64,000 nucleotides of DNA, from positions 1 to 64,000 of the forward strand of contig JAIRYV010000064.1 in NCBI GenBank assembly GCA_031267685.1, read 5' to 3'. Source of the DNA: Treponema sp. Lineage in GTDB: Bacteria; Spirochaetota; Spirochaetia; Treponematales; Breznakiellaceae. Made by a program: the position numbers and the translations under genes. This document shows, in pieces, positions 1 through 64,000 of this stretch (the stretch's first letter is position 1; each line of letters begins with the position of its first letter). A model generated the notes under the pieces. The model was not told where the DNA came from, did no database searches, and saw nothing but the letters and a program-made list of their open reading frames with translations.

Positions 1-100
1 CGGCTCCCGGCTCCCGGCTCCCGGCTCCCGGCTCCCGGCTCCCGGCTCCCGGCTCCCGGCTCCCGGCTCCCGGCTCCCGGCTCCCGGCTCCCGGCTCCCG
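1..100. repeat. 7-bp tandem microsatellite (CGGCTCC)n
   Basis: The window opens inside a perfect tandem repeat of CGGCTCC, about 14 uninterrupted copies, and the left end is cut by the window edge. The exact repetition suggests recent slippage. No gene spans the visible part. Three units equal 21 bp, the period of other arrays in this window, but the sequences are unrelated. Confidence 0.95.
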
Positions 101-279
101 ATTATAGTCTCTTAAAAAATCCGCGTGTCAAGTACCCAGCACTTAATTCTCCGTTTTCCTATGAAGATAAACCGCAGGTTTGTCTCAATTCTCTCAAAGC
201 ATATCACATTTACTCATTTAGGAACACCGTTGACTCGGATCGTCTACTAGACGAGCTAACCGTTCCCTTAGATAGGTCA

Positions 280-603
280 GGATTTTTAACCTTTTGGTCA
301 AAGGTTTTAACCTTTGGTTCAAGAATTTTAGCCTTTGTCGCAGGATTTTTAACCTTTGGTTCAAGAATTTTAGCCTTTTGGTCAAAGGCTAAAACCTCTG
401 AGGCAAAAGTTAAAACCTTTGAGGCAAAGGCTAAAACCTTTGGGTCAGGAATTTTAACCTTTAAGGCAAAGGCTAAAACCTTTGAAGCAAAGGCTAAACC
501 TTTAGGGTAAAGGCTAAAACCTTTGGGTCAGGAATTTTAACCTTTGGATCAAAGGCTAAACCTTTGAGGCAAAAGTTAAAACCTTTGACGTAAAGGCTAA
601 AAC
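280..603. repeat. Array A: 21-bp-period imperfect palindromic repeats
   Basis: About 15 head-to-tail units, nearly all 21 bp, such as AAGGCTAAAACCTTTGAGGCA and GGAATTTTAACCTTTGGATCA. Many units contain the dyad CAAAGG-N6-CCTTTG, while others keep only the right half (ACCTTT). The array ends about 18 bp before the start codon of the FN3-like gene at 621 and so probably lies in its leader or promoter region. Array B at 49449 has the same period and sits upstream of the paralogue of that gene. Confidence 0.9.
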
Positions 604-620
604 TAATAAGGGAGAAAGAT

Positions 621-1343
621 ATGGTTATAAGTAGTGATTGGATACCTAAGCCGCGGGCTGAGGTACTGGCTATGTGTAGGAAATGGCTCCTCTACATAGT
701 TCAGACATTGCGAACCGCCTGGGGCATACCTGAGGCGGAGTTCACGGAACTGGGAGACCTCTTTACAACCGCAGAAACCTGCCTACAGAAGGCGCAGGAC
801 GAGTCGGAGCGAACCCACGTGATCACGGTGGAGTGTCAGGAAGCTTTCAAAGTCCTGATCGCGAAGATGCGATTCTTCCGAGACCGGTACTTCAAGATTC
901 CGCCCCTCAGCGAGGTAGACTGGGCAGCTCTGGGCTTCAGGCAGAAAGACCCGCATCCTACGCCAGTGCCAGACCCTGACGGTGTGCCTGCGGTATCTCT
1001 CAGCTACCCCGGCGGGCCTCACGCGATAACGGCCCATCTGGGAGCCCTTGTTGGGACACAGGAACTGGACCCCACCAGCGACTATGGCTATGCGATTTAC
1101 GTAGGCATCATGCCACCGGGCGGAGCCACGCTGGAGCAGGCCGCGTCGGACAAGCACTATCTGATGAAGCCTCCGGCTGACGGCAAGGGCCTTATGCACC
1201 TCCGCTTTACGCGACGGCGGAAGGAGAAGCTCCTGTTTGAGGCGGAAGACATGGGCATGACGCTCTACGTCTGCTGCCGGTATGAGAACCAGAAAGGCAA
1301 GACTGGCCAATGGGGACCGGTGGCTTCGGCAATCATTCCGTAG
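621..1343 (+). CDS. Conserved hypothetical protein, FN3-like C-terminal domain
   Basis: A 240-residue protein of unknown function. The start has a GGGAG ribosome site nine bases upstream. The N-terminal ~95 residues look helical, followed by a Pro-rich linker (PHPTPVPDPDG) and a predicted beta-rich C-terminal half that reads like a fibronectin type III or Ig-like domain, ending in GPVASAIIP. There is no signal peptide or membrane segment. It is a clear paralogue of the gene at 49760 (shared W-GI-EA, LFTT-ET, P-P-P linker, G-WGP...IIP/IVIP end). Both genes stand alone and directly follow a 21-bp-period palindromic array, which suggests that array and gene form a unit. I recognise the family pattern from Treponema and Bacteroidetes genomes but know of no assigned function. 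Confidence 0.85.
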   Translation: MVISSDWIPKPRAEVLAMCRKWLLYIVQTLRTAWGIPEAEFTELGDLFTTAETCLQKAQDESERTHVITVECQEAFKVLIAKMRFFRDRYFKIPPLSEVDWAALGFRQKDPHPTPVPDPDGVPAVSLSYPGGPHAITAHLGALVGTQELDPTSDYGYAIYVGIMPPGGATLEQAASDKHYLMKPPADGKGLMHLRFTRRRKEKLLFEAEDMGMTLYVCCRYENQKGKTGQWGPVASAIIP

Positions 1344-1490
1344 CGGAATGGCCGGATGGAGAAGAAAGGAGGGCTGTCTATGGAATAAACAGATGACGGA
1401 TATGCGGTACGCGCATGAGAGGCGTATAAACGCGGAAAGTGTTCTAAAAGCATAACCGTTGGTTATGGGAACCGCCGCGAAAACAAAGAT

Positions 1491-1534
1491 AGTTATGTGC
1501 CATAGATAAAAATTATGAAATTCAACACATAACT
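1491..1534. promoter_or_regulatory. Inverted repeat upstream of lipoprotein gene
   Basis: AGTTATGTG and CACATAACT form a 9-bp perfect inverted repeat with a 26-nt loop, ending about 30 bp before the lipoprotein start. It could be a leader hairpin, an operator pair, or a terminator of the upstream gene; there is only a weak T-run after it. Confidence 0.35.
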
Positions 1535-1566
1535 AAAATTTTGTTGCCAAAGTAAAGGAGAAAACA

Positions 1567-2433
1567 ATGGCAAAAAAAATGTTCTTATTAAAAATGGTGG
1601 TAATGATACTGACATTTGGAATGGTGGTTGTCGGTTGTGACACGGAGAGCAGCTCTTCCGGATCAAGCAACGACCCGATTCAGGTAAACCTAAATTTACC
1701 GGCTATTCAGGAAGTCGCAGCCTTTGAGGGGACATTTGTTTCCAGTGAAACAGAGGCTGGCCCGATGGTGGGGGACGCGATGAATGCGATTTCGGGAGTT
1801 ATGGGCGGCGTAACCAGTAGTTCCTCTTCTGTAATGTACAGTCTTAACGCAACTACTCCCATGAGCATAGGACGGAGTGTTCAGGAACAACCCTTTAGCG
1901 AGGTATACGACCATAACACGAAGTTGTTTCCCGGCGGTGAAGTAACTGGTTTTGTTGAGGGGTATCAAAAGATGTCCGCTGCGAATGATAATAATCCCGG
2001 TGGTTCTGTTGGCGACTATCAGGAAATGTCGATACGGGCTAAATTTCAGGTAGATATTAAAAATGTTATCCAGAGTAATATAACCCTCAAAGGTAAATAC
2101 ATTTTTGATGAAAATGTATATCTAAAAATGCAAATTACTTCAGTTAGCCCCTCAAAGGGGAGCATTGCTGTAAAGATGGATGTTACGGATGGTTATGCGT
2201 TAAGCGTATCAAAGGGTGGAAAGGGGCTGAAATTTGTGATGAATTTATCCAGCAAAGGGGACAAGACATTCTCTGATATTAGCGCTAATAATGTTAATCT
2301 TTCAAGCTACTTGACGCAGGCGCTTGACACGTACAATCTGACCATTGTCATATATGACAATAACAATGATGAGAAATGGCGTAAAACCTTCACCACCTAT
2401 GCAGAAGCGGCAGCGTATTTGGGTATTAAGTGA
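1567..2433 (+). CDS. Putative lipoprotein, unknown function
   Basis: 288 residues, with AAAGGAG seven bases before the ATG. The N-terminus has a basic start, a hydrophobic core and the lipobox VVGC at Cys24, followed by a Ser-rich tether (SSSSGSS), so the protein is predicted to be lipidated and anchored in the envelope facing the periplasm or surface. The mature part is predicted to be largely beta-stranded (alternating patterns such as MQITSVSPSKGSIAVKMDV) with no domain I can name. It stands alone and is followed by a stem-loop at 2479. Confidence 0.8.
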   Translation: MAKKMFLLKMVVMILTFGMVVVGCDTESSSSGSSNDPIQVNLNLPAIQEVAAFEGTFVSSETEAGPMVGDAMNAISGVMGGVTSSSSSVMYSLNATTPMSIGRSVQEQPFSEVYDHNTKLFPGGEVTGFVEGYQKMSAANDNNPGGSVGDYQEMSIRAKFQVDIKNVIQSNITLKGKYIFDENVYLKMQITSVSPSKGSIAVKMDVTDGYALSVSKGGKGLKFVMNLSSKGDKTFSDISANNVNLSSYLTQALDTYNLTIVIYDNNNDEKWRKTFTTYAEAAAYLGIK

Positions 2434-2478
2434 TCCAGTGGCTTGTGGTTCCGCAGGTTTGATAGGTCTGCTGCTAAT

Positions 2479-2521
2479 GGATTAGCGCTCCTAAGGATGG
2501 CGGCGCTAATCCTTGTATTTT
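2479..2521 (+). terminator. Rho-independent-type terminator
   Basis: A 10-bp perfect stem, GGATTAGCGC / GCGCTAATCC, with a 14-nt loop is followed by a T-rich tract (TTGTATTTT). It lies 45 bp after the lipoprotein stop. Confidence 0.65.
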
Positions 2522-2732
2522 GGGTATTTTATAAATCAATTCATTTAATATATTTCCGGGCTTGGCCTACAAAAAACTCCAGGCGGTGTGTTGCGCTTTG
2601 GTGTCAGACATCCCGTGTGCGGCTCTACCGGATAGCGCCGCTCTGTTGACGCGAATAGCTTTGACAGCTATCGTACTTGTGTGGACTCTTCATTTGGCTA
2701 GTCTGCGTAACTTGATTTAAGGAGTTTTAAAC

Positions 2733-3899
2733 ATGCTTTCAGTAGCCATTATTGGTACGGGTAACATCTCCCGTATGCACATTGATGCGTATAAGGCTTT
2801 TCCTGAACGGTGCAGGATCACGCATTTGGTGGATATCTTCCCGGAAAAGGCAGAACAGAAGCGGGTGGAATTCCAGCTTGATGCAAAGGTCTTTAGTAAT
2901 CACAAAGACATCTTAGACGATCCTTCCATCAACCTGGTGAGCGTCTGTACTCCGCCCTATTGCCACGCCGAAATCGCTATCGACTTCCTCAATGCAGGAA
3001 AAAACGTCATCGTGGAAAAGCCTATGGCTGCCTCTCTTGAAGAGTGCGACGCCATAATCGCCGCTGCTCAAAACGCAGCCGCCAAGTATGGCACAGTCTT
3101 CTCCTCTATCGCCCAGAACCGCTTCCGCGACCCTATCTTCAACCTCAAGCGTACTCTGGATTCTGGTAAGATCGGCAAGGTCGTACACGCTCAGTTCGAT
3201 TCGCACTGGTGGCGTGGCCATTCCTACTACGACCTGTGGTGGCGTGGGACTTGGGAGAAAGAGGGCGGCGGCTGTACCCTTAACCATGCGGTTCACCATA
3301 TTGATATGCTCGGCTGGATGCTGGGGCTGCCGCTGAAGGTGAGCGCCATGTTAAGTAACGCTTCCCACGACAACGCTGAGGTTGAGGACATATCGGTGGC
3401 GGTGATGCAATACGGCGGCGGGGCGCTGGCGCAGGTAACGAGCTCGGTTATTCACCATGGCGAGGAGCAGCAGATCATTTTTCAGGGGGAGCATGCGCGC
3501 ATCTCAGCGCCGTGGAGGGTCTATGCCTCAAACTCCCGGCCTAATGGCTTTCCAGAGGAGAACATCGCTCTTGAGCAGGAACTCACGGCCTATTACGAGG
3601 GTCTGTCGAAGCTGACGTATAGCGGTCATACCGGCCAGATCGACAATGTGCTGACAGCCATTGAGACCCACGGCGAGCCACTCATCAAGGGTGAAGACGG
3701 CAGGCGCACGATTGAACTCATCACGGCCATCTATAAGGCTGGTACGGAAGGTCGCGCTATTGAGCTACCCATAGCCCGCGACGACCCATTCTATACAGTT
3801 GCCGGCATTATGGCGCGAGCGCCTCACTTTTTCACAAAGTCAGCATCAGTGGAATCGCTGGATGGTAAGATTACGGTAGGGAGTGACTACAAGAAATAG
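2733..3899 (+). CDS. Gfo/Idh/MocA family oxidoreductase
   Basis: 388 residues with AAGGAG before the ATG. The N-terminal Rossmann fold shows the dinucleotide motif GTGNISRMH near residue 8 and the family motif VEKPMA near residue 97, where the Lys is the usual catalytic or cofactor residue. The C-terminal alpha/beta substrate domain contains the GGG-LNHAVHHIDM stretch with the expected His pair. These enzymes oxidise or reduce sugars, inositols or related polyols with NAD(P). The substrate cannot be told from sequence, and no sugar operon surrounds it. Length and motifs are intact. Confidence 0.9.
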   Translation: MLSVAIIGTGNISRMHIDAYKAFPERCRITHLVDIFPEKAEQKRVEFQLDAKVFSNHKDILDDPSINLVSVCTPPYCHAEIAIDFLNAGKNVIVEKPMAASLEECDAIIAAAQNAAAKYGTVFSSIAQNRFRDPIFNLKRTLDSGKIGKVVHAQFDSHWWRGHSYYDLWWRGTWEKEGGGCTLNHAVHHIDMLGWMLGLPLKVSAMLSNASHDNAEVEDISVAVMQYGGGALAQVTSSVIHHGEEQQIIFQGEHARISAPWRVYASNSRPNGFPEENIALEQELTAYYEGLSKLTYSGHTGQIDNVLTAIETHGEPLIKGEDGRRTIELITAIYKAGTEGRAIELPIARDDPFYTVAGIMARAPHFFTKSASVESLDGKITVGSDYKK

Positions 3900-3978
3900 G
3901 AAGGAACTCACACGGGGGCGTAAGAGCTTGGTACTGCGCTGCTGTGTGAGCATTTTGACATTGATCTGTGTTGTTTGA

Positions 3979-4050
3979 TAGCCCCTAGGGGAGTCGAACC
4001 CCTGTTTTAAGATTGAGAATCTCATGTCCTAACCATTAGACGAAGGGGCC
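3979..4050 (-). tRNA. tRNA-Glu (CTC)
   Basis: 72 nt on the minus strand fold into a full cloverleaf: acceptor GGCCCCU/AGGGGCU, D arm GUCUAAUGGUUAGGAC, anticodon loop UUCUCAA (anticodon CUC), and T arm with GGUUCGACUCC. CCA is not encoded (discriminator A, then CAA). Confidence 0.93.
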
Positions 4051-4085
4051 GGATAGCGATCGCCAAAACAAACGGTCTACGGCTT

Positions 4086-4156
4086 TTCCCCAGGGAGGAT
4101 TTGAACCCCCACAAGCAGATCCAGAGTCTGCGGTGCTACCATTACACAACCGGGGA
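4086..4156 (-). tRNA. tRNA-Gln (CTG)
   Basis: 71 nt on the minus strand: acceptor UCCCCGG pairs with CUGGGGA, anticodon stem GCAGA/UCUGC holds loop CUCUGGA (anticodon CUG), and the T arm loop is UUCAAAU. It is separated by 35 nt from the downstream tRNA-Glu, and both read the same way, so they are probably co-transcribed. Confidence 0.92.
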
Positions 4157-4465
4157 ATGAAAGCGCTGTGATAAGAAGAACTTATCACCTCAAAAATAAA
4201 ATGTCAAGAGGGTTTACCAATTTTTTTTGAGATGATAGAAAAATTGTTCTGTTGTTCTGGTTAAAGTGTATTGACACATTATGTATTTGGTGTTTTACTA
4301 TAATGAAGATATGAAACCCTATGGGCTATTTCATGTCGATAAAATTTATCCATAACAACTTACGGAAATCCACAGTCAGACAAGGAACGATCACGTTTAA
4401 CATTGTTTTAACATTGTTTCTATTCTTCTCACGTAAATAAATATTGATAAGATAGGTGGTTACTA

Positions 4466-6277
4466 ATGGCAGTAGCAAAAAGAATCCGAAAATCCGTGAT
4501 AACGGAACATGAGGAATTACCGGGCTTTGAACAGCCAGAGACTCCGATAGGCGAGAATGCTCTTACAGTAGAGGCTCTCAACACGGCGGGTCAAGGGTCC
4601 ACGTTTCAAAGTGAAACTTGGAATGAAGCGCCGCGGGAAGCGCCGTCTCCGCTGGCAGAATCAGGGCGAGAAAGCGAGCCGGAGGAAGAAAGGCCCAGCG
4701 GGAAAACAATTGTGGTGCGAGCCAAAGGCCGCCGCACCATGCCCTCGCGTGAAAACCGGCGCTGGGAATCATCCGAAAACAACGGCAATGGTCATAATGG
4801 CGACAGTTTCGCTGCTGATACGCCGTATCAAGGGGCTGGAGGACCGCGAGGACGGTCCTATAACCGTGAACGCGCTCAGACTAACTTGGTGTCAGGTTCT
4901 GAGCCGGCTTCGAACCAGCCTCTACCGCCCTTGCCCAAACTCCCGTCTATTCCGGACATCTATGGCAAACCTGAACCAAGAGATCCAGATAACAGCAAAC
5001 CTCGGCTCTGTATCAACGAGCTTATCCGTATCAGCATGATAGACCTTCGGGAGCTGGCCACTTTTTACAATATCTCCCACGAAGACCTTGTTGTCCTCAG
5101 AAAACAGGACATCATCTTCTCGATACTCAAGGCGCATACTGAGCGAGGGGGCATCATCTACGCTTATGGTTCGCTGGAAATCCTGCCTGATGGCTATGGC
5201 TTTTTACGCAGTCCACAGAACTCGTACCTCCCTGGACCAGATGACATCTACATCAGCCCCAGTCAGATTCGCCTGTTTGCGCTCAAGACTGGAGATACGG
5301 TTTATGGCCAGATTCGCAGTCCCAAAGAAGGGGAGCGGTTCTTCGCCATGCTCCGCGTTGAAACCGTCAACTATGACGATCCGTCCATAGCCCAGAACCG
5401 CGTTCCCTTTGATAACCTCACGCCGCTCTACCCGGACGAAAAGCTCGACCTTGAAACTGTAACCGAGGATGTTTCAGCGCGGATCATCAACCTCTTCTGT
5501 CCCATTGGAAAGGGCCAACGTGCAATCATTGTCGCCCCGCCTCGTACTGGCAAGACGATCATGATGCAGAAGATCGCCAACGCTATTACTAAAAATCACC
5601 CGGAGGTCTACCTCATCGTACTTCTCATTGATGAGCGGCCTGAAGAAGTAACCGACATGGAGCGCACAGTACACGCTGAGGTTATCTCCTCAACCTTTGA
5701 CGAGCAGGCATCCCGCCATGTGCAGGTGGCTGAGATGGTTATGGAAAAGGCTAAACGCCTGGTGGAACACAAGAAAGATGTAGTCGTACTCCTGGATTCG
5801 ATCACCCGTTTGGCACGCGCCTATAACCAGACGGTTCCTGCATCTGGCAAGATACTCTCAGGCGGTGTGGATTCCAACGCCCTGCACCGTCCCAAGCGCT
5901 TCTTTGGCGCAGCGAGGAACATTGAGGAAGGCGGCAGTCTCACTATCATCTCTACAGCCCTCGTTGAGACTGGCAGCCGTATGGATGACGTGATCTTTGA
6001 GGAGTTCAAAGGCACAGGCAACATGGAGATCAACCTTGATCGCCGTATCGCAGACCGCCGACTCTTCCCAGCCATTAACATCAAGAAGTCTGGTACGCGG
6101 AAAGAGGAACTCCTGCTCTCCGAGGAGGAACTCCAGAAGATGTGGATTCTGCGTAAGGTCATAAACCCCATGGATGACCTTGAGATCATGGAGCTTCTGA
6201 TTGACAAGATGAAGAAAAGCAAGAATAATGAGGCATTTCTTAAATCAATGAATACTGGTGTCGCCAGTATTGATTGA
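4466..6277 (+). CDS. rho: Transcription termination factor Rho
   Basis: 603 residues, compared with about 420 in E. coli. The first ~175 residues are a hydrophilic low-complexity extension rich in Glu, Arg, Asn and Gly, typical of extended Rho proteins. Then come the Rho N-terminal helical and CSD-like RNA-binding parts ([21 protein letters not shown], about residues 240-260) and the ATPase core. The P-loop is APPRTGKT near residue 357, Walker B-like segments include [16 protein letters not shown], and the Q/R-loop region follows ([20 protein letters not shown]). The hexamer terminates transcription by translocating on RNA. The upstream 300 bp hold no gene; rpmE follows 46 bp later. Confidence 0.97.
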
Positions 6278-6323
6278 ACTACGCGCAAGGCCAGCGCCAG
6301 TGCGTTAAAACAGGAGGCTATAT

Positions 6324-6527
6324 GTGAAGGATAAAATCCACCCTCGATACGAGGCAACCAAGATTACCTGCGCCTGCGGTAACGTGATCGAAACCCGCTC
6401 GACTGTCAAGGACATCAAGGTTGAAATTTGCTCCGCCTGCCACCCCTTTTTTACGGGCAAGCAGAAGCTCGTGGATACAGCGGGACGTATTGAACGGTTC
6501 CGCAGAAAGTACAATCTCAAGGACTAG
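6324..6527 (+). CDS. rpmE: 50S ribosomal protein L31, zinc-binding type
   Basis: 67 residues, starting at GTG (6324) six bases after a perfect AGGAGG; an overlapping ATG two bases earlier runs straight into a TGA. It carries the zinc ligands of the C+ form of L31 (CAC near residue 16 and CSAC near residue 37), the HPRYE segment near the N-terminus, HPFFTGKQ, and the C-terminal RIERFRRKY. It is part of the central protuberance of the large subunit. Rho followed by rpmE is a common bacterial pairing. A strong stem-loop follows the gene. Confidence 0.96.
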
Positions 6528-6541
6528 GAATCACACGGAAA

Positions 6542-6575
6542 TAGCCTGACCAAACAACGGTCAGGCTATTCATTA
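6542..6575 (+). terminator. Intrinsic terminator after rpmE
   Basis: A 10-bp perfect stem, TAGCCTGACC / GGTCAGGCTA, with a 7-nt loop, then TTCATTA. It lies between rpmE and a converging gene and could serve both strands. Confidence 0.75.
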
Positions 6576-6593
6576 TATGTTTGAAGGTGGAGT

Positions 6594-6848
6594 TCAAGCC
6601 TCGCTTTTAGGATTTTCTGGCTCTCTAATCCCAAGCTCACCCAGGGCCTGCGCCAGAATACGAGCGTCATCCCTGTTTACACAGGTCGCTGTAACCGAAA
6701 ACTTTGTTACACCATCTTTCCGCATATACGCTCCCACATAGTCAACTCCAAGCGATACACGCTGATCCCCCAATACCAGTTCCAATGACGCTGGCTGTTG
6801 AAGCACTGGCTTGGGCTTTGGGGTGGCTGGTTTAGCTGATTTACCCAT
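6594..6848 (-). CDS. Hypothetical protein, 84 aa
   Basis: 84 residues with a Lys/Pro/Ala-rich N-terminal tail (about 16 residues) and a compact alpha/beta-looking body ending ILAQALGELGIREPE. No signal peptide or membrane span. It lies 43 bp downstream of the RlmK-like gene on the same strand and is likely co-transcribed with rex and that gene. I do not recognise a family. Confidence 0.65.
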   Translation of the reverse strand: MGKSAKPATPKPKPVLQQPASLELVLGDQRVSLGVDYVGAYMRKDGVTKFSVTATCVNRDDARILAQALGELGIREPENPKSEA

Positions 6849-6891
6849 TTTTTTACTCTAACTCCTCTCTATATATATCTTTACCCGCGTA

Positions 6892-7860
6892 TTATGTTTT
6901 CACAAGGTAGCGGGTGGGTGTTCTTTTACCCTGAAAGTCTTCATCAATAAGAATATCACTTATATCCTGTATGCTCAACCCATAAAAATCGGCGGGCTTG
7001 AGCCTGAAACCACGGGCATTGGCGCTGAAAAAGAGCGATCCACCCGGTACAAGTAACGTGAGGCACTGGTGTATAAGCGCCCTGTGATCGCGGCGTATAT
7101 CAAACGTCCTCAGTACCTTCTTTGAATTAGAAAAACTCGGGGGATCAAGTACAATGAAGTCCCATACAAGCCGCTTCTGCCTGGCCTCCTCCACAAAACT
7201 CCCTACATCCATTGCATGGCACGAGGTGAGCTGAGGCGCTTCAAAGCCGTTTAAGCTAAAGTTGAGCATGGCCCAGTCCAGATAGGTCTTGGACAGGTCA
7301 ACCGAGTCTACTGTAATCGCGCCGCCAGAGGCTGCATACACAGAAAACGCACCGGTATAACAGAACAGGTTGAGTACCCGCTTGCCGGCGGCTTCGGTCT
7401 TCACAAAAGCGCGAGCCTTACGCGCATCAAGAAACAGACCCGTGTCAAGGTAGTTCGAGAGGTTCACGCGGAAGACAAGGCCACCTTCCCGTGTGTCCAG
7501 CGTAACGCGCTGCCCGGGCAGTCTGTCGTACTGAGCCTTGCCCCGCTGCCGTTCCCGTGTCTTGAGAAAAACCCGCTCAAGGGGAATCGTCAGCGCATCC
7601 GCTATGGTCTGGCTCATGGCTGAAAGCCAGACGCGCTCCTCCTCATCATCAACCTCATAGGGACGCTTGTACAAAGAACCAGAGATCGCGCTTCCATAGT
7701 AGTCAAGCACAAGCGGGATTTCAGGAATGTCCCGGTCATAGAGCCGGAAGGCTTCCACACCAACACGGCGCGCCCATTTTTTCAGGTGTTTCAGGCGTTT
7801 CGTCAGACGATTGCCGAGCATCAGTACCTGCGATGCGGTTTTAGCAGACGCCAACATCAT
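6892..7860 (-). CDS. Class I SAM-dependent rRNA methyltransferase (RlmK/RlmI-like)
   Basis: 322 residues. The C-terminal two thirds form a Rossmann methyltransferase: SAM motif VLNLFCYTGAFSVYAA near residue 164, acidic motif II in VDSVDLS, and motif IV LDPPSFSNSK near residue 236 followed by FDIRRDHRALI. The LDPP(S/T)FSNSK plus DxxRDH signature matches the RlmK half of E. coli RlmKL (m7G2069 of 23S rRNA) better than RlmI, which has LDPPKF. The N-terminal region (~residues 60-130) resembles the EEHUD-type domain of these enzymes. The RlmL half is absent. The start codon overlaps the stop of rex by 4 nt, so the two are translationally coupled. Confidence 0.85.
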   Translation of the reverse strand: MMLASAKTASQVLMLGNRLTKRLKHLKKWARRVGVEAFRLYDRDIPEIPLVLDYYGSAISGSLYKRPYEVDDEEERVWLSAMSQTIADALTIPLERVFLKTRERQRGKAQYDRLPGQRVTLDTREGGLVFRVNLSNYLDTGLFLDARKARAFVKTEAAGKRVLNLFCYTGAFSVYAASGGAITVDSVDLSKTYLDWAMLNFSLNGFEAPQLTSCHAMDVGSFVEEARQKRLVWDFIVLDPPSFSNSKKVLRTFDIRRDHRALIHQCLTLLVPGGSLFFSANARGFRLKPADFYGLSIQDISDILIDEDFQGKRTPTRYLVKT

Positions 7861-8489
7861 TCCCGTCCCTGCATCATAACACAGAGCATGGCATAGCCAG
7901 AGGATAGGTCCTCGTTTTGCACAGACACCGTATCAGGAACCTTGAGCTTCACATTGGTAAAATTCCAGATGCCCTCGATACCAGCACTGATCAGCGTGGC
8001 CGCGATTCCCTGCGCCTCAGAAGAGGGAACCGTGAGAATGGCGGTTTTCACTCCAAAACCGCGTATCCGCGACTCCATCATATCTACAGCCAGAACCGCA
8101 ACACCATGAATAGGCTTACCTATCTTGTGTGGGTCAATGTCAAACGCAGCAATAAGGCGCAAACCGTGAAGCTGGAACTCCTGATACCCCATCAGGGCGC
8201 TTCCCATGTTTCCAGCACCCACCACTATTGCGTTCCGTGTCATTGACCAGCCGAGAAAATGCTCAACAGCGCTGACAAGCTCATTCACTGGATAACCTTT
8301 CTTTGGTCTCCCTCTAATACCGGTTATGGAAAGGTCCTTGCGAACCTGAATAGGCTCAAGGTTAAGTTCCTGGGCAATAAGGGTTGCTGAGATGAATTCA
8401 CAACCCTCGCGCTGTATCTGTCTGATGATAGGTAAATACGAAGGCATTCGTCGTACTGAAGGGGCTGATGGTATCTTTTGTTTTGGCAC
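7857..8489 (-). CDS. rex: Redox-sensing transcriptional repressor Rex
   Basis: 210 residues from a GTG at 8489. The frame is open to a GTG at 8540 (227 residues), but Rex proteins normally begin a few residues before the K-IP-A-xxR-P-Y segment, so the shorter form is preferred; neither start has a clear ribosome site. The N-terminal winged helix includes PIQVRKDLSITGIRGRPKKGY, with the usual Ser/Thr-Gly turn. The NADH-binding Rossmann domain shows VVGAGNMGSALMGY and AAFDIDPHKIGK. Rex releases DNA when NADH/NAD+ is high and usually controls fermentation genes; adhE in this window is the obvious candidate target. Confidence 0.93.
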   Translation of the reverse strand: MPKQKIPSAPSVRRMPSYLPIIRQIQREGCEFISATLIAQELNLEPIQVRKDLSITGIRGRPKKGYPVNELVSAVEHFLGWSMTRNAIVVGAGNMGSALMGYQEFQLHGLRLIAAFDIDPHKIGKPIHGVAVLAVDMMESRIRGFGVKTAILTVPSSEAQGIAATLISAGIEGIWNFTNVKLKVPDTVSVQNEDLSSGYAMLCVMMQGRE

Positions 8490-8622
8490 AATGCATTTAT
8501 CATAGAGAAGCTCTCGATAAAAAACAAGCGAAAAGGCCACCCTGAATGGAGCGCTTGATAAAGCGCCTTATACGAGCCTGTCCCAGACAAGCGGATAGCT
8601 TGGCAAGCATGGTTGAAGAGCC

Positions 8623-9276
8623 TTAATATGCCTTCAGCGGCACGTCGAAAGACTCTATCGTGTCGCCATCCTGTTTCAGAACGCCGACTCCGAAGTTCCA
8701 CGCATTTTCCACAACCGTTCTGTCCATCGATAACCCGGCGACCCCTAAGTACAGCGTATGGTTCTCGTATATGGGCAAGTACCTGCGGAACTGCGCCACT
8801 TTCCTTGTTGCCATCTCTTCAGGCAGCGACGGGTGAATACGATGCTTCACCTCAATAATGGCAACCGCGTCGTGGTTCACCATAACAATGTCGAACTCGC
8901 AGAACACCCCCTTGCCTGATATTTTTAAGTTCGGAATAACCTGATCAAAGTGTATATTCCCAAACATCAGGGACTTGTCAAGCGCTGTCTGGAAATACAT
9001 CTCAGCCGCGTAGCCTATGTTCGTATCCACATTACCGACTTGCTTACACAATTTGTCAAGACTCTGTTCAAGCTGCTGATGCCTGAGATCAGCCTCTCTA
9101 AACATACGGTCAGTCTCCTTCTGCATCTCCTGAAACTTACGGTCGGTCTCTTGAAACTTACGGTCAGTCTCTTTCTGCGCCTCAAAAAGCTCCTTAAAAT
9201 TGAGACGAGTCTCCTTCTGCATCTCGGCAACCTCACGCAGTATCTGCTTTATGTCTTCAAACGATGTGGTTTCCAT
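8623..9276 (-). CDS. Coiled-coil PD-(D/E)XK nuclease-like protein (copy 1)
   Basis: 217 residues from the METTSFEDIK start, which has AAGGA six bases upstream (the frame is open for 16 more codons). The N-terminal half is a heptad coiled coil with repeated K-ETDRKFQ units. The C-terminal half has EFDIVMVNH followed by IIEVKHR, an arrangement like the D...ExK core of PD-(D/E)XK nuclease-fold proteins, and ends ESFDVPLKAY. It is about 80 percent identical to the gene just upstream (9357-9956) but has extra coiled-coil repeats. Families with this layout (DUF3782-like) are common in cyanobacteria, archaea and spirochaetes; catalytic activity is unproven. Confidence 0.8.
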   Translation of the reverse strand: METTSFEDIKQILREVAEMQKETRLNFKELFEAQKETDRKFQETDRKFQEMQKETDRMFREADLRHQQLEQSLDKLCKQVGNVDTNIGYAAEMYFQTALDKSLMFGNIHFDQVIPNLKISGKGVFCEFDIVMVNHDAVAIIEVKHRIHPSLPEEMATRKVAQFRRYLPIYENHTLYLGVAGLSMDRTVVENAWNFGVGVLKQDGDTIESFDVPLKAY

Positions 9277-9356
9277 TATTTCCTTACCTAGCATCATGCT
9301 ATTACAAAAAGACACCCCAGACAAGCGGATAGCTTGACAAGCATGGCTGAAGAGCC

Positions 9357-9956
9357 TTAATATGCCTTCAGCGGCACATCGAAAGACTCTATCGTGTCGC
9401 CGTCCTGTTTCAGAACGCCGACTCCGAAGTTCCGCGCATTTTCCACGACTATTCCGTCCATCGACAGCCCGGCAATCCCCAAGTACAGCGCATGATTCTT
9501 GTATAGGGGAAAGAACGTACGGAATTGCGCCACTTTCCTTGTCGCCATCTCTTCAGGGAACGATGGGTGAATACGGTGCTTCACCTCAATAATAGCAACC
9601 GCTTCATGGTTCACCATAACAATGTCGAACTCGCAGGATACCCCTTTGTGTGATGTTTTTAGGTTCGGAAAAACCTGATCAAAGTGTATATTCCCAAATG
9701 TCAGAGACTTGTCAAGCGCTGTCTGGAAATACGTCTCAGCCGCGTAGCCTATGTTCGTGTCTACGTTGCCAACTTGCTTACACAATTTATCAATACTCTG
9801 CTCAAGCTTCTGATGCCTGAGATCAGTCTCTTTAAACATACGGTCGGTCTCTTTCTGCGCATCAAAAAGCTCCTTAAAATTGAGACGGGTCTCCTTCTGC
9901 ATCTCGGCAACCTCACGCAGTATCTGTTTTATGTCTTCAAACGATGTGGTTTCCAT
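9357..9956 (-). CDS. Coiled-coil PD-(D/E)XK nuclease-like protein (copy 2)
   Basis: 199 residues, with AGGGGGA upstream of the ATG. Same architecture as the 8623-9276 gene: a coiled coil (about residues 10-60), then EFDIVMVNH and IIEVKHR with putative metal-binding Asp, Glu and Lys, and the identical C-terminus ESFDVPLKAY. It lacks about 18 residues of ETDRKFQ-type heptads present in copy 1. The two genes are a direct tandem duplication, and the similarity continues into the 3' flank (GACAAGCGGATAGCTTG... follows both stop codons). Confidence 0.8.
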   Translation of the reverse strand: METTSFEDIKQILREVAEMQKETRLNFKELFDAQKETDRMFKETDLRHQKLEQSIDKLCKQVGNVDTNIGYAAETYFQTALDKSLTFGNIHFDQVFPNLKTSHKGVSCEFDIVMVNHEAVAIIEVKHRIHPSFPEEMATRKVAQFRTFFPLYKNHALYLGIAGLSMDGIVVENARNFGVGVLKQDGDTIESFDVPLKAY

Positions 9957-10230
9957 TAGTTTCCCCCTATTATCATTCTATCACAAAAAGACGCCAAAAC
10001 AAGGCAGACCAAGGCAATGAGCTGCCAGTATAGATTGACAGGCTCACCAAGGTATATCACAATAAAAAAGTTTCAGACCGCAGTGTGTTTTGGACTTATC
10101 GGCACAGGCAGATTCCTCCTGAGGGTTTCAAGGAGAACTCCACCACATAAGCCCAAGCTGCAGCCTGAAACTATATCTACTAGAACAACGCAGCGGGTTT
10201 CGTTTCGAAGCCTAACCCACCGCGACCACC
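9957..10230. other. Non-coding intergenic region
   Basis: No credible gene is seen on either strand between the nuclease-like pair and the porin-like gene. It contains short A-rich stretches that could hold the promoter of the 9357 gene; no clear -35/-10 pair could be fixed. Confidence 0.5.
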
Positions 10231-10269
10231 GGAACCATGCCAGCGACTCACGCCGTGTGGTATGGTTCC
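10231..10269 (-). terminator. Stem-loop at the 3' end of the porin-like gene
   Basis: GGAACCATGCCA and TGGTATGGTTCC form a 12-bp stem with one mismatch and a 15-nt loop, ending 5 bp from the porin stop codon. On the minus strand it is not followed by a T-run, so it may act with Rho or protect the 3' end. Confidence 0.5.
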
Positions 10270-10273
10270 TTCT

Positions 10274-11608
10274 TTAGAACGCCCACGCAAAGCGGAACCC
10301 AAGCTCGTTCCTCAAGCCCTCTTTTGTCTTTTGCCGGAGAAAAAACACCTTGTCCTGAAACTTCAGCGTGGCGTTGGGAGCAAACTTGAACTCAATCCCA
10401 GGCCGCACCGCAAATGTCACCTGGTGATCTTTCTGAGCCACAGTTGTACTCGCTCCCACAGGTAACCCGTCCCATGTCGCATAAGAGACACCGAACCACA
10501 AGAGCGCTTTGATCCGGTCGGGAACAAGGCTATAGCTCGGCTCCCACTCAAAGTCGATGAGCATATCTTTGAATGATTCTGAGTTTACGGTCGGCGCGTC
10601 GCCATCAGTACCACCATTCCTATTGCTGGGCAGCATCTGGAACTGTACCCATGGATCGCCCAGATCAAGACTGTACCCTTCAGCGTTGGGAATGTCGAAG
10701 ATGAGCCGTGCGCCGACTGATGTCAGCTGAGGAGCATCAGTCGTGCTATTCCTTGCGTTGTTGGCAATGCCCTCAGCAACTATCGCTGCCTTGAGCGTAA
10801 CCGGTGCGAATGTGTATACAGCGGTAAGGTGGAACCTCATCCCCTTGAAGTCGCCTTCTTTCTCGTCAGCATCAGTTTTAGTTTTGCCGTTATTATCCTT
10901 ATTACCGAGCAGATCCAATTCTGTACCAATATCAAGGTTGGGGATTGTGCCATTCAGCCTGAGACCAAAGGCCGCGTTCACCAAAGGATAGGTAGGACCC
11001 CAGTCGCCCATGTCCGCCGGGACAGCAGCGGTATAGTTAGATGGCAACCCAGTCCAATTCGCATCAACGGCTGCCTTAATCACTCTTGTTCCAGCTTTAG
11101 GCACAGGCAGAGCCACGCCGACATTGAGACCCTTCAGGACGCTGGGTGCAAAGTTGATCTGGAGGCCAGGTCCATTGTCGCCACCGTAGTTCTTGTTCAG
11201 CGGATCAGTGTCAATGCGCCAAAGTCCGTCCATACTTCCGCCGCGGAGCCAGAGCTGCTTGTCCAGCAGGTAGAACTTGCCCCAGGCGTTGTCAAGATAG
11301 AAGTCAGGTGAGCTATCCAGTATGAATGCCTTCCTAGCTCCGAAGCCAACTCCAAAGGCATAGTTGTCGCCATCGTAGCTGGCAGCAACTGAGATCTTCC
11401 CTTGCTTATCCGCATCCAACTCCTGGATCCATGCTTTGTCGTTATCGTGGTCTTTACTCGCGTCGAAAATGATGTCGAACTCATACTCAGCCTGCATGTC
11501 CAGAACGAACTTGCCGCCTCCATCTCCCACTGGAATATCAAGGGCGAAGAGGCCGCTGCCTGCCAAGACAAGGGCAAGCAAACTTGAAACAACAATTAAC
11601 TTTTTCAT
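10274..11608 (-). CDS. Porin-like outer-membrane beta-barrel protein
   Basis: 444 residues with GGAGG upstream of the ATG. A signal peptide is evident (MKKLIVVSSLLALVLAG, likely cut after LFA near residue 23). The mature part has many amphipathic alternating strands with aromatic girdle residues (for example TLKFQDKVFFLRQ), and the last strand ends in F (FRFAWAF), the classic signal for outer-membrane assembly. Asp-rich loops (KDHDNDKAW, KDNNGKTKTD) resemble surface loops. It is probably a spirochaete channel or porin; the exact family is not recognised. The leader has an unusual structure: a 15-base poly-G/C tract and two hairpins between 11674 and 11894. Confidence 0.8.
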   Translation of the reverse strand: MKKLIVVSSLLALVLAGSGLFALDIPVGDGGGKFVLDMQAEYEFDIIFDASKDHDNDKAWIQELDADKQGKISVAASYDGDNYAFGVGFGARKAFILDSSPDFYLDNAWGKFYLLDKQLWLRGGSMDGLWRIDTDPLNKNYGGDNGPGLQINFAPSVLKGLNVGVALPVPKAGTRVIKAAVDANWTGLPSNYTAAVPADMGDWGPTYPLVNAAFGLRLNGTIPNLDIGTELDLLGNKDNNGKTKTDADEKEGDFKGMRFHLTAVYTFAPVTLKAAIVAEGIANNARNSTTDAPQLTSVGARLIFDIPNAEGYSLDLGDPWVQFQMLPSNRNGGTDGDAPTVNSESFKDMLIDFEWEPSYSLVPDRIKALLWFGVSYATWDGLPVGASTTVAQKDHQVTFAVRPGIEFKFAPNATLKFQDKVFFLRQKTKEGLRNELGFRFAWAF

Positions 11609-11673
11609 ACAAGATCCCTCCTAATACACTCGCAGGAAGAAGCAGTCAACGGCTGCATACACCTTCCTTGCGC

Positions 11674-11720
11674 TATAAAAATGAGAACCCCTTTTGTCCT
11701 GCCGAAGACAAAGGTTCTCA
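11674..11720 (-). terminator. Terminator-like hairpin in porin leader
   Basis: On the minus strand, TGAGAACCTTTGTC pairs with GACAAAAGGGGTTCTCA around a small loop and is followed by ATTTTTATAG. It lies 75-110 nt upstream of the porin start and may be an attenuator or the terminator of a short upstream transcript. Confidence 0.55.
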
Positions 11721-11803
11721 AATTCACAAAGATTAGCCTCCTTCGCAGGCAAAGTCCGTGCCACGTTTGCTTGCTATGCTCGAGAAAAAATGATAAACGC
11801 AAA

Positions 11804-11837
11804 AAGCGTGAGTAACTGGGGGGACCCCCTCACGCTT
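11804..11837 (-). terminator. Nested G/C hairpin with T-run in porin leader
   Basis: AAGCGTGAG and CTCACGCTT enclose a GGGGGG-A-CCCCC segment. On the minus strand the hairpin is followed by TTTTTGCG and further T-rich sequence, as in an intrinsic terminator or attenuator. The core resembles the palindrome at 20077 upstream of another envelope gene. Confidence 0.5.
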
Positions 11838-11879
11838 GCTATACATATATAGAAGAAAGATGAAATTTATAACCTTACA

Positions 11880-11894
11880 GGGGGGGGGGGGGGG
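11880..11894. repeat. Poly-G tract (15 G; poly-C on porin sense strand)
   Basis: Fifteen consecutive G on the + strand, 272 bp upstream of the porin start. Homopolymers of this length are slippage-prone. On the sense strand the tract falls inside a short frame that begins ATG at 11946 after AAGGAAC, so length changes alter where that frame ends. Confidence 0.9.
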
Positions 11895-12251
11895 AGGAAT
11901 AATCTAAACTATAAGAAAATGATACTTTCATCAAAATGTTCTCCATGTTCCTTGTATACACACAATACAACACCCTTCAAACCTTGTCAAGCAAAAATCT
12001 ATAATTTTTTTTAAGGCAGACAAGATACTCATTCACCAGCATGAGACGTGCTTCAAACAAGTCTTTCTATCTATCGGCAGCATCAACAAAACTGAACACA
12101 GAATTGTGAGAGATACGCTTCACCGGCTATGCAGATCACTTTTCGAGGGCCGGCTGATGAATCGAGTTCCGATCATGGCGAACCATGCCGCTGATAATCT
12201 TTGTGGGAGGCCGTTTTGTCGCCAGCATTTTCGCCGTAGCGTTTTCTATCC
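11895..12251. other. Intergenic region upstream of array C
   Basis: No supported gene. It includes a short minus-strand reading frame (ATG at 11946) leading into the poly-G tract and A/T-rich sequence near 12000 that could hold the porin promoter. Frames on the + strand from 12106 into the repeats are open only because the repeats lack stops. Confidence 0.4.
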
Positions 12252-13306
12252 GGCCTTCACAGAGTTTTCTGTCTGGCCCTCACAGAGAACGCTGTTTGGC
12301 CTTCAACGAGAACGTTGTCCGGTTCTCACCGAGTTTTCTGTTTGGCCCTCACAGAGTTCTCTGTTTGGCTCTCACAGCATTTTTTGTCTGGCCTTCACCG
12401 AGTTTTCTGTTTGGCCCTCACAGCATTTTTTGTCTGGCCTTCACCGAGAACGCTGTCTGGCCTTCACCGAGTTTTCTGTTTGGCCCTCATAGAGTTTTCT
12501 GTTTGGCCCAAACAGAGATTTCTGTTTGTCTCTCACAGAGTTTTCTGTCCGGCCCACACAGAGTTTTCTGTTTGGCTCTCACAGAGTTTTCTGTTTGGCT
12601 CTCACAGAGTTTTCTGTCCGGCCCAAACAGAGTTTTCTGTCCGGCCCAAACAGAGTTTTCTGTTTGGCCCAAACAGAGTTTTCTGTTTGGCCCAAACAGA
12701 GTTTTCTGTCCGGCCCAAACAGAGTTTTCTGTTTGGCTCTCACAGCATTTTTTGTCTGGCCCTCACCGAGTTTTCTGTCCGGCCCTCACAGCATTTTTTG
12801 TCTGGCCTTCACCGAGAACGCTGTCCAGCCTTCACCGAGTTTTCTGTTTGGCCCTCACAGCATTTTTTGTCTGGCCTTCACAGGGTTTTCTGTCTGGCCT
12901 TCACAGGGTTTTCTGTCTGGCCTTCACAGGGTTTTCTGTCTGGCCTTCACAGGGTTTTCTGTCTGGCCTTCACAGGGTTTTCTGTTTGGCCTTCACAGAG
13001 TTCTCTGTTTGGCCTTCACAGAGTTCTCTGTTTGGCCTTCACCGAATTTTTTGTTTGGCCTTCACCGAGAACGCTGTTTGGCCTTCACAGAGTTCTCTGT
13101 TTGGCCCTTACAGCATTTTCTGTTTGGCTCTCACCGAGTTCTCTGTCCGGCCTTCACCGAGTTCTCTGTTTGGCCTTCACCGAATTTTCTGTCCGGCCCT
13201 CACAGCATTTTTTGTCTGGCCTTCACCGAGAACGCTGTCCAGCCTTCACCGAGTTTTCTGTTTGGCCCTCACAGCGTTCTCTGTTTGGCCCTCACAGAGA
13301 ACGCTG
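12252..13306. repeat. Array C: ~1-kb array of 23-bp palindromic units
   Basis: About 45 head-to-tail units, mainly 23 bp with some 24-bp units, of the type TTTGGCCCTCACAGAGTTTTC followed by TG. Variants include CACAGGGTTTTCTGTCTGG, CACAGCATTTTTTGTCTGG and CACCGAGAACGCTGTTTGG. Each unit has a dyad ACAG...CTGT, extended in some units to CCAAACAGA-N4-TCTGTTTGG. The period is not a multiple of three and the units lack stops, so all three + frames stay open for ~1 kb; this is not evidence of coding. The right end overlaps the 3' part of a damaged toxin-like gene. Confidence 0.92.
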
Positions 13307-13511
13307 CATGAAAGACATTATAGTCCACATTTGTTCTTATATTATACATGATTTCAAGTAAATTACTGTTTTGGTCAAACCCAATAAGCAAAAACTTATT
13401 AGCATACTTAGGGAGTAAGCCGTCATATACGACTGTTGCCATAGCACGGTGAATATCTTCTTCGGTAACGCCGTGCCGCAGGGCAGACTCGTTAATCTGA
13501 ACGACTATAGT
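13269..13511 (-). pseudogene. Truncated toxin-like gene fused to array C
   Basis: The minus-strand frame encodes INESALRHGVTEEDIHRA, then KFLLIGFDQNSNLLEIMYNI, then VFHA. This is the core of a small toxin-like family (BrnT/RelE-like layout: ESAL-HGVT-EDI, LLIGFD-NGNLLE, VFHAM). No start codon remains: the frame is preceded by TGA at 13512-13514. The conserved C-terminus (normally HAMKxR) is replaced by residues encoded by array repeats (AFSVRAKQRTL) up to a TGA at 13269. No antitoxin is seen. The family assignment comes from pattern memory only. Confidence 0.55.
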
Positions 13512-13700
13512 TCAAGTATACATCTTTCCCGATATTTTGCAAAGCAATATGTACAAGCCACTCGCTCACACGCGCTTTCAGCGTCCGTTCGCAGACCTTC
13601 CGATACCTATCTGTGTGAGGTGTCTGGTGCTCTGTGTGCAGTCGGGTCTCTGTTGTTTCACTTACTGGCATCAGATACCATCACCCTATGTACTGATCTC

Positions 13701-16700
13701 TCACTTTAGGTTCATAAACTCCAGCGTCAGTTCCACTTCACCGATAGAAATGCCCAGGGTGGTGGCGATTTCCTCCACAGTCCAGCCCTGTCGTTTCAGT
13801 TTAAGTACGGTTTCCTGCTGGTTGCCGTCAGGCATGGCGCTTTTTCTGCTGCTGGCCGGCATTTTGGAGATAGAGCCGCCGCCGCCGCTGACACCGCCAC
13901 CGCGCACTAGCAGACTTGACTGCTTATCAATATCGTCCTTAAGGGTTTTAAGCCGTGTCTCGGACTGCGCGAGCCACTGCCTGACTTTCTGCATGTTCTC
14001 TAGCCGTTCCTCGATTGTAGAAAGGGATTGGTCTAGAAGGGAAAGTTTTTCAGCGGTTTCCTTTGCTTTGGTGTTATCGCGGATAAGGGCCTCCACTGAG
14101 CTTTGCAGTACCTCAAGCTCGCTCGTGAGGCGGCGCAGGTCTTCGTTAATAAACGAGGACATACGCTCGGATTCCTGCAAGGACTTGAAGTTACGGTCAA
14201 TGCTGGCGTTGGTGATGTCCAGGGTCTCGTTTTTGCGTTCAATGCGCTGGAACTTTTCTTCTGCGTCAGAAAGCGCGTCGTTGAGCTTGTGTATCTGTAC
14301 CTGAATGGCCTGCAAGGTGTCGTCTGAGGTGGTAACTTCGGCAAGCTTTGTATCAACGGACTTGGCAATTTCGAGCAGACGATTGAAGTCGGTCTCCATC
14401 TGGTCAATACGGTGCTGTTCCGAGAGGAACTTAGTCATCTTGGCGTTGACTTCCTCCTCAATGCGCTTGAGTCGCATGAACTGTTCCTCCAGTTTGACGG
14501 CCTCGCTGCTATGTTCGGTGAGGCGCTCAAAGTCGCCATTCAGCGCTGCGATACGTTCATCCAGGTCTGTCTTGAGTTCATTAGCGCGGTCAAACAGTGC
14601 GGTTTGCTTAACAAAGGCTTCGAGTTGCTGGTCTGTGCGTACAATGGCTGTGGTGAGTGATTTGGCGTGTTCATCAATACGGGAAAAAACCTCTTTACGC
14701 TGTGCGGTGATTTCACCAGAAACCTGGGCAATGGAAGCGCGGATAACACCCAAGCGCTCGTCATTTTCGAGGATCTGGCTAAGCGCCTCCTGACGCGCGG
14801 CCTGAACTGATGCTTCAAGACCCTGTATCTTCGAGCTAAGCGAGTTCTCCCATTCAGTAACGTTTTTCTGGGACAAGTCCAGCAGGCTGGTGATTTCTCT
14901 GTTCCGTGCTTCAATGGTATTGCTCATGCCCTTGAACTTGTCGTCCAGTTCTGCGCTGAAACGCTTTTCAGTTTCGCCAAGCTTTTGTTTTAGCTGTTCA
15001 TTAAAGGTGTCTTCGACGCTCTTGCGCGTTGCTTCCTCATACTGAGCAAGCTCGGCGAGACGCGTATCCATGGTTGCCCGCCATTCTACAAAGCGCGTAT
15101 CAATGCCTTCGCTCCGTTTAACGAGGTCTTGGACAAACTCATCCTCAAACAGACGGAGCTTTTCAGACACATTGTTATAAGCGCTTGTTTTAAGCATAGC
15201 GAGTTCTGTTTCAACCTGCTCAAGGTCGCGCTTGATCACATCTGCTGCGTTCCTGAACTCGGCCGCGATCTGCTCACGCTCATGCGATGAATTTACTGCA
15301 AAGGTGGAAAAGTCGTTCCGTACCTTTGTCTCGGTTTCGCGCACATAGCGCCGGAGTTCTTCGTCAAGTTTAGCAGTGTCATCCGCCAGGCTTTCAAGAT
15401 GAGAAAACTGCTGTGCCTGAGCAGTACGGTATTCCTCAAACTTTGCGTCGGTTTCCTCAAGCACTTCTTGTTCTGCATGTTCAGCTGCCTCTCGCATTTT
15501 GGTTTTCAGCGTGGCGGTAAAGTCTTTGGTACTCAGATCAATAGCCTCAAACTGTTGCTGTATGCGTTCAATCTCGTCGGAAAGCTTTTGCTCCAGCTCT
15601 GAGGAGGTGTTTTCAAGATACACAAGCAACTGTTGCGTTTTCTCCTCTGTTTCCATCGCGGTCTGCTTCCATTGAGCAAGGCGCTCGTCAGACCCGGCAA
15701 GCGCCTTTTGCTCAGATTCTACGAGTACGCGGGTCATACGTTCCTCAATGGCGCAAGCAGTCTCGCTGGTTTTCTGCTCCAGAGTCGCAAATTCCTCTTC
15801 AATATGCTGCCGTGCATTCTGAAGCTGATTTTCCAGGGCAGCAGCTTCTGCTGCAAAGCGACGCTTGATTTCGTCAGAAGAGGTTTCAAGCAAGACACGA
15901 GAAGTCTCAAGCAGAGAACGCATCTCCTGTGTTTTGTCATCGCCTGAGTCAAGAAGCTGTTTCCATGTTTCTAGTTTTGTTTCCACATTGGCAAGCACCT
16001 CCTGTTCAAGCGTTCCAGCCACGCTCGTCACCTGTTCGTGTAACGCGGCAAGTGTTTCATCGGTTTTAGCGCGGGTCTCGTCCAGTCGTTGTTCAAGCGA
16101 CATGGACGCGGCTGCAAAGCGTTTTTCTATCTCGGTATGAGCAATCTCAAGCTGGCTGATAAGCGCCTTTGCCTTCTCATCGCTCTCCTGAACCGTCTGT
16201 TGAAGCTGCTTAAAACGCGCCACAACACCAGCCAAAATCTCCTGTTCTGCGTTTTGCGTATCCTGCTCAACACTCATTCTCAGCTGCGCCAACGCTTCTT
16301 GCGTATAAGCCCGCGCATCTTTAAGTTGACCCTCAATGGCAGCAGTTTGGCCTTCAAAGTAGGTTTTGATTTCAACAGAAGAGGCTTCAAGGTCTGAAAG
16401 AAGCTGACGCGTATTGGCATCTGCCTCTGTTGTAACCCGGTTCCACATCTCAATACGCTCATCAGTGGCTTCAAGCACTCGTTTTTCCGCACTATCCGCT
16501 ATGGTAAGGAGGCGCTGTTCCACATCAGCCATACGTTCCTGCGCATGTACCGAAGCCTTTTCCAGATCAGCAAGGAGGCGCTGTGCGTTAGTTTCACGCT
16601 CTTCAACCGTAAGCCTCCAGCTTTCAAGGCCGCTTTCAGCTAGAGACCGGGCCTTGGCTTCAGCCTGAATCACACTGTCCTTCATTATGGACTCAATCTG

Positions 16701-19592
16701 GGTCGCGGTGTTACCTATCTGCTGCTGAAGCGCCTCAAGCTGAGATTCCGTAGCTCCAAGCTCATCAAACACGCGCTTTCTGGTTTCATCGGAGGTGATT
16801 TCAATGGCAGCAAGAAGCTCGCGGGTTCGCTTATCACCCTCTTCAGCAGCGTTCTTCCACTTTTCAAGCCCTATGTCGCTCAATTCACGCGCCCTCATTT
16901 CTGCATCGCCCGCCGCCCGCGTTAACGTTTCCTCTATACTATGAGCAGTTTCATTGATCTCATCCCGCACTGTGTTTACCTTGGCCTCACTCTCCTCAAT
17001 AACACGTGCATTCTGGTTCCGCGCATCCGTGAATGAGTCTGCAAGTGTATCCATCAGCTCTTTTGCTGCATCTTCCTTGTCTTCCACGATTCGCGTCCAC
17101 TGCGCGATGCACTCGTTGGTCAGTTCCAACCCGCGCGCCTCAGCGCGTTCAACAACACGGGCCATCTCGTCCTCAATACGAGACACTATCTCCCGCACCT
17201 CGTGCTGAGTGGCTTTGATCCGTTCCTCTATACTATGAGCAGTTTCATTGATCTCATCCTGCACTGCATTTACCTTGGCCTCACTCTCCTCAATAATACG
17301 TGCATTCTGGTTCTGCACATCCGCGAATGAGTCTGCAAGTGTATCCATCACCTCTTTCGCAGCATCTTCCTTGACTTCCACGACTCGTGTCCACTGCGCA
17401 ATACACTCGTTGGTCAGTTCTAACGAGCGCACCTCAGCACGATCAACAGCGCGGGCCATCTCATCCTCAATACGGGACACTATCTCCCGCACCTCGTGCT
17501 GAGTGGCTTCGATCCGTTCCTCAACCTTAGCCACTTCGCTACTCATGTACTGCCGACTGTCCTCGAATAACGCCTCAATGCCGTCAATGACCTTACGCGC
17601 CTGTGCATCCCGCTGTTCAGCAGCATTCTTCCATTTCTCAAGCTCTGTTTCAGAAAAGGCACGGGCGTGTATCTCAGCATCGCGCATAGACTCAGTCATC
17701 TTTTCCTCAAGATGGGATGAAAGCTCATCAAGCGTTACGCGCACCTGCTCGATCCGGCCGGTCATGTCATTGGTTTCGTCACGTACATGGCGCTCGGTCT
17801 CCGCTGAAACCGCTTCAATGCCCGCAAGTAATTGTCGTGTCCGCTCATCGCTTTCCTTGGCGATCTGGCGCCATTGTTCAAGCCGCGCACCAGTTTCTTC
17901 CCAAACCTTTGTCTGAATATCATCCGCACCCTGCACAATATGGGCGCGTAACGCGGCAATCGCCTCGTCAGTATGCACAGCAAGGTCTTTCAAGTGCTGT
18001 TCCATAGCCGCAATTTCATCGGAGAAATGCGTTTGTATCTCTTCAGACGAGGCTTCGAGATCGCTGAGTATGCGGCGTGTGTTCTCTTCTTCACCCTCAG
18101 CAACCGTTCGCCAATGCTCTAGCCGTTCATCGGTAAGGGCAAGCGCCCGTTCCTCCGCACCCTTAGCCGCTTTGAGGATACATGCCTCAAGGTTAATAGC
18201 CATAGCCCCAGCGCGTTTCTCCACTGTCTGAAACTGGTTCTCAATCGCCGCCATCTGAGTATCAACCCGCTTCTTTGTCTCATGAGAAGCCGTCTCAACA
18301 TCAAGCAAGAGCTGGCGCGTATTCGTCTCGGCCTGCGTGATTTCGATTCGCCAATTTTCAAGCCGCTCACCAGCCAGGTTAAGCATAGCCTGTTCCGTGT
18401 CTTTCGCGATATGCATGAGCCGCGTTTCAATGGAAGAAACACTTTGCTCCGCAGCAGTGCGCAGGGCATTCAGCCGGGCTTCCAGAGCCGCGTTTTCCTG
18501 GGTGTTACGTTCACGCACTGCACTAACCGACTCATCAAACTCGTTAAGGAACTTGTCCCGCGTCGCATCACCACTCTCCATTGCCCGCGTCCACGCCTCC
18601 TGCTGCGTTTCCCAGTCCTCGTGCTGGACATGAACAAGATCAGAAAGCTCCTGTATATCCTTTTCCCACCTAATCCTGAACATCCGCTGTTGAGAAGCCA
18701 GTTCCGCGTTATCATGTTCCCACTCGCCCTTGCATTTCTTGACTTCATTCTGAAATTCATCAAGTTGAGCGCGGGCATGTTCCTGATGGGTCTTGAATCG
18801 CTCTTCTATACTAGCCTGAAGCTGCTGTATCCGTTCTATAGCCTGTTCTTTCAGCTTGATCAGAACCGCGTCTTCCATGCTATCCACGCTGGCCGCAACC
18901 CGTTCCAGCGCATCTGCCAGAGTCTTATTGATAGCTTCGGTATCCTGCGCAATGCGTTCAGCGCGTTCCTGATCAGCCCGCTCTATCACGGTACGGCTTT
19001 CAAGCACCTGCCGTTCAATATCCGCCACCGTTACCCGGAGTTCCATAAGTTTAGCCAGGGTATCAGCAGTCATATTCTGGGCTATCTTTTCCAGCGCTAT
19101 AGTATTCTCCCGCTCAAAGTGATCCTGCAACGCCTCAAGGAGCCGTTCAACAGTCTCCACCTTTTCCTTTGCGTCGCTGATCCGTTTATGCGCCGAGTCA
19201 ATAAAGGGGCCTTTGTCTTTGATCCAGTTGATATTCTCCTGCACCCGTACAGTCATGCGCGTCAGTTCAGCCAGAGTATCATCATAGACATTGAGCCGCT
19301 CGTCGATCTTGTTTACCGCGTCGATCTTGATCGCCAATTCCTCGTCAGTCGTCTGTATACGGTTCATCAGCTCCTTCGCCGACTGTTGTTTGACGTCAAG
19401 AAGCGTACTGTAATCACGCACTGCAGCCTCTTTGTCCGAAACAAACGCGGCAAGGTCTTCCTTGAGCTTCTCCGCATATTTCCGTACCTTTTCAAGCCCG
19501 CGGTTATTGCGGTCGAACTGTCGAAAGATCACGAGGGTAATTCCGACTATACCCAGAGTGATGAGATTTCCAATACTGAAGATAGGTTCCAT
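13701..19592 (-). CDS. Giant membrane-anchored coiled-coil protein (SpiroCoCo type)
   Basis: 1963 residues. The N-terminus has one membrane segment (IGNLITLGIVGITLVIF, residues ~6-22). The next ~1850 residues are almost entirely heptad coiled coil rich in Glu, Ala, Lys and Gln, with recurring units of about 100 residues (EERL-W...TRQLL-D-E-S-E). The C-terminal ~45 residues form a small helix-turn-helix-like domain (LKRQGWTVEEIATTLGISIGEVEL). This matches the spirochaete-specific SpiroCoCo proteins; a structural or cytoskeletal role along the inner membrane is an inference. A perfectly spaced 98-residue duplication lies at 16930-17517. It forms its own transcription unit. Confidence 0.88.
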   Translation of the reverse strand: MEPIFSIGNLITLGIVGITLVIFRQFDRNNRGLEKVRKYAEKLKEDLAAFVSDKEAAVRDYSTLLDVKQQSAKELMNRIQTTDEELAIKIDAVNKIDERLNVYDDTLAELTRMTVRVQENINWIKDKGPFIDSAHKRISDAKEKVETVERLLEALQDHFERENTIALEKIAQNMTADTLAKLMELRVTVADIERQVLESRTVIERADQERAERIAQDTEAINKTLADALERVAASVDSMEDAVLIKLKEQAIERIQQLQASIEERFKTHQEHARAQLDEFQNEVKKCKGEWEHDNAELASQQRMFRIRWEKDIQELSDLVHVQHEDWETQQEAWTRAMESGDATRDKFLNEFDESVSAVRERNTQENAALEARLNALRTAAEQSVSSIETRLMHIAKDTEQAMLNLAGERLENWRIEITQAETNTRQLLLDVETASHETKKRVDTQMAAIENQFQTVEKRAGAMAINLEACILKAAKGAEERALALTDERLEHWRTVAEGEEENTRRILSDLEASSEEIQTHFSDEIAAMEQHLKDLAVHTDEAIAALRAHIVQGADDIQTKVWEETGARLEQWRQIAKESDERTRQLLAGIEAVSAETERHVRDETNDMTGRIEQVRVTLDELSSHLEEKMTESMRDAEIHARAFSETELEKWKNAAEQRDAQARKVIDGIEALFEDSRQYMSSEVAKVEERIEATQHEVREIVSRIEDEMARAVDRAEVRSLELTNECIAQWTRVVEVKEDAAKEVMDTLADSFADVQNQNARIIEESEAKVNAVQDEINETAHSIEERIKATQHEVREIVSRIEDEMARVVERAEARGLELTNECIAQWTRIVEDKEDAAKELMDTLADSFTDARNQNARVIEESEAKVNTVRDEINETAHSIEETLTRAAGDAEMRARELSDIGLEKWKNAAEEGDKRTRELLAAIEITSDETRKRVFDELGATESQLEALQQQIGNTATQIESIMKDSVIQAEAKARSLAESGLESWRLTVEERETNAQRLLADLEKASVHAQERMADVEQRLLTIADSAEKRVLEATDERIEMWNRVTTEADANTRQLLSDLEASSVEIKTYFEGQTAAIEGQLKDARAYTQEALAQLRMSVEQDTQNAEQEILAGVVARFKQLQQTVQESDEKAKALISQLEIAHTEIEKRFAAASMSLEQRLDETRAKTDETLAALHEQVTSVAGTLEQEVLANVETKLETWKQLLDSGDDKTQEMRSLLETSRVLLETSSDEIKRRFAAEAAALENQLQNARQHIEEEFATLEQKTSETACAIEERMTRVLVESEQKALAGSDERLAQWKQTAMETEEKTQQLLVYLENTSSELEQKLSDEIERIQQQFEAIDLSTKDFTATLKTKMREAAEHAEQEVLEETDAKFEEYRTAQAQQFSHLESLADDTAKLDEELRRYVRETETKVRNDFSTFAVNSSHEREQIAAEFRNAADVIKRDLEQVETELAMLKTSAYNNVSEKLRLFEDEFVQDLVKRSEGIDTRFVEWRATMDTRLAELAQYEEATRKSVEDTFNEQLKQKLGETEKRFSAELDDKFKGMSNTIEARNREITSLLDLSQKNVTEWENSLSSKIQGLEASVQAARQEALSQILENDERLGVIRASIAQVSGEITAQRKEVFSRIDEHAKSLTTAIVRTDQQLEAFVKQTALFDRANELKTDLDERIAALNGDFERLTEHSSEAVKLEEQFMRLKRIEEEVNAKMTKFLSEQHRIDQMETDFNRLLEIAKSVDTKLAEVTTSDDTLQAIQVQIHKLNDALSDAEEKFQRIERKNETLDITNASIDRNFKSLQESERMSSFINEDLRRLTSELEVLQSSVEALIRDNTKAKETAEKLSLLDQSLSTIEERLENMQKVRQWLAQSETRLKTLKDDIDKQSSLLVRGGGVSGGGGSISKMPASSRKSAMPDGNQQETVLKLKRQGWTVEEIATTLGISIGEVELTLEFMNLK
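16930..17517 (-). repeat. 294-bp tandem duplication inside coiled-coil gene
   Basis: Two adjacent copies of a 294-bp segment (98 codons) with only scattered substitutions, each encoding EERIKATQHEVREIVSRIED-type sequence followed by LELTNECIAQW and SIEE. They are much more alike than other coiled-coil units of the same gene, so the duplication is recent. The length is an exact number of codons and heptads (14 x 7). Confidence 0.85.
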
Positions 19593-19778
19593 GACAATCT
19601 AGCTTAACACATAATCGCACTGTGTTGACATAGCTCCGCACCCGGACAATGCATATCACTCTTTCTGGCTCTGAGGTATGCGTTAGCTCCGCTTCTGTAC
19701 CTCACCGTTCCGCGCACTCCACAAAGTGATTCTCATTATTAAAAGAAGTGGTTTTGCTAAAATTTGTTAAAAACTCAC
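19593..19778. other. Divergent intergenic region, no gene seen
   Basis: Upstream DNA of the minus-strand coiled-coil gene and the plus-strand envelope operon. Apart from the + promoter listed separately, I see no supported feature. The promoter for the coiled-coil gene must lie here but could not be fixed. Confidence 0.4.
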
Positions 19779-19806
19779 TTGACAAAAATTTGATAAGTGC
19801 TTTAAT
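19779..19806 (+). promoter_or_regulatory. Sigma70-type promoter candidate for the 20241 operon
   Basis: TTGACA at 19779 and TTTAAT at 19801 with a 16-bp spacer. It is followed by a ~430-nt leader that contains the poly-C tract and the G6TC6 palindrome before the first large gene. Confidence 0.5.
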
Positions 19807-19960
19807 CTCATCCTAGTTCGCCGTAAGGCTTGTGTGGCTTTGTCGCTGAACAGGGTAGCTTCGATTGACTTAGAAGTAGTTATCAATGAGTGGTGAGCTT
19901 GTCGAATCCACCCATAAATTTAAGCGCTCAGTGAGCGTGTGATAAAGAGGAGAATAAAAT

Positions 19961-20047
19961 ATGAAAAATACAATTTATATTTACACACCCTTAGTGGTTT
20001 CTCTATTTATTATATCTCTACCCCCCCCCCCCCCCCCCAATATATAG
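19961..20047 (+). CDS. Possible short leader ORF containing poly-C tract
   Basis: ATG at 19961 has a good ribosome site (AAGAGGAG, nine bases upstream). It encodes 28 residues: a signal-peptide-like MKNTIYIYTPLVVSLFIISL, then six prolines from the 18-C tract, then NI and a stop. With one more C (or two fewer), the frame would instead run to a TGA at 20242-20244, overlapping the ATG of the 20241 gene in an ATGA arrangement. It may therefore be a slippage-controlled leader peptide. No homologue is known to me. Confidence 0.35.
   Translation: MKNTIYIYTPLVVSLFIISLPPPPPPNI
20021..20038 (+). repeat. Poly-C tract (18 C)
   Basis: Eighteen consecutive C about 200 bp upstream of the CsgG-like barrel gene, inside the leader ORF at 19961. 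Very likely length-variable between cells. Confidence 0.92.
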
Positions 20048-20076
20048 CTATTTATAGGCAAAAAGGGGCTGAATTC

Positions 20077-20091
20077 AGGGGGGTCCCCCCT
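20077..20091. promoter_or_regulatory. G6-T-C6 palindrome in leader
   Basis: AGGGGGGTCCCCCCT, 38 nt after the poly-C tract and 150 bp before the gene. A near-identical G6-A-C5 core lies at the equivalent place upstream of the porin-like gene (11818-11829), also ~50 nt after a poly-C tract in the sense direction. Confidence 0.5.
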
Positions 20092-20240
20092 ATATTGATA
20101 CAGCGCCGTATTTACCCTGCTTTCCTCTCTCGTTTTATAGCGCATTTTATCGCGGTTTTTTCTCTGTCTGAGGAAGGGCAATGTATAACCCTTCCTCACT
20201 GGAATTCGATCCCAACTATAACTTTTTTGGAGGTTTTTAG

Positions 20241-21407
20241 ATGATAAAGATGAAAGAAGGCTTTGTTATGGGCTTGCTCATAACAATTTCCACACTAGGA
20301 TTCGCCCAGGAAACAACGCAAGTCGCAGTTCCTATTGATAAGGCAATCACGAATTCGATGGATTATCTGGTGAGTCGACTCGTACCCGGATCAACCGTCG
20401 TAGTTCTCAACTTCACAGCGCCCAACAAAGCGGTTTCGGACTATGTGATCGAGGAACTCACCACCTACCTGGTGAACGACGATAACCTGGTAATCGTGGA
20501 CAGGCGAAACCTGCAACTGCTGGCACAGGAGGTGGACTTCCAACTCACCGGTGAAGTCAGTGACGCAAGCGCTATTGAGCTCGGACATAGGTTGGGTGCG
20601 GAGACGATCATCTCCGGGTCACTCACCCCACTCGGAAACGAGTACCGGATGCGGATTCAGGCACTGGCTGTGGAATCTGCCCGTGTTCAGGGGGCTCAAA
20701 ACCATGATATCGCCATGGATCGGCGCTTCGCCAGCCTTTTAGGGGTGGAGTTTGCGCAGGAACAGACGGCGCCGGCGGTGATAGCGGTGGAACCAGAGGC
20801 AAAGGTGGCGTCAAGCTGGTCAAACAAGTTGTTCTATTTTGGCGTCAGAGGCGGCGCTTCTTCACGCTTCTTCACACTTTCGGATGATATTCAAGGCGAC
20901 ATTGAGCCTAACGATCTCACCTATGAAGCGGGCGTTCACTTAGGTATCCAGTTTACCAACTCCTTCGCGCTGCAAGTCGAAGCCCTGATGTACACCGCCG
21001 ACAAAGTGAACTATTACGGGAGAGGTTCCAGCTACAGCTCCTATGGCAATCTCAGCTTTGAGTCCCAGTCCCTGATGGTTCCAGTGCTGTTCAAACTCAC
21101 GGCCAGACCAGCCTGGGTACTACTCGCGCTCTTTGGCGGCGGCTACTTCACCCTGCCTCAGGGCCAACTCAAGGCGAGCAGCAACTACGGGGATGGTTCT
21201 TTCGATGTATCCATTCCCTTTGGCGTTGTTGGTGGGGTTAACCTGGGGTTCAATATCGGCCCAGGCGCGCTCTTCCTTGACGCACGTTACGGCATGGAAC
21301 TGGGGAAGACGTCCATCAGCGACGGCAAAGGAAATCTTGCCATCTATTCCCGCGCCATGGCGTCATTCAGCCTTGGCTATGAAATCGGGATCATCACAAG
21401 AAAATAA
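20241..21407 (+). CDS. Envelope protein: CsgG/LpoB-like domain plus beta-barrel
   Basis: 388 residues with TTGGAGG seven bases before the ATG. A signal peptide is cut after GFA (residue ~22). Residues ~25-165 resemble the CsgG/LpoB-like fold: VVVLNFTAPN, DYVIEELTTYLVN, LVIVDRRNLQLL, LGAETIISGSLTPLG. From ~190 onward the sequence alternates as in a small outer-membrane barrel (GVRGGASSRF ... SFSLGYEIGIITRK). A paralogue of the same architecture is at 50486. It heads an operon with the FN3 lipoprotein 24 bp downstream, and expression may be modulated by the poly-C leader. Function is unknown; an envelope or secretion accessory role is likely. Confidence 0.8.
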   Translation: MIKMKEGFVMGLLITISTLGFAQETTQVAVPIDKAITNSMDYLVSRLVPGSTVVVLNFTAPNKAVSDYVIEELTTYLVNDDNLVIVDRRNLQLLAQEVDFQLTGEVSDASAIELGHRLGAETIISGSLTPLGNEYRMRIQALAVESARVQGAQNHDIAMDRRFASLLGVEFAQEQTAPAVIAVEPEAKVASSWSNKLFYFGVRGGASSRFFTLSDDIQGDIEPNDLTYEAGVHLGIQFTNSFALQVEALMYTADKVNYYGRGSSYSSYGNLSFESQSLMVPVLFKLTARPAWVLLALFGGGYFTLPQGQLKASSNYGDGSFDVSIPFGVVGGVNLGFNIGPGALFLDARYGMELGKTSISDGKGNLAIYSRAMASFSLGYEIGIITRK

Positions 21408-21431
21408 TTTTCTATGATAAAGGAGTATTCT

Positions 21432-22484
21432 ATGAACAAACAAAAGATTTGGCTGGCATGGGCAAGGCTCTTTCTTGTCTCGCTGGCTATGGCTATGCTA
21501 ACGCTCGCTTGCGAGGTACCAACTGATGGCAAGTTCGAGAGCGACTTCCCCGGATACACCCGCACGTCTCCCACGCCCTCCCAAGTACCTGCTGTACCCA
21601 CAGGCATTACCGCAACAGCGCAAACAGATGGGTCTATCAGGGTAAGCTGGAATTCCGTTAATGGAGCAAACGGTTATGAAATATATTTCGCAAGGAGTCC
21701 AAACGAGAGCTACGATTATTATGGGTATGATAGGACTACAACGAATGAGTACATAGACAATGAAGTTTCGCCTGGTGAGATTTGGTACTACAAAGTGCTT
21801 GCATATAACGATGCAGGAAGCAGCCCCTTGAGTGAATACGCCTACGCAACAGCGTCAACGCCCTCGTCCCAAGTACCTGCTGCGCCTACAGGCATTACCG
21901 CAGTAGCGCAAACAAATGGGTCTATCAGCGTAAGCTGGAATTCCGTTTCTGGAGCAACCGGTTATAGGATATATTACGGTTCTTCTAGCTATGGGATATC
22001 CACTTCTTCTAGTTATTTCCAGGCTACAGGGACTTCGTACACAGACACGAGCGTTTCGCCCAGTCAGACTCGGTACTACAAAGTACTTGCATATAACAAT
22101 GCGGGAAGCAGTTCCTTGTCCAGCAACTACGCCTACGCAACGGCGCCCGCATCCCAAGTGCCGCAAGGGACTCAACTGCAATATAACACTATGAGGTCTG
22201 GTAGCCTTTCTGCAGGACAAACCGCTTATTACTATTTTCAGGTATCTGCCGGATATACTTATAAGGTGCGTTGGCAAGATTCGGATAGTCATCCAGGCAA
22301 TGGATATGCAGACATAAAGGTAGGCGTAAAATACCAGAACGCCACTTCTTATCTGGTTAGTGTGTCTGATAGTCCTAATCCCCTTTCATTCTATGCAAAT
22401 CAGGCTGGCTATGTCGTTGTAGAAGTACAGGGATACAGCTCTTCATCGTCAGGCTCGTTTCAGGTCGGATATTGGCAGGAATGA
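21432..22484 (+). CDS. Lipoprotein with two FN3 domains and a C-terminal PPC-like domain
   Basis: 350 residues from ATG 21432 (AAAGGAG upstream). The lipobox is LTLAC with Cys near residue 27. Two adjacent fibronectin type III domains follow (about residues 50-150 and 150-245), each with VPAxPTGITAxAQT-GSI-VSWN and YYKVLAYN-AGSS signatures and strongly similar to each other at DNA level. The last ~100 residues (GSLSAGQTAYYYFQVSAG) look like a pre-peptidase C-terminal type beta sandwich, also seen twice in the lipoprotein at 52103. It is probably an exposed binding or scaffold lipoprotein working with the barrel protein encoded upstream. Confidence 0.83.
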   Translation: MNKQKIWLAWARLFLVSLAMAMLTLACEVPTDGKFESDFPGYTRTSPTPSQVPAVPTGITATAQTDGSIRVSWNSVNGANGYEIYFARSPNESYDYYGYDRTTTNEYIDNEVSPGEIWYYKVLAYNDAGSSPLSEYAYATASTPSSQVPAAPTGITAVAQTNGSISVSWNSVSGATGYRIYYGSSSYGISTSSSYFQATGTSYTDTSVSPSQTRYYKVLAYNNAGSSSLSSNYAYATAPASQVPQGTQLQYNTMRSGSLSAGQTAYYYFQVSAGYTYKVRWQDSDSHPGNGYADIKVGVKYQNATSYLVSVSDSPNPLSFYANQAGYVVVEVQGYSSSSSGSFQVGYWQE

Positions 22485-22487
22485 CGT

Positions 22488-23528
22488 ATGCTGAACAAAA
22501 GAGCAAACACACCAGCGCTCATCCTCCTCTGCGTCCTACAGGCAGCCGCAGTGCAGGCACAAACAGCGCCGCTATGGGTAACCAATCAGGCCGCAGCCTT
22601 CCCTGACAGAGACTGGCTCTCCGTTGTGGAGGCCGGAAGAGACAGGGCAAGCGCACAGAACGCCGCCCTCAATGCTCTGGCAAGGGTGTTCAAAACCAAT
22701 GTCCAGAGCATGACCAGAGCTTATGAGGAATTCGCTCAGGCAGTCAGCGAATCAGACAACAAGAAGATTGCCACCTTTACTGAAAGTCAGGACTTCGCAC
22801 AAGAGGTCAAAACTTCGAGCAACGTAACCGGACTCGTCGGCGTTCAAACCGATGTCTGGACAGCTGCAGACGGCATGGTCTACGCCAATGCGCGAATGAA
22901 CCGCAGAGACTGCGCAGCCCGGTATACCGCAATGATCCACGAAAACGAGCGCGTCATACGGCTCCTGAAAGAAATCGCGGCTGAGAATCCCGCCACCTTT
23001 GAAGCCTTCGAGTCCCTCAGCTTTGCCGCCAATGTCGCGGCGGTAACTGATAACTTTCAGAGCCTTCTCGAAGTCCTTGATGTGTCAGCAATCGGACGCC
23101 AGCGCGAATACGGTAACGCCGACACCGTAAAAGCCCTTGCACAAGCCGAAGCCCGGTCTATCACCATCACCATTCAGGTTGAAGGCGATGTCAGTAACCG
23201 CATGAGCAGAGCCTTCTCGTCCTTCTTCACCAAACGGGATTTCAGAGCAGCCACATCCGGCAATAACGCTTACACGCTCTATGCCATTCTGGAACTGGAG
23301 GAAGCTGATGTAGGCAATCAGCGCATCAAGTATGTGCGCTACCTGCTTATGGCAACACTGGAAGACCAAAACGGCAAGGAAGTGTTCTCCTTCTCGGTGA
23401 ACGACCGGCAAGGACAGGCTTCGGAGTCTGCTGCACGGCAACGGGCGCTTCAAGCCGCAGAAGCAGCTATTACTAGTGGCAGCTTTGCAACAACGTTTGA
23501 CGCTTACTTAGCGTCTTTATTGGAATAG
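22488..23528 (+). CDS. Exported LPP20-like protein
   Basis: 346 residues, starting 3 bp after the preceding stop. A signal peptide is cut after VQAQ (residue ~24). The segment PLWVTNQAAAFPDRDWLSVVEAGRDRASAQNAAL matches the start of LPP20/LpoB-helper type proteins, in which W-x-x-x-G precedes an A-rich helix. The C-terminal half (AEARSITITIQVEGDVSNRM) resembles a second domain found in spirochaete members. It is tightly linked to the CsgG-like protein, a common pairing in this superfamily, so it is likely a periplasmic partner. Confidence 0.72.
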   Translation: MLNKRANTPALILLCVLQAAAVQAQTAPLWVTNQAAAFPDRDWLSVVEAGRDRASAQNAALNALARVFKTNVQSMTRAYEEFAQAVSESDNKKIATFTESQDFAQEVKTSSNVTGLVGVQTDVWTAADGMVYANARMNRRDCAARYTAMIHENERVIRLLKEIAAENPATFEAFESLSFAANVAAVTDNFQSLLEVLDVSAIGRQREYGNADTVKALAQAEARSITITIQVEGDVSNRMSRAFSSFFTKRDFRAATSGNNAYTLYAILELEEADVGNQRIKYVRYLLMATLEDQNGKEVFSFSVNDRQGQASESAARQRALQAAEAAITSGSFATTFDAYLASLLE

Positions 23529-23554
23529 AGAGCCTACGCTCTTTATATATACCC

Positions 23555-23583
23555 GCTGACATGATGAGTTACACCATGTCAGC
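23555..23583. promoter_or_regulatory. Intergenic hairpin within envelope operon
   Basis: GCTGACATG and CATGTCAGC form a perfect 9-bp stem with an 11-nt loop in the 72-bp gap before the last gene. There is no T-run. It may tune readthrough or mRNA stability. Confidence 0.4.
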
Positions 23584-23600
23584 AGAACGAGGAGGCGGAT

Positions 23601-24311
23601 ATGAAATCTGTCAAAATAATGTCGGTTGTACTGCTCATCGGAGTGGTACTAGTTCTGGCCGCTTGTGCTACAAGCGAAGAAAAGGCAAACCGAGAGCGGA
23701 TTCGGCTGGAATCCGAGGTAACTACGGTTACGGTTGAGCATAAAGGCACAGGTCTTGGAATCGATCAGTTGCCTATATGGATTACTGCGTACATGAACAG
23801 CGGGGCTTCAGGTATTGAAAGACTTGCTGAGTACAAAGATGTGTACGCAATCGTGGCAGAGGAGAACGGTACAGCGCTTCAGCCCCTGCTCACTTGGGTG
23901 AACAACTTCAACGCCCAGCAGCAGATAGGCGCGACGATCAACACGCGGATAGCGTCGCTTTTCCAGGCCAATGAACACATGCTCCCGAACACTGACGAGG
24001 CCGTGCGGAGTTACAACAACTCGATCAACACGCTCGTTTCCGCATCATACACGGGTGCGCGGAAAGACAGCGACTGGTGGATTAAGCAGCGCATTGAAGA
24101 AAAGGGCAAGGAATCAGAAACGCGCTATCGGGCAATAGTGCTTTACACAATTCCTAAGACGACTCTCAATGAGCAGATAGCTCAACAGTTAAAGCAGTTG
24201 GCGGAAGGTAATCCTGAGCTTGATGAAGTCTTCAACGCCATCACCGCCCAACTTTTGGAAGAGGGTCTTAATTCAGAGCCAGCTCCAGCCGTTGCTTCGA
24301 CCTCAGACTAA
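23601..24311 (+). CDS. Putative lipoprotein, last gene of envelope operon
   Basis: 236 residues, GAGGAGG before the ATG. The lipobox is LAAC at Cys22. The mature part (DQLPIWITAYMNSGASGIERL, then mostly helical with DWWIKQRIEEKGKESETRYRAIVLYTIP) has the general look of LPP20-type helper proteins: W-I-x-A near the start and a Y-RA-VLY-IPK strand near the end. It probably localises to an envelope complex with the three preceding products. Followed by a long inverted repeat. Confidence 0.75.
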   Translation: MKSVKIMSVVLLIGVVLVLAACATSEEKANRERIRLESEVTTVTVEHKGTGLGIDQLPIWITAYMNSGASGIERLAEYKDVYAIVAEENGTALQPLLTWVNNFNAQQQIGATINTRIASLFQANEHMLPNTDEAVRSYNNSINTLVSASYTGARKDSDWWIKQRIEEKGKESETRYRAIVLYTIPKTTLNEQIAQQLKQLAEGNPELDEVFNAITAQLLEEGLNSEPAPAVASTSD

Positions 24312-24323
24312 GGAACGCCAAGT

Positions 24324-24409
24324 GTCTGCGGATTAACACAGATTAACGCGGATAGCCATGCATGATAGCTATCGAAGCTATCCGTGTTAATCCGCGTTAA
24401 TCTGCAGAC
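24324..24409. repeat. Long inverted repeat (GGATTAACGCGGAT type)
   Basis: Two ~33-bp arms, beginning GTCTGCGGATTAACACAG and ending GTTAATCTGCAGAC, pair with only a few mismatches around a ~20-nt loop. Each arm contains two degenerate copies of GATTAACRCGGAT. It lies just after the operon and probably ends transcription. Repeats of this kind occur dispersed in many bacterial genomes. Confidence 0.75.
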
Positions 24410-24436
24410 CCTTCCTCCTTTGCAGGCATTGATTTT

Positions 24437-24770
24437 CCAGTAATTGCCAGAGCCTAGCAATTATTTCTGAGTCGCTGGCAATTATTTCTGAGCCTCTGAT
24501 GATTATGTATGAACCGCTGGTAATTATTTCTGAGCTGAAAAACGCAAGTGCCAGACTCTGGCAATTATTTCTGAGCAGTTGGCAATTACTTAAAAATGGT
24601 CTAAACATAATTGCGAGAAGCTCATACATAATTATGAACTATTGAAACGCAATTGCCAGAGCTTGACAATTATTTCTGAGCAGCTGGCAATTACTTAAAA
24701 ATGGTCTAAACATAATTGCGAGAAGCTCATACATAATTATGAATCGTTGAAACACAATTATGAGATGTTC
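24437..24770. repeat. Array D: 21-bp-period repeats with 105-bp duplication
   Basis: Sixteen consecutive units, almost all 21 bp, with a core such as GCAATTATTTCTGAGNNGCTG; variants are ATACATAATTATGAAC... and AAACATAATTGCGAG.... A block of five units (105 bp, including CTTAAAAATGGTCTAAACAT) is duplicated head-to-tail with few changes. The AATT centres are locally palindromic. The array sits between two 3' ends (envelope operon and lon). No FN3-like gene is next to it. Confidence 0.85.
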
Positions 24771-24808
24771 GCACTAAATCTGAGACGGTTTGTAGGCTTG
24801 GCGCTTCT

Positions 24809-27307
24809 TTAGATATCAGTAAACAAGAGTGCAAAAGCCTCGTCTGCTGTTTCCACGAAATCAACCGTAATCGAAGAACGCAGTTCCTCATCCTGTTCTG
24901 CCCACTGGTCTGTATTGCCGAGCGGCAGAAGAACACGCTCCATGCCGTTGCGAATGGCAGCAAGGAGCTTCTCCTTGAGTCCGCCTATGGGCAATATCCT
25001 GCCAGTGAGCGTCAGTTCGCCGGTCATGGCGATTCCGGTTTTGGACGGAACCTGACAGAGGGTTGAAAGTAGGGACGCTGCCAGCGTAATGCCGGCTGAG
25101 GGGCCGTCTTTTGGAATTGCACCTTCCGGGACATGGATGTGAAAGTTGGTCTTGTTTATGTCGTCTACGGTAAAGTGATAGCGGTTCTGGGCGCTCCGCA
25201 GGTAGGAAAGAGCAATACGGGCGCTTTCCTTCATCACATCGCCGAGGTTGCCGGTGATAATGAATTCGCCGTTCCCCTCAAACCTGATGGACTCAACGGG
25301 CAGTAAGGCGCCGCCGGTTTCGGTCCAAGCCAAGCCATAGGAAACGCCGATTCGCGCCTCTTTGAAAACAAGGTCTTTTTTGAACTTCCGTCGGCCAAGG
25401 AGTTTCTCTAAGTCATTGACGTCGATTGTTTTGCTAAAGGCGCTCAGGGCTTTGTCCTGAGTGTTGCCATAGCCACTGTTCACTGCTTCTCGCGCCACAC
25501 GGCGGATGCAGTGGGCTATTTCTCGCTCAAGGCTGCGCACTCCAGATTCCATGGTCCAGTGCCGGACTATTTCGCGGATGGCTGCATCGGTAAAGGCGAT
25601 ATGGGCGTTTCCGAGTCCGTTTTCGTTAATTTCTTTAGGTACGAGGAATTGTTTTGCTATTGCCAGCTTTTCGTTTTCGCCGTAGCCTGGTATCTCGATG
25701 ATCTCCATCCGGTCAAGAAGGGGATATGGGATGCTATGCAGGGAATTGGCAGTGGTGATAAACAAGACTTTCGAGAGATCATAGGGTAGTTCCAGATAGT
25801 GGTCGGTGAAGGCGGCGTTTTGTTCGGGATCAAGCACTTCGAGCAGGGCTGAGGCTGGATCGCCGCGGACGTCATGGGAGAGTTTATCGATTTCGTCAAG
25901 CAAAAACACGGGGTTTATGGTTTCAGCCCGGCGCATAGCTTGGATGATCTTGCCGGGCAAAGCGCCTACATAGGTTTTCCGGTGGCCGCGAATTTCGGCC
26001 TCATCCCGCACTCCGCCGAGGGACACGCGCACGAAGCGTCGTCCTAAGGCGCGCGCCACTGACTGGCCGAGGCTTGTCTTACCAGTTCCGGGCGGCCCCA
26101 CGAAGCAGAGGATTGGCCCCTTGACGCCGGTAAGCTGAGCGGGTTGAGCGGGGTTGAGCGGGTTCAGGTCTCCGTTTGTGGGTGCGCTATCTGTTGGTTC
26201 TGCGTTTATTGAATCTCTGTTTGTTGCTGCCAGATGTGCGTTTTCCCAAGAGATGAGTTTATGCACTGCGATGAATTCAATGATTCGCTCCTTTGGCTTC
26301 TGCATATCAAAGTGGTCTTCATCGAGGATGCGTTCTGCCTGTGCCAGGTCAACGACGTCATTGCTGTACTCGTTCCAAGGGAGGTCTGCGATCCATTCGA
26401 GGTAGCCGCGAAGCACGCCGGCTTCTGGGGAAAAGGGCTGGAGTTTTTTCAGGCGGGAAAGCTCTTTCCGCGCTTTGAGCAGGATTTCCTCTTGAGGCGC
26501 TTTTTCTTCAATATCTTGTACAAGGTCAGCAAAGTCATCATCGTCATCATTCTTGCCCAGCTCGCGGTTTATTTCCTTGAGTTGTTCATGCAGAATGTAG
26601 TCGCGCTGAGTCTTTTCCATACGGTTTTTGACTTTACCGCTAATATTTTTTTGGATACCAAATATTTCGTTTTCCAGTTCCAGAATTTCAAGGATTGATT
26701 CAAGGCGATAGGTTGGGTCTGCGATACCCAGCAGTTCCACTTTTTGTTCTGCTTTGATAAGGATGGCGTGGCAGACGAGGTTAGATAGTCGTTCTACGCT
26801 TTCGGCTTTTTCCACTGCCAGAATGGTGTCTGTGTTTATCCTCTTTGAAAATTCTGCGTATTGGGCAAAGGACTTCTGCACGGTTCGCATGAGCGCGGTT
26901 GTTTCAAGGTTGGGCGCTTCGTTTGAAGCTGTGGCGAGTGGCGACACGCGAACCATAAATAGCTCGTTCTGCGGCAGAGCGCTGACGATGCTGGCGCGGT
27001 ATTCGCCCTGAAGTATGACGCGAAAGGTGGTATCTGGCAGTTTTAGATGCTGGACAATGCGTACCACTGTGCCAACGGGGTAGGTTTCGACTGGCACGGT
27101 ATCACCTGGTTTGAGGCAGGCGGCAAAGAGGCGCATATCATGCCGGAGTGCTTCGTCGATTGCCAGCATACCGGCTTTGTAGGTGATAAATACGGGCAGA
27201 AGGGTATGAGGAAAAAGGACCAGTTCCCTGAGCGGAAGCAAAGGGAACTCCTCCAGCGACGGTTTATGAGTGGAAGATTTTCCTTTCAGCGAGGAAAGGA
27301 GCCTCAT
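24809..27307 (-). CDS. lon: ATP-dependent protease Lon
   Basis: 832 residues. The N-terminal substrate-binding domain begins at [20 protein letters not shown]. The AAA+ module carries Walker A GPPGTGKT (about residue 405), Walker [10 protein letters not shown] and sensor residues. The serine protease domain shows the catalytic Ser in PKDGPSAGI (about 733) and Lys in [10 protein letters not shown] (about 776). An insert rich in Asn/Pro/Thr (~residues 368-390, [18 protein letters not shown]) before the P-loop is unusual. The ATG overlaps the clpX stop by 4 nt, so translation is coupled. It degrades misfolded and regulatory proteins in the cytoplasm. Confidence 0.97.
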
Positions 27308-28560
27308 GCGCTTTTCTGCACTGGGTGGATTTCAGGCAGTTCTGACTTTTCCACCACTTCTTGGGTAATGACGACCTGTTTGTTCCCCTTTATCGAGGGA
27401 ATTTCGTACATAATATCAGTCATCATCTTTTCGACAATGGCTCGCAGTCCTCGTGCGCCGGTTTTTTGCTTGATTGCCATATCAGCTATAGCGTTGATAG
27501 CCCCTTCGGTGAACTCGAGTTGTACGTCATCAATGGCCATTGACGCCTGATACTGCTTTACAATGGCGTTTCGCGGCTCAGTGATGATGCGTTTGAGGTC
27601 GTCCCGCTTGAGGTCTTCGAGACCCACGGTTATGGGGAGTCGGCCGATAAATTCCGGGATCATACCGAAGTGAATGAGGTCATCGGGGTGCAGTGCGTCG
27701 TAGAGTTCCTTGAGGTCTTTGCCGTGAGTTCTGTCTTTGGTATCAGCGCCGAAACCCATAGGATGCTCTACGACCCGTCGCTCGATGAATTTCTCAAGTC
27801 CGACAAAGGCGCCGCCGCAGATGAAGAGAATATCAGTGGTGTTGATGCGTATCATCTCCTGATTGGGGTGTTTACGGCCGCCCTGTGGCGGCACTGACGC
27901 GATGGTTCCCTCGATAATCTTGAGGAGTGCCTGCTGGACGCCCTCGCCCGACACGTCCCGCGTGATGGAGATATTTTCGCCTTTACGGGCAATTTTGTCG
28001 ATTTCGTCAATGTAAACAATTCCGCGTTCAGCGGCGGCGATGTTGCTGCCGGCGTTTTGGATCAGCTTCAGGAGAATGTTTTCCACATCTTCACCCACAT
28101 AGCCAGCCTCAGTCAGGGTTGTGGCGTCCACAATGGCAAAGGGAACTTTGAGCTTTCGTGCAAGGGTTTTTGCCAGAAGGGTCTTGCCTGTTCCGGTTGG
28201 TCCAATGAGTAAGACGTTTGACTTCTCGATCTCAACGTCATCCGGGTCTTTCATAGGATTAGCTATCCGTTTGTAGTGATTATACACTGCTACAGACAGG
28301 GCTTTTTTCGCATTATCCTGTCCAATGACAAAGAGATCGAGGTAGCTTTTGATTTCCTTAGGGGTGGGGATGTCACCAGAGAACTGGTTAGAAAGCTCGA
28401 TGTCCCCTTCAGTAAGAATCTTACGGCATACTTCCACACATTCATCGCAGATAAACACATTGTTTGGTCCTGCGATGAGCCGGCGAGCCATATCAGCGCT
28501 TTTTCCACAAAAAGAGCAGACACGCTCGAATTTGCTGGAACTACTGTTAAACCGTCCCAT
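27304..28560 (-). CDS. clpX: ATP-dependent Clp protease ATP-binding subunit ClpX
   Basis: 418 residues. The N-terminal C4 zinc domain (CSFCGK ... FICDEC) selects substrates. The AAA+ domain has Walker A GPTGTGKT (about residue 122), Walker [12 protein letters not shown], the GYVGED pore loop 1, and the IGF-like loop near the LIGLE-type position for binding ClpP. Overlaps clpP by 14 nt and lon by 4 nt. Unfolds proteins and feeds them to ClpP. Family length and motifs are normal. Confidence 0.98.
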
Positions 28561-29158
28561 GTTTTTTCCTTATTAAGACCTTGTCCACCACTCCATACGC
28601 GACCGCATCTTCGGCGGACATGAAAAAATCCCGCTCCATGTCAAGAGCGACTTGCTCAACAGGCTTACCGCTATGTCGAGCGAAATACTCTATTGTCAGC
28701 TTTTTTAACCTGATGATTTCCTTTGACTGTATCCCGATGTCGCGTGCCTGTCCCTGAGCGCCTCCCCAGGGCTGATGAATAAGCACACGGGACGAGGGAA
28801 GTGCCATGCGCTTTCCCGGAGCCCCGGCAGTCAGGATAAGCGCCCCCATACTGGCGGCTTGTCCCATGCAGATGGTCTGCACATCGCTTTTCACATACTG
28901 CATGGTATCGTAGATGGCAAAGCCGGCAGTAACCGAGCCGCCCGGTGAGTTGATGTACAGACTGATGTCTTTTTCGGTATCCTGTCCATCAAGAAACAGG
29001 AGTTCAGCCACTACCAAATCAGCAGTAAGGTCATTGATCTCGCCGTCAAGAAAGACGATCCGATCCTTCAAAAGGCGGGAGTATATGTCATACGACCGTT
29101 CTCCCATGCCGGTTTGTTCCACCACAACAGGAACAAGGCTGTTCATTTGTTCGTTCAT
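28547..29158 (-). CDS. clpP: ATP-dependent Clp protease proteolytic subunit ClpP
   Basis: 203 residues. Catalytic Ser lies in MGQAASMGA (about residue 102), His in LIHQPWGG (about 127), and Asp near [12 protein letters not shown]. The N-terminal [16 protein letters not shown] segment forms the axial region. Forms the double-ring chamber used by ClpX. It lies 8 bp after tig and overlaps clpX, in the conserved order tig-clpP-clpX-lon. Confidence 0.98.
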
Positions 29159-29166
29159 AACTTGCT

Positions 29167-30507
29167 TTACCTATTAACCTCAACGAAGAATTGCTGATAA
29201 CTCTGCGGAGCGCCTATGCTTACGCGGTTTTCCGCCAACAGAATATCAAAGAGTTTCCGCTCTTTGATGTCATTCTTGAGTGCTTCTTTTACCTCATCCT
29301 TTGCGTAGTACCCCTTGATTTCCTCAAGGGGAATTCCCTCTTCGTCTGCGAGGTGTTGGAGAAACGCTTCTTGTTCTTCGTCAGATGCCTCCAGTCCAAG
29401 CTCTTTGATGAGGTTCTCTACAATGAGCCGCGAGTGAAGTATGCGTATGGTATTGGGACGCAGCGCCTCCATGAGCTTCTCGTATGATTCGTCTAACGGA
29501 ACATTCATGTTATGGGAAATGTTGCGAAGCTGGGACTCAATCTGGAAGCGGATCATGGATTCTGGGAGGTCTACTGGCGTTGTTTCCATAATTTTCTCAA
29601 GAATCTTGTTAGTCTTGACACTTTTAAGACGCCTTTCAAGCTCCTTCTCAAGATTCTTACGGATGCCTTTCTTGAGATCGTTAAGCGTTTTGTACTTTTC
29701 ATCAACATCCTGCGCGAACTCATCATCCAGATCAGGGAGTATTTTCTTTTTAAGCGCAGTAATGCTCACGCGAAGTTTCTTGGTTTTACCCGCTAGGTCT
29801 GCGTCTTCAAAGTTCGCCGGATAGGTCTTCTCAATATCCTTGGACTCACCCTTCTTCATGCCAATGATTTCATCATCGAACTTGAACACATTTCGCCCCG
29901 TGCCAATCGTAAAGACAAAGTCTTGCCGCTCAGTGCCGGGGATAAGCTCGCCATTCTCAGAAAGTTCGCTGTAATTCACTGTTACCACGTCATTGAGAGA
30001 GGCAGGTGTGTCATCTTCGAGGTCTGCTACTACAGCATTCCGATCTCGAAGGATTTCCAACTCATGGGCAATATCTTCATCGCTGATACGCACATTGGGA
30101 ACCTCGACTTTAAGACCCTTCCATTGCCCCAAGACAACCGTAGGAAGCACATCGTACAGCAGGGAGTACACGAGGTCAGAGCCAAGATTCAGAACCGGTT
30201 TTGCCTCTGCCTTAGGTGCGCAATACGGCAGTGGACGCTTCTCTGCAGGAAAACTTTCATCATCAAAAATCAAAGAGACAGAACGATCAATAATACGCGC
30301 CAGCACATCTTCCTTGAGCGCGTCTCCCAGTTTGCGTTCCAGCACCTTTTTAGGCGCCTTACCCTTGCGGAAGCCGGATATTTGCACGGTTTTACCATAA
30401 CCTGCCAAAGCTTTATCGTATTCGGAAAGTACATCATCCTTTCCTACTGTGATAGTTAACTTCAGAGCGGAATGTTCAAGCAGGCTTATTTCTTTGGATA
30501 CAGTCAC
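29167..30507 (-). CDS. tig: Trigger factor, ribosome-associated chaperone
   Basis: 446 residues from a GTG with GAGGAAC upstream. The ribosome-binding tail has the signature [13 protein letters not shown] (about residues 43-55; consensus GFRxGKxP). A PPIase-like domain (VTVNYSEL ... [16 protein letters not shown]) and a helical C-terminal cradle ([20 protein letters not shown]) follow. Acts on nascent chains at the exit tunnel. First gene of the proteostasis operon, with a good promoter 50 bp upstream. Confidence 0.96.
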
Positions 30508-30558
30508 TATTGTTCCTCTTTATCGTAAAATTTATACGAGTCATCAACTCTCTTCTAT

Positions 30559-30586
30559 AGTATAAGCACTTTACCCTTTATAGCAA
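30559..30586 (-). promoter_or_regulatory. Sigma70-type promoter for tig-clpP-clpX-lon
   Basis: On the minus strand TTGCTA and TATACT are separated by 16 bp, about 50 nt upstream of the tig start. Confidence 0.5.
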
Positions 30587-30748
30587 AGACACATCCCAGC
30601 ATTTTTTAATAGGTTAAATAGAAAATACCAATTTTATCTTTGTTAGTCAATGGCATGAACGGTAACTATCGACGTGAGGGCTTGCCAAAGCAAAACGTAT
30701 CCACGGGTGTCCGCGATGCGTTATCAGTATATAATGCTCACTTTTCTA

Positions 30749-32491
30749 TTATTCACACCTTTGCCGAGCAAATTTGCGCTTCTGCTCCTCTGAGATATCA
30801 AGTCCAAGTGTACCGCCAGGGTTCATAATGTTGTCAGGGTCAAAGTGCTTCTTGAGCGCCTTGTACACCGCAAACTCATTCTCTCCAATGCTATACTCCA
30901 GCCAGGGGCCAAACATCTTACCAATGCCGTGGTGGTGGCTCATGGCCGCGCCTGATTTTTGAATTGCATCAAGAATACCCGCGTGGAAAGCACGGAATTC
31001 TTCCGGGTCGTGCATAAGAACAATAAAAATCCAGTAGAGGTTTGCGCCCTGGGGGTAGACATGGCTCATATGGGTCATGCAGATCGTGTTGGGACGCGCC
31101 TTGACATACGCGCGTACATCGCGGTGAACCTGACTCATGTTGCTCCAGTTCACGCTACATTCCATTGTGTCCATCACTAGGCCAAAGTCCTGCATGGTGT
31201 CGCGCAGGTATGGGTCACTGAAACGCCCCTTTTCCCAACCGCGTGTTACCGCGCCAGAAAGCCAAATGCCGTCATACTTACGCGCCACACGATGAACGTT
31301 CCTCGCGCAGTTCTTCGAAAAGCCCTTTTCGCCATTGATAAAACCGAGAAACAGGCACATTTCATTTATCTTGAATCCCTTAACGTCAAAGATCAGATGC
31401 AGAGGGCTGTCAACTACGCCGTACATATAGAGCATGATGCTTGTCTCTTCAGGGTCGGAGAGGCGAAACACCGATGGATAGCCTGCCTCGCTCTGCATAA
31501 TTTCCCGCGCTGCCTTTTGGCCAGTTTCCCAGTCCCTGAACATGTATGAAAAACGTTTGATCGTCTCCGGTGTATGACGGAAGATTTTGAGGGTTACATG
31601 GGTGAGAACGCCGAAGGTTCCCTCGCTTCCCATCATGATTTGATTCATATCAGGCCCTGTGGCCTTGCGGGGATAGCGGTCCGTAGAAATGTTTCCCGCT
31701 GGAGTGGCATAATCCTGTCCAATCACAATGTCCTGAATACAGCCGTAGTAGGAAGAGTTCTGGCCTGCGCCATGGGTTACGGTCCAGCCGCCGACAGAGG
31801 AATGTTCCCAGCTTTGGGGGAAATGACCAGAGGTGTAGGCGCGTTTTGCGCCAAACAGCTTTTGCGCATTATTCAAGGTCTCTTCGAGTTTCGGCCCACT
31901 CATACCTGCCTCAACAGTGATGGTCTGGTCAATCTCGTTGAAGCGCACCACCTTGTTAAAACGCAGCCGCATATCAAGGGATACACCGCCCTTGACGCAC
32001 TCCACTCCCCGCGTAACTGATGAGCCGCCGCCATACACATAGAGGGGGATTTTCTCTACAGTGCAGAACGCCACAATCTGTTCAATCTGCTCTTTGGTAT
32101 CAGGATAGATGACCGCGTCTGGTACATGTTCTACAATCTTATTCCTAAGACGCATGAGATCAAACATGGTTTTGCCATAAGCAACAGAAAGACGCGCATA
32201 GTCGTCTGTGCGTACCAATTCCGCGCCCACGATGCTCTTAAAATGTTCAATCTGCTCCGTACTTAGACTGATGGCTTTGTCGAATTTGACCTCATCAAGA
32301 CCCAAGTTTTCACTATATCCTCTGAATACATCATCACTGAGGCCAAACTGCTCTTTCATCAACTTGTACAGCGCCTCTTTAGGCGCCTTGATTTGCTCAG
32401 GAACACCCCATTTGAAGATGGAGCGCCAGGAATTCTTTGGAACTGCTCCCTGATACCATTTTGGTTCAAAACCTTTGTAAGGGTGAGCCAT
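30749..32491 (-). CDS. FAD-binding oxidase, alkyl-DHAP synthase-like
   Basis: 580 residues from the ATG preceded by AGGAGG (the frame extends 23 codons further upstream without a ribosome site). The FAD-binding type 4 domain (about residues 120-310) has YGGGSSVTRGVE, the WEHSSVGGWTVTHGAGQNSS pyrophosphate region, and MGSEGTFGVLTHVTLKI. The C-terminal cap ends with SHHHGIGKMFGPWL, the His-rich motif of alkyldihydroxyacetonephosphate synthase (AGPS). AGPS swaps an acyl for an alkyl chain in ether-lipid synthesis. A treponemal role in ether lipids or plasmalogens is plausible but inferred, since related oxidases with the same fold use other substrates. Confidence 0.85.
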   Translation of the reverse strand: MAHPYKGFEPKWYQGAVPKNSWRSIFKWGVPEQIKAPKEALYKLMKEQFGLSDDVFRGYSENLGLDEVKFDKAISLSTEQIEHFKSIVGAELVRTDDYARLSVAYGKTMFDLMRLRNKIVEHVPDAVIYPDTKEQIEQIVAFCTVEKIPLYVYGGGSSVTRGVECVKGGVSLDMRLRFNKVVRFNEIDQTITVEAGMSGPKLEETLNNAQKLFGAKRAYTSGHFPQSWEHSSVGGWTVTHGAGQNSSYYGCIQDIVIGQDYATPAGNISTDRYPRKATGPDMNQIMMGSEGTFGVLTHVTLKIFRHTPETIKRFSYMFRDWETGQKAAREIMQSEAGYPSVFRLSDPEETSIMLYMYGVVDSPLHLIFDVKGFKINEMCLFLGFINGEKGFSKNCARNVHRVARKYDGIWLSGAVTRGWEKGRFSDPYLRDTMQDFGLVMDTMECSVNWSNMSQVHRDVRAYVKARPNTICMTHMSHVYPQGANLYWIFIVLMHDPEEFRAFHAGILDAIQKSGAAMSHHHGIGKMFGPWLEYSIGENEFAVYKALKKHFDPDNIMNPGGTLGLDISEEQKRKFARQRCE

Positions 32492-32748
32492 CTTTACCTC
32501 CTGTTTTCCTTCTATTGTAGTGTATGAGCTAGGGGTCTGTCTACGAGAATGACAGGCCACTTACTGTATCGTAACCGCCCAGTAGCCATTTATCAGGCAC
32601 CCTGAAAGAAGGCTAATGAAGACTGTCCTATTCTGTTCGTGTGGTTCTGGTAAAGAAAGCGCTGTATCGTGAGCATAGAAAGGTGTGTCCTACCCAAAGC
32701 TGCCAAGTGAAGGCTTACCGTGAACCTTCACTTGGAAAACACCGCGTG

Positions 32749-34494
32749 TTAATCTACTGAAGTCTTGTCGCCGTAGAACGCCTTCCACTTGGCGACGCGC
32801 TCATCTATGATGGACTGACCACCTGAGCTAAGCCAGTCCCGATAGCCAGAATCAAACACCGAGTCAAACTGCGCGGGAGCGGCTGGTACGGCTTTGGCGT
32901 AGATGGCATCCCGTTTGCTGTCAAGCACCTGCCCCATGCCTTCCTCAGATTCGATAATGCCAACATTCGCATGGCCAAAACTATTGCGCGGCTCAGATGC
33001 CCTGGCATAAGCCTGCTCCATAATGCTTGTGTCAATGTCCGAATAGGCCAACACCATAGACTTTACCTTAAGGTCTTCCGTCGGCATCTTGATGCCGTTA
33101 ATCAGCGTCGTATAGTCAATATTGTTCGGGGAGTTGATGATCTTCTCGCCGGTCGTTGCTATCCCCTGTACCGCCCCGTTGGACATAACCTGATGGGTTA
33201 CGCCTACATCTCCAAATTGCAGGTAGAAGAGGTTCTCCTGCTTATGTATCCAGTCTAGGTAAAAAAGACTCGCCACTGATTCTTTGTTAGACGACGGGAA
33301 GAAAACTTTACGGTCAACCAGAGGACCGCTCACCTGGACATTCCTGTCTGCATTGTTGGGGAAGGAGTGAACCGCAATGAAATTGGCATCGGGGCCTACA
33401 TTGGTATGCAGGGCGGCAGTGATGCTATTCCTGCCATCACGGTAAGGCATGTCCCAGTTCTGTATAAAAGCACCCACATAGCCAGACTTCGTTAGATTAT
33501 CCTGTGTTGTATCCCCTGAACCATAGAGGGCAAAGTCCTTCCATATTAAATTTTCGTTATACCACTTGTTCAGAACTCGCATGGCGGACTTAATGGCGAT
33601 TTCGCCAGAGACCGAGCTGGGGCGACCAAGATGCCGGTCATCAAAGCCATAGACGAACCAATCACGGTCGGTCATGTTATTGGGGAGGAATGATACAATG
33701 AGGTTCCGCGCCTGCCAGCCCACATCTTGACCCATGATAAAGGGGGTCATCATGTTCGCATCATTGCCGAGCAGAAGTTGCGCGTTGTCCCGGAATGCAC
33801 AGAGCATCCTGTAGAACTCGTCCAAAGTTGTAGGCTCCGCCATGTTGAGCTTCTTGAGCCAGTCCGAGCGGACAAAAACGTTTTGCCCAGCGTCATTCGA
33901 TATTCTGCCTTCCAGCGCCCAGAGCTGTTGCGTCTTGGGGTCGCGGTCATAGTTGATAAACTCCTCGCCCAGCCAGCCCCAGATATTGGGGAAGAGATCA
34001 ACATATCGGTTGATATAGGGGTTCAAATCCAGAACGCCACCCATGTTTGCATAAGCCTGAATCGTGGGATAGTTGTAGGTTACACAGATATCCGGCGCGG
34101 TACCCGCGGCAAGTAGATTGTTTAGTTCATCAATTTCCGTCCAGCGACCCACTGGCTTAAAGGTTACCGCAATGTTGTGATCCCGCAACATCCCAGCCTT
34201 GATCCAGTTGGTGTAGAAGTTGTCTTCCGGCTTGGACCTGCCACCGTCAAGACCACGATCAAACACCTCAACCGTGATCGACTTGGTCTGCTTAAACCGG
34301 TACGTGTTGCCTGACCTTTCAAGCCCAAGCTGGTTAAGCACTGCGTCGGTGATCGCTTCCTTTTGCACCACCTGCCCTGTCGTTGATGTCCCGCTTGATT
34401 GCTGAGACCCGCCTGACTGTTGTGTACCGCCGCTCGCAAAGAGCATCGCACACACAACAGTAACCATGAACATCACTGATAGAACTTTCTTCAT
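32749..34494 (-). CDS. ABC transporter extracellular sugar-binding protein
   Basis: 581 residues. The N-terminus is an export signal (MKKVLSVMFMVTVVCAMLFA) followed by a Gly/Ser/Gln-rich linker; no lipobox Cys is present, so it is probably released or anchored otherwise. It is a large type I solute-binding protein (LplA/YtcQ-like), with VEVFDRGLDGG near the start, GTAPDICVTYN near residue 135, and W-rich sugar-pocket regions. It opens onto two CUT1 permeases on the same strand, so it is the receptor of an oligosaccharide importer. The order here is permease, permease, binding protein. No ATPase gene is adjacent, as usual when a shared MsmX-type ATPase is used. Confidence 0.9.
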   Translation of the reverse strand: MKKVLSVMFMVTVVCAMLFASGGTQQSGGSQQSSGTSTTGQVVQKEAITDAVLNQLGLERSGNTYRFKQTKSITVEVFDRGLDGGRSKPEDNFYTNWIKAGMLRDHNIAVTFKPVGRWTEIDELNNLLAAGTAPDICVTYNYPTIQAYANMGGVLDLNPYINRYVDLFPNIWGWLGEEFINYDRDPKTQQLWALEGRISNDAGQNVFVRSDWLKKLNMAEPTTLDEFYRMLCAFRDNAQLLLGNDANMMTPFIMGQDVGWQARNLIVSFLPNNMTDRDWFVYGFDDRHLGRPSSVSGEIAIKSAMRVLNKWYNENLIWKDFALYGSGDTTQDNLTKSGYVGAFIQNWDMPYRDGRNSITAALHTNVGPDANFIAVHSFPNNADRNVQVSGPLVDRKVFFPSSNKESVASLFYLDWIHKQENLFYLQFGDVGVTHQVMSNGAVQGIATTGEKIINSPNNIDYTTLINGIKMPTEDLKVKSMVLAYSDIDTSIMEQAYARASEPRNSFGHANVGIIESEEGMGQVLDSKRDAIYAKAVPAAPAQFDSVFDSGYRDWLSSGGQSIIDERVAKWKAFYGDKTSVD

Positions 34495-34518
34495 AATTCT
34501 ATCCTCCTTAAAATATAT

Positions 34519-35406
34519 CTATTCCTTCACCGCACCAAGAGTAGCGCCGGTAATGAAATACTTCTGGAGCCATGGATACACGACAAGAATCGGTACCGTG
34601 GCGAACATCACCGAAGCGGCGCGTAGGGTTTCTCCCACGCCCGGGGTGGTAAAACCTTCCTGAGTGGCTGTTTCCATGCTATTAGTGGTATTGAGAATAT
34701 TGTAGAGCAAAAGCTGTATGGGGAAGAGATTGCGGTTCTTCACGTACATCAGCGCATCGGAAAAACCGTTCCAGCGACCCACCGCGTAAAACAGCGCTAG
34801 GGTTGCCAGTACAGGGGTAGATAGCGGCAGGTATATGCGAAGCAGTACCTTGAGGGGACCTGCGCCGTCGATCTCCGCTGATTCCCGAAGGCTTGTAGGT
34901 ATGCCAAAGAGAAAGCTCCGCATGATAATCATGTTAAAGACCGACAGGCAGTTTGGAATAATGAGTACCAAGGCTGTATCAAGCATATTGAGGGACTTCA
35001 AGAGCAGATAGGTTGGAATCGTCCCCGCGCCAAAGTACATGGTGATGATAATCACTGTGTTGATAATCTTTCGTCCTTTTAGTTGCTCATAGATCAAGGG
35101 ATAGGAGCAGATAGTTGTCATGGTGAGGGACAGCAGCGTGCATACCACCGTAAGGAAGGCGGTCCACCAGAGGGAGCGTATGTAACGGGCGTCATTCAGG
35201 ATGGTTGTATAGGCGTCAAAGTTAAGCCCCACCGGAAGAAGCGTTACCTGATTCCGCACCAGGGCGTTGGCGCTGGAGAGTGAGCGTGCCAGCAGGTTTA
35301 TCATGGGGAGTATGCAGATGAGAATCAGCCCTACACAAAGGATGGCGATAAGAATATCCCCTATTGTAACTGGATTCGCGCTCAATACCTTAGTTCGTGT
35401 CTTCAT
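34519..35406 (-). CDS. Sugar ABC transporter permease (LplC/YtcP-like)
   Basis: 295 residues with six predicted membrane helices. The EAA loop for ATPase contact appears as ESAEIDGAGPLKVLLRIYLPLSTP (start ~residue 178). The C-terminus TGATLGAVKE matches the family end. It pairs with the upstream permease to form the CUT1 channel. Starts 9 bp after that gene. Confidence 0.92.
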   Translation of the reverse strand: MKTRTKVLSANPVTIGDILIAILCVGLILICILPMINLLARSLSSANALVRNQVTLLPVGLNFDAYTTILNDARYIRSLWWTAFLTVVCTLLSLTMTTICSYPLIYEQLKGRKIINTVIIITMYFGAGTIPTYLLLKSLNMLDTALVLIIPNCLSVFNMIIMRSFLFGIPTSLRESAEIDGAGPLKVLLRIYLPLSTPVLATLALFYAVGRWNGFSDALMYVKNRNLFPIQLLLYNILNTTNSMETATQEGFTTPGVGETLRAASVMFATVPILVVYPWLQKYFITGATLGAVKE

Positions 35407-35415
35407 GTTAGCCTC

Positions 35416-36366
35416 CTACCAAATGCCACGCTCACCGAATTTCTCGGCGAGTGCGTTTGCGCTGAGTACGAAGGCAAGCCCCACCACTGACTGGAAGAGT
35501 CCCACTGCTGTTGCCAGAGATACCCGCATGGCCTTGATACCGTATTCGTACACAAATATGGAAAGTACATTGGAAACGTTGTTGACCAAATCGTTTTGCA
35601 GGGTATATGGCCGGTCGAACTCGGATCCTACGATACGGCCTAAGCTCATAATCAAGAGGATAATAATGGTCGGCCTGATGCCTGGCAAGGTGATGTGCCA
35701 TATCTTGCGGAACCGGCCTGCGCCGTCCACTGTGGCGGCTTCGTAGAGTTCTGGGTTGATGCTCGTGATGGCGGCGAGGTAGATGATCGTGTTCCAGCCC
35801 ACGCTCTGCCATATCCCCAGAAAAATGTAGGTAAAGACCCAGTGAACGGATTCGTCTAGGAAGTGGATTGGTCCAAGCCCGATCCGCCCCAAGACGATAT
35901 TGACCAAGCCCTGAGTGGGCGGGTTTGGCGCGAAGAGCCGCAGAGCCAGGCCCGAGATGATGATCCACGAAAGGAAGTGTGGCATATAGGCCACTGTCTG
36001 GGTGATCCGCTTGAAGGTCTTGAAACGTAGTTCATTGAGCAGGATGGCTAGGATGACTGGCATGGGGAACCCTAAAACCAAGTCCAGCAGGTTCAGCATC
36101 ACTGTATTCCGCAGCGCATAGAGGAAGTCCCTGTTCTGGAACGCCTTGATAAACCACTCAAACCCGTGGTTAGCAGCCCAAGGCACTTCCCAGACCGGCT
36201 TCAGGAAATTATTCTGCTTAAAGGCGATGAGGATGTTGACCATAGGCGCGTAACGGAACACGAGGAAAAACACAATTGGCGGCAGAAGCAAAAGATACAA
36301 CACTCCGTATCGCTTGAGGTAAACAATCCCTCCGGGCTTGGAATCGGCAATCGTCTTATTTGGCAT
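35416..36366 (-). CDS. Sugar ABC transporter permease (LplB/YteP-like)
   Basis: 316 residues from the ATG preceded by GGAGGG (the longer frame to 36417 has no ribosome site). Six predicted helices, the first at RYGVLYLLLLPPIVFFLVF. The EAA motif is YEAATVDGAGRFRKIWHITLPG near residue 200. First gene of the importer operon (permease-permease-binding protein), related to polysaccharide-oligomer transporters of the Lpl/Yte group; the substrate is not determinable. Confidence 0.92.
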   Translation of the reverse strand: MPNKTIADSKPGGIVYLKRYGVLYLLLLPPIVFFLVFRYAPMVNILIAFKQNNFLKPVWEVPWAANHGFEWFIKAFQNRDFLYALRNTVMLNLLDLVLGFPMPVILAILLNELRFKTFKRITQTVAYMPHFLSWIIISGLALRLFAPNPPTQGLVNIVLGRIGLGPIHFLDESVHWVFTYIFLGIWQSVGWNTIIYLAAITSINPELYEAATVDGAGRFRKIWHITLPGIRPTIIILLIMSLGRIVGSEFDRPYTLQNDLVNNVSNVLSIFVYEYGIKAMRVSLATAVGLFQSVVGLAFVLSANALAEKFGERGIW

Positions 36367-36649
36367 ATTTAGCCCTCCTCTTGTATAGTGAAATAAGTGT
36401 ATTATGAGGTTTTTCAAAGTGTAATATATAAATTTTAGAAATGTAGGTATAAATTACAGATAACTTTGAGAAAGTATAGCGCTATGTGCAGGCAGACACG
36501 ACGACAGACTCTTTCTCATCTGTGTGTTCAGCTAGACTAGAACGCCACATTGAGGCACGCGGTGGAAATGCTCAACTGAAGGAACAGCTGGCGCTTTCAT
36601 CATGTTTAACTTTATGTTTTCCCCCGCATTGCGCGGGTACGAGATTGGA

Positions 36650-36693
36650 CCACCATATATACCCCTACCGTTAGGTAGAAAAATATATGGCGG
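36650..36693. promoter_or_regulatory. Nested hairpin upstream of sugar ABC operon
   Basis: CCACCATATAT pairs with ATATATGGCGG and encloses a second stem, CTACC-GTTA-GGTAG; TTTTG follows on the + strand. It is the only structure I see in the 433-bp gap between the importer operon and the small secreted protein. It may be a bidirectional terminator or a leader element. Confidence 0.4.
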
Positions 36694-36799
36694 TTTTGAT
36701 ATCTTCTCTTGCTAGAAAAATGAATCTTTACCCAAAGTCAAGTTTTGCTATGTACAACCCGGACCAGGATTGCTTATAAGACTCAAACTAAACTAGCAA

Positions 36800-37183
36800 C
36801 TACTTCGCAGGCGCCGCAGCAGATGCAGTGATTGCTGCACTGGTAGCGCCGGCAGGTAAAGCTTTAGGCTTTGCAACCACAGACACTTTCGCAATAGCGA
36901 ATTTACCATTTGCGTTCGCGCCAGTATAAGGGATCGTTACTACTGTTTTAGCAGGAACATCAATAGTGGTAGGCTCTTTACCTGCAATCGTATACTGCAC
37001 GGTCTGAGCCTTATCAGTATTGTTGGTAAGACGAACAGTCGCTTTACCCGATACCTGCACCCATTCAATAGTACAATTCCCACTAGTAACAGAACCAGTG
37101 CCAGCAGGAACAGCCGCCTGAGCCATTACAACGCCACATGCTACAAAAAGTAACACTACTACTCCCAAAAAAGATCTTTTCAT
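36800..37183 (-). CDS. Small secreted protein, unknown function
   Basis: 127 residues. Signal peptide MKRSFLGVVVLLFVACGVVMAQA. The mature ~105 residues form one predicted beta-sandwich-like domain (CTIEWVQVSGKATVRLTNN, then VQYTIAGKEPTTIDVPAKTVVTIPY) ending in an Ala/Pro-rich tail. A Cys near the signal core (VACG) could be a lipobox alternative. Stands alone; family not recognised. Confidence 0.7.
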   Translation of the reverse strand: MKRSFLGVVVLLFVACGVVMAQAAVPAGTGSVTSGNCTIEWVQVSGKATVRLTNNTDKAQTVQYTIAGKEPTTIDVPAKTVVTIPYTGANANGKFAIAKVSVVAKPKALPAGATSAAITASAAAPAK

Positions 37184-37354
37184 ATATAACTCCTTACCTA
37201 TAACTTAGCATAAAAGAAAACCAATGTCAAGCCATATCATAAAAAAATCAGCGCTATTGATAGCTAAGCGCATGTATGCCCGCTAAGCACTGGGGCAGCA
37301 GTGACAAACACCTCTAACCTCAGCGCCAAGCGGGTATCTAGCAATGAGCGACTG

Positions 37355-39520
37355 TTATTCTACCTTGAACTTGGAAATCTCGTTAACCAGAGTATCAATA
37401 TGTTCTTTGTTAGCACTGCTGAGTGTACTGACCTGATTCACTGCTACGTTCACCTGATCCGCGCCTTTTGATATCTCAGTAACCCCATTTGAAACCTCCG
37501 CGGTAAGGGAACCAAGATTCTCGCTTTCTCCGATAATCTTTCTGCTCCCGGTGTGCATTTGAGTAGAACTATCGCGCACTCGCTGGGTAATATCATTGAG
37601 CCGGGAAATGACATCAAGTACCTGCTGGCTCCCATTTTGCTGTTCCTCCATCGCGCTCCTGATGTTCTCCTCCTGCCGGGACACCAGCTTAACTCCTGAA
37701 TCAATCGCCTCAAAACGCTCCAACACCGCGTCGGTGGATTTCATAATCTTATCAATGGAAGATTTTATCTTTTTCAGTACCCCCGCGATAGTCTTCGACT
37801 GTTCGCCAGAAGATTCCGCAAGTTTACGAATTTCATCAGCCACCACCGCAAATCCCTTGCCAGATTCACCTGCGTGGGCAGCCTCAATAGCAGCATTCAT
37901 CGACAGCAGGTTCGTCTGACTGGCAATGTTCTCCATCACGGCGGTAATCTCAAGCAAGCCTTCAGACTCTTTGGCAATCTCCTGAATGTCAGTGGAAACT
38001 TCCACAAGGCTCGTACGCCCCACTTCAGAAGCAGAGGCAAGACGTTTAACATTTTCTACATTCTGAACTAAGGTTTGAGTAACCGAATTGATATTGGCAA
38101 TCATCTCTTCTATAGCAGACGAAGACTGGGAGATGTTCGAACTCTGATTCTCGATATTCTCATTGAGTTCGCCTATGTTAGTGGTCATCTGCTTCATTGT
38201 AGAACTGGTTGTAGAGACACTGCCAGACTGATTAACAACCTGATCATTAATATTCTGAATATTAGCGGTGATCTGGTTCATGGCTGCAGCAGTCTCGTTC
38301 ATATTGGTAGATAGTTCAGTACCAATACCTAACAATGACGTAGACTGCTCCTTAATTATCACTATAAGAGCCTTAATCTTATCAATAGTAAGGTTGAAAT
38401 AATGAGCCATGTCTCCAATTTCATCCTTGCTATTGATGGTGATGCGTTTGGTCAAGTCACCTTCCCCTTCAGATATGTCCTTCAGCATAGAACCAACCAC
38501 TATGATGGGCTTTACAATAGTACCTGCCACTATGAAACCAATTATTACAGAGACAATAATAGTTACTATAGCAATTATAAGGGCAAATTGGCTCATCTGA
38601 TTTACCTGAGCAAGGACAGTATCTTGAGGTACTGTGGCCAATACGGATAACGCTGTGGTAGAATCTCCAACATAAAAAGGATAATTTACTACATATTGAC
38701 CCCCTGACTGGAAGAGCAAAGACCTCCCGCTTGAGATGGAACCCAATATCTGCCTCACCCTGTCTGCCCCTAAAATAGCAAGAGACGTCTGCTGAAAATT
38801 AGAACCAACTATAGAAGGATCATAGTGAGCCATTACCGTACCATCGTTAGATAGGAGAATAGCCCTGCCTGTATCAAAAGGTTTAATTGCAGCAATCACC
38901 GGCTGGAAAACCGACATATTAACATTAACGCCCACAACGCCAACCACCCTGCCATCAGGCCCGACCACAGGAGTGGTAAGATCAATAACATAGGCGGTTT
39001 TACCAGCAATTTCCATAGTATACGGATTCCCTATGGTGTCTCTATTGCTGAGATTGGCTAAAATTTGCTGATAGTTCGGATAGGTGCGACCTGTTATGTC
39101 GCCTGAAACTCTGGTGTACCATGATATGTACTGGCCACTTACATTCGTTCCCTGGGGATCAGCATAAAAATCATCCATCCCGTCAAGAGCATCAGGCAGC
39201 CACAATGAGTAGATACCAATAAAGTGTTCATTTGCCACAACAAGACCGTACATGATGTCATCATAGCGAGAACGCCTTTCAGAGGGGTCTATCATTGCAT
39301 AACTCCCCATGATTTGCGCCACGGTTCGTACAGCCTCAAGGTATTGTTCACATCGACGTTGAATATCTGTCGCAGCCTGACCAGAAACACTTGTCATATT
39401 CTCTGTCGCCGTCTCAACCTGAATCGAACTAGATCGATTTAACATAACAACTGCTAAAATAGCGACAGCAAACGCTGCCATAATACCAACCATCAAAGAC
39501 AACTTAATTCGTATTTTCAC
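37355..39520 (-). CDS. Methyl-accepting chemotaxis protein with dCache sensor
   Basis: 721 residues from a GTG preceded by GGGGG (the upstream frame to 39574 lacks a ribosome site). First membrane helix at residues ~8-30, then a ~270-residue periplasmic double-Cache domain ([22 protein letters not shown]), a second helix ([19 protein letters not shown]), a HAMP domain and the signalling hairpin, whose tip includes [35 protein letters not shown]. Signals to CheA/CheW to bias flagellar rotation. dCache domains usually bind amino acids or small organics. No che genes are nearby. Confidence 0.95.
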
Positions 39521-39655
39521 AATAATTCCCCCAAAATTAAGGTCGCTGGCGATCCTCTCAACTTCACCATGCACTTATAATGTACTCACCATACAATTTC
39601 TGTCAAGCAAAATATAAAAAAAATATCCTTTTCACCCATTGAGCAGTTCAAGCTC

Positions 39656-39892
39656 TTAGCAAACGATGTTCTCTCCAGCACTAAACCCCTTGCTTTTAGC
39701 CCGGATACGACTAAAAGACAGCTCATCCCCGCTCTTCAGCACCTTCGCCTTTCTACAGAGAAGTGCGCAGGTAAGCGTTCTCCCTTCTCTAACAATGGTA
39801 TCAACAGGAATGGCCTTGACAGAGACCGGAACTGACCAACTCTCCCCAATGTCCCTAGATCGTACCTTGTCAAGAATGCTAAACTCCGCCAT
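39656..39892 (-). CDS. Hypothetical protein, 78 aa
   Basis: 78 residues, compact and without signal or membrane segment; contains TIVREGRTLTCALLCRKAKVLKSGDELSFSRI. A GGGATAG lies upstream of the ATG. No family recognised. The regular strand-turn pattern and codon use look coding, but support is limited. Confidence 0.5.
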   Translation of the reverse strand: MAEFSILDKVRSRDIGESWSVPVSVKAIPVDTIVREGRTLTCALLCRKAKVLKSGDELSFSRIRAKSKGFSAGENIVC

Positions 39893-40285
39893 AGCTCTAT
39901 CCCGCTCGTGTCAGTAAGCCCATGCCCAAAGCCAGCGGCCTGTGGTTTGGCCTGCTTACCCAGGTTGCCCTACAAGGTTCCTACCTTATTATTAAGAACC
40001 ATCACTACCATATCCACAAACCTTGACTCTCCGCACTGCCCAAGGATAAGGTTATATACTAAGCTGTTATCACCTTTCCATCAACAAGAATGTGCCAAAG
40101 CTGGCTTCCGCCTCGCCGCCGCCTTCCATCCCTCGGTTTAGGGCTTGAGAGGCATAATACTCAGGCAACACACAAGGGCAAGTCCCTCTGGCTCGCGAGG
40201 ACTTTGTGGCGCGGGCACTTGGCTGATCGTGCTTGGCGCGTCATCCTTGATCCCAGGGAAGGGCGAAGCAGCTGATGTTGCCTGC
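39893..40285. other. Intergenic region, no gene seen
   Basis: 393 bp between the 78-aa protein and the regulator fusion. Short frames on both strands are not convincing. Just after the regulator stop there is a duplicated GCAGGCAACATCAG segment, a remnant of its GNISQF-encoding end. Confidence 0.4.
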
Positions 40286-41092
40286 CTATTCCTTCGTCCT
40301 GAGGAATTGGCTGATGTTGCCTGCTGATTCACCCTTTTGCATCGCTTCCCTCTTCAAGGCTTCTTCCCTCTTCAGTGCCGCTTCCCTCTTCAGCGCCGCT
40401 TCCCTTTTCAGCGCCGCCTCCCTCTTCAGCGCTTCTTCCTTCTTCAGCGCCGCTTCCCTCTTTGGCGCAGAAACCCCAAGCTTGATGGTATAGCCCTCAT
40501 AAACACTGATAAAAGACGCCCGGTCAAGCAGCTTGAGAAGGTCATACAGCTGCTTAACACGCTTTTTTACCGAACTAAGACTGATCCTCTGTTCCGCGGC
40601 AATAGATTCATACTTATCGCCCTCAAGTATGGACTGAAGCAGCTCAATATCACGCTGCTTGAACAGAGGCTTATATAATAGAAGAATTCTCTCCTGACCA
40701 TCGCTCGTTACCTTATGAAGATGAGTGTCCATGGCCGCTGCCTGTCTCTGAACATCCTCGCTCTCGTGCTTATTGATCGTTACCTTACGAGTGTGAGCGT
40801 CCTTGCCCTGTCGCTCCTGCCCATCACTCGCTATCATAAGCTCAGGGTGTTGATAATCAGGATATTTTTTCTTGAATCTCTGTATCTGCCTATAGACACC
40901 CCGATACCATTCATCAAGCATATTCTCAGCCTCACCAGAGGAACCGCCACGACCAGAATCAGAACCAGAATCAGCGCCACCGCCCGTGCCACTACCGCTA
41001 ATCAATGGACACATACAACAACACGCAGCATTGACAGCCATGTCTACCTCGTGCATTGCAGGCGCCACGTACTCGCTAAACATAATGAACAT
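40286..41092 (-). CDS. Peptide-precursor homologue fused to LuxR-type DNA-binding domain
   Basis: 268 residues. Residues 1-~85 are homologous to the CxCxC peptide at 44919: MFSEYVAPAMHEVDMAVNA, then Cys at 24, 25, 26 and 28, a Gly/Ser spacer, and LDEWYRGVYRQIQRFKKKYPDYQHPEL. After a charged linker, residues ~135-205 form a LuxR/GerE helix-turn-helix (FKQRDIELLQSILEGDKYESIAAE-, ISLSSVKKRVKQLYDLL) nearly the same as in the membrane regulator at 41246. The C-terminal tail has six or so ALKREE/ALKREA repeats (18-bp period) and ends GNISQF. The ribosome site and flanking bases also match the peptide gene (GGAGAATG-AA-GATG). Confidence 0.85.
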   Translation of the reverse strand: MFIMFSEYVAPAMHEVDMAVNAACCCMCPLISGSGTGGGADSGSDSGRGGSSGEAENMLDEWYRGVYRQIQRFKKKYPDYQHPELMIASDGQERQGKDAHTRKVTINKHESEDVQRQAAAMDTHLHKVTSDGQERILLLYKPLFKQRDIELLQSILEGDKYESIAAEQRISLSSVKKRVKQLYDLLKLLDRASFISVYEGYTIKLGVSAPKREAALKKEEALKREAALKREAALKREAALKREEALKREAMQKGESAGNISQFLRTKE

Positions 41093-41245
41093 CTTTCCAT
41101 TCTCCTCTCACTGCGGAATGAAAGATCATTATACACCTATATGTCATGGATCGATACCTGTCCTGTGATATTTTTACCATATACATTGACCGCCCTACCA
41201 GTATAAAAGCAGGTCCCTCTGAGCAAAAAGAGGACGCCGAGTCTA

Positions 41246-42091
41246 CTATGACTTGCCGCGGCTTTGTGGCACAGGGAATTGGCTGATATTGCCAGCCTCT
41301 TCCTCCTTTGGAGCAGGAATCCCCAGCTCAATAGCATAGCCCTCATAGGCATTGATAAAAGACACCCGGTCCGGCAAGTTGAGGTGGTTATACAGCACCC
41401 TGACACGCTTCTTTACAGAACTAAGGCTGATCTTCTGTTCTGAGGCAATGCCTTCATACTTATTCCCCGCAAGTACCAATTGAAGTATCTTAACATCGCG
41501 CTGGGTGAACATAGACCGAGGTAATAGAAGCATGCTCTTCTGCCTCTCGCTCCCTGCCATGTCTTCATTGACATCCTCACCAGATACCTGCGCTTGGATT
41601 TCCCGTCCGTACAAAAGACCACCGAGCAGCGCTATGAGGAATATAGCAACCATGTCAAGGAGTGTCTCGTAGAGATGTTCGAACCCATAGTGTATCTGGG
41701 AGAGTACCGCGCCAGCGAGTACCAGTATCGCAAGACATAGCTTGACCCTTCCATGAGTGTGAAAGAATTCTCCCTTGAGCGCAAAGAGAAGACCCAGACC
41801 ATACATCAGGATACCGCCAAAACTGCCCCCCTCAATGAGGTGAATGAGACCCCACAGGCAGCAGAACACTGCATAGATAGAGAACTGGAGGGGAAAGATG
41901 ACCAACACTACACAGACAATGACAGTTACCCCCTGTAAACCTAGCCCCAAATATGGGTGTATCAGCCCTCCCGCGGTTTTTTCATAAGCAGAGATCGTAT
42001 AACGATCAACCACGAGAACGAGCATCCAAGCAAGCGCGGCAACAATGGCAATAATGCGCCAGTAGAAAAGCTGCTGGTTATGTTTCACCAT
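41246..42091 (-). CDS. Membrane-bound LuxR-family transcriptional regulator
   Basis: 281 residues. About five predicted membrane helices in the first 165 residues (IIAIVAALAWMLVLVV; GVTVIVCVVLVIFPLQ; LVLAGAVLSQI; VAIFLIALLGGLLYG), then a cytoplasmic LuxR-type HTH (FTQRDVKILQLVLAGNKYEGIA, ISLSSVKKRVRVLYNHL). It could sense a membrane or extracellular signal and control the divergent peptide cluster. Its 5' end overlaps the 42085 gene by 7 bp. The HTH and tail (GNISQF) match the fusion protein encoded next, so one gene arose from the other with exchange of the N-terminal domain. Confidence 0.85.
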   Translation of the reverse strand: MVKHNQQLFYWRIIAIVAALAWMLVLVVDRYTISAYEKTAGGLIHPYLGLGLQGVTVIVCVVLVIFPLQFSIYAVFCCLWGLIHLIEGGSFGGILMYGLGLLFALKGEFFHTHGRVKLCLAILVLAGAVLSQIHYGFEHLYETLLDMVAIFLIALLGGLLYGREIQAQVSGEDVNEDMAGSERQKSMLLLPRSMFTQRDVKILQLVLAGNKYEGIASEQKISLSSVKKRVRVLYNHLNLPDRVSFINAYEGYAIELGIPAPKEEEAGNISQFPVPQSRGKS

Positions 42092-42651
42092 GATACATTA
42101 TAAATAGCTTCCGGGAGGATGCTGTCCAGAGCTTCACAGGGCTTGGCATGGACCCGCTTGGTAAGCTCTTGCCGCAGAGCTTCCGCGTCCCAGGCCCCCG
42201 CATTCAGCGGGTTGTACTGATGCCTCCGACAGTCTTCTTCCTGACTCCGCTCATACCCAGCGAGCATCACCAACGCAAGCTGGCTCATGCCGTGGCCGAT
42301 GATCTCCTGGTTACCACCCTTGAACGAGGACAGGAGCCGGAGACGGGCAAAGGGACTGGTGTTGTCCTCCAGGGTATGATCCCCAATGCTCCTGCCGCCT
42401 CTAAGCTCAGTCATATAGATCGCTAGGTGCGCCAGAGCAGTGCGTTCCGCTTCCTCACAGCGAGCCGCAAAGGGAATCGCTGCAATCAGCTTTGCTGTTC
42501 TGTTCCGGGCAAAGTCCGCCCGTTCCTGAGCGCTGAAACAAAAGGTTTCCGCCACGCAATCACAGAGCCTTTCCCAAGGAAAGGACTCCCGCGTTTCCAG
42601 AACCTGAATCCGAGTGGCGCTTGCTAGAGCGCCAAAGCCGCTGTCTTTCAT
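42085..42651 (-). CDS. Hypothetical protein in regulator operon
   Basis: 188 residues from the ATG preceded by GAGGAGA (the frame is open 12 codons further). Cytoplasmic, mostly helical, with LDCVAETFCFS-like and HGMSQLALVMLAGYERSQEEDC segments. First gene of the minus-strand regulator group, overlapping the membrane LuxR gene, so probably part of the same control circuit. No family recognised. Confidence 0.7.
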   Translation of the reverse strand: MKDSGFGALASATRIQVLETRESFPWERLCDCVAETFCFSAQERADFARNRTAKLIAAIPFAARCEEAERTALAHLAIYMTELRGGRSIGDHTLEDNTSPFARLRLLSSFKGGNQEIIGHGMSQLALVMLAGYERSQEEDCRRHQYNPLNAGAWDAEALRQELTKRVHAKPCEALDSILPEAIYNVSW

Positions 42652-42800
42652 AAAAATCTCCTCAATTGAGAACGATTGTAAGTACATGGTACCATATACT
42701 GGGAATGAATGTCAACCGCTCTTGCTAACATTATTCGTTTTCTAGTTTATGCCAAGGTAAAACACGGGTCTAGGCATGAATCATGCCTCCATATACCCCT

Positions 42801-42917
42801 TTACACCTGCATTACACCTTTGTTACACTCGCTTACACTTTGATTACACCCCTACTTACACCACGCTTACATCCTATTTGCACTCAAAATGACCCCGAAT
42901 GTACTCAATTACACCTC
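42801..42917. repeat. Degenerate 10-12-bp TTACAC repeats
   Basis: Eight or nine copies of TTACAC, spaced 10-13 bp apart (about one helical turn), lie between the divergent regulator operon and the maturase gene, partly overlapping its longest open frame. This could be a multi-site operator for one of the LuxR-type regulators or simple slippage sequence. Confidence 0.6.
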
Positions 42918-42988
42918 AAAAACCATTGACTGCTGCAAAGAAGAGTGTATTATGGAGATACATACATGTTCACTCTATGGAGGTTGTT

Positions 42989-44320
42989 GTGCGTTCCTTA
43001 CTCGACTCGTTGTATTTCCCAAACAAGTACCTGCGCTTTTCCCATGGGAAGTATCAAGTGCTGCTCAACACTGAGAACTGTAGAAGCAGAAAACTTTTGG
43101 AACACGAGTACGCTTACTTCAATAAACTCCTCCTATTAAAACAGGATTCAACAAGAGCCGCCGCAGTTCAATGGATAGAAGAGAACCCAGACGCATTTGC
43201 CTTTGTCAAACAGATGATCGTCTCCGGCATGGTGTCCATGAAGCCTTTTGTGGAAAACAAACGCGATACTGTACAGGGAAAGCCAGTCTCGACTTACTGG
43301 GGCGTGTCGTCACGGTGTAACTTTAGGTGCAAGTACTGCTATGCTGACTGCGGCGCTCCGGTCCCAGAGGAAACCCAGCGATACTTAACAGTGCAAGAAC
43401 ACCAGCGCGTCATTGACAAGATCAAAGACCACGGGTTTTCCGAACTCGTCTTTACCGGCGGGGAACCACTCTTGAACAGAGACGTTTTTGCTATGGCAAC
43501 ATATGCAAAGCAAAAAGGACTGTTTGTCGGACTGCTAAGCAATGGGTCCTTGATAAAGAATCACGACGTTGAACAGTTTAAGACCTTCGACTATGTAAAG
43601 CTCAGTTTGGACAGTATTAAGGAAGAAGAAAATGATTATCTCAGAGGACGCGGCAGTTACCATCTGATCATTGACGCGATTGAGCGGCTGCGTTCAAACA
43701 ATATAGACGTGCATATTGGAACTGTTTTGACGAAAATAAACAAAGACACCATAGCAAACCTGATAAGTGAACTCTACAAGACCTATACCATTAAACGCCA
43801 CACCATAGCGAACTTCACTCCCATAGGAGCGGGAGCAGTCCACGCCGCTGAGTTGGAATGTGACTTAGAAGAGACAGGGAGAAATGATGCCCTGATACGG
43901 GAAACCAAAATGAAGCTGTCAAAAAAGGATTTCCATTCGATTTTGAATGACAAGGCCATTTCTGAAGACAGGCATGTCTGCTGCGGTATGGGCAATTCAG
44001 AGATATTCATTAACGAGTGCGGGGATGTGTATCCATGTAGAATGACCTACTCCAACGAGTATTACTTGGGCAATATTCTAACCAATGATATGGCAGCAAT
44101 ATAAAAAAACGTTGAGAAAATCACGAAAGATTTAACGGTTGATTCCCTTGAATCCTGCACATCATGTGATTACAAGTATGTATGCGGCGGCGGCTGCAGG
44201 ATGTACCACTGTGCCTATACAGGCTCGATCTATAAAAGCCACCCGCCGTTTTGCGCTGTCTTAAAACAGCAGTTAGAAAGTTTGCTGCTCCTGAAAAATG
44301 GAGTGTATGACAATGAATGA
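42989..44320 (+). pseudogene. Radical SAM/SPASM peptide maturase, interrupted by in-frame stop
   Basis: Start chosen at GTG 42989 with GGAGG five bases upstream; in-frame ATGs at 42977 and 42899 are alternatives. The radical SAM motif CNFRCKYC lies near residue 110 and FTGGEPLL follows. The C-terminal SPASM region starts HVCCGMGNSEIFINECGDVYPC, but a TAA at 44102-44104 stops translation after MAAI. The same frame continues KNVEKITKDL... and encodes the rest of SPASM (SCTSCDYKYVCGGGCRMYHC) up to a TGA at 44320. One nonsense change (or sequence error) thus separates the auxiliary-cluster cysteines. Members modify ribosomal peptides; it resembles Cys-rich peptide maturases (CcpM-like), judged by pattern only. 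Confidence 0.85.
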
Positions 44321-44362
44321 TGTTATCAGTATGCGCGTGCATATTCGGAAAGCTCATATCAT

Positions 44363-44396
44363 GACCTGTTTGAAAACAAAAGCTCCCAAACAGGTC
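44363..44396 (+). terminator. Stem-loop after maturase gene
   Basis: GACCTGTTTG / CAAACAGGTC, 10-bp perfect stem with a 14-nt loop, followed by AAATCTT. It lies between the maturase and the small peptide genes and may limit readthrough so that the peptides can be made at different levels. Confidence 0.5.
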
Positions 44397-44422
44397 AAAT
44401 CTTAGGAAAAGGAGGGAATACT

Positions 44423-44524
44423 ATGATTGGTTTGTCCGTGTATTTTGAACATGGACATATATATAAGCGTGCGCCGAGCTGATTCTTTGTGAATCAATCC
44501 GGCATATATCTATTAGGAGAGTAG
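44423..44524 (+). pseudogene. Very short peptide ORF with internal TGA (KRAP peptide)
   Basis: AGGAGGGA precedes ATG 44423, giving MIGLSVYFEHGHIYKRAPS and then TGA at 44480. The frame resumes as FFVNQSGIYLLGE up to TAG at 44524. A second copy at 45290-45355 encodes KRAPGWFFADQPGIYLIER without the stop, so TGA here replaces a Trp codon. Both copies end just before the ATG of a paralogous secreted protein. Either a real small-peptide frame or a conserved leader. Confidence 0.35.
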
Positions 44525-44529
44525 TATTT

Positions 44530-44868
44530 ATGAAGAAACTTATTTTTGGCGGGTTTATTGGCCTGTTGCTTTGCTGCACGGCAGTGGCGTTTGCCGATCC
44601 GGTTGTTACAGGAACCTTTAGCGGGAATCTTGGTGAAGTTGTCCTTGACAAAAGCGCAGACGGGGTATTAGGGCATTTTGACATTGAGGTAGAAGTGCCA
44701 AAACTACGCAACAGACAGAGTCTTGGAGCGCAAGAGCCGGCAATTAGAGAAGCGATAAAAAAAGAAATCGCAAAACTTGGCGGCACTCGCGCTATAGATA
44801 TAATGATACAGGGCTATGAAACAGCTGACACTGTTTTTGCCCGCGTAATCGGGACAGTAGTAAAGTAA
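44530..44868 (+). CDS. Small exported protein, paralogue 1
   Basis: 112 residues with TAGGAGAG upstream. Signal peptide MKKLIFGGFIGLLLCC, cut near AFA-DP. The mature domain has EVVLDKSADGVLGHFDIEV, then IREAIKKEIAKLGGTRAIDI and ends FARVIGTVVK. The same domain occurs in the genes at 45361 and 45727. Located inside the peptide cluster, between maturase and CxCxC peptide. Could be an accessory, immunity or secreted substrate protein; the family is not recognised. Confidence 0.75.
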   Translation: MKKLIFGGFIGLLLCCTAVAFADPVVTGTFSGNLGEVVLDKSADGVLGHFDIEVEVPKLRNRQSLGAQEPAIREAIKKEIAKLGGTRAIDIMIQGYETADTVFARVIGTVVK

Positions 44869-44918
44869 TGGCAAACGCGTGATAATTTTTCATCCCACGT
44901 CGAAAGGAGAATGAAACG

Positions 44919-45158
44919 ATGCTTAGTATGTTTAGCAAGTACGCAGCGCCTGCAATGCGCGAAGTGGACATTGCCGCCAATGCTGATTGCCATTGTGGTT
45001 GCACAGTAACTACCGGCGGCGGCGGTGGTGATGGCCCCAGAAATTCCAAAGAGGCTAAGGAGGCGCTTGATAAGTGGTACCGGGACCTTCGTAAACAGCT
45101 TGAAAAACTCAAGAAAGACTATCCTGACTACGATCACCCTGAGCTTGAGGATAATTAA
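44919..45158 (+). CDS. Putative RiPP precursor-like peptide (CxCxC)
   Basis: 79 residues, GAAAGGAG nine bases before the ATG. No signal peptide. MFSKYAAPAMREVDIAANA leads to Cys24-His-Cys26-Gly-Cys28, then TVTT and a Gly-rich stretch (GGGGGDG), then a charged amphipathic helix (ALDKWYRDLRKQLEKLKKDY) ending YDHPELEDN. The position in a cluster with a radical SAM/SPASM maturase, PqqD-like protein, peptidase and exporter makes it the best precursor candidate. Which part is core and which is recognition sequence is unclear. Its homologue is the N-terminus of the regulator at 40286. Confidence 0.72.
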   Translation: MLSMFSKYAAPAMREVDIAANADCHCGCTVTTGGGGGDGPRNSKEAKEALDKWYRDLRKQLEKLKKDYPDYDHPELEDN

Positions 45159-45163
45159 AAGGC

Positions 45164-45355
45164 GTGTCCGCTTATAAGATCAACGCCGATAAGTTCGACG
45201 CTTATAAGCGGATGTTCCTTAAAGACACGGCGCTCATTGTCATAACATGCGCCGCGTCATTGGTCTGTTTGTCTTTTAGCAATAGCCATAGATTGAAGCG
45301 TGCGCCGGGATGGTTCTTTGCGGACCAGCCTGGCATATATCTAATAGAGAGGTAG
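45164..45355 (+). CDS. Possible small membrane protein with KRAP tail
   Basis: 63 residues from GTG 45164, six bases after the peptide gene. It reads SAYKINADKFDAYKRMF, then a hydrophobic segment (TALIVITCAASLVCLSF), then KRAPGWFFADQPGIYLIER. The first part coincides with the hairpin at 45166 and is echoed before the PqqD gene (AYKLTADKLDAYMR); the last part is echoed at 44423. The ribosome site is poor (AAAAGG). It may be a gene or a set of shared repeats. Confidence 0.35.
   Translation: MSAYKINADKFDAYKRMFLKDTALIVITCAASLVCLSFSNSHRLKRAPGWFFADQPGIYLIER
45166..45213 (+). repeat. Hairpin repeat, copy 1
   Basis: TCCGCTTATAAG pairs with CTTATAAGCGGA (12 bp) around a 22-nt loop ATCAACGCCGATAAGTTCG-ACG. 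Copy 2 at 46050 has the same loop with few changes and a compensating base pair in the stem. Confidence 0.7.
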
Positions 45356-45360
45356 CATTT

Positions 45361-45687
45361 ATGAAGAAACTTATTTTTACTTTGTTGCTTTGTTGTGCAA
45401 CAGTGGTGTTTGCTACTTCATGTGCCTTATCACGTTTTTCCAGTTCTGGGGCCGAAGTTGTCCTTGACGAAAGCGAGGACGGGGTACTAGGGCATTTTGA
45501 CATTGAGGTAAAAGTGCCAAAACCACACAGAGACTTTAGCCTTAGTGGTAATGATCCGGCAATTAGAGACGCGATAAAACAAGAAATCGCAAAACATGGC
45601 GGCACTCGCGCTATACATATAAACATAGATGGTCGGGAAACATTTGGCTCTATTATTGTCCGCATAACTGGGACAGTCGTAAAATAA
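45361..45687 (+). CDS. Small exported protein, paralogue 2
   Basis: 108 residues from ATG 45361 (AGAGAGG upstream). Signal MKKLIFTLLLCCATVVFATSC, where TSC could be a lipobox (Cys ~21). The mature part repeats the domain EVVLDESEDGVLGHFDIEV ... IRDAIKQEIAKHGGTRAIHI ... ITGTVVK. The upstream 70 bp also match the region before paralogue 1, so the duplication unit included its leader. Confidence 0.75.
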   Translation: MKKLIFTLLLCCATVVFATSCALSRFSSSGAEVVLDESEDGVLGHFDIEVKVPKPHRDFSLSGNDPAIRDAIKQEIAKHGGTRAIHINIDGRETFGSIIVRITGTVVK

Positions 45688-45726
45688 CGGCAAACACGGC
45701 ATATATTTCATAGGAGAGCAGCATTT

Positions 45727-46023
45727 ATGAAAAACCTTGTTTTTGGCGGGTTTGGTGGCGTTGCATCAACCTTTTCTGGCATTCTTGATGAAGTTGTCCT
45801 TGACGAAAACGTGGACGGAGGATTAGGGCATTTTGACCTTGAGGTAGTAATGCCAAAACGACACGGCGGACGGAGTTTTGGCGCACAGGATCCGGCAATT
45901 AGAGACGCGATAAAAAAAGAAATCGCAAAACGTGGCGGCACTCGTGCTATAGATATAACGATACGGGGCTATGAAACAGCTGACGCTATTTTTGCCCGCG
46001 TAATCGGGACAGTCGTAAAATAA
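45727..46023 (+). CDS. Small protein, paralogue 3 with shortened N-terminus
   Basis: 98 residues, AGGAGAG upstream of ATG. It starts MKNLVFGGFGGVASTFSGIL, so most of the hydrophobic signal core found in paralogues 1 and 2 is missing, while the domain EVVLDENVDGGLGHFDLEV ... IRDAIKKEIAKRGGTRAIDI ... VIGTVVK is complete. Probably not exported, or a decaying copy. Confidence 0.7.
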   Translation: MKNLVFGGFGGVASTFSGILDEVVLDENVDGGLGHFDLEVVMPKRHGGRSFGAQDPAIRDAIKKEIAKRGGTRAIDITIRGYETADAIFARVIGTVVK

Positions 46024-46049
46024 CAGCACACGCGGGATGATTTTTTACC

Positions 46050-46093
46050 CCGCATATAAGCTCACCGCCGATAAGCTCGACGCTTATATGCGG
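46050..46093 (+). repeat. Hairpin repeat, copy 2
   Basis: CCGCATATAAG pairs with CTTATATGCGG (11 bp) around the loop CTCACCGCCGATAAGCTCG-ACG, ending 27 bp before the PqqD-like start. Compared with copy 1, a T-A pair in the stem is replaced by A-T. Confidence 0.7.
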
Positions 46094-46120
46094 AGCTTCC
46101 CCCTATTAAGGAGAACTCGT

Positions 46121-46399
46121 ATGTTTAGATTAAATGACACGGTATTTTTTGAGACTGACAACGAAACAGGCAAAAAATATCTCATTGACTCGGAAAACGG
46201 CAATTTGTTTCACCTGAATGAAACCGCGGCCCTGCTCCTGGGCTTTTTGCAAGACAACAAAGACATCGACAAATACGCGGCCTTTGTTGTCTCCCATGCA
46301 GGCAGCGCAATTCCCCTCCAGACCATCCGCAAGGACGCTGAAGCGTATATCACCCTGCTGCTCGACAAGGGGTTTCTGCTCCGGGAAGAAACGCCTTGA
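46121..46399 (+). CDS. PqqD-like RiPP recognition protein
   Basis: 92 residues from ATG 46121, seven bases after AAGGAG (the frame is open to 46037). The KYLIDSENGNLFHLNETAALLLGFL segment followed by helices is typical of the PqqD / RiPP recognition element winged-helix fold, which binds precursor leaders and presents them to radical SAM enzymes. The stop overlaps the start of the S26 peptidase gene by 4 nt. Confidence 0.8.
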   Translation: MFRLNDTVFFETDNETGKKYLIDSENGNLFHLNETAALLLGFLQDNKDIDKYAAFVVSHAGSAIPLQTIRKDAEAYITLLLDKGFLLREETP

Positions 46400-47079
46400 A
46401 TAACGTAAACCCCAGGTTCATCAAAAAAATGCTCTCACACGGGGCATTTAATTTTACTATAAACGGCAACTCTATGGAGCCGCGCTATTTTCACGGCGAC
46501 ACCGTTAAAATAGCCGCCTGCCCAGACTATCATGTCGATGATATTGTGCTCTATGAATCAGGAACACGGCTTGTTGTTCATAGAATGAGGGCTATACACG
46601 GCGAACTGGTTATAACCAAAGGAGACAATAACCAATTCATGGATCAGGCCATACAAAAAACCGCAATTCTGGGGAAAATTATTGACCACAACCCTATTGC
46701 GCCGCAAGTCAGAGCCGCAATGGTTTTTAATTTCTGGGAAGAGGCGCTGTATCATGAATGTAAGCCCTACTGCGAAAAACTGGGGCTTGAAATACGCTGC
46801 ATGAAAAATCATTTTTTTGAAGACGGCAAAAACATCGGCCTCTCAGCCGGTTCCCCCGTGAGTATTCTGGACAGGGAAAAGCCCCCGACCAATGACCAGC
46901 TCTATATCCATATCGGCGTGCCAATAGCCGACCACCTTTGTGAAGGCTTTGTTCATAAAAACCGCTTTGACGGCGTGTACCGTTCCGGCACATACACATC
47001 TCCGTACCTCTTAACCCATAGCGAAAACTTTTTGGTTCTCTATGGAGAACTTATGCAGTATTGGAATGCTGCTCAATAG
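46396..47079 (+). CDS. S26-type signal peptidase-like protein
   Basis: 227 residues. Residues ~20-90 show S26 peptidase hallmarks: NGNSMEPRYFHGDTV with the nucleophile Ser in the SM motif, then VDDIVLYES, LVVHRM and ITKGDNNQFMD. The HR in place of the bacterial Lys dyad resembles the Ser/His type (SipW/ER-like). There is no N-terminal membrane anchor, unlike ordinary leader peptidases. The C-terminal ~120 residues (FNFWEEALYHECKPYCEKLGL ...) are unrelated and Cys/His-containing. In RiPP clusters such proteins are thought to cleave or handle the peptide; that role is inferred here. Confidence 0.8.
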   Translation: MNNVNPRFIKKMLSHGAFNFTINGNSMEPRYFHGDTVKIAACPDYHVDDIVLYESGTRLVVHRMRAIHGELVITKGDNNQFMDQAIQKTAILGKIIDHNPIAPQVRAAMVFNFWEEALYHECKPYCEKLGLEIRCMKNHFFEDGKNIGLSAGSPVSILDREKPPTNDQLYIHIGVPIADHLCEGFVHKNRFDGVYRSGTYTSPYLLTHSENFLVLYGELMQYWNAAQ

Positions 47080-47091
47080 GAAAAACAAAAA

Positions 47092-48882
47092 ATGAAACGA
47101 ATACTCCAGAATAATCTTTTTATGCTTCGTTATATGTGGAAATACGCCAAGGGCAATGTACTAGCCCGATTTTTTACCATCCTTCTAGCCCCAGTACAGC
47201 CCTTTGTATTTATTATCTGCATGAAGTTTTCCATTGACGGCATTGCCGATGGCAAGCCGCTCTCCTATATACTCAGCATCATAGCAATCGCCTTTATCGC
47301 CTCCACGGTTGCAGCGCTTATTAACGCCTTTATCACAGGCAGCAGCTCCAAAGCGCGGGTCAGGGTGAAAAAAGGCGTCCAAGACGAGCTGCTCACCAAA
47401 ATCCTCAGCATTGACATTGCCTGTTTCGATGACGCGGCTTTTTACGACAAATATGTGCGGGCGCTCGACGAAGCTGAAAACCGCGCAGACGCTGTCCTTG
47501 ATTCAATCGTGGGAATACTCTCTTCCCTCGTTTCCCTTGTTACAGTCATATCTATTGCTATAACCCTCAACCCCCTTGTTATTGCCATTGCTGCAGCCTC
47601 AGTTGCGCTCCAAACGCTCCTCAATATCGTGCGCGATCCCATTGATTATAAACGGCAGATGGATTTTACCCGACCAAGACGAGAGTGCAATTACGCAAAA
47701 GGAATCTTTTATAACCAGCAATACGCGCAAGAACTCCGCATGGGGAAACTTGGCCCCCTTATGAAGCGCAAATTCAACAGTGCTATGGATACATACCTGG
47801 GGATTGTCAAAAAATATTGCCCAGTGTTTATCGTGTTTGACAGCGCATTGCCTGTGGTTGGTTTTGGAACCATGACAGGGGTCATGGCATTTTCCGCTGT
47901 GCAGATTGCAAAGGGCGCACTCACCATCGGCGATTTTGCCGCGCTCCTGAACGCTTCCAATGAAATAGTCGGCAATATGTTTTCCCTGTTCGGGAAAATC
48001 CCTGCGCTGCGGCAAAACAGTATGTATATCGAAAACCTGCGCTCGGTTATCGAGTACAAGTCAACAATCGTTTCTACCCGGAATCTTCCTGCTTCAATGG
48101 CAGCAAATAATACCCTGACGCTCAAAAATATAACCTTTGCCTACCCCGGCAAACAAGAGCCAACACTCAAAAACCTCAGCATGGAAATCAGGCATGGCTC
48201 AAAAACCGCGATTGTCGGCTATAATGGCGCGGGTAAATCAACCATCGTAAAACTGCTCCTGCGTCTTTATGATCCAGTTGCCGGAACCATCGCTCTGAAT
48301 TCTCTTGATTATCGAGCTATTGACGTGGCTTCCCTGCGGAATAAATTCGGTGTGATTTTTCAGAACTACAAAAGTTACGCCATGACTGTGGGGGAAAATG
48401 TGCTTCTGGAAGAGTTCCGCTCCAAAGAACAGGAAGAGCGCATTATTGAAGCCCTGGATTATGCAGGTGTTTATGACAAAATCGCAGGACTTGAGAAGGG
48501 CGTTCACACTGCGCTTTCCCGTGAATTTGATAGTGACGGAATTCTGCTTTCAGGCGGTGAGGAACAGAAAATCGCCATTGCCCGTGCGTTTGTAGACAAC
48601 CGCGACATTTTGATTCTGGACGAGCCTTCAAGCGCCCTCGATCCAATGGCCGAGTATGAAATCAATCAAAAAATACAGAACATTGCCAATGGTAAAACCG
48701 TTATTTTTATTTCTCACCGCTTGTCAACAGTCCGCATGGCTGATATGATATATATGATAGATAAAGGCGCAGTCATTGAAGCAGGCAGTCATCAAGAACT
48801 GATGGCGCTGAAAGGTAAGTACTGTGAAATGTTCACTGCGCAGGCAAAAAATTATTATATAGACGATCAGGACGCCCACTAA
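47092..48882 (+). CDS. ABC transporter, fused membrane and ATPase domains
   Basis: 596 residues. Six predicted membrane helices in residues 1-~320, then a nucleotide-binding domain with Walker A GYNGAGKST (near 385), Q-loop FQNYKSYA, signature LSGGEEQKIAIARAF, Walker B ILILDEPSSALD and the H-loop ISHR. No N-terminal C39 peptidase is present, so leader removal would be done by another enzyme such as the S26 protein. Exporter-type half transporter that would act as a homodimer. It follows the peptidase gene by 12 bp and is probably the peptide exporter. Confidence 0.92.
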   Translation: MKRILQNNLFMLRYMWKYAKGNVLARFFTILLAPVQPFVFIICMKFSIDGIADGKPLSYILSIIAIAFIASTVAALINAFITGSSSKARVRVKKGVQDELLTKILSIDIACFDDAAFYDKYVRALDEAENRADAVLDSIVGILSSLVSLVTVISIAITLNPLVIAIAAASVALQTLLNIVRDPIDYKRQMDFTRPRRECNYAKGIFYNQQYAQELRMGKLGPLMKRKFNSAMDTYLGIVKKYCPVFIVFDSALPVVGFGTMTGVMAFSAVQIAKGALTIGDFAALLNASNEIVGNMFSLFGKIPALRQNSMYIENLRSVIEYKSTIVSTRNLPASMAANNTLTLKNITFAYPGKQEPTLKNLSMEIRHGSKTAIVGYNGAGKSTIVKLLLRLYDPVAGTIALNSLDYRAIDVASLRNKFGVIFQNYKSYAMTVGENVLLEEFRSKEQEERIIEALDYAGVYDKIAGLEKGVHTALSREFDSDGILLSGGEEQKIAIARAFVDNRDILILDEPSSALDPMAEYEINQKIQNIANGKTVIFISHRLSTVRMADMIYMIDKGAVIEAGSHQELMALKGKYCEMFTAQAKNYYIDDQDAH

Positions 48883-49013
48883 AAACACGCGGCGGTTTGA
48901 ATGCAAAACCCCCAGCTCAGCTAAGGAAAGCGCTTCATGGCATGATAGGCGCCATGCCGGTTCAGTTTATCCGTGCAATGGTTCCAGTGGCAGCGTGCAT
49001 AACAGAGCAATAC

Positions 49014-49131
49014 TGAAAACCAGCCATTGAGCCAGCGGATCAGGAAGAGCTAGCCCTCGTTGAAGCGCGTGTACAAGACTATGGGGCAAACCCAGCAGCA
49101 TGGGCAACTATCAAGGACATACTGACTAAAC
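49014..49131 (+). pseudogene. Possible antitoxin remnant
   Basis: The frame after a TGA encodes KPAIEPADQEELALVEARV, then QDYGANPAAWATIKDILTKP, resembling the C-terminal half of small addiction-module antitoxins (VEARV-DYxANPxAW). No start codon is visible, and the surrounding 49132-49230 sequence shows nothing else. Confidence 0.3.
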
Positions 49132-49234
49132 CCCAGCCCCTTTCTCGTGCCATATCGCCCCTGCCACGTCTTCTATGCTGCCGCCAGAATCATGGCTGCT
49201 CATGAAAAAATGGGTAAATTTTTATGTAATACTA

Positions 49235-49263
49235 TTGACAAAATCTATAATCTGTTCTATACT
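49235..49263 (+). promoter_or_regulatory. Strong sigma70-type promoter upstream of array B
   Basis: TTGACA and TATACT with an ideal 17-bp spacer. It reads through array B into the FN3-like gene at 49760, giving a leader of about 490 nt in which the array would be transcribed. Confidence 0.65.
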
Positions 49264-49448
49264 AGACACTATGAAGACAACAGGCTTTGAAAAGCTAACA
49301 CACCACGCAGCGTCGCTTAACACTGCCATAACAACACCATTCACCCTTGGTGTGAGACTAACTCATTCCATAAGAAAGGCTTATGATGAGTATCCCTACT
49401 CTTCTACGGGCTTCCCGAACCTCTTCATGGCGCTCTTGAGCGACTCTG

Positions 49449-49699
49449 TGGTGATTCCCACGAAGTCTGTGGGAATCCCCGCGAACTTCGTGGGAATTCC
49501 CGCAAAGTCTGTGGGAGTTCCCGCGAACTTCGTGGGAATCCCCGCAAAGTTCGTGGGAGTTCCCACGAAGTCTGTGGGAATCCCCGCAAAGTCTGTGGGA
49601 GTTCCCGCGAACTTCGTGGGAATCCCCGCAAAGTCTGTGGGAGTTCCCGCGAAGTCTGTGGGAATCCCCGCAAAGTTCGTGGGAATCACCACAAACACG
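49449..49699. repeat. Array B: 21-bp palindromic repeats
   Basis: Twelve head-to-tail 21-bp units, alternating GGAATCCCCGCAAAGTCTGTG and GGAGTTCCCGCGAACTTCGTG types. The full dyad reads TTCCCRCGAA-S-TTCGYGGGAA, nearly perfect in several units. Multiples of 21 keep both strands open in several frames (7-residue periodicity such as VGIPAKS), which I regard as incidental. The array ends 60 bp before the FN3-like gene. Confidence 0.93.
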
Positions 49700-49759
49700 C
49701 TTGCAGCCTCTTTGAGGCATCAAAACAGGTTCTCTATATTTTATATATAAGGAGTTTAT

Positions 49760-50422
49760 ATGAAAGGTCATGATTTTATACCACAAGCAGACGAAGCGTT
49801 TCTTGCTTGGGTTCGCAATTTCATCACCATACTCTTGGCTAACTTTGCAGCATGGGGCATACTCGAAGCGGATGTAACCGTGCTGCAAGGCTTGTTCACC
49901 ACTTACGAGACTAGGCTGACTGCTGCGCGATCAGGTAACCGAGGTAAGGTCGATGTCTCGGAGAAAAATATCGCCAAAAAAGCACTTATGCAGGCGATCA
50001 GGCTCTTCGTTAAACAGCATCTGGCATGGAACCCGGCGGTAAGTCAGTCTCAGCAGAAGCTCTTGGGGATTACGGTTCATGACGATGTGCGTACACCCAT
50101 CCCTAAGCCTCAGTCCCGCCCTGAATTTAACTTCAAGGTGATTGACATTATGCGCATCCAGATTGACTTCAAGGATCAGGGAAGCGCAGGCCGTGCTGTA
50201 CCGTATGGGTATAGCGGGGCAGTGTTTTTCTACACAGTGGCAGATACCCTGGTTACTGATTACGATGTGCTGCTGAAAACAGCTTTGATGACTCATTCTC
50301 CATGGATACTTGAACTGCCCCCTGATACACAAGGAAAAGTGCTTTCAGGAGCTGCACTATGGCAAAATAAAAAGGGAGAAATGGGGCCATGGAGCGAAAT
50401 CCAGTCTATTGTCATCCCCTGA
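49760..50422 (+). CDS. Conserved hypothetical protein, FN3-like C-terminal domain (paralogue)
   Basis: 220 residues, AAGGAG eight bases upstream. Paralogue of the protein at 621: helical N-terminal half (WVRNFITILLANFAAWGI, ADVTVLQGLFTTYETRL), linker VRTPIPKPQSRP and a beta-rich C-terminal half ending GPWSEIQSIVIP. No signal peptide. It is preceded by array B, transcribed from the promoter at 49235, and followed by the CsgG-like barrel gene 63 bp on. Function unknown. Confidence 0.87.
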   Translation: MKGHDFIPQADEAFLAWVRNFITILLANFAAWGILEADVTVLQGLFTTYETRLTAARSGNRGKVDVSEKNIAKKALMQAIRLFVKQHLAWNPAVSQSQQKLLGITVHDDVRTPIPKPQSRPEFNFKVIDIMRIQIDFKDQGSAGRAVPYGYSGAVFFYTVADTLVTDYDVLLKTALMTHSPWILELPPDTQGKVLSGAALWQNKKGEMGPWSEIQSIVIP

Positions 50423-50485
50423 AATAGCTATTGAGTGCGAAAACCCTATGGTGAAATACCGTGTGCCGAGCAGAAGGAGTTTTAT

Positions 50486-52066
50486 GTGCGTTATGGCGCT
50501 GATCACGTGAAGATACCGAAAAACCTATACTCAGAAACAACGGTCATTGCACTTGTCTTTATGATCCTGTGTGTGGACAATGTTCACGCACAGGAATCAA
50601 TGCCTCTGTACCTGAATAATGCTATTGCCCAGTCCGCAAGGTCAATCGAAGGTCGCGTCCCTGCTGCAACAAGGGTGGCAATTCTGGAATTCTCTTCAGA
50701 TTCTGAAACCTTGTCGGACTATATTATTGATAAGTTGTCCGGCGAATTCGTGAATAATAATAAGCTAACCGTGATCGAGCGTAAACGCCCTGATTTAATC
50801 CGTAATGAAATCGCTCTGCAGCTTTCTGGAGATGTGGACGATGACTATATGATAAAAATAGGCAAACAGTGGGGCGCACAGGTTATCATATACGGGTCAT
50901 TGAGAAGCATAGGCGATACGCTCTCTTTTATGATTAAGTCGGTCAATGTTGAAACAGTCCGCATTGAGGCGCAGGTTTTTTATGCTATTGACCGGCATGA
51001 CCCTATTTTTACGGATGCTTCCTCCGGCGAGGAAAGCGATAGTAACGTGCCATTACCGGGTTTTATTGCAAGGATGTATGATCCTGCGTATCCCACGCGC
51101 GATGACACCACCGTGAAAACGAGGAATATTGGCGACTTGGAACTCGGCAGCTGGTTTTCTTTTTATAACCCCACAGGCGCTAATGACGGAGACCTTAGGC
51201 TCGGAATCGATGCTTCTATTGCCTTTACTAGGGCTTTTACCGACACTTTTTCTCTGAATATTCTATTGAATCATTACAGTGGCATTAACACCGGCGACAC
51301 GGCAAACTGGTACAATGTCCGCGACGTTTCCTCTGTCCGGGATTTTCTTTACCTCAGATTTACGCCTTCCTGGTTTCTGCCTATGGGTCCGGGTGTTCTG
51401 CGTTTGTCCGTGCAGCTTATGCCGGTGTTTCACCTGACGAATAACTACGACTTTTTTTATCGATTCAGCGGCTACCACAACATAATGGAAGAGGGGGACG
51501 AAGATGATTATGGCGACGAAGAACATACCTCAGTGCAGATTGGACCGACGTTTATATTCAACCCGCTTATCCAGTACCGGTTAGATGCTTTGATTGGCTC
51601 TTGGTGGTTTATATTAGGGACGAGTAATATGGGCTTTGCTGAGGGCGCGGACTATGATAAAAAAACAAAAACATACTCGTATGGGCTTTGGATCAATGAT
51701 TTGTACGCGAGCGTGGAGTTGGGCTTATATACGGGTCTTTCATTCTGGGCATCGTCGTATTTTTTTATTAACACCAATGCCTATCAGCCCAGCAGCTTTT
51801 TTAGAAAAGTGCGCGTGGGGATGGAATATGACTTTAACCATATTCCGGTTAGCGTTGGTATGCAGGCTGATGTCCCTATTGGCACGGTGGTTACTCAGAC
51901 TACTATGGATTACTGGGGTATAAGCCTTATTCCTTATGCGCGGGTGAATGTGAGCGGCGTTGCTATAACCGTCAATTTTTATATTAACCATGTGGGGGCA
52001 GACTCTTTGTACAGAGCAGTGGTGATAATGCCTGAAATCGGCATGTTCTATAGCTTTCATCTGTAG
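50486..52066 (+). CDS. Envelope protein: CsgG/LpoB-like domain plus beta-barrel (paralogue)
   Basis: 526 residues from GTG 50486, six bases after AGAAGGAG; a GTG at 50507 would give a more typical signal peptide but lacks a ribosome site. Signal segment ETTVIALVFMILCVDNVHA. Residues ~45-175 are CsgG/LpoB-like (VAILEFSSDSETLSDYIIDKL, LTVIERKRPDLI, WGAQVIIYGSL). The remaining ~320 residues form a larger predicted outer-membrane barrel ending in GMFYSFHL. Same architecture as the 20241 protein but with a longer barrel. Confidence 0.82.
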   Translation: MRYGADHVKIPKNLYSETTVIALVFMILCVDNVHAQESMPLYLNNAIAQSARSIEGRVPAATRVAILEFSSDSETLSDYIIDKLSGEFVNNNKLTVIERKRPDLIRNEIALQLSGDVDDDYMIKIGKQWGAQVIIYGSLRSIGDTLSFMIKSVNVETVRIEAQVFYAIDRHDPIFTDASSGEESDSNVPLPGFIARMYDPAYPTRDDTTVKTRNIGDLELGSWFSFYNPTGANDGDLRLGIDASIAFTRAFTDTFSLNILLNHYSGINTGDTANWYNVRDVSSVRDFLYLRFTPSWFLPMGPGVLRLSVQLMPVFHLTNNYDFFYRFSGYHNIMEEGDEDDYGDEEHTSVQIGPTFIFNPLIQYRLDALIGSWWFILGTSNMGFAEGADYDKKTKTYSYGLWINDLYASVELGLYTGLSFWASSYFFINTNAYQPSSFFRKVRVGMEYDFNHIPVSVGMQADVPIGTVVTQTTMDYWGISLIPYARVNVSGVAITVNFYINHVGADSLYRAVVIMPEIGMFYSFHL

Positions 52067-52102
52067 GGAGATAATTTAAAAAAGAGAGAGGGAATAACGG
52101 GC

Positions 52103-52921
52103 ATGGGCGCGTGTGATGGGTGGAAGTGTTTTTTAACGAAGAAAAACGTGGCGGGTTTTCAAGGCGCGAAGCGCAGGTTTGCGGGGGTAATCGTGAGCGG
52201 CTTGTTGGCGCTTATGCTTGCGGGCTGCGATGCGATGTTCATTGTCGATGGCTCAAGTATGGAGTACGCAATCGCGCTTACTCTCAACACATGGAAATCT
52301 GGTGAACTCCGTACAGGCGAGGCGTGTTGGTATGAGTTCACTGCAACGACAAATGCCCAGTATATACACGTTGTATACGGCACGGTGAGTGCGCTGTATG
52401 TCCAGCTGTATGACAGCGCCGGCGATAAGATGGGAGTTTCATACAAATATGCTCAAGGTTTAACGACTTACGATGCGCTGTCCGTTACCAAGGGCAAAAA
52501 GTATTATTTCAAGGTGTCGGCTTCTGACAGCGGAGCCTACAAGATAGCGTTTGCTGACTCAACGAAGATAACACCTGATATGGCGGGGGAGATGGCTTCT
52601 GCGATAACGCTCTATGCTAATACATGGACGCGGAATGAACTTGCTATGGGCGCGGAGCATTGGTATCAATTTACGGCGACCGCGGACAGGCAGTATATAC
52701 ACGTTGTGTTTGGCACGCTGCGAAATTTGCACGTCCAAGTGTATGAAAGCAACGGCATGTCCCTGGGAGGCCCTTATACTTTTAATCAAAATAACGACAG
52801 TGCCAGCTTACTCATTAAGAAGGGCGAGGTGTACTATCTCAAGGTGTGGCCCCGCAGCAGTTCTGGTGACGGCACATACGAGATAGCGTTTAATACATCG
52901 AGGAGTCCGCTGATCGATTAA
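52103..52921 (+). CDS. Lipoprotein with two PPC-like beta domains
   Basis: 272 residues from ATG 52103 (GAGAGGG upstream). It has a long basic n-region, then a signal core and the lipobox LMLAGC (Cys ~47). Two similar ~100-residue domains follow, each with LNTWKSGEL/ANTWTRNEL, WYxFTAT, QYIHVVYGT-, VQLYDSAG and YYFKVSASDSGAYKIAF motifs, like pre-peptidase C-terminal (PPC) sandwiches. It follows the barrel gene by 36 bp, mirroring the barrel-lipoprotein pair at 20241-22484. Confidence 0.8.
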   Translation: MGACDGWKCFLTKKNVAGFQGAKRRFAGVIVSGLLALMLAGCDAMFIVDGSSMEYAIALTLNTWKSGELRTGEACWYEFTATTNAQYIHVVYGTVSALYVQLYDSAGDKMGVSYKYAQGLTTYDALSVTKGKKYYFKVSASDSGAYKIAFADSTKITPDMAGEMASAITLYANTWTRNELAMGAEHWYQFTATADRQYIHVVFGTLRNLHVQVYESNGMSLGGPYTFNQNNDSASLLIKKGEVYYLKVWPRSSSGDGTYEIAFNTSRSPLID

Positions 52922-52953
52922 GCGAAGGCAGTTCAATGGATTGAGCATATTTT

Positions 52954-53523
52954 TTATTGAAAGAATATATGCTCAGTCACGATTTTTATTCCGATGATGA
53001 TGAGGACTGCTCCGCCGATAAACGCTGCTTTTGATTTGAATTTTGCGCCGAATACCGTGCCGATGAGTACGCCGCAGATAGATATACCGAAGGTTATTGC
53101 GCCGGTTATGAGTATTGCCCTATATATATTAACCGTAAAGAAAGCGAATGTGATACCGACGGCCAGTGCGTCAATGCTAGTTGCGATGGCTAACACCAGC
53201 ATTTTTACCAATCCCAAGGTGTTTTTATGTGTTTTTTCATCATCTTTTTCTTTGTCGAAACTTTCTTTTATCATTTTTCCGCCGATGATTCCGAGCAGGG
53301 CGAATGCGATCCAGTGATCCAGGTTTTGGATTTTGTTTGCAAAATAAGTGCCTGCGCCATAGCCGATCAGCGGCATAAGGGCTTGAAAGAATCCGAAATA
53401 TGCACCGGGAATTAGCATGAGCTTTACGGTTGGTTTTTTTGCGGATAGCCCTAATGTAATTGATACGGCGAATGCATCCATTGACAGCCCTATAGCGATT
53501 AACACAATTTCTAATAAACCCAT
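52954..53523 (-). CDS. mntP: Putative manganese efflux pump MntP
   Basis: 189 residues from ATG 53523 (AGAGG upstream; the frame extends 15 codons further). Six predicted helices. The family Asp-containing motifs LSMDAFAVSIT (N-terminal repeat) and TSIDALAVGITF (C-terminal repeat) are intact. Exports Mn2+ across the inner membrane. No recognisable Mn riboswitch is seen upstream. Confidence 0.9.
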   Translation of the reverse strand: MGLLEIVLIAIGLSMDAFAVSITLGLSAKKPTVKLMLIPGAYFGFFQALMPLIGYGAGTYFANKIQNLDHWIAFALLGIIGGKMIKESFDKEKDDEKTHKNTLGLVKMLVLAIATSIDALAVGITFAFFTVNIYRAILITGAITFGISICGVLIGTVFGAKFKSKAAFIGGAVLIIIGIKIVTEHIFFQ

Positions 53524-53685
53524 ACTACTATACCTCTTATTTTTGAGTATAAAAAAGACTTTTGACACTATTTTTCTTTAATACAGAAAAACCATGTTAA
53601 AAGCCTCGTTTAGCGCGACACTCCTCGTGTTGTGCTCTGTCCATACCTACCAGTATCGGAGATTCGCACTGAGGCTTGAGTGGAT

Positions 53686-55050
53686 TTAGGCAGAAACGGT
53701 GTGTATCTTCTCGCCCCTCATAATACGGAACAACGGACGGCTCAATGCAATAGCAATACCTGTGGTGAGTATATCAGCGGCGGGCTGCGCCCAGATAAAA
53801 CCATTGAAGGCGAAAAAGTAATTCAGCAGGTAAAGCAAGGGAACATAGAACAAAAGTTGCCGCCCTAAGGTGATGATCATGGCCTGAACAGACTTACCGA
53901 ATGACTGAAACGATACCATGAGCGTTATCTGGGAGCCAATAAACGGCAGTCCCCACACAAACGTATGCATTATTGCCCGTCCAGCCTCAACGGTGGAGTT
54001 ATCATTGATAAAGACCTTGATAAACGCATCACCCAGCAGGCGGAGGATGATGCTTCCGGCTATACAGACCACTGTTGCGTATAGCATCGTGAGTTTGAAG
54101 CCTTTGCGGAGCCGTGTGTAGTTTTTTGCGCCGTAATTAAACCCGGCAAAGGGCTGATAGCCCTGTACGAGTGCAAAGACGAGCATGAAACACAAGCTGG
54201 CGATCCGCATTTGGACACCGATCCCAGCAACTACGAAGTCGCCATAGCTTGCTGCTATGCGGTTTCCCAGTATATTTGAAACGCTCATGATGATGTTACT
54301 CAGTCCTGCGGGGAGGCCGATGGACAGGATTTGAAACAGTATTGTTTTATTTGGTTTGCAATCTGCGGGTTTGACTGAAAGTACTGTTTTTTTCGAGAGG
54401 AAGTAGCGTAGAGCGTAGATAAATGAGGCGGCCTGTCCTGCGACTGTTGCCCATGCTGCCCCTGCTGTTCCCATGTGAAGCAGCAAAATCAGGATGGGGT
54501 CAAGCACGATGTTCAGCACAATACCGATGAGCATAGTTATCATTGCCTTGTTAGTGGCGCCTTCGCTCCTCATCTGGCCGCTTAACACGGTTCCTGCCAC
54601 TGCTATAGGTATGAAGCTATTTATCACGGAGAAGTAATCTGCTGTGTAGGCAAATGTTGCGTCGCTTGTGCCGATGAGCCTGAGTACTGGTGTTTGGAAA
54701 ATCAGCAGTATGACTGCCAAAAAAAGCCCCGTGCCAATGGAGGCGTAAAAAGACACGGAGGATGTATACCGTGCCGTGTCGATGTGTTTTGCGCCGAGCA
54801 TACGGGAAATATAACTGGACCCGCCTGTGGCGAATATGTTGCCCACTGCTTGTGAGAGCATGAACAGAGGGAATGCGAGTGAGACCGCTGCCACCATGTT
54901 AGGGTCTCCGGTTTGGCCGATAAAGAACATGTCGGTCATGTTGTAAATTGCCTGAGCGAGCATAGCCGCGACCATAGGCAAAGCAAGGCGAATAATAGCC
55001 GCTCCGACTGGGGCGGTTTCCATGAGTTCAATGCCTGTATACTTTTTCAC
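53686..55050 (-). CDS. MATE family multidrug efflux transporter
   Basis: 454 residues from a GTG at 55050 with a strong AAAGGAG (an upstream ATG at 55080 lacks one). Twelve predicted helices in two similar halves, with the family segments AIYNMTDMFFIGQTGD, GGSSYISRMLGAK and QGYQPFAGFNYGAK. An Na+- or H+-driven drug exporter of the DinF/NorM-like (DMT-type MepA) group. It is co-transcribed with the MarR gene 19 bp upstream. Confidence 0.93.
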   Translation of the reverse strand: MKKYTGIELMETAPVGAAIIRLALPMVAAMLAQAIYNMTDMFFIGQTGDPNMVAAVSLAFPLFMLSQAVGNIFATGGSSYISRMLGAKHIDTARYTSSVSFYASIGTGLFLAVILLIFQTPVLRLIGTSDATFAYTADYFSVINSFIPIAVAGTVLSGQMRSEGATNKAMITMLIGIVLNIVLDPILILLLHMGTAGAAWATVAGQAASFIYALRYFLSKKTVLSVKPADCKPNKTILFQILSIGLPAGLSNIIMSVSNILGNRIAASYGDFVVAGIGVQMRIASLCFMLVFALVQGYQPFAGFNYGAKNYTRLRKGFKLTMLYATVVCIAGSIILRLLGDAFIKVFINDNSTVEAGRAIMHTFVWGLPFIGSQITLMVSFQSFGKSVQAMIITLGRQLLFYVPLLYLLNYFFAFNGFIWAQPAADILTTGIAIALSRPLFRIMRGEKIHTVSA

Positions 55051-55069
55051 GTTTATCTCCTTTTTTGTG

Positions 55070-55513
55070 TTAAAGTTCATTAGTTTCTTCTACAATTTTA
55101 GCAAAACGGTTAAAGAGGCTTATAAGGAGGCGTGTGTCGTTTTCACCGAAGCGCTGAATGATGCTGGCAAAATAGGCTTCTACTTTTGTATCTATTGCAG
55201 CAACTGTTTTGCGGCCTTTTGCGGTAAGGCTGAGGAGCCGCTTGCGCCGGTTGGTGTTATCCAGTTCGCGGGTAATATAGCCCTTTTCCTCTAATGCGCC
55301 TAATGTCTGGGAAACGGCGGATTTTGAGACGTGAAAATCTTCTTCAAGATCGCTGAACCGGTCGATGCTGCCCTCGCTAATTTTTTTTAATAGCACTGTT
55401 TCTATGACATTGAGGTCATGCTTACTGCCACTGTTCTTGTGGAGAATAGAAATCTTTATTCGTTTGAATCGTAAGAAGGTTTCCATTAGTTCTTTTTTAA
55501 GCTGTTCGTCCAT
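55070..55513 (-). CDS. MarR family transcriptional regulator
   Basis: 147 residues from ATG 55513 (GGAGG upstream). Winged helix with LEEDFHVSKSAVSQTLGALEEKGYI as the recognition region and the wing RELDNTNRRKRLLSLTAKG, helices for dimerisation at both ends. It probably represses the following MATE pump gene and itself in response to a ligand. Confidence 0.93.
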   Translation of the reverse strand: MDEQLKKELMETFLRFKRIKISILHKNSGSKHDLNVIETVLLKKISEGSIDRFSDLEEDFHVSKSAVSQTLGALEEKGYITRELDNTNRRKRLLSLTAKGRKTVAAIDTKVEAYFASIIQRFGENDTRLLISLFNRFAKIVEETNEL

Positions 55514-55574
55514 GTATTCTTCCTCCATTAAGCGAAGTGCGCGCACTCCTGGTGTTTAGAACGTTCTCCTCTGA

Positions 55575-55630
55575 AACTGTTTAATCTCTAAACTGTTTTA
55601 AGTATAAACAATATAGTATTGATACGTCAA
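55575..55630 (-). promoter_or_regulatory. Promoter of the marR-MATE operon with repeat operator
   Basis: On the minus strand TTGACG and TATACT are 18 bp apart (55601-55630). Two direct AAACTGTTT copies (near 55575 and 55591 on the + strand) lie just downstream of the -10 and could be regulator sites. Confidence 0.5.
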
Positions 55631-55810
55631 GCACGGATCTGGTCAAACCTCTGCTTGATGATCCGTCAGACTGGTGCCTGTCGTCAGCAAAGACAGGCTC
55701 GCGCTGCTCATGGCTTCATCATGTTAATCGTCTCAGATACGTTTTCACTTGACAAGCTCTCTTTCATCCATATGATATATTCGCCAAAAAGGAGGCATTA
55801 GATATGCATA

Positions 55811-56287
55811 ATGCGATACCACAAGGTTAAGAATATTGTTCAAAGTGGTACAGTCATCATGTTTAACAATCCGGATGCGGAGTTGGTAACGGTAAGGCAG
55901 CGTGGTTTTGAGGATGCGGTCAGGGCTACTAGCATCAGCATTGTCTGTGGCGTGTATGCAGAACATGTCTTTTGGAGGAATGAAAAAATAAAAAACGGCT
56001 TTATTAATGCCATAGAGATGCTGAATGAAACGCAAGCCATGCTTGATTCATTCGGGATTAAGCGCCGTGCTGATGAGCATATAGCAAAACTGACTATGGC
56101 GGGACAGCAGCTTGTGGAGATTATCAAAGCAGGCATCAACATCAAACAGATACGCTTGTTTATGTATGTGTTTTCTGGCATCATGGCTTCTGTTACTGGC
56201 GTGATTCTTTTGGCGCGCACCTATTCTGGGTGCTTGGCAAACGGCAATGGCCGAGTGTTGACTATGGGCATATCATTGGCGGCGTGA
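55811..56287 (+). pseudogene. Sugar ABC transporter remnant (RbsA part fused to RbsC part)
   Basis: The frame joins two unrelated pieces. Residues ~45-105 (ENEKIKNGFIN, then TMAGQQLVEIIKAG) match the RbsA-type ATPase around its signature, and residues ~108-140 (INIKQIRLFMYVFSGIMASVTGVILLAR) match an internal region of RbsC-type permeases. A large deletion has fused the two; the permease sequence then goes out of frame (GHIIGGVIT in another frame). Not functional. Confidence 0.6.
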
Positions 56288-56289
56288 TC

Positions 56290-56694
56290 ACAGTACCAAC
56301 GCTCTCTTGCTGAGACTGTTGTGGTTGTGTCTCCAACGTTTGTTCTCGGTGGAGGTGATGTGAAGGCGAGTCATAGGGTGATATAGTCCATCTGCTGCCG
56401 CATAAATGGAAAGAGGCGCCTTGAAGCTTCCCTGTGTGGGAAGCGTTTGAGATAGCCCACGAGCTAGACATACGCTATACGCCCAAACAGGGTAGTTGGC
56501 TTGACCGAGCGGAGATAGCATTGAGCGCGATGAGTAGCCACTGTTTAGACGGCCGGATAGAGACCCAGGAGGATCTCTCAAGAGAGCTTGAGGCATGGCA
56601 ATTTGACCGCGATACAAACGGGAAAACGGTTACGTGGCGGTTTACGACAGAATATGCCTGGATAAAGCTGCGCCGTTTATATCCGCCCTTTTAG
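56290..56694 (+). pseudogene. IS630-type transposase remnant
   Basis: The frame from about 56434 encodes the C-terminal DDE part: IRYTPKQGSWLDRAEIALSA, ETQEDLSRELEAW and VTWRFTTEYAWIKLRRLYP, with the last catalytic acidic residue in the AEI segment. The preceding ~140 bp hold out-of-frame fragments (EASLWEAFE is shifted). N-terminal helix-turn-helix and the first Asp are missing, and no terminal inverted repeats were found. Confidence 0.75.
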
Positions 56695-56775
56695 TTCACT
56701 CAGTCTACTCGTTTAGGTCTCTGGCACTGTCGCGCCAATACTTGAGATGATAGAGAATACCGGCTATGATGAGCT

Positions 56776-57888
56776 ATGGCAAAACGAAAGCCGGTGTCTG
56801 ACACCGCCGCGTCTTTAGCGCAAACAGTTCCAGCACTTGTGCCGGAGACAGGTATTGTACATTCTGAGCATCCTCTTGCGCCTGAGGAGCGGGATATAGA
56901 TATGCCGCTCCGTCCCCAGTCGCTCAAAGATTTTCTGGGGCAGGCAAAGCTCAAGAAAAATCTCGCTATTTTTATAAATGCGGCTAAACAGCGTGGCGAA
57001 AGTCTGGACCACCTCTTCCTCAATGGCCCGCCCGGATTGGGAAAAACCACGCTTGCCCAAGTGGTGGCGCATGAGTTGAATGTCGATTTTAAGCAAACTT
57101 CGGCGCCAGCACTGGATAAGCCCAAAGACCTGGCCGGTATTCTCACAACCGTTACCGAAAAAACGGTGTTCTTTATTGATGAGATACACCGTCTGAAGCC
57201 CGCTATTGAAGAAATGTTGTATATAGCGATGGAAGACTATGAGCTTGACTGGATCATCGGTCAGGGAGCGAGCGCCCGTACCTTGCGTATCTCGATACCG
57301 CCGTTCACGCTCATTGGCGCGACCACAAAAGCAGGCAATGTCTCAAGCCCGCTCATCGACCGTTTTGGGATAAACTGTCGCTTCTCATTCTACGAACAAG
57401 CTGATATGGAGGCCATACTGCGTCGTTCCGCTGGCATACTCAAGACAAGGATAGACAACGATGCCGCTACCCTGCTTGCTGCATCGTCCCGAGGCACACC
57501 GCGTGTAGCCAACCTTTTACTACGCCGGATGCGTGATTTCGCCTTGTTTATGGGACAAGAGTCCATCACTACTGAGGTAGTACAAGAAGGGCTGAAACGC
57601 CTGGAGATCGACGCGCTGGGGCTTGAACAGCAGGATCGCGAGATACTGCGCGTCATCATTGAGCGCTACAACGGCGGGCCGGTCGGTGCGGAAACCCTCG
57701 CTATCAGCGTCGGTGAGGTGGTTGATACCCTCGAAGATTATTACGAGCCATACCTGATTCAGGCAGGTTTGTTACAGCGCACACCGCGAGGTAGACTGGT
57801 TACCGAGCTTGCATATCGTCATCTTAATCTGTATCGGCAACAGGGAGATTTTTTTAATAAAAATGAAAACAGTGGACTTTTATTTTGA
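56776..57888 (+). CDS. ruvB: Holliday junction branch migration DNA helicase RuvB
   Basis: 370 residues. Conserved start of the family [11 protein letters not shown], Walker [10 protein letters not shown] (near 83), Walker B FIDEIHRL, sensor 1 [18 protein letters not shown] and the C-terminal winged helix ([40 protein letters not shown]). It has an N-terminal extension of ~35 residues. The AAA+ motor drives junction migration with RuvA, not encoded here. It overlaps queA by 26 nt. Confidence 0.97.
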
Positions 57889-58915
57889 CCTGCCAGAGGC
57901 ACTAATCGCCCAGACTCCGCCAGAAACCCGTGGGCAGAGCAGGCTTATGACCCTTGACCGCGTAACAGGCGCACGCGCTCACCATAGTGTAAGCGATTTA
58001 CCCAAATTGCTTGACCCGCGTTCTCTCCTCGTGTTCAACGATTCGCGGGTACGCAAGGCACGGGTTTTTGCTGTCTCAAAAGAAACCAGCGCACGGGTTG
58101 AGTTTCTCCTTATCAAGGCCATTGACCCGCATACGTGGCAGGTTCTTGTTCAACGCGCCAAGCGACGACATGGGAGCTATGTGTTTACCGCTGCCACTGT
58201 TGCCGATACCCGTGAGGCTGAAATCATTGCCAATGATAGCGCCGAACCACGTCTACTCCGTTTTGATAAACCTATTGATGAACAATGGCTTGACCGCTAT
58301 GGGCATGTCCCTTTGCCGCCCTACATCAAGCGCGAAGACAGTTCCGCCGACAGCGAGCGTTACCAGACTATATACGCCCGGCACATTGGTTCAGCCGCCG
58401 CGCCCACTGCGGGTCTGCACTTTACCACAGCGCTCCTCGACGCTCTCCATGAACGCGGTGTTGAGACCGCCTTTGTTACCTTGCATGTTGGCCTGGGGAC
58501 ATTCCTGCCGGTACGTAGCGAATACGTCGAGGAACATCGTATGCACGAAGAAGCCTATTCTATAGAAGAAAACACCGCACGACAGATCAGCTGCGCACAA
58601 CAGGAAGGGCGTCCACTTGTGGCAATTGGAACGACAAGCCTGCGCGTGCTTGAGTCCGCGTGGGTGTCTGGCACTGCCAGCGATGGGTATGGCCATCTTC
58701 AGGCTGGAGAAGGCGCAACCTCGATCTTCATCTATCCGGGTTATCGGTTTAAGGCTGTTGACGCCCTGTTCACAAACTTCCACACACCGCAATCCTCCTT
58801 GCTCATGCTGGTTTCTGCTTTCGCAGGCCGTGATATGATCCTTGAGAGCTATGCCGAGGCGGTGCGTAACGGCTACCGTTTCTTTAGCTATGGAGACGCC
58901 ATGCTCATTCGCTAG
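57863..58915 (+). CDS. queA: S-adenosylmethionine:tRNA ribosyltransferase-isomerase QueA
   Basis: 350 residues from ATG 57863 (frame open 18 codons further, inside ruvB). Family motifs include [12 protein letters not shown] at the start, [29 protein letters not shown] and [10 protein letters not shown], with the C-terminal [19 protein letters not shown]. It makes epoxyqueuosine in the anticodon wobble position from preQ1. The ruvB-queA pairing is common in bacteria. Confidence 0.97.
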
Positions 58916-58924
58916 GCATCCGGC

Positions 58925-59740
58925 TTACAGCACAAACTTGAAGAAACGCAGTACCTCACGGTAGTCCGTAGCTGAGAAGCCAATAGTCTTTTCGTCAATG
59001 GCGAAAGCCATAGGATACAGGCTGTTCCGAAACGCCTTCTTGTGCGTGGAGTAGCGCACGCGTACATCGAAGCTGTTCGGCATAGGTACAGCGCAGGTTT
59101 TCATGCCGTCGCTGATGAACTTCTTCACCGCTAAACACATCTCTTCTTTTATATAAGCAACAGCGTCATTGGGGTGTATACTGATAACCGCCGCGCCATA
59201 TCCTTCGTTAGTAGCCACGGTCCTTATGCCCGGTATAAAACCGCGGGCGAATTCACAGAGTGCCGCATCACCACTGAGGAAGATCACCGGCACGCCGAGG
59301 CTCCCTGCCGCATAACTGAATATGAGGAACTCACTGGTCCTGACGCCGTTAATCGTAATCTCGTCGATACTGGTGTTCATGGTATGCGCCAGCGGATTGC
59401 CGTTGGCATACGCCGGCGAGTGGTAGCCAGTGAACGCCAATGCGTCGAAGCCCTCCTGCAAGCCGTCAACCATGGAATACAGCCCACCGCTCCATTCCCG
59501 CCCCAGTCGCACTCCACGCGGCAGTTCCGTGGGAATGATGTTACGGGCGGTATCATGTGCGTCTTTCACAAGTATTTTATCCGCGCCGCCCTCTGTCGCG
59601 CCCATACACGCCGCCGCCACTTCTCGTGTCATTTGCTCCCGAAAGTAGTCATACCAGCGCCCACCCTTGTCGTAATCGGTCTCGTCCCAATGTGTGATCC
59701 CACACGTTCCTTCCATATCACTGGAAATAAAGAGCTTCAC
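58925..59740 (-). CDS. M55 family D-aminopeptidase (DppA-like)
   Basis: 271 residues. Metal-binding DMEG near residue 8, VKDAHDTARN near 58, and H104-like FTGYHSPA follow the M55 pattern, with the later HTMNTSIDEI and FLSGDAALCEFA regions. The enzymes release D-amino acids from peptides, for example in peptidoglycan peptide recycling. Converges with queA at a 9-bp gap; stands alone. Confidence 0.92.
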   Translation of the reverse strand: MKLFISSDMEGTCGITHWDETDYDKGGRWYDYFREQMTREVAAACMGATEGGADKILVKDAHDTARNIIPTELPRGVRLGREWSGGLYSMVDGLQEGFDALAFTGYHSPAYANGNPLAHTMNTSIDEITINGVRTSEFLIFSYAAGSLGVPVIFLSGDAALCEFARGFIPGIRTVATNEGYGAAVISIHPNDAVAYIKEEMCLAVKKFISDGMKTCAVPMPNSFDVRVRYSTHKKAFRNSLYPMAFAIDEKTIGFSATDYREVLRFFKFVL

Positions 59741-59875
59741 TACAAACTCCTATTTGCTTAATACTAAGCCACCACATGAAACACGACAAGCCACTTTTAT
59801 CACGGTGGGTTATGGTGTCACACCGATCACAAGCGTTTAGTGCCAGACACCTCCAGACACTCCCACGCTATGGAC

Positions 59876-60631
59876 CTATTCGTAGTCCACGACAGTCGCC
59901 CACTTGAGCAGAATGTCGCGCTCTTCTAGTTTGCCTTTCACAAGTTGGGAAGCAGACACTATTGGTATCCACTTCTCCACATGCTGACGGGCGGTGTCGG
60001 TCTTCTTGCAGAACAAGGAAAGGTACTGCTTGGCAAGATCGCCGCGACCTTGGAGAGTGAAGAGCAGAAAGGTACGCGCCGCGCCCGCCGCTGGATCGCC
60101 CTGAGTGGCGTGCGCCCAATCAATGGTGTATGCCTCGTCCTTGTCCGTGATCACAATGTTGCTGGGGTTAAAGTCACCGTGACAGAGCTGGTCGAGGTCA
60201 GGCAGGCTGTCCAGGCGGGTGTGCAATTCATAACGCTGAGTGGCATCAAGACCGCTCTGGCGTATCTTGGTGTGCATCTTCTCTTTGTGGCGTTTCAAGC
60301 CCGGGGCTGAGAAGCCCTGAGTATTGATTTGAATCTCAACGAAACGTTCCAGGTACTCAGCGGTTTTATCCGGGTTCTGCTTCATAAACTCATAAAGCGT
60401 TGTTCCCTCAATGTACTCAACGACAAGTGTCCATGTGCCATTGATTCTGCTTACTTCGATCAGATGCGGGACCGCTAAGCCGGTCTCGCCGACATACGCG
60501 AGATTCAGCGCCTCGTTCAACACATTGGCCGCTGAAAAATCTTCATTGAAGACTTTTATGGTCTTGTCGCCATCGCGATAGATTTTTTTGTTTGGTCTCT
60601 CTGCAATGAGATTGTTAAGGTTGTAACTCAT
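59876..60631 (-). CDS. Aminoglycoside phosphotransferase-family kinase (TIGR02172-like)
   Basis: 251 residues. Kinase-like fold with the catalytic loop CHGDFNPSNIV (near 154) and metal-binding IDWAHATQGDP (near 170); the N-terminal lobe has the strand-Lys pair (KTIKVFNEDF). Such proteins phosphorylate small molecules of varied kind; drug resistance should not be assumed. Starts at ATG overlapping the adhE stop by 4 nt, so probably made together with AdhE. Confidence 0.85.
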   Translation of the reverse strand: MSYNLNNLIAERPNKKIYRDGDKTIKVFNEDFSAANVLNEALNLAYVGETGLAVPHLIEVSRINGTWTLVVEYIEGTTLYEFMKQNPDKTAEYLERFVEIQINTQGFSAPGLKRHKEKMHTKIRQSGLDATQRYELHTRLDSLPDLDQLCHGDFNPSNIVITDKDEAYTIDWAHATQGDPAAGAARTFLLFTLQGRGDLAKQYLSLFCKKTDTARQHVEKWIPIVSASQLVKGKLEERDILLKWATVVDYE

Positions 60632-63276
60632 ACAGCCGCTCCTTGTAACAACTTGCTTGCCGCTTCGCTATCTCTGCCATAGTAGGCGTTGAGATACATC
60701 TGTTTGATTTCAGCGATCAGGGGGTAACGGGGGTTTGTACCGGTACATTGATCGTCAAAAGCCTTCTCGCTCATATCATCAAGGCGTTCAAGGAAGTTCT
60801 GCTCGTCAATGCCATAGTCCTTGATGGTTTTCTTGATGCCTATCGTGTCTTTCAGCTTTTCAACAGCCTTGATGAGCGATTCCAGTTTTTCTTTGTCGTC
60901 CTTGCCCTTGAGTCCCAGAAACTCAGCGACTTCACCATAGCGGCGCAGAGTATGTGGGTGGTCGTACTGAGGGAAGGTTCCCATCTTGGACGGAACTTCG
61001 CAGGCATTGAAATGAAGCACTTCGCTAATGAGAAGCGCGTTGGCAATGCCATGGGGGATGTGGTGGAACGCGCCGAGCTTGTGCGCCATGGAGTGACAGA
61101 CACCGAGAAAGGCGTTGGCAAAGGCCATGCCCGCGATGGTTGCCGCATCCGCCATTTTCTCGCGGGCTACCGGATCATTCGGGCCGTTGTTGTATGCAGC
61201 CGGGAGGTAATCGAAGATGAGGCGCATGGCGCGTAAAGCCAAGGCGTCAGTATAATCCGTGGCCACCATTGAGGCGTAGGCTTCAAGCGCGTGGGTAAGA
61301 GCATCAATGCCAGAGGCACTCGTCAAGCCTTTAGGCGCGTTCATCATGAGGTCTGCGTCAACGATTGCCATATCAGGCAGCAGTTCATAGTCGGCAAGCG
61401 GGTACTTGATGCCACTCGTTTCATCGGTGATGACAGCGAATGGTGTAACTTCGCTTCCAGTGCCGGCTGAGGTGGGGATGGCAATGAAGTAGGCTTTTTC
61501 GCCCATCTTCGGGAACGTGTAGACACGCTTCCTGATGTCGATAAAGCGCATTGCCATGTCCTGGAAGTTGGCTTCGGGGTGTTCGTAGAGTACCCACATA
61601 ATTTTGCCCGCATCCATAGCCGAACCCCCGCCAAGCGCGATGATCACGTCTGGCTCGAACTGGGTCATAAGCGCAGCGCCTTCACGGGCGCACGCCAGCG
61701 TGGGATCAGGCGCTACATTGAAGAACACCGAGTAAACTATACCCAATTCGTCAAGTTTGTCGGTAACTGCTTTGGTATAACCATTCTTATAAAGAAAGGA
61801 ATCAGTAACAACAAAGGCGCGTTTCTTACCCATGACATCCTTGAGTTCGTTAAGAGCCACAGGCAGACAGCCTTTCTTGGTATAGACTTTTTCAGGCATT
61901 CTGAACCACAGCATGTTTTTCCTCCGCTCCGCCACGATCTTGATATTGATGAGATGCTTTACCCCCACGTTTTCACCCACCGAGTTACCGCCCCAAGTGC
62001 CACACCCCAAGGTGAGTGAAGGCGGCAGCTTGAAGTTGTACAGATCGCCAATGCCGCCGTGAGACGAGGGCGTATTCACAAGTATACGGCAGGTCTTCAT
62101 GCGCTCACTAAATGCGGCAAGTTTTGTCTGCTGAGTATGCGCGTTGAGATACACCGATGCAGTATGCCCGTAACCACCATCTTTCACGAGGGAGTCGGCC
62201 TTGTTGAGCGCGTCCTCAAAGTCAGTGGCACGATAGAAGGCAAGCACGGGGGAGAGCTTCTCGTGGGCGAACTCTTCGACAAAGTCAACACGCTCTACTT
62301 CGCCAATGAGAATCTTGGTAGTGTCTGACACCGTAATGCCAGCGAGTCGAGCGATGGTCGCGGCTTTTTGTCCAACGATCTTCGCGTTCAACGCCCCGTT
62401 TATAATGATGGTCTTGCGGACTTTTTCAGTTTCTTCAGGAGAAAGGAAATAGCATCCACGCGCGGCGAATTCCTGCTTCACCCTATCGTATACATCGTTA
62501 AGAACGATGACCGACTGCTCGGACGCACAGATCATACCGTTGTCAAACGTTTTGGAATGGATGATCGAACTGACCGCGAGGAGTATATCCGCGCTATCAT
62601 CGATGATGGCAGGCGTATTCCCAGAACCTACGCCGAGAGCGGGCTTACCCGAAGAATAGGCGGCCTTCACCATGCCAGGGCCGCCTGTTGCCAGGATGAT
62701 ATCCGCATCTTTCATTATACGGTTAGTCAGTTCAAGTCCCGGCACATCGATCCAGGCGATGATCCCATCCGGCGCGCCCGCAGCAACCGCTGCCTCAAGC
62801 ACAATACGCGCAGCCTCATTAGTGCAGCCTTTTGCGCGTGGGTGCGGCGAGAAGATAATGCCGTTGCGCGTTTTCAGGGCAAGGAGCGCCTTGAAAATCG
62901 CAGTGGAAGTGGGATTAGTCGTGGGGATAACTGCCGCGATCACGCCGATAGGCTCGGCAATCTTCTTTATGCCATACACCGCGTCTTCCTCAATGACGCC
63001 GCAGGTCTGTGTGTTCCGGTAAGCATTGTAGATATACTCAGCCGCGAAGTGGTTTTTGATGACTTTATCCTCGATCACGCCCATACCGGTTTCCTGTACA
63101 GCCATTTTGGCGAGTGTGATGCGTGACTGGTTAGCAGCGTCCGCAGCAGCAAAGAAGATTTTGTCTACCTGCTCCTGAGTAAAGCCCGCAAAGATGCGCT
63201 GTGCTTCCCGAACCCGCGTAAGGGCGCGTTCAAGACTAGCGACGTCTTCAACTGTTTCATACAGAGTCGAATTCAT
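60628..63276 (-). CDS. adhE: Bifunctional acetaldehyde-CoA/alcohol dehydrogenase AdhE
   Basis: 882 residues with AAAGGAGG before the ATG. The N-terminal aldehyde dehydrogenase half has the catalytic Cys in NGMICASEQSV (about 251) and the NAD site GVGSGNTPAII. The C-terminal iron-dependent alcohol dehydrogenase half has GGGSAMDAGKIMWVLYE, the GTGSEVTPFAVI segment and His ligands in HSMAHKLGAFHHIPHGIAN. It converts acetyl-CoA to ethanol with two NADH, as needed in mixed fermentation. Its promoter region carries a dyad that may be a Rex operator. Confidence 0.97.
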   Translation of the reverse strand: MNSTLYETVEDVASLERALTRVREAQRIFAGFTQEQVDKIFFAAADAANQSRITLAKMAVQETGMGVIEDKVIKNHFAAEYIYNAYRNTQTCGVIEEDAVYGIKKIAEPIGVIAAVIPTTNPTSTAIFKALLALKTRNGIIFSPHPRAKGCTNEAARIVLEAAVAAGAPDGIIAWIDVPGLELTNRIMKDADIILATGGPGMVKAAYSSGKPALGVGSGNTPAIIDDSADILLAVSSIIHSKTFDNGMICASEQSVIVLNDVYDRVKQEFAARGCYFLSPEETEKVRKTIIINGALNAKIVGQKAATIARLAGITVSDTTKILIGEVERVDFVEEFAHEKLSPVLAFYRATDFEDALNKADSLVKDGGYGHTASVYLNAHTQQTKLAAFSERMKTCRILVNTPSSHGGIGDLYNFKLPPSLTLGCGTWGGNSVGENVGVKHLINIKIVAERRKNMLWFRMPEKVYTKKGCLPVALNELKDVMGKKRAFVVTDSFLYKNGYTKAVTDKLDELGIVYSVFFNVAPDPTLACAREGAALMTQFEPDVIIALGGGSAMDAGKIMWVLYEHPEANFQDMAMRFIDIRKRVYTFPKMGEKAYFIAIPTSAGTGSEVTPFAVITDETSGIKYPLADYELLPDMAIVDADLMMNAPKGLTSASGIDALTHALEAYASMVATDYTDALALRAMRLIFDYLPAAYNNGPNDPVAREKMADAATIAGMAFANAFLGVCHSMAHKLGAFHHIPHGIANALLISEVLHFNACEVPSKMGTFPQYDHPHTLRRYGEVAEFLGLKGKDDKEKLESLIKAVEKLKDTIGIKKTIKDYGIDEQNFLERLDDMSEKAFDDQCTGTNPRYPLIAEIKQMYLNAYYGRDSEAASKLLQGAAV

Positions 63277-63298
63277 ATTTGTTCCTCCTTTATTTGAA

Positions 63299-63318
63299 AT
63301 AGATACTTTTTTATCTAT
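63299..63318 (-). promoter_or_regulatory. Candidate Rex operator (ATAGATA-N6-TATCTAT)
   Basis: A perfect 7-6-7 dyad at the expected transcription start, just upstream of adhE. The spacing equals that of known Rex operators (TTGTNAN6TNACAA types), but the bases differ from the usual consensus. Confidence 0.4.
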
Positions 63319-63323
63319 AATGT

Positions 63324-63353
63324 AATATAGCTATAGGTAAGCAAAACCGTCAA
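63324..63353 (-). promoter_or_regulatory. Sigma70-type promoter of adhE
   Basis: Minus-strand TTGACG and TATATT with an 18-bp spacer; the predicted start falls in the 7-6-7 dyad. Confidence 0.5.
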
Positions 63354-63359
63354 TACCTT

Positions 63360-63391
63360 GTTTCAATCCACGCGCCCTTCATGGGCGCGAC
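63360..63391 (-). repeat. Solitary type I-C-like CRISPR repeat
   Basis: A single 32-bp element. On the minus strand it begins GTCGCGCCC, has the palindrome GGGCGC/GCGCCC, and ends GTGGATTGAAAC, the exact layout and length of type I-C CRISPR repeats. There is only one copy, with no spacers and no cas genes in the window. It sits 6 bp after adk and 7 bp before the -35 of adhE and could also act as adk's 3' hairpin. Confidence 0.7.
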
Positions 63392-63396
63392 TACCC

Positions 63397-64000
63397 TCAT
63401 ACGCCCAGCGCCCGCATGAAATTTGCCACCACTTCATCCACAGCTGGACGAGCGTCAACGTCAATCAGCACGCCCTTGTCGCGGTAGAAATCAATGAGCG
63501 GCGCAGTTTGGACGCGATAAACCTCAAGGCGCTTCTGGATAGCTTCGGCTTTGTCATCGTCGCGGATGTAGAGTTCACCACCACAGGCATCGCAAACGCC
63601 ATCCTGCTTTGGCTTACTGAACACAACGTGGTGGTTAGCCCCACACGTGCGGCAGACGCGGCGACCCGACAGACGTTCCAGTATGGTACTATCGGGAATG
63701 TCGAAGTTCACGACCTTATCCACCGTGGAGAAGCCGGCAAGAGCCTCTGCCTGCGGAATAGTGCGGGGGAAGCCGTCGAGGATGTAGCCAGCTTGAGCGT
63801 CAGCCTGAGCAAGGCGCTCCTGCACGAGGGCAATGGTCGTGTCATCATCAACCAGTTTACCGGCATCGATGATGGCCTTAACCTTCAAGCCGAGCGGAGT
63901 TTTTGCGGCAATGGCTTCACGGAAGATCGCGCCAGTACTGATGTGGGGAACCTTACAGATGTCCACCGCTTTTGCCGCGAGAGTACCCTTACCTGCTCCG
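63397..64000 (-). CDS. adk: Adenylate kinase (5' end beyond window)
   Basis: Partial: the frame runs into the window edge through the P-loop GAGKGTLAAK. It then shows STGAIFREAI (AMP-binding), GFPRTIPQAEAL, and a zinc-type lid with CRTCG and CDACGG (four Cys), as in many bacterial Adks. The C-terminus ends FMRALGV. It interconverts ATP + AMP and 2 ADP. The 570-bp frame beginning at 63966 is only an internal start. Confidence 0.95.
   Translation of the reverse strand, partial: GAGKGTLAAKAVDICKVPHISTGAIFREAIAAKTPLGLKVKAIIDAGKLVDDDTTIALVQERLAQADAQAGYILDGFPRTIPQAEALAGFSTVDKVVNFDIPDSTILERLSGRRVCRTCGANHHVVFSKPKQDGVCDACGGELYIRDDDKAEAIQKRLEVYRVQTAPLIDFYRDKGVLIDVDARPAVDEVVANFMRALGV

Follow-up and report, generated by a model that had tools for sequence, protein, structure and literature searches.

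A LuxR-type regulator that begins with a copy of a RiPP precursor peptide in Treponema genomes: a possible sensor of its own maturation machinery

RiPP clusters are usually considered to be controlled through the secreted product or through a separate pheromone. The locus described here, located in a stretch of Treponema DNA of 64,000 nucleotides (the window), raises the question of why a transcription regulator should begin with a copy of the precursor peptide of a neighbouring RiPP cluster. The gene and its parts are the following:

40286..41092 (-): precursor–HTH fusion regulator, 268 aa
41093..41129 (-): 5' region and ribosome-binding site copied from the precursor gene (DNA alignment)
41027..41092 (-): leader-like segment, residues 1-22 (MFIMFSEYVAPAMHEVDMAVNA), with a YxxPxM motif (invariant residues and codon selection)
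40979..41026 (-): core-like segment, residues 23-38, with CxCxC (Cys24/26/28) and a Gly-rich stretch (invariant Cys; weak StsA match)
40838..40978 (-): remaining precursor homology, residues 39-85 (LDEWYR...YPDYQHPEL; peptide alignment)
40478..40690 (-): LuxR/NarL-type HTH, residues 135-205 (AlphaFold and Foldseek)
40343..40462 (-): 18-bp tandem repeat encoding a KREAAL tail, without counterpart in the relatives

A preliminary description had read this ORF as a mosaic, and the coordinates and both homologies were borne out. Specifically, residues 1-85 are 44% identical to the 79-aa peptide encoded at 44919 (E 4e-22), Cys24/26/28 being found in both proteins, and residues 113-215 are 52% identical to the HTH segment of the membrane regulator encoded at 41246 (E 2e-32). 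The further statement that the whole remainder matches the HTH holds for residues 113-215 and fails elsewhere: HTH homology starts at about residue 113, residues 86-112 form a linker whose DNA contains an internal duplication, and residues 211-250 are a tail built of 18-bp tandem repeats. Many such arrays, with units of 18-23 bp, occur within and between genes of the genus (40343-40462, 49463-49695, L049 8936-9349, L052 8657-8984). The present genome, searched throughout, has a single peptide, a single fusion and a single membrane regulator of this type.

The HTH was modelled by AlphaFold with a pLDDT of 93-98 (residues 141-200), and Foldseek matched it to the DNA-binding domains of VraR, LiaR, NarL and GerE (TMt 0.72-0.86), the VraR/LiaR/NarL matches having an rmsd of about 1.1-2.1 and prob 1.00, with a best E of only 0.004. 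The GerE profile stayed under its cut-off on the window fusion (E 0.054); among the HTH proteins of the relatives it matched that of G051 with E 8.9e-5 and that of G053 with 24.5 bits against a cut-off of 23.5. On its predicted structure, the fusion HTH has a GerE-type fold.

The genus sample consisted of the five available genomes, namely the present one and G051, G052, G053 and G054, which all appear to be MAGs; three relatives are so named, as Treponema sp. MAGs, and going by their isolate codes we regard these as coming from termite guts. Looked for in these genomes, the order of leader, CxCxC and HTH was present in four of the five, the fusions of G051, G052 and G054 being 186, 169 and 181 aa long, and a chance fusion confined to one strain, a possibility raised at the outset, is thereby ruled out. 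Beyond the genus, no convincing homologue was found among 394 genomes of the order, where the weak matches looked on inspection like chance Cys or leader-like resemblances. In addition, no precursor homologue was found in viral contigs, and a scan of GTDB returned nothing but the three sister MAGs.

Residues M4, F5, Y8, P11, A12, M13, E15, V16, D17, A22, C24, C26 and C28 are kept in all four fusions, together with several Gly of the core, and Y8, P11, M13, E15-V16-D17 and Cys24/26/28 are invariant across the four fusions and the 44919 peptide. When two independent pairs were pooled, the codons of residues 1-22 differed at 12 of 25 synonymous and 13 of 106 nonsynonymous sites (p 2e-4); the leader codons evolve under purifying selection in this small sample. 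The core positions between the Cys drift, with dN/dS mostly about 0.5-1 on few sites, and the core is not clearly constrained beyond its Cys and Gly. Linker and precursor tail drift among the fusions as well, the HTH evolving with a dN/dS of about 0.2-0.3.

These data bear on three alternative explanations. A passive N-terminus, in which an active HTH would have lost its sensor by recombination and the precursor 5' end would provide expression signals and a soluble N-terminus unlinked to the machinery, we regard as unlikely. It agrees with the copying of the 5' region, with the disorder that AlphaFold predicts for the fusion N-terminus, and with the occurrence of such recombination at least twice from different donors; it does not readily explain why leader and Cys are invariant whereas linker and precursor tail drift, why residues 1-22 are under purifying selection, or why the G054 fusion maintains its reading frame across an internal duplication. 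A direct metal, Fe-S or thiol-redox sensor, in which the CxCxC would control the HTH without the maturase, appears improbable: the organism is a gut anaerobe, and the regulator, predicted to be cytosolic, has three invariant Cys close together, which would suit it, but the leader outside the Cys is equally conserved and is common to the precursor adjoining a radical SAM enzyme, and profile searches gave no match to a known metal-binding family. Finally, we give hardly any credit to a decaying, functionless chance recombinant, since the ORF is intact in four independent MAGs, the HTH is constrained and the leader conserved, despite the erosion visible nearby in the window maturase (a TAA), in the decayed precursor of G052 and in a remnant cluster of G053.

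The preliminary description had also noted that the match to the peptide gene reaches the ribosome site, and this proved correct: DNA similarity crosses the start codon over 154 nt at 71%, with arms at 40976-41129 and 44882-45035. The 70 nt upstream of the window fusion resemble those of the precursor gene (z = 7.0 against shuffles), as does the 5' region of every fusion (z 6.3-11.0); for the 5' region of the membrane regulator the same comparison gave z = 0.5, i.e. no resemblance. The genes involved in the origin of the fusion are:

41246..42091 (-): membrane LuxR-type regulator with a related HTH, 281 aa (GerE E 1.6e-5)
42085..42687 (-): 200-aa partner of the membrane regulator, matching no known family (recurring pair)
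L049 11640-11882: stand-alone TM/coiled-coil ORF of the G052 RiPP operon, 80 aa, homologue of the N-terminus of the G053 regulator

The degenerate 3' end of a 200-aa gene immediately precedes the fusion in G051, G052 (locus G052:C52) and G054. These remnants match the window gene with blastn E values of 6e-21, 4e-10 and 2e-13, respectively, and the joint falls at a constant point, just before a QKQV-like segment behind the last TM helix. The fusion therefore took the slot of the membrane regulator by an in-place swap, in agreement with the earlier proposal that a peptide had replaced the sensor domain. In the present genome, the fusion sits behind an intact 200-aa gene and an intact membrane regulator. 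In G053 the same HTH is joined to a TM/coiled-coil N-terminus, 63% identical to the stand-alone ORF of the G052 operon, and this gene likewise adjoins a broken 200-aa gene. The precursor graft and the G053 graft thus indicate that operon proteins were joined onto this HTH at least twice; the HTH tree does not separate a single from a double origin of the precursor fusion itself (AU p 0.21).

The 200-aa protein gave zero matches in Pfam and NCBIfam profile searches. Its pairing with a membrane LuxR recurs at three other loci of the genus (G052:C5, G052:C15 and G053:C42), where the pairs adjoin peptide or radical SAM genes. Wherever a membrane LuxR was seen in the genus, this gene stands ahead of it; where the membrane sensor has been exchanged, the gene has decayed. 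This suggests that its product works jointly with that sensor. A pair of this kind, together with an ABC transporter, adjoins the gene at L076 218-652 (-) for a secreted peptide whose processing region is GG-like (LTNAEAQAVEGEG). On the other side of the window fusion, a short ORF at 39656-39892 (-) resembles a ParB-like gene with its middle deleted; this gene is intact in G051 (L051 1884-2756), there too behind the fusion.

The neighbouring cluster encodes the following components:

42977..44317 (+): StsB-like radical SAM/SPASM maturase, with an in-frame TAA at 44102-44104
44919..45158 (+): stand-alone precursor peptide, 79 aa (ORF and StsA match)
46121..46399 (+): discrete PqqD-like RRE protein (Pfam PqqD E 1.2e-7)
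46396..47079 (+): archaeal-type signal-peptidase-I-like (SpI) protein (S24/S26), candidate leader peptidase (TIGR02228 E 1.3e-12)
47092..48882 (+): ABC exporter (profile matches)

Among all families searched, the G052 maturase scored best with StsB, over nearly its full length (E 9.7e-53; StsA/StsB sactipeptide families, NCBIfam NF045558 and NF045574), although its 179.6 bits do not reach the cut-off of 625; it also carries Radical_SAM (E 4.1e-26) and SPASM (E 6.5e-5) domains. All five leader sequences match StsA weakly, at best with E 0.0066 and 15.7 bits against a cut-off of 42. Judged from these profile matches, the cluster has the sactipeptide arrangement of a radical SAM/SPASM enzyme adjoining a Cys-containing precursor. 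"Sts" presumably refers to streptosactin. At E 1e-35, an StsB-like maturase was found in none of 195 other genomes of the family. AlphaFold gave no usable fold for the maturase (pLDDT 37 on three sequences).

In the window, the maturase frame is broken at codon 376, just ahead of the C-terminal SPASM cysteines, where the relatives have Gln. The region 3' of the TAA is still conserved (dN/dS 0.13), so that the stop either arose recently or reflects a sequence error. G052 has an intact, constrained maturase (dN/dS 0.12 against G054) but a stand-alone precursor decayed by stops; apart from the fusion, no intact substrate-like ORF was found in that genome (82% complete), which makes an engagement of the fusion by the machinery plausible. 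In G051 (contig edge, 68% complete) and in G053, neither precursor nor maturase was found.

The lasso-type PqqD profile NF033530 matched the RRE protein under its cut-off (E 7.8e-7), and the closest solved chain by sequence was TfuB1, a weak match (E 0.046). For the peptidase, the G052 orthologue passes the TIGR02228 cut-off of 51.85 with a score of 53.9, and the window copy falls just under it with 47.8. Three paralogous small proteins (LGHFDIEV...GGTRAIDI; 44530-44868, 45310-45687 and 45727-46023, all +) flank the precursor; some have a signal-peptide-like start, G052 has a single copy, and they are possibly immunity proteins or lipoproteins.

The presence of a SpI-like peptidase and an ABC exporter, together with the fact that the fusion holds leader, core and precursor tail all at once, would fit a bifunctional precursor, whose N-terminus would be modified, cleaved and exported as a second product while cleavage released the HTH. 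The core of the fusion, however, has no C-terminal end of its own, and three genomes have a reduced precursor tail; we consider this explanation very improbable.

Upstream of the maturase lie two putative regulatory elements:

42801..42861 (+): phased TTACAC direct-repeat array, putative operator, six copies with a phase of about 10-11 bp
42926..42953 (+): promoter-like TTGACT-16-TATTAT, downstream of the array and before the maturase

A seventh TTACAC copy is found at 42909. TTACAC is not enriched in the window (22 observed against 22.5 expected), and it was dropped as a motif of the whole window; the phased array alone counts. Across the five genomes (about 11 Mb), a strict phased TTACAC triple occurs at this type of locus only, namely in the present window, between the fusion and the maturase of G054, and next to the HTH gene of G053, and the reversed control gave zero. 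Outside the genus, phased triples appeared in 5 of 195 genomes, in unrelated contexts and close to the reversed-pattern control. The G052 array is degenerate, and the strict pattern did not pick it up; weaker TTACAC forms precede the G052 maturase and the peptide gene of G052:C5, and the layout of array followed by promoter is also seen in G052, G054 and G052:C5. A related but distinct HTH subgroup is accompanied at its loci by phased TGAGACC, not by TTACAC. Further radical SAM genes adjoining membrane-LuxR pairs (L077 2-694 and L078 3185-3499) have phased TGAGACC upstream, and TTACAC repeats lie upstream of the L076 218-652 peptide gene.

The sole regulator beside the G054 array is the fusion. 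From position and co-occurrence, the fusion HTH would act at the TTACAC array; in the present genome this role could fall to the membrane LuxR instead.

As to known systems, the maturase resembles StsB over nearly its full length and all leaders match StsA, but both scores are far under the NCBI cut-offs, the 79-aa precursor has a long C-terminal tail, and a discrete RRE and a SpI are added. The HTH is of the LuxR/NarL one-component type (VraR, LiaR, NarL, GerE), which combines this fold with a variable N-terminal sensor; here the sensor slot is filled by a RiPP precursor copy. Plant NLR receptors with integrated decoys sense an activity through a fused copy of its target; the likeness is an analogy without homology, and the present case would be a bacterial transcription regulator through which a biosynthetic machine senses itself. 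Linear polyphosphorylated peptides (LPP) have a YxxP leader to which a discrete RRE binds, and the cut made in it by a SipW-like SpI depends on the RRE (PMC13381572). The YxxP-type leader, the discrete RRE and an archaeal-type signal peptidase I, here a candidate leader peptidase, are common to both systems, whereas the present one has a radical SAM maturase and a precursor carried by a regulator. The full LPP motif YxxPxVLxHQxIxFETxxS is absent and YxxPx(M) alone is common: YVAPAM of the fusion and YAAPAM and YLSPAM of the relatives agree with the short [Y/W]xxPx-hydrophobic motif. A literature search found no paper describing a transcription regulator with a RiPP precursor fused to it, most subscription journals being outside its scope.

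In the interpretation that we favour, a precursor copy (leader and CxCxC core, 5' region and RBS) would have displaced the membrane sensor of a LuxR-type regulator whose HTH would work at the phased array that lies shortly before the maturase promoter. The grafted YxxPxM leader, of the kind bound by discrete RREs, would most likely make the fusion a pseudo-substrate of the RRE/signal-peptidase/StsB-like machinery. At the N-terminus of the fusion, RRE binding, cleavage or the formation of thioethers would compete with the real precursor, and the outcome would inform the operon of the state of the machinery, as an integrated-substrate feedback sensor. That the fusion is a conserved regulator of one-component type that governs its own RiPP operon, with the maturation machinery as input, is our tentative choice, held at somewhat short of an even chance. 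The wider proposal, of an integrated-substrate transcription factor with a RiPP precursor as sensor, on which the maturation enzymes act to set the expression of their own operon, and which belongs to a modular cassette grafting cluster-encoded small proteins onto one HTH, is possible and advanced with more reserve.

The pseudo-substrate reading is favoured by the architecture shared with G051, G052 and G054, the invariant leader and Cys, the selected leader and the precursor-like 5' region; by the in-place swap, the second swap in G053 and the confinement of the strict TTACAC triple to this locus in the genus; by the pairing of HTH subgroups with phased motifs (TTACAC or TGAGACC); and by the LPP precedent for the trio of YxxP leader, discrete RRE and archaeal-type SpI (PMC13381572). 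Core drift, G051 and G053 without a precursor or maturase found, the AU p of 0.21 and the degenerate G052 array weaken it, and the stop in the window maturase and the lost G052 precursor indicate that the system is eroding in places, which also counts against it. The invariant YxxPxM leader and CxCxC make an action of the maturase or of the S26 protein on the fusion plausible; the machinery may modify, cleave or titrate it, as had been suggested earlier. We infer DNA binding by the fusion, its recognition by RRE, SpI or maturase, and the sign of the feedback.

If true, a regulator that itself acts as a pseudo-substrate would read how precursor and maturase are balanced within the cell, and an RRE, a maturase or a leader peptidase may control a transcription factor post-translationally. 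The arrangement would also be a natural model on which reporters of radical SAM peptide modification could be built.
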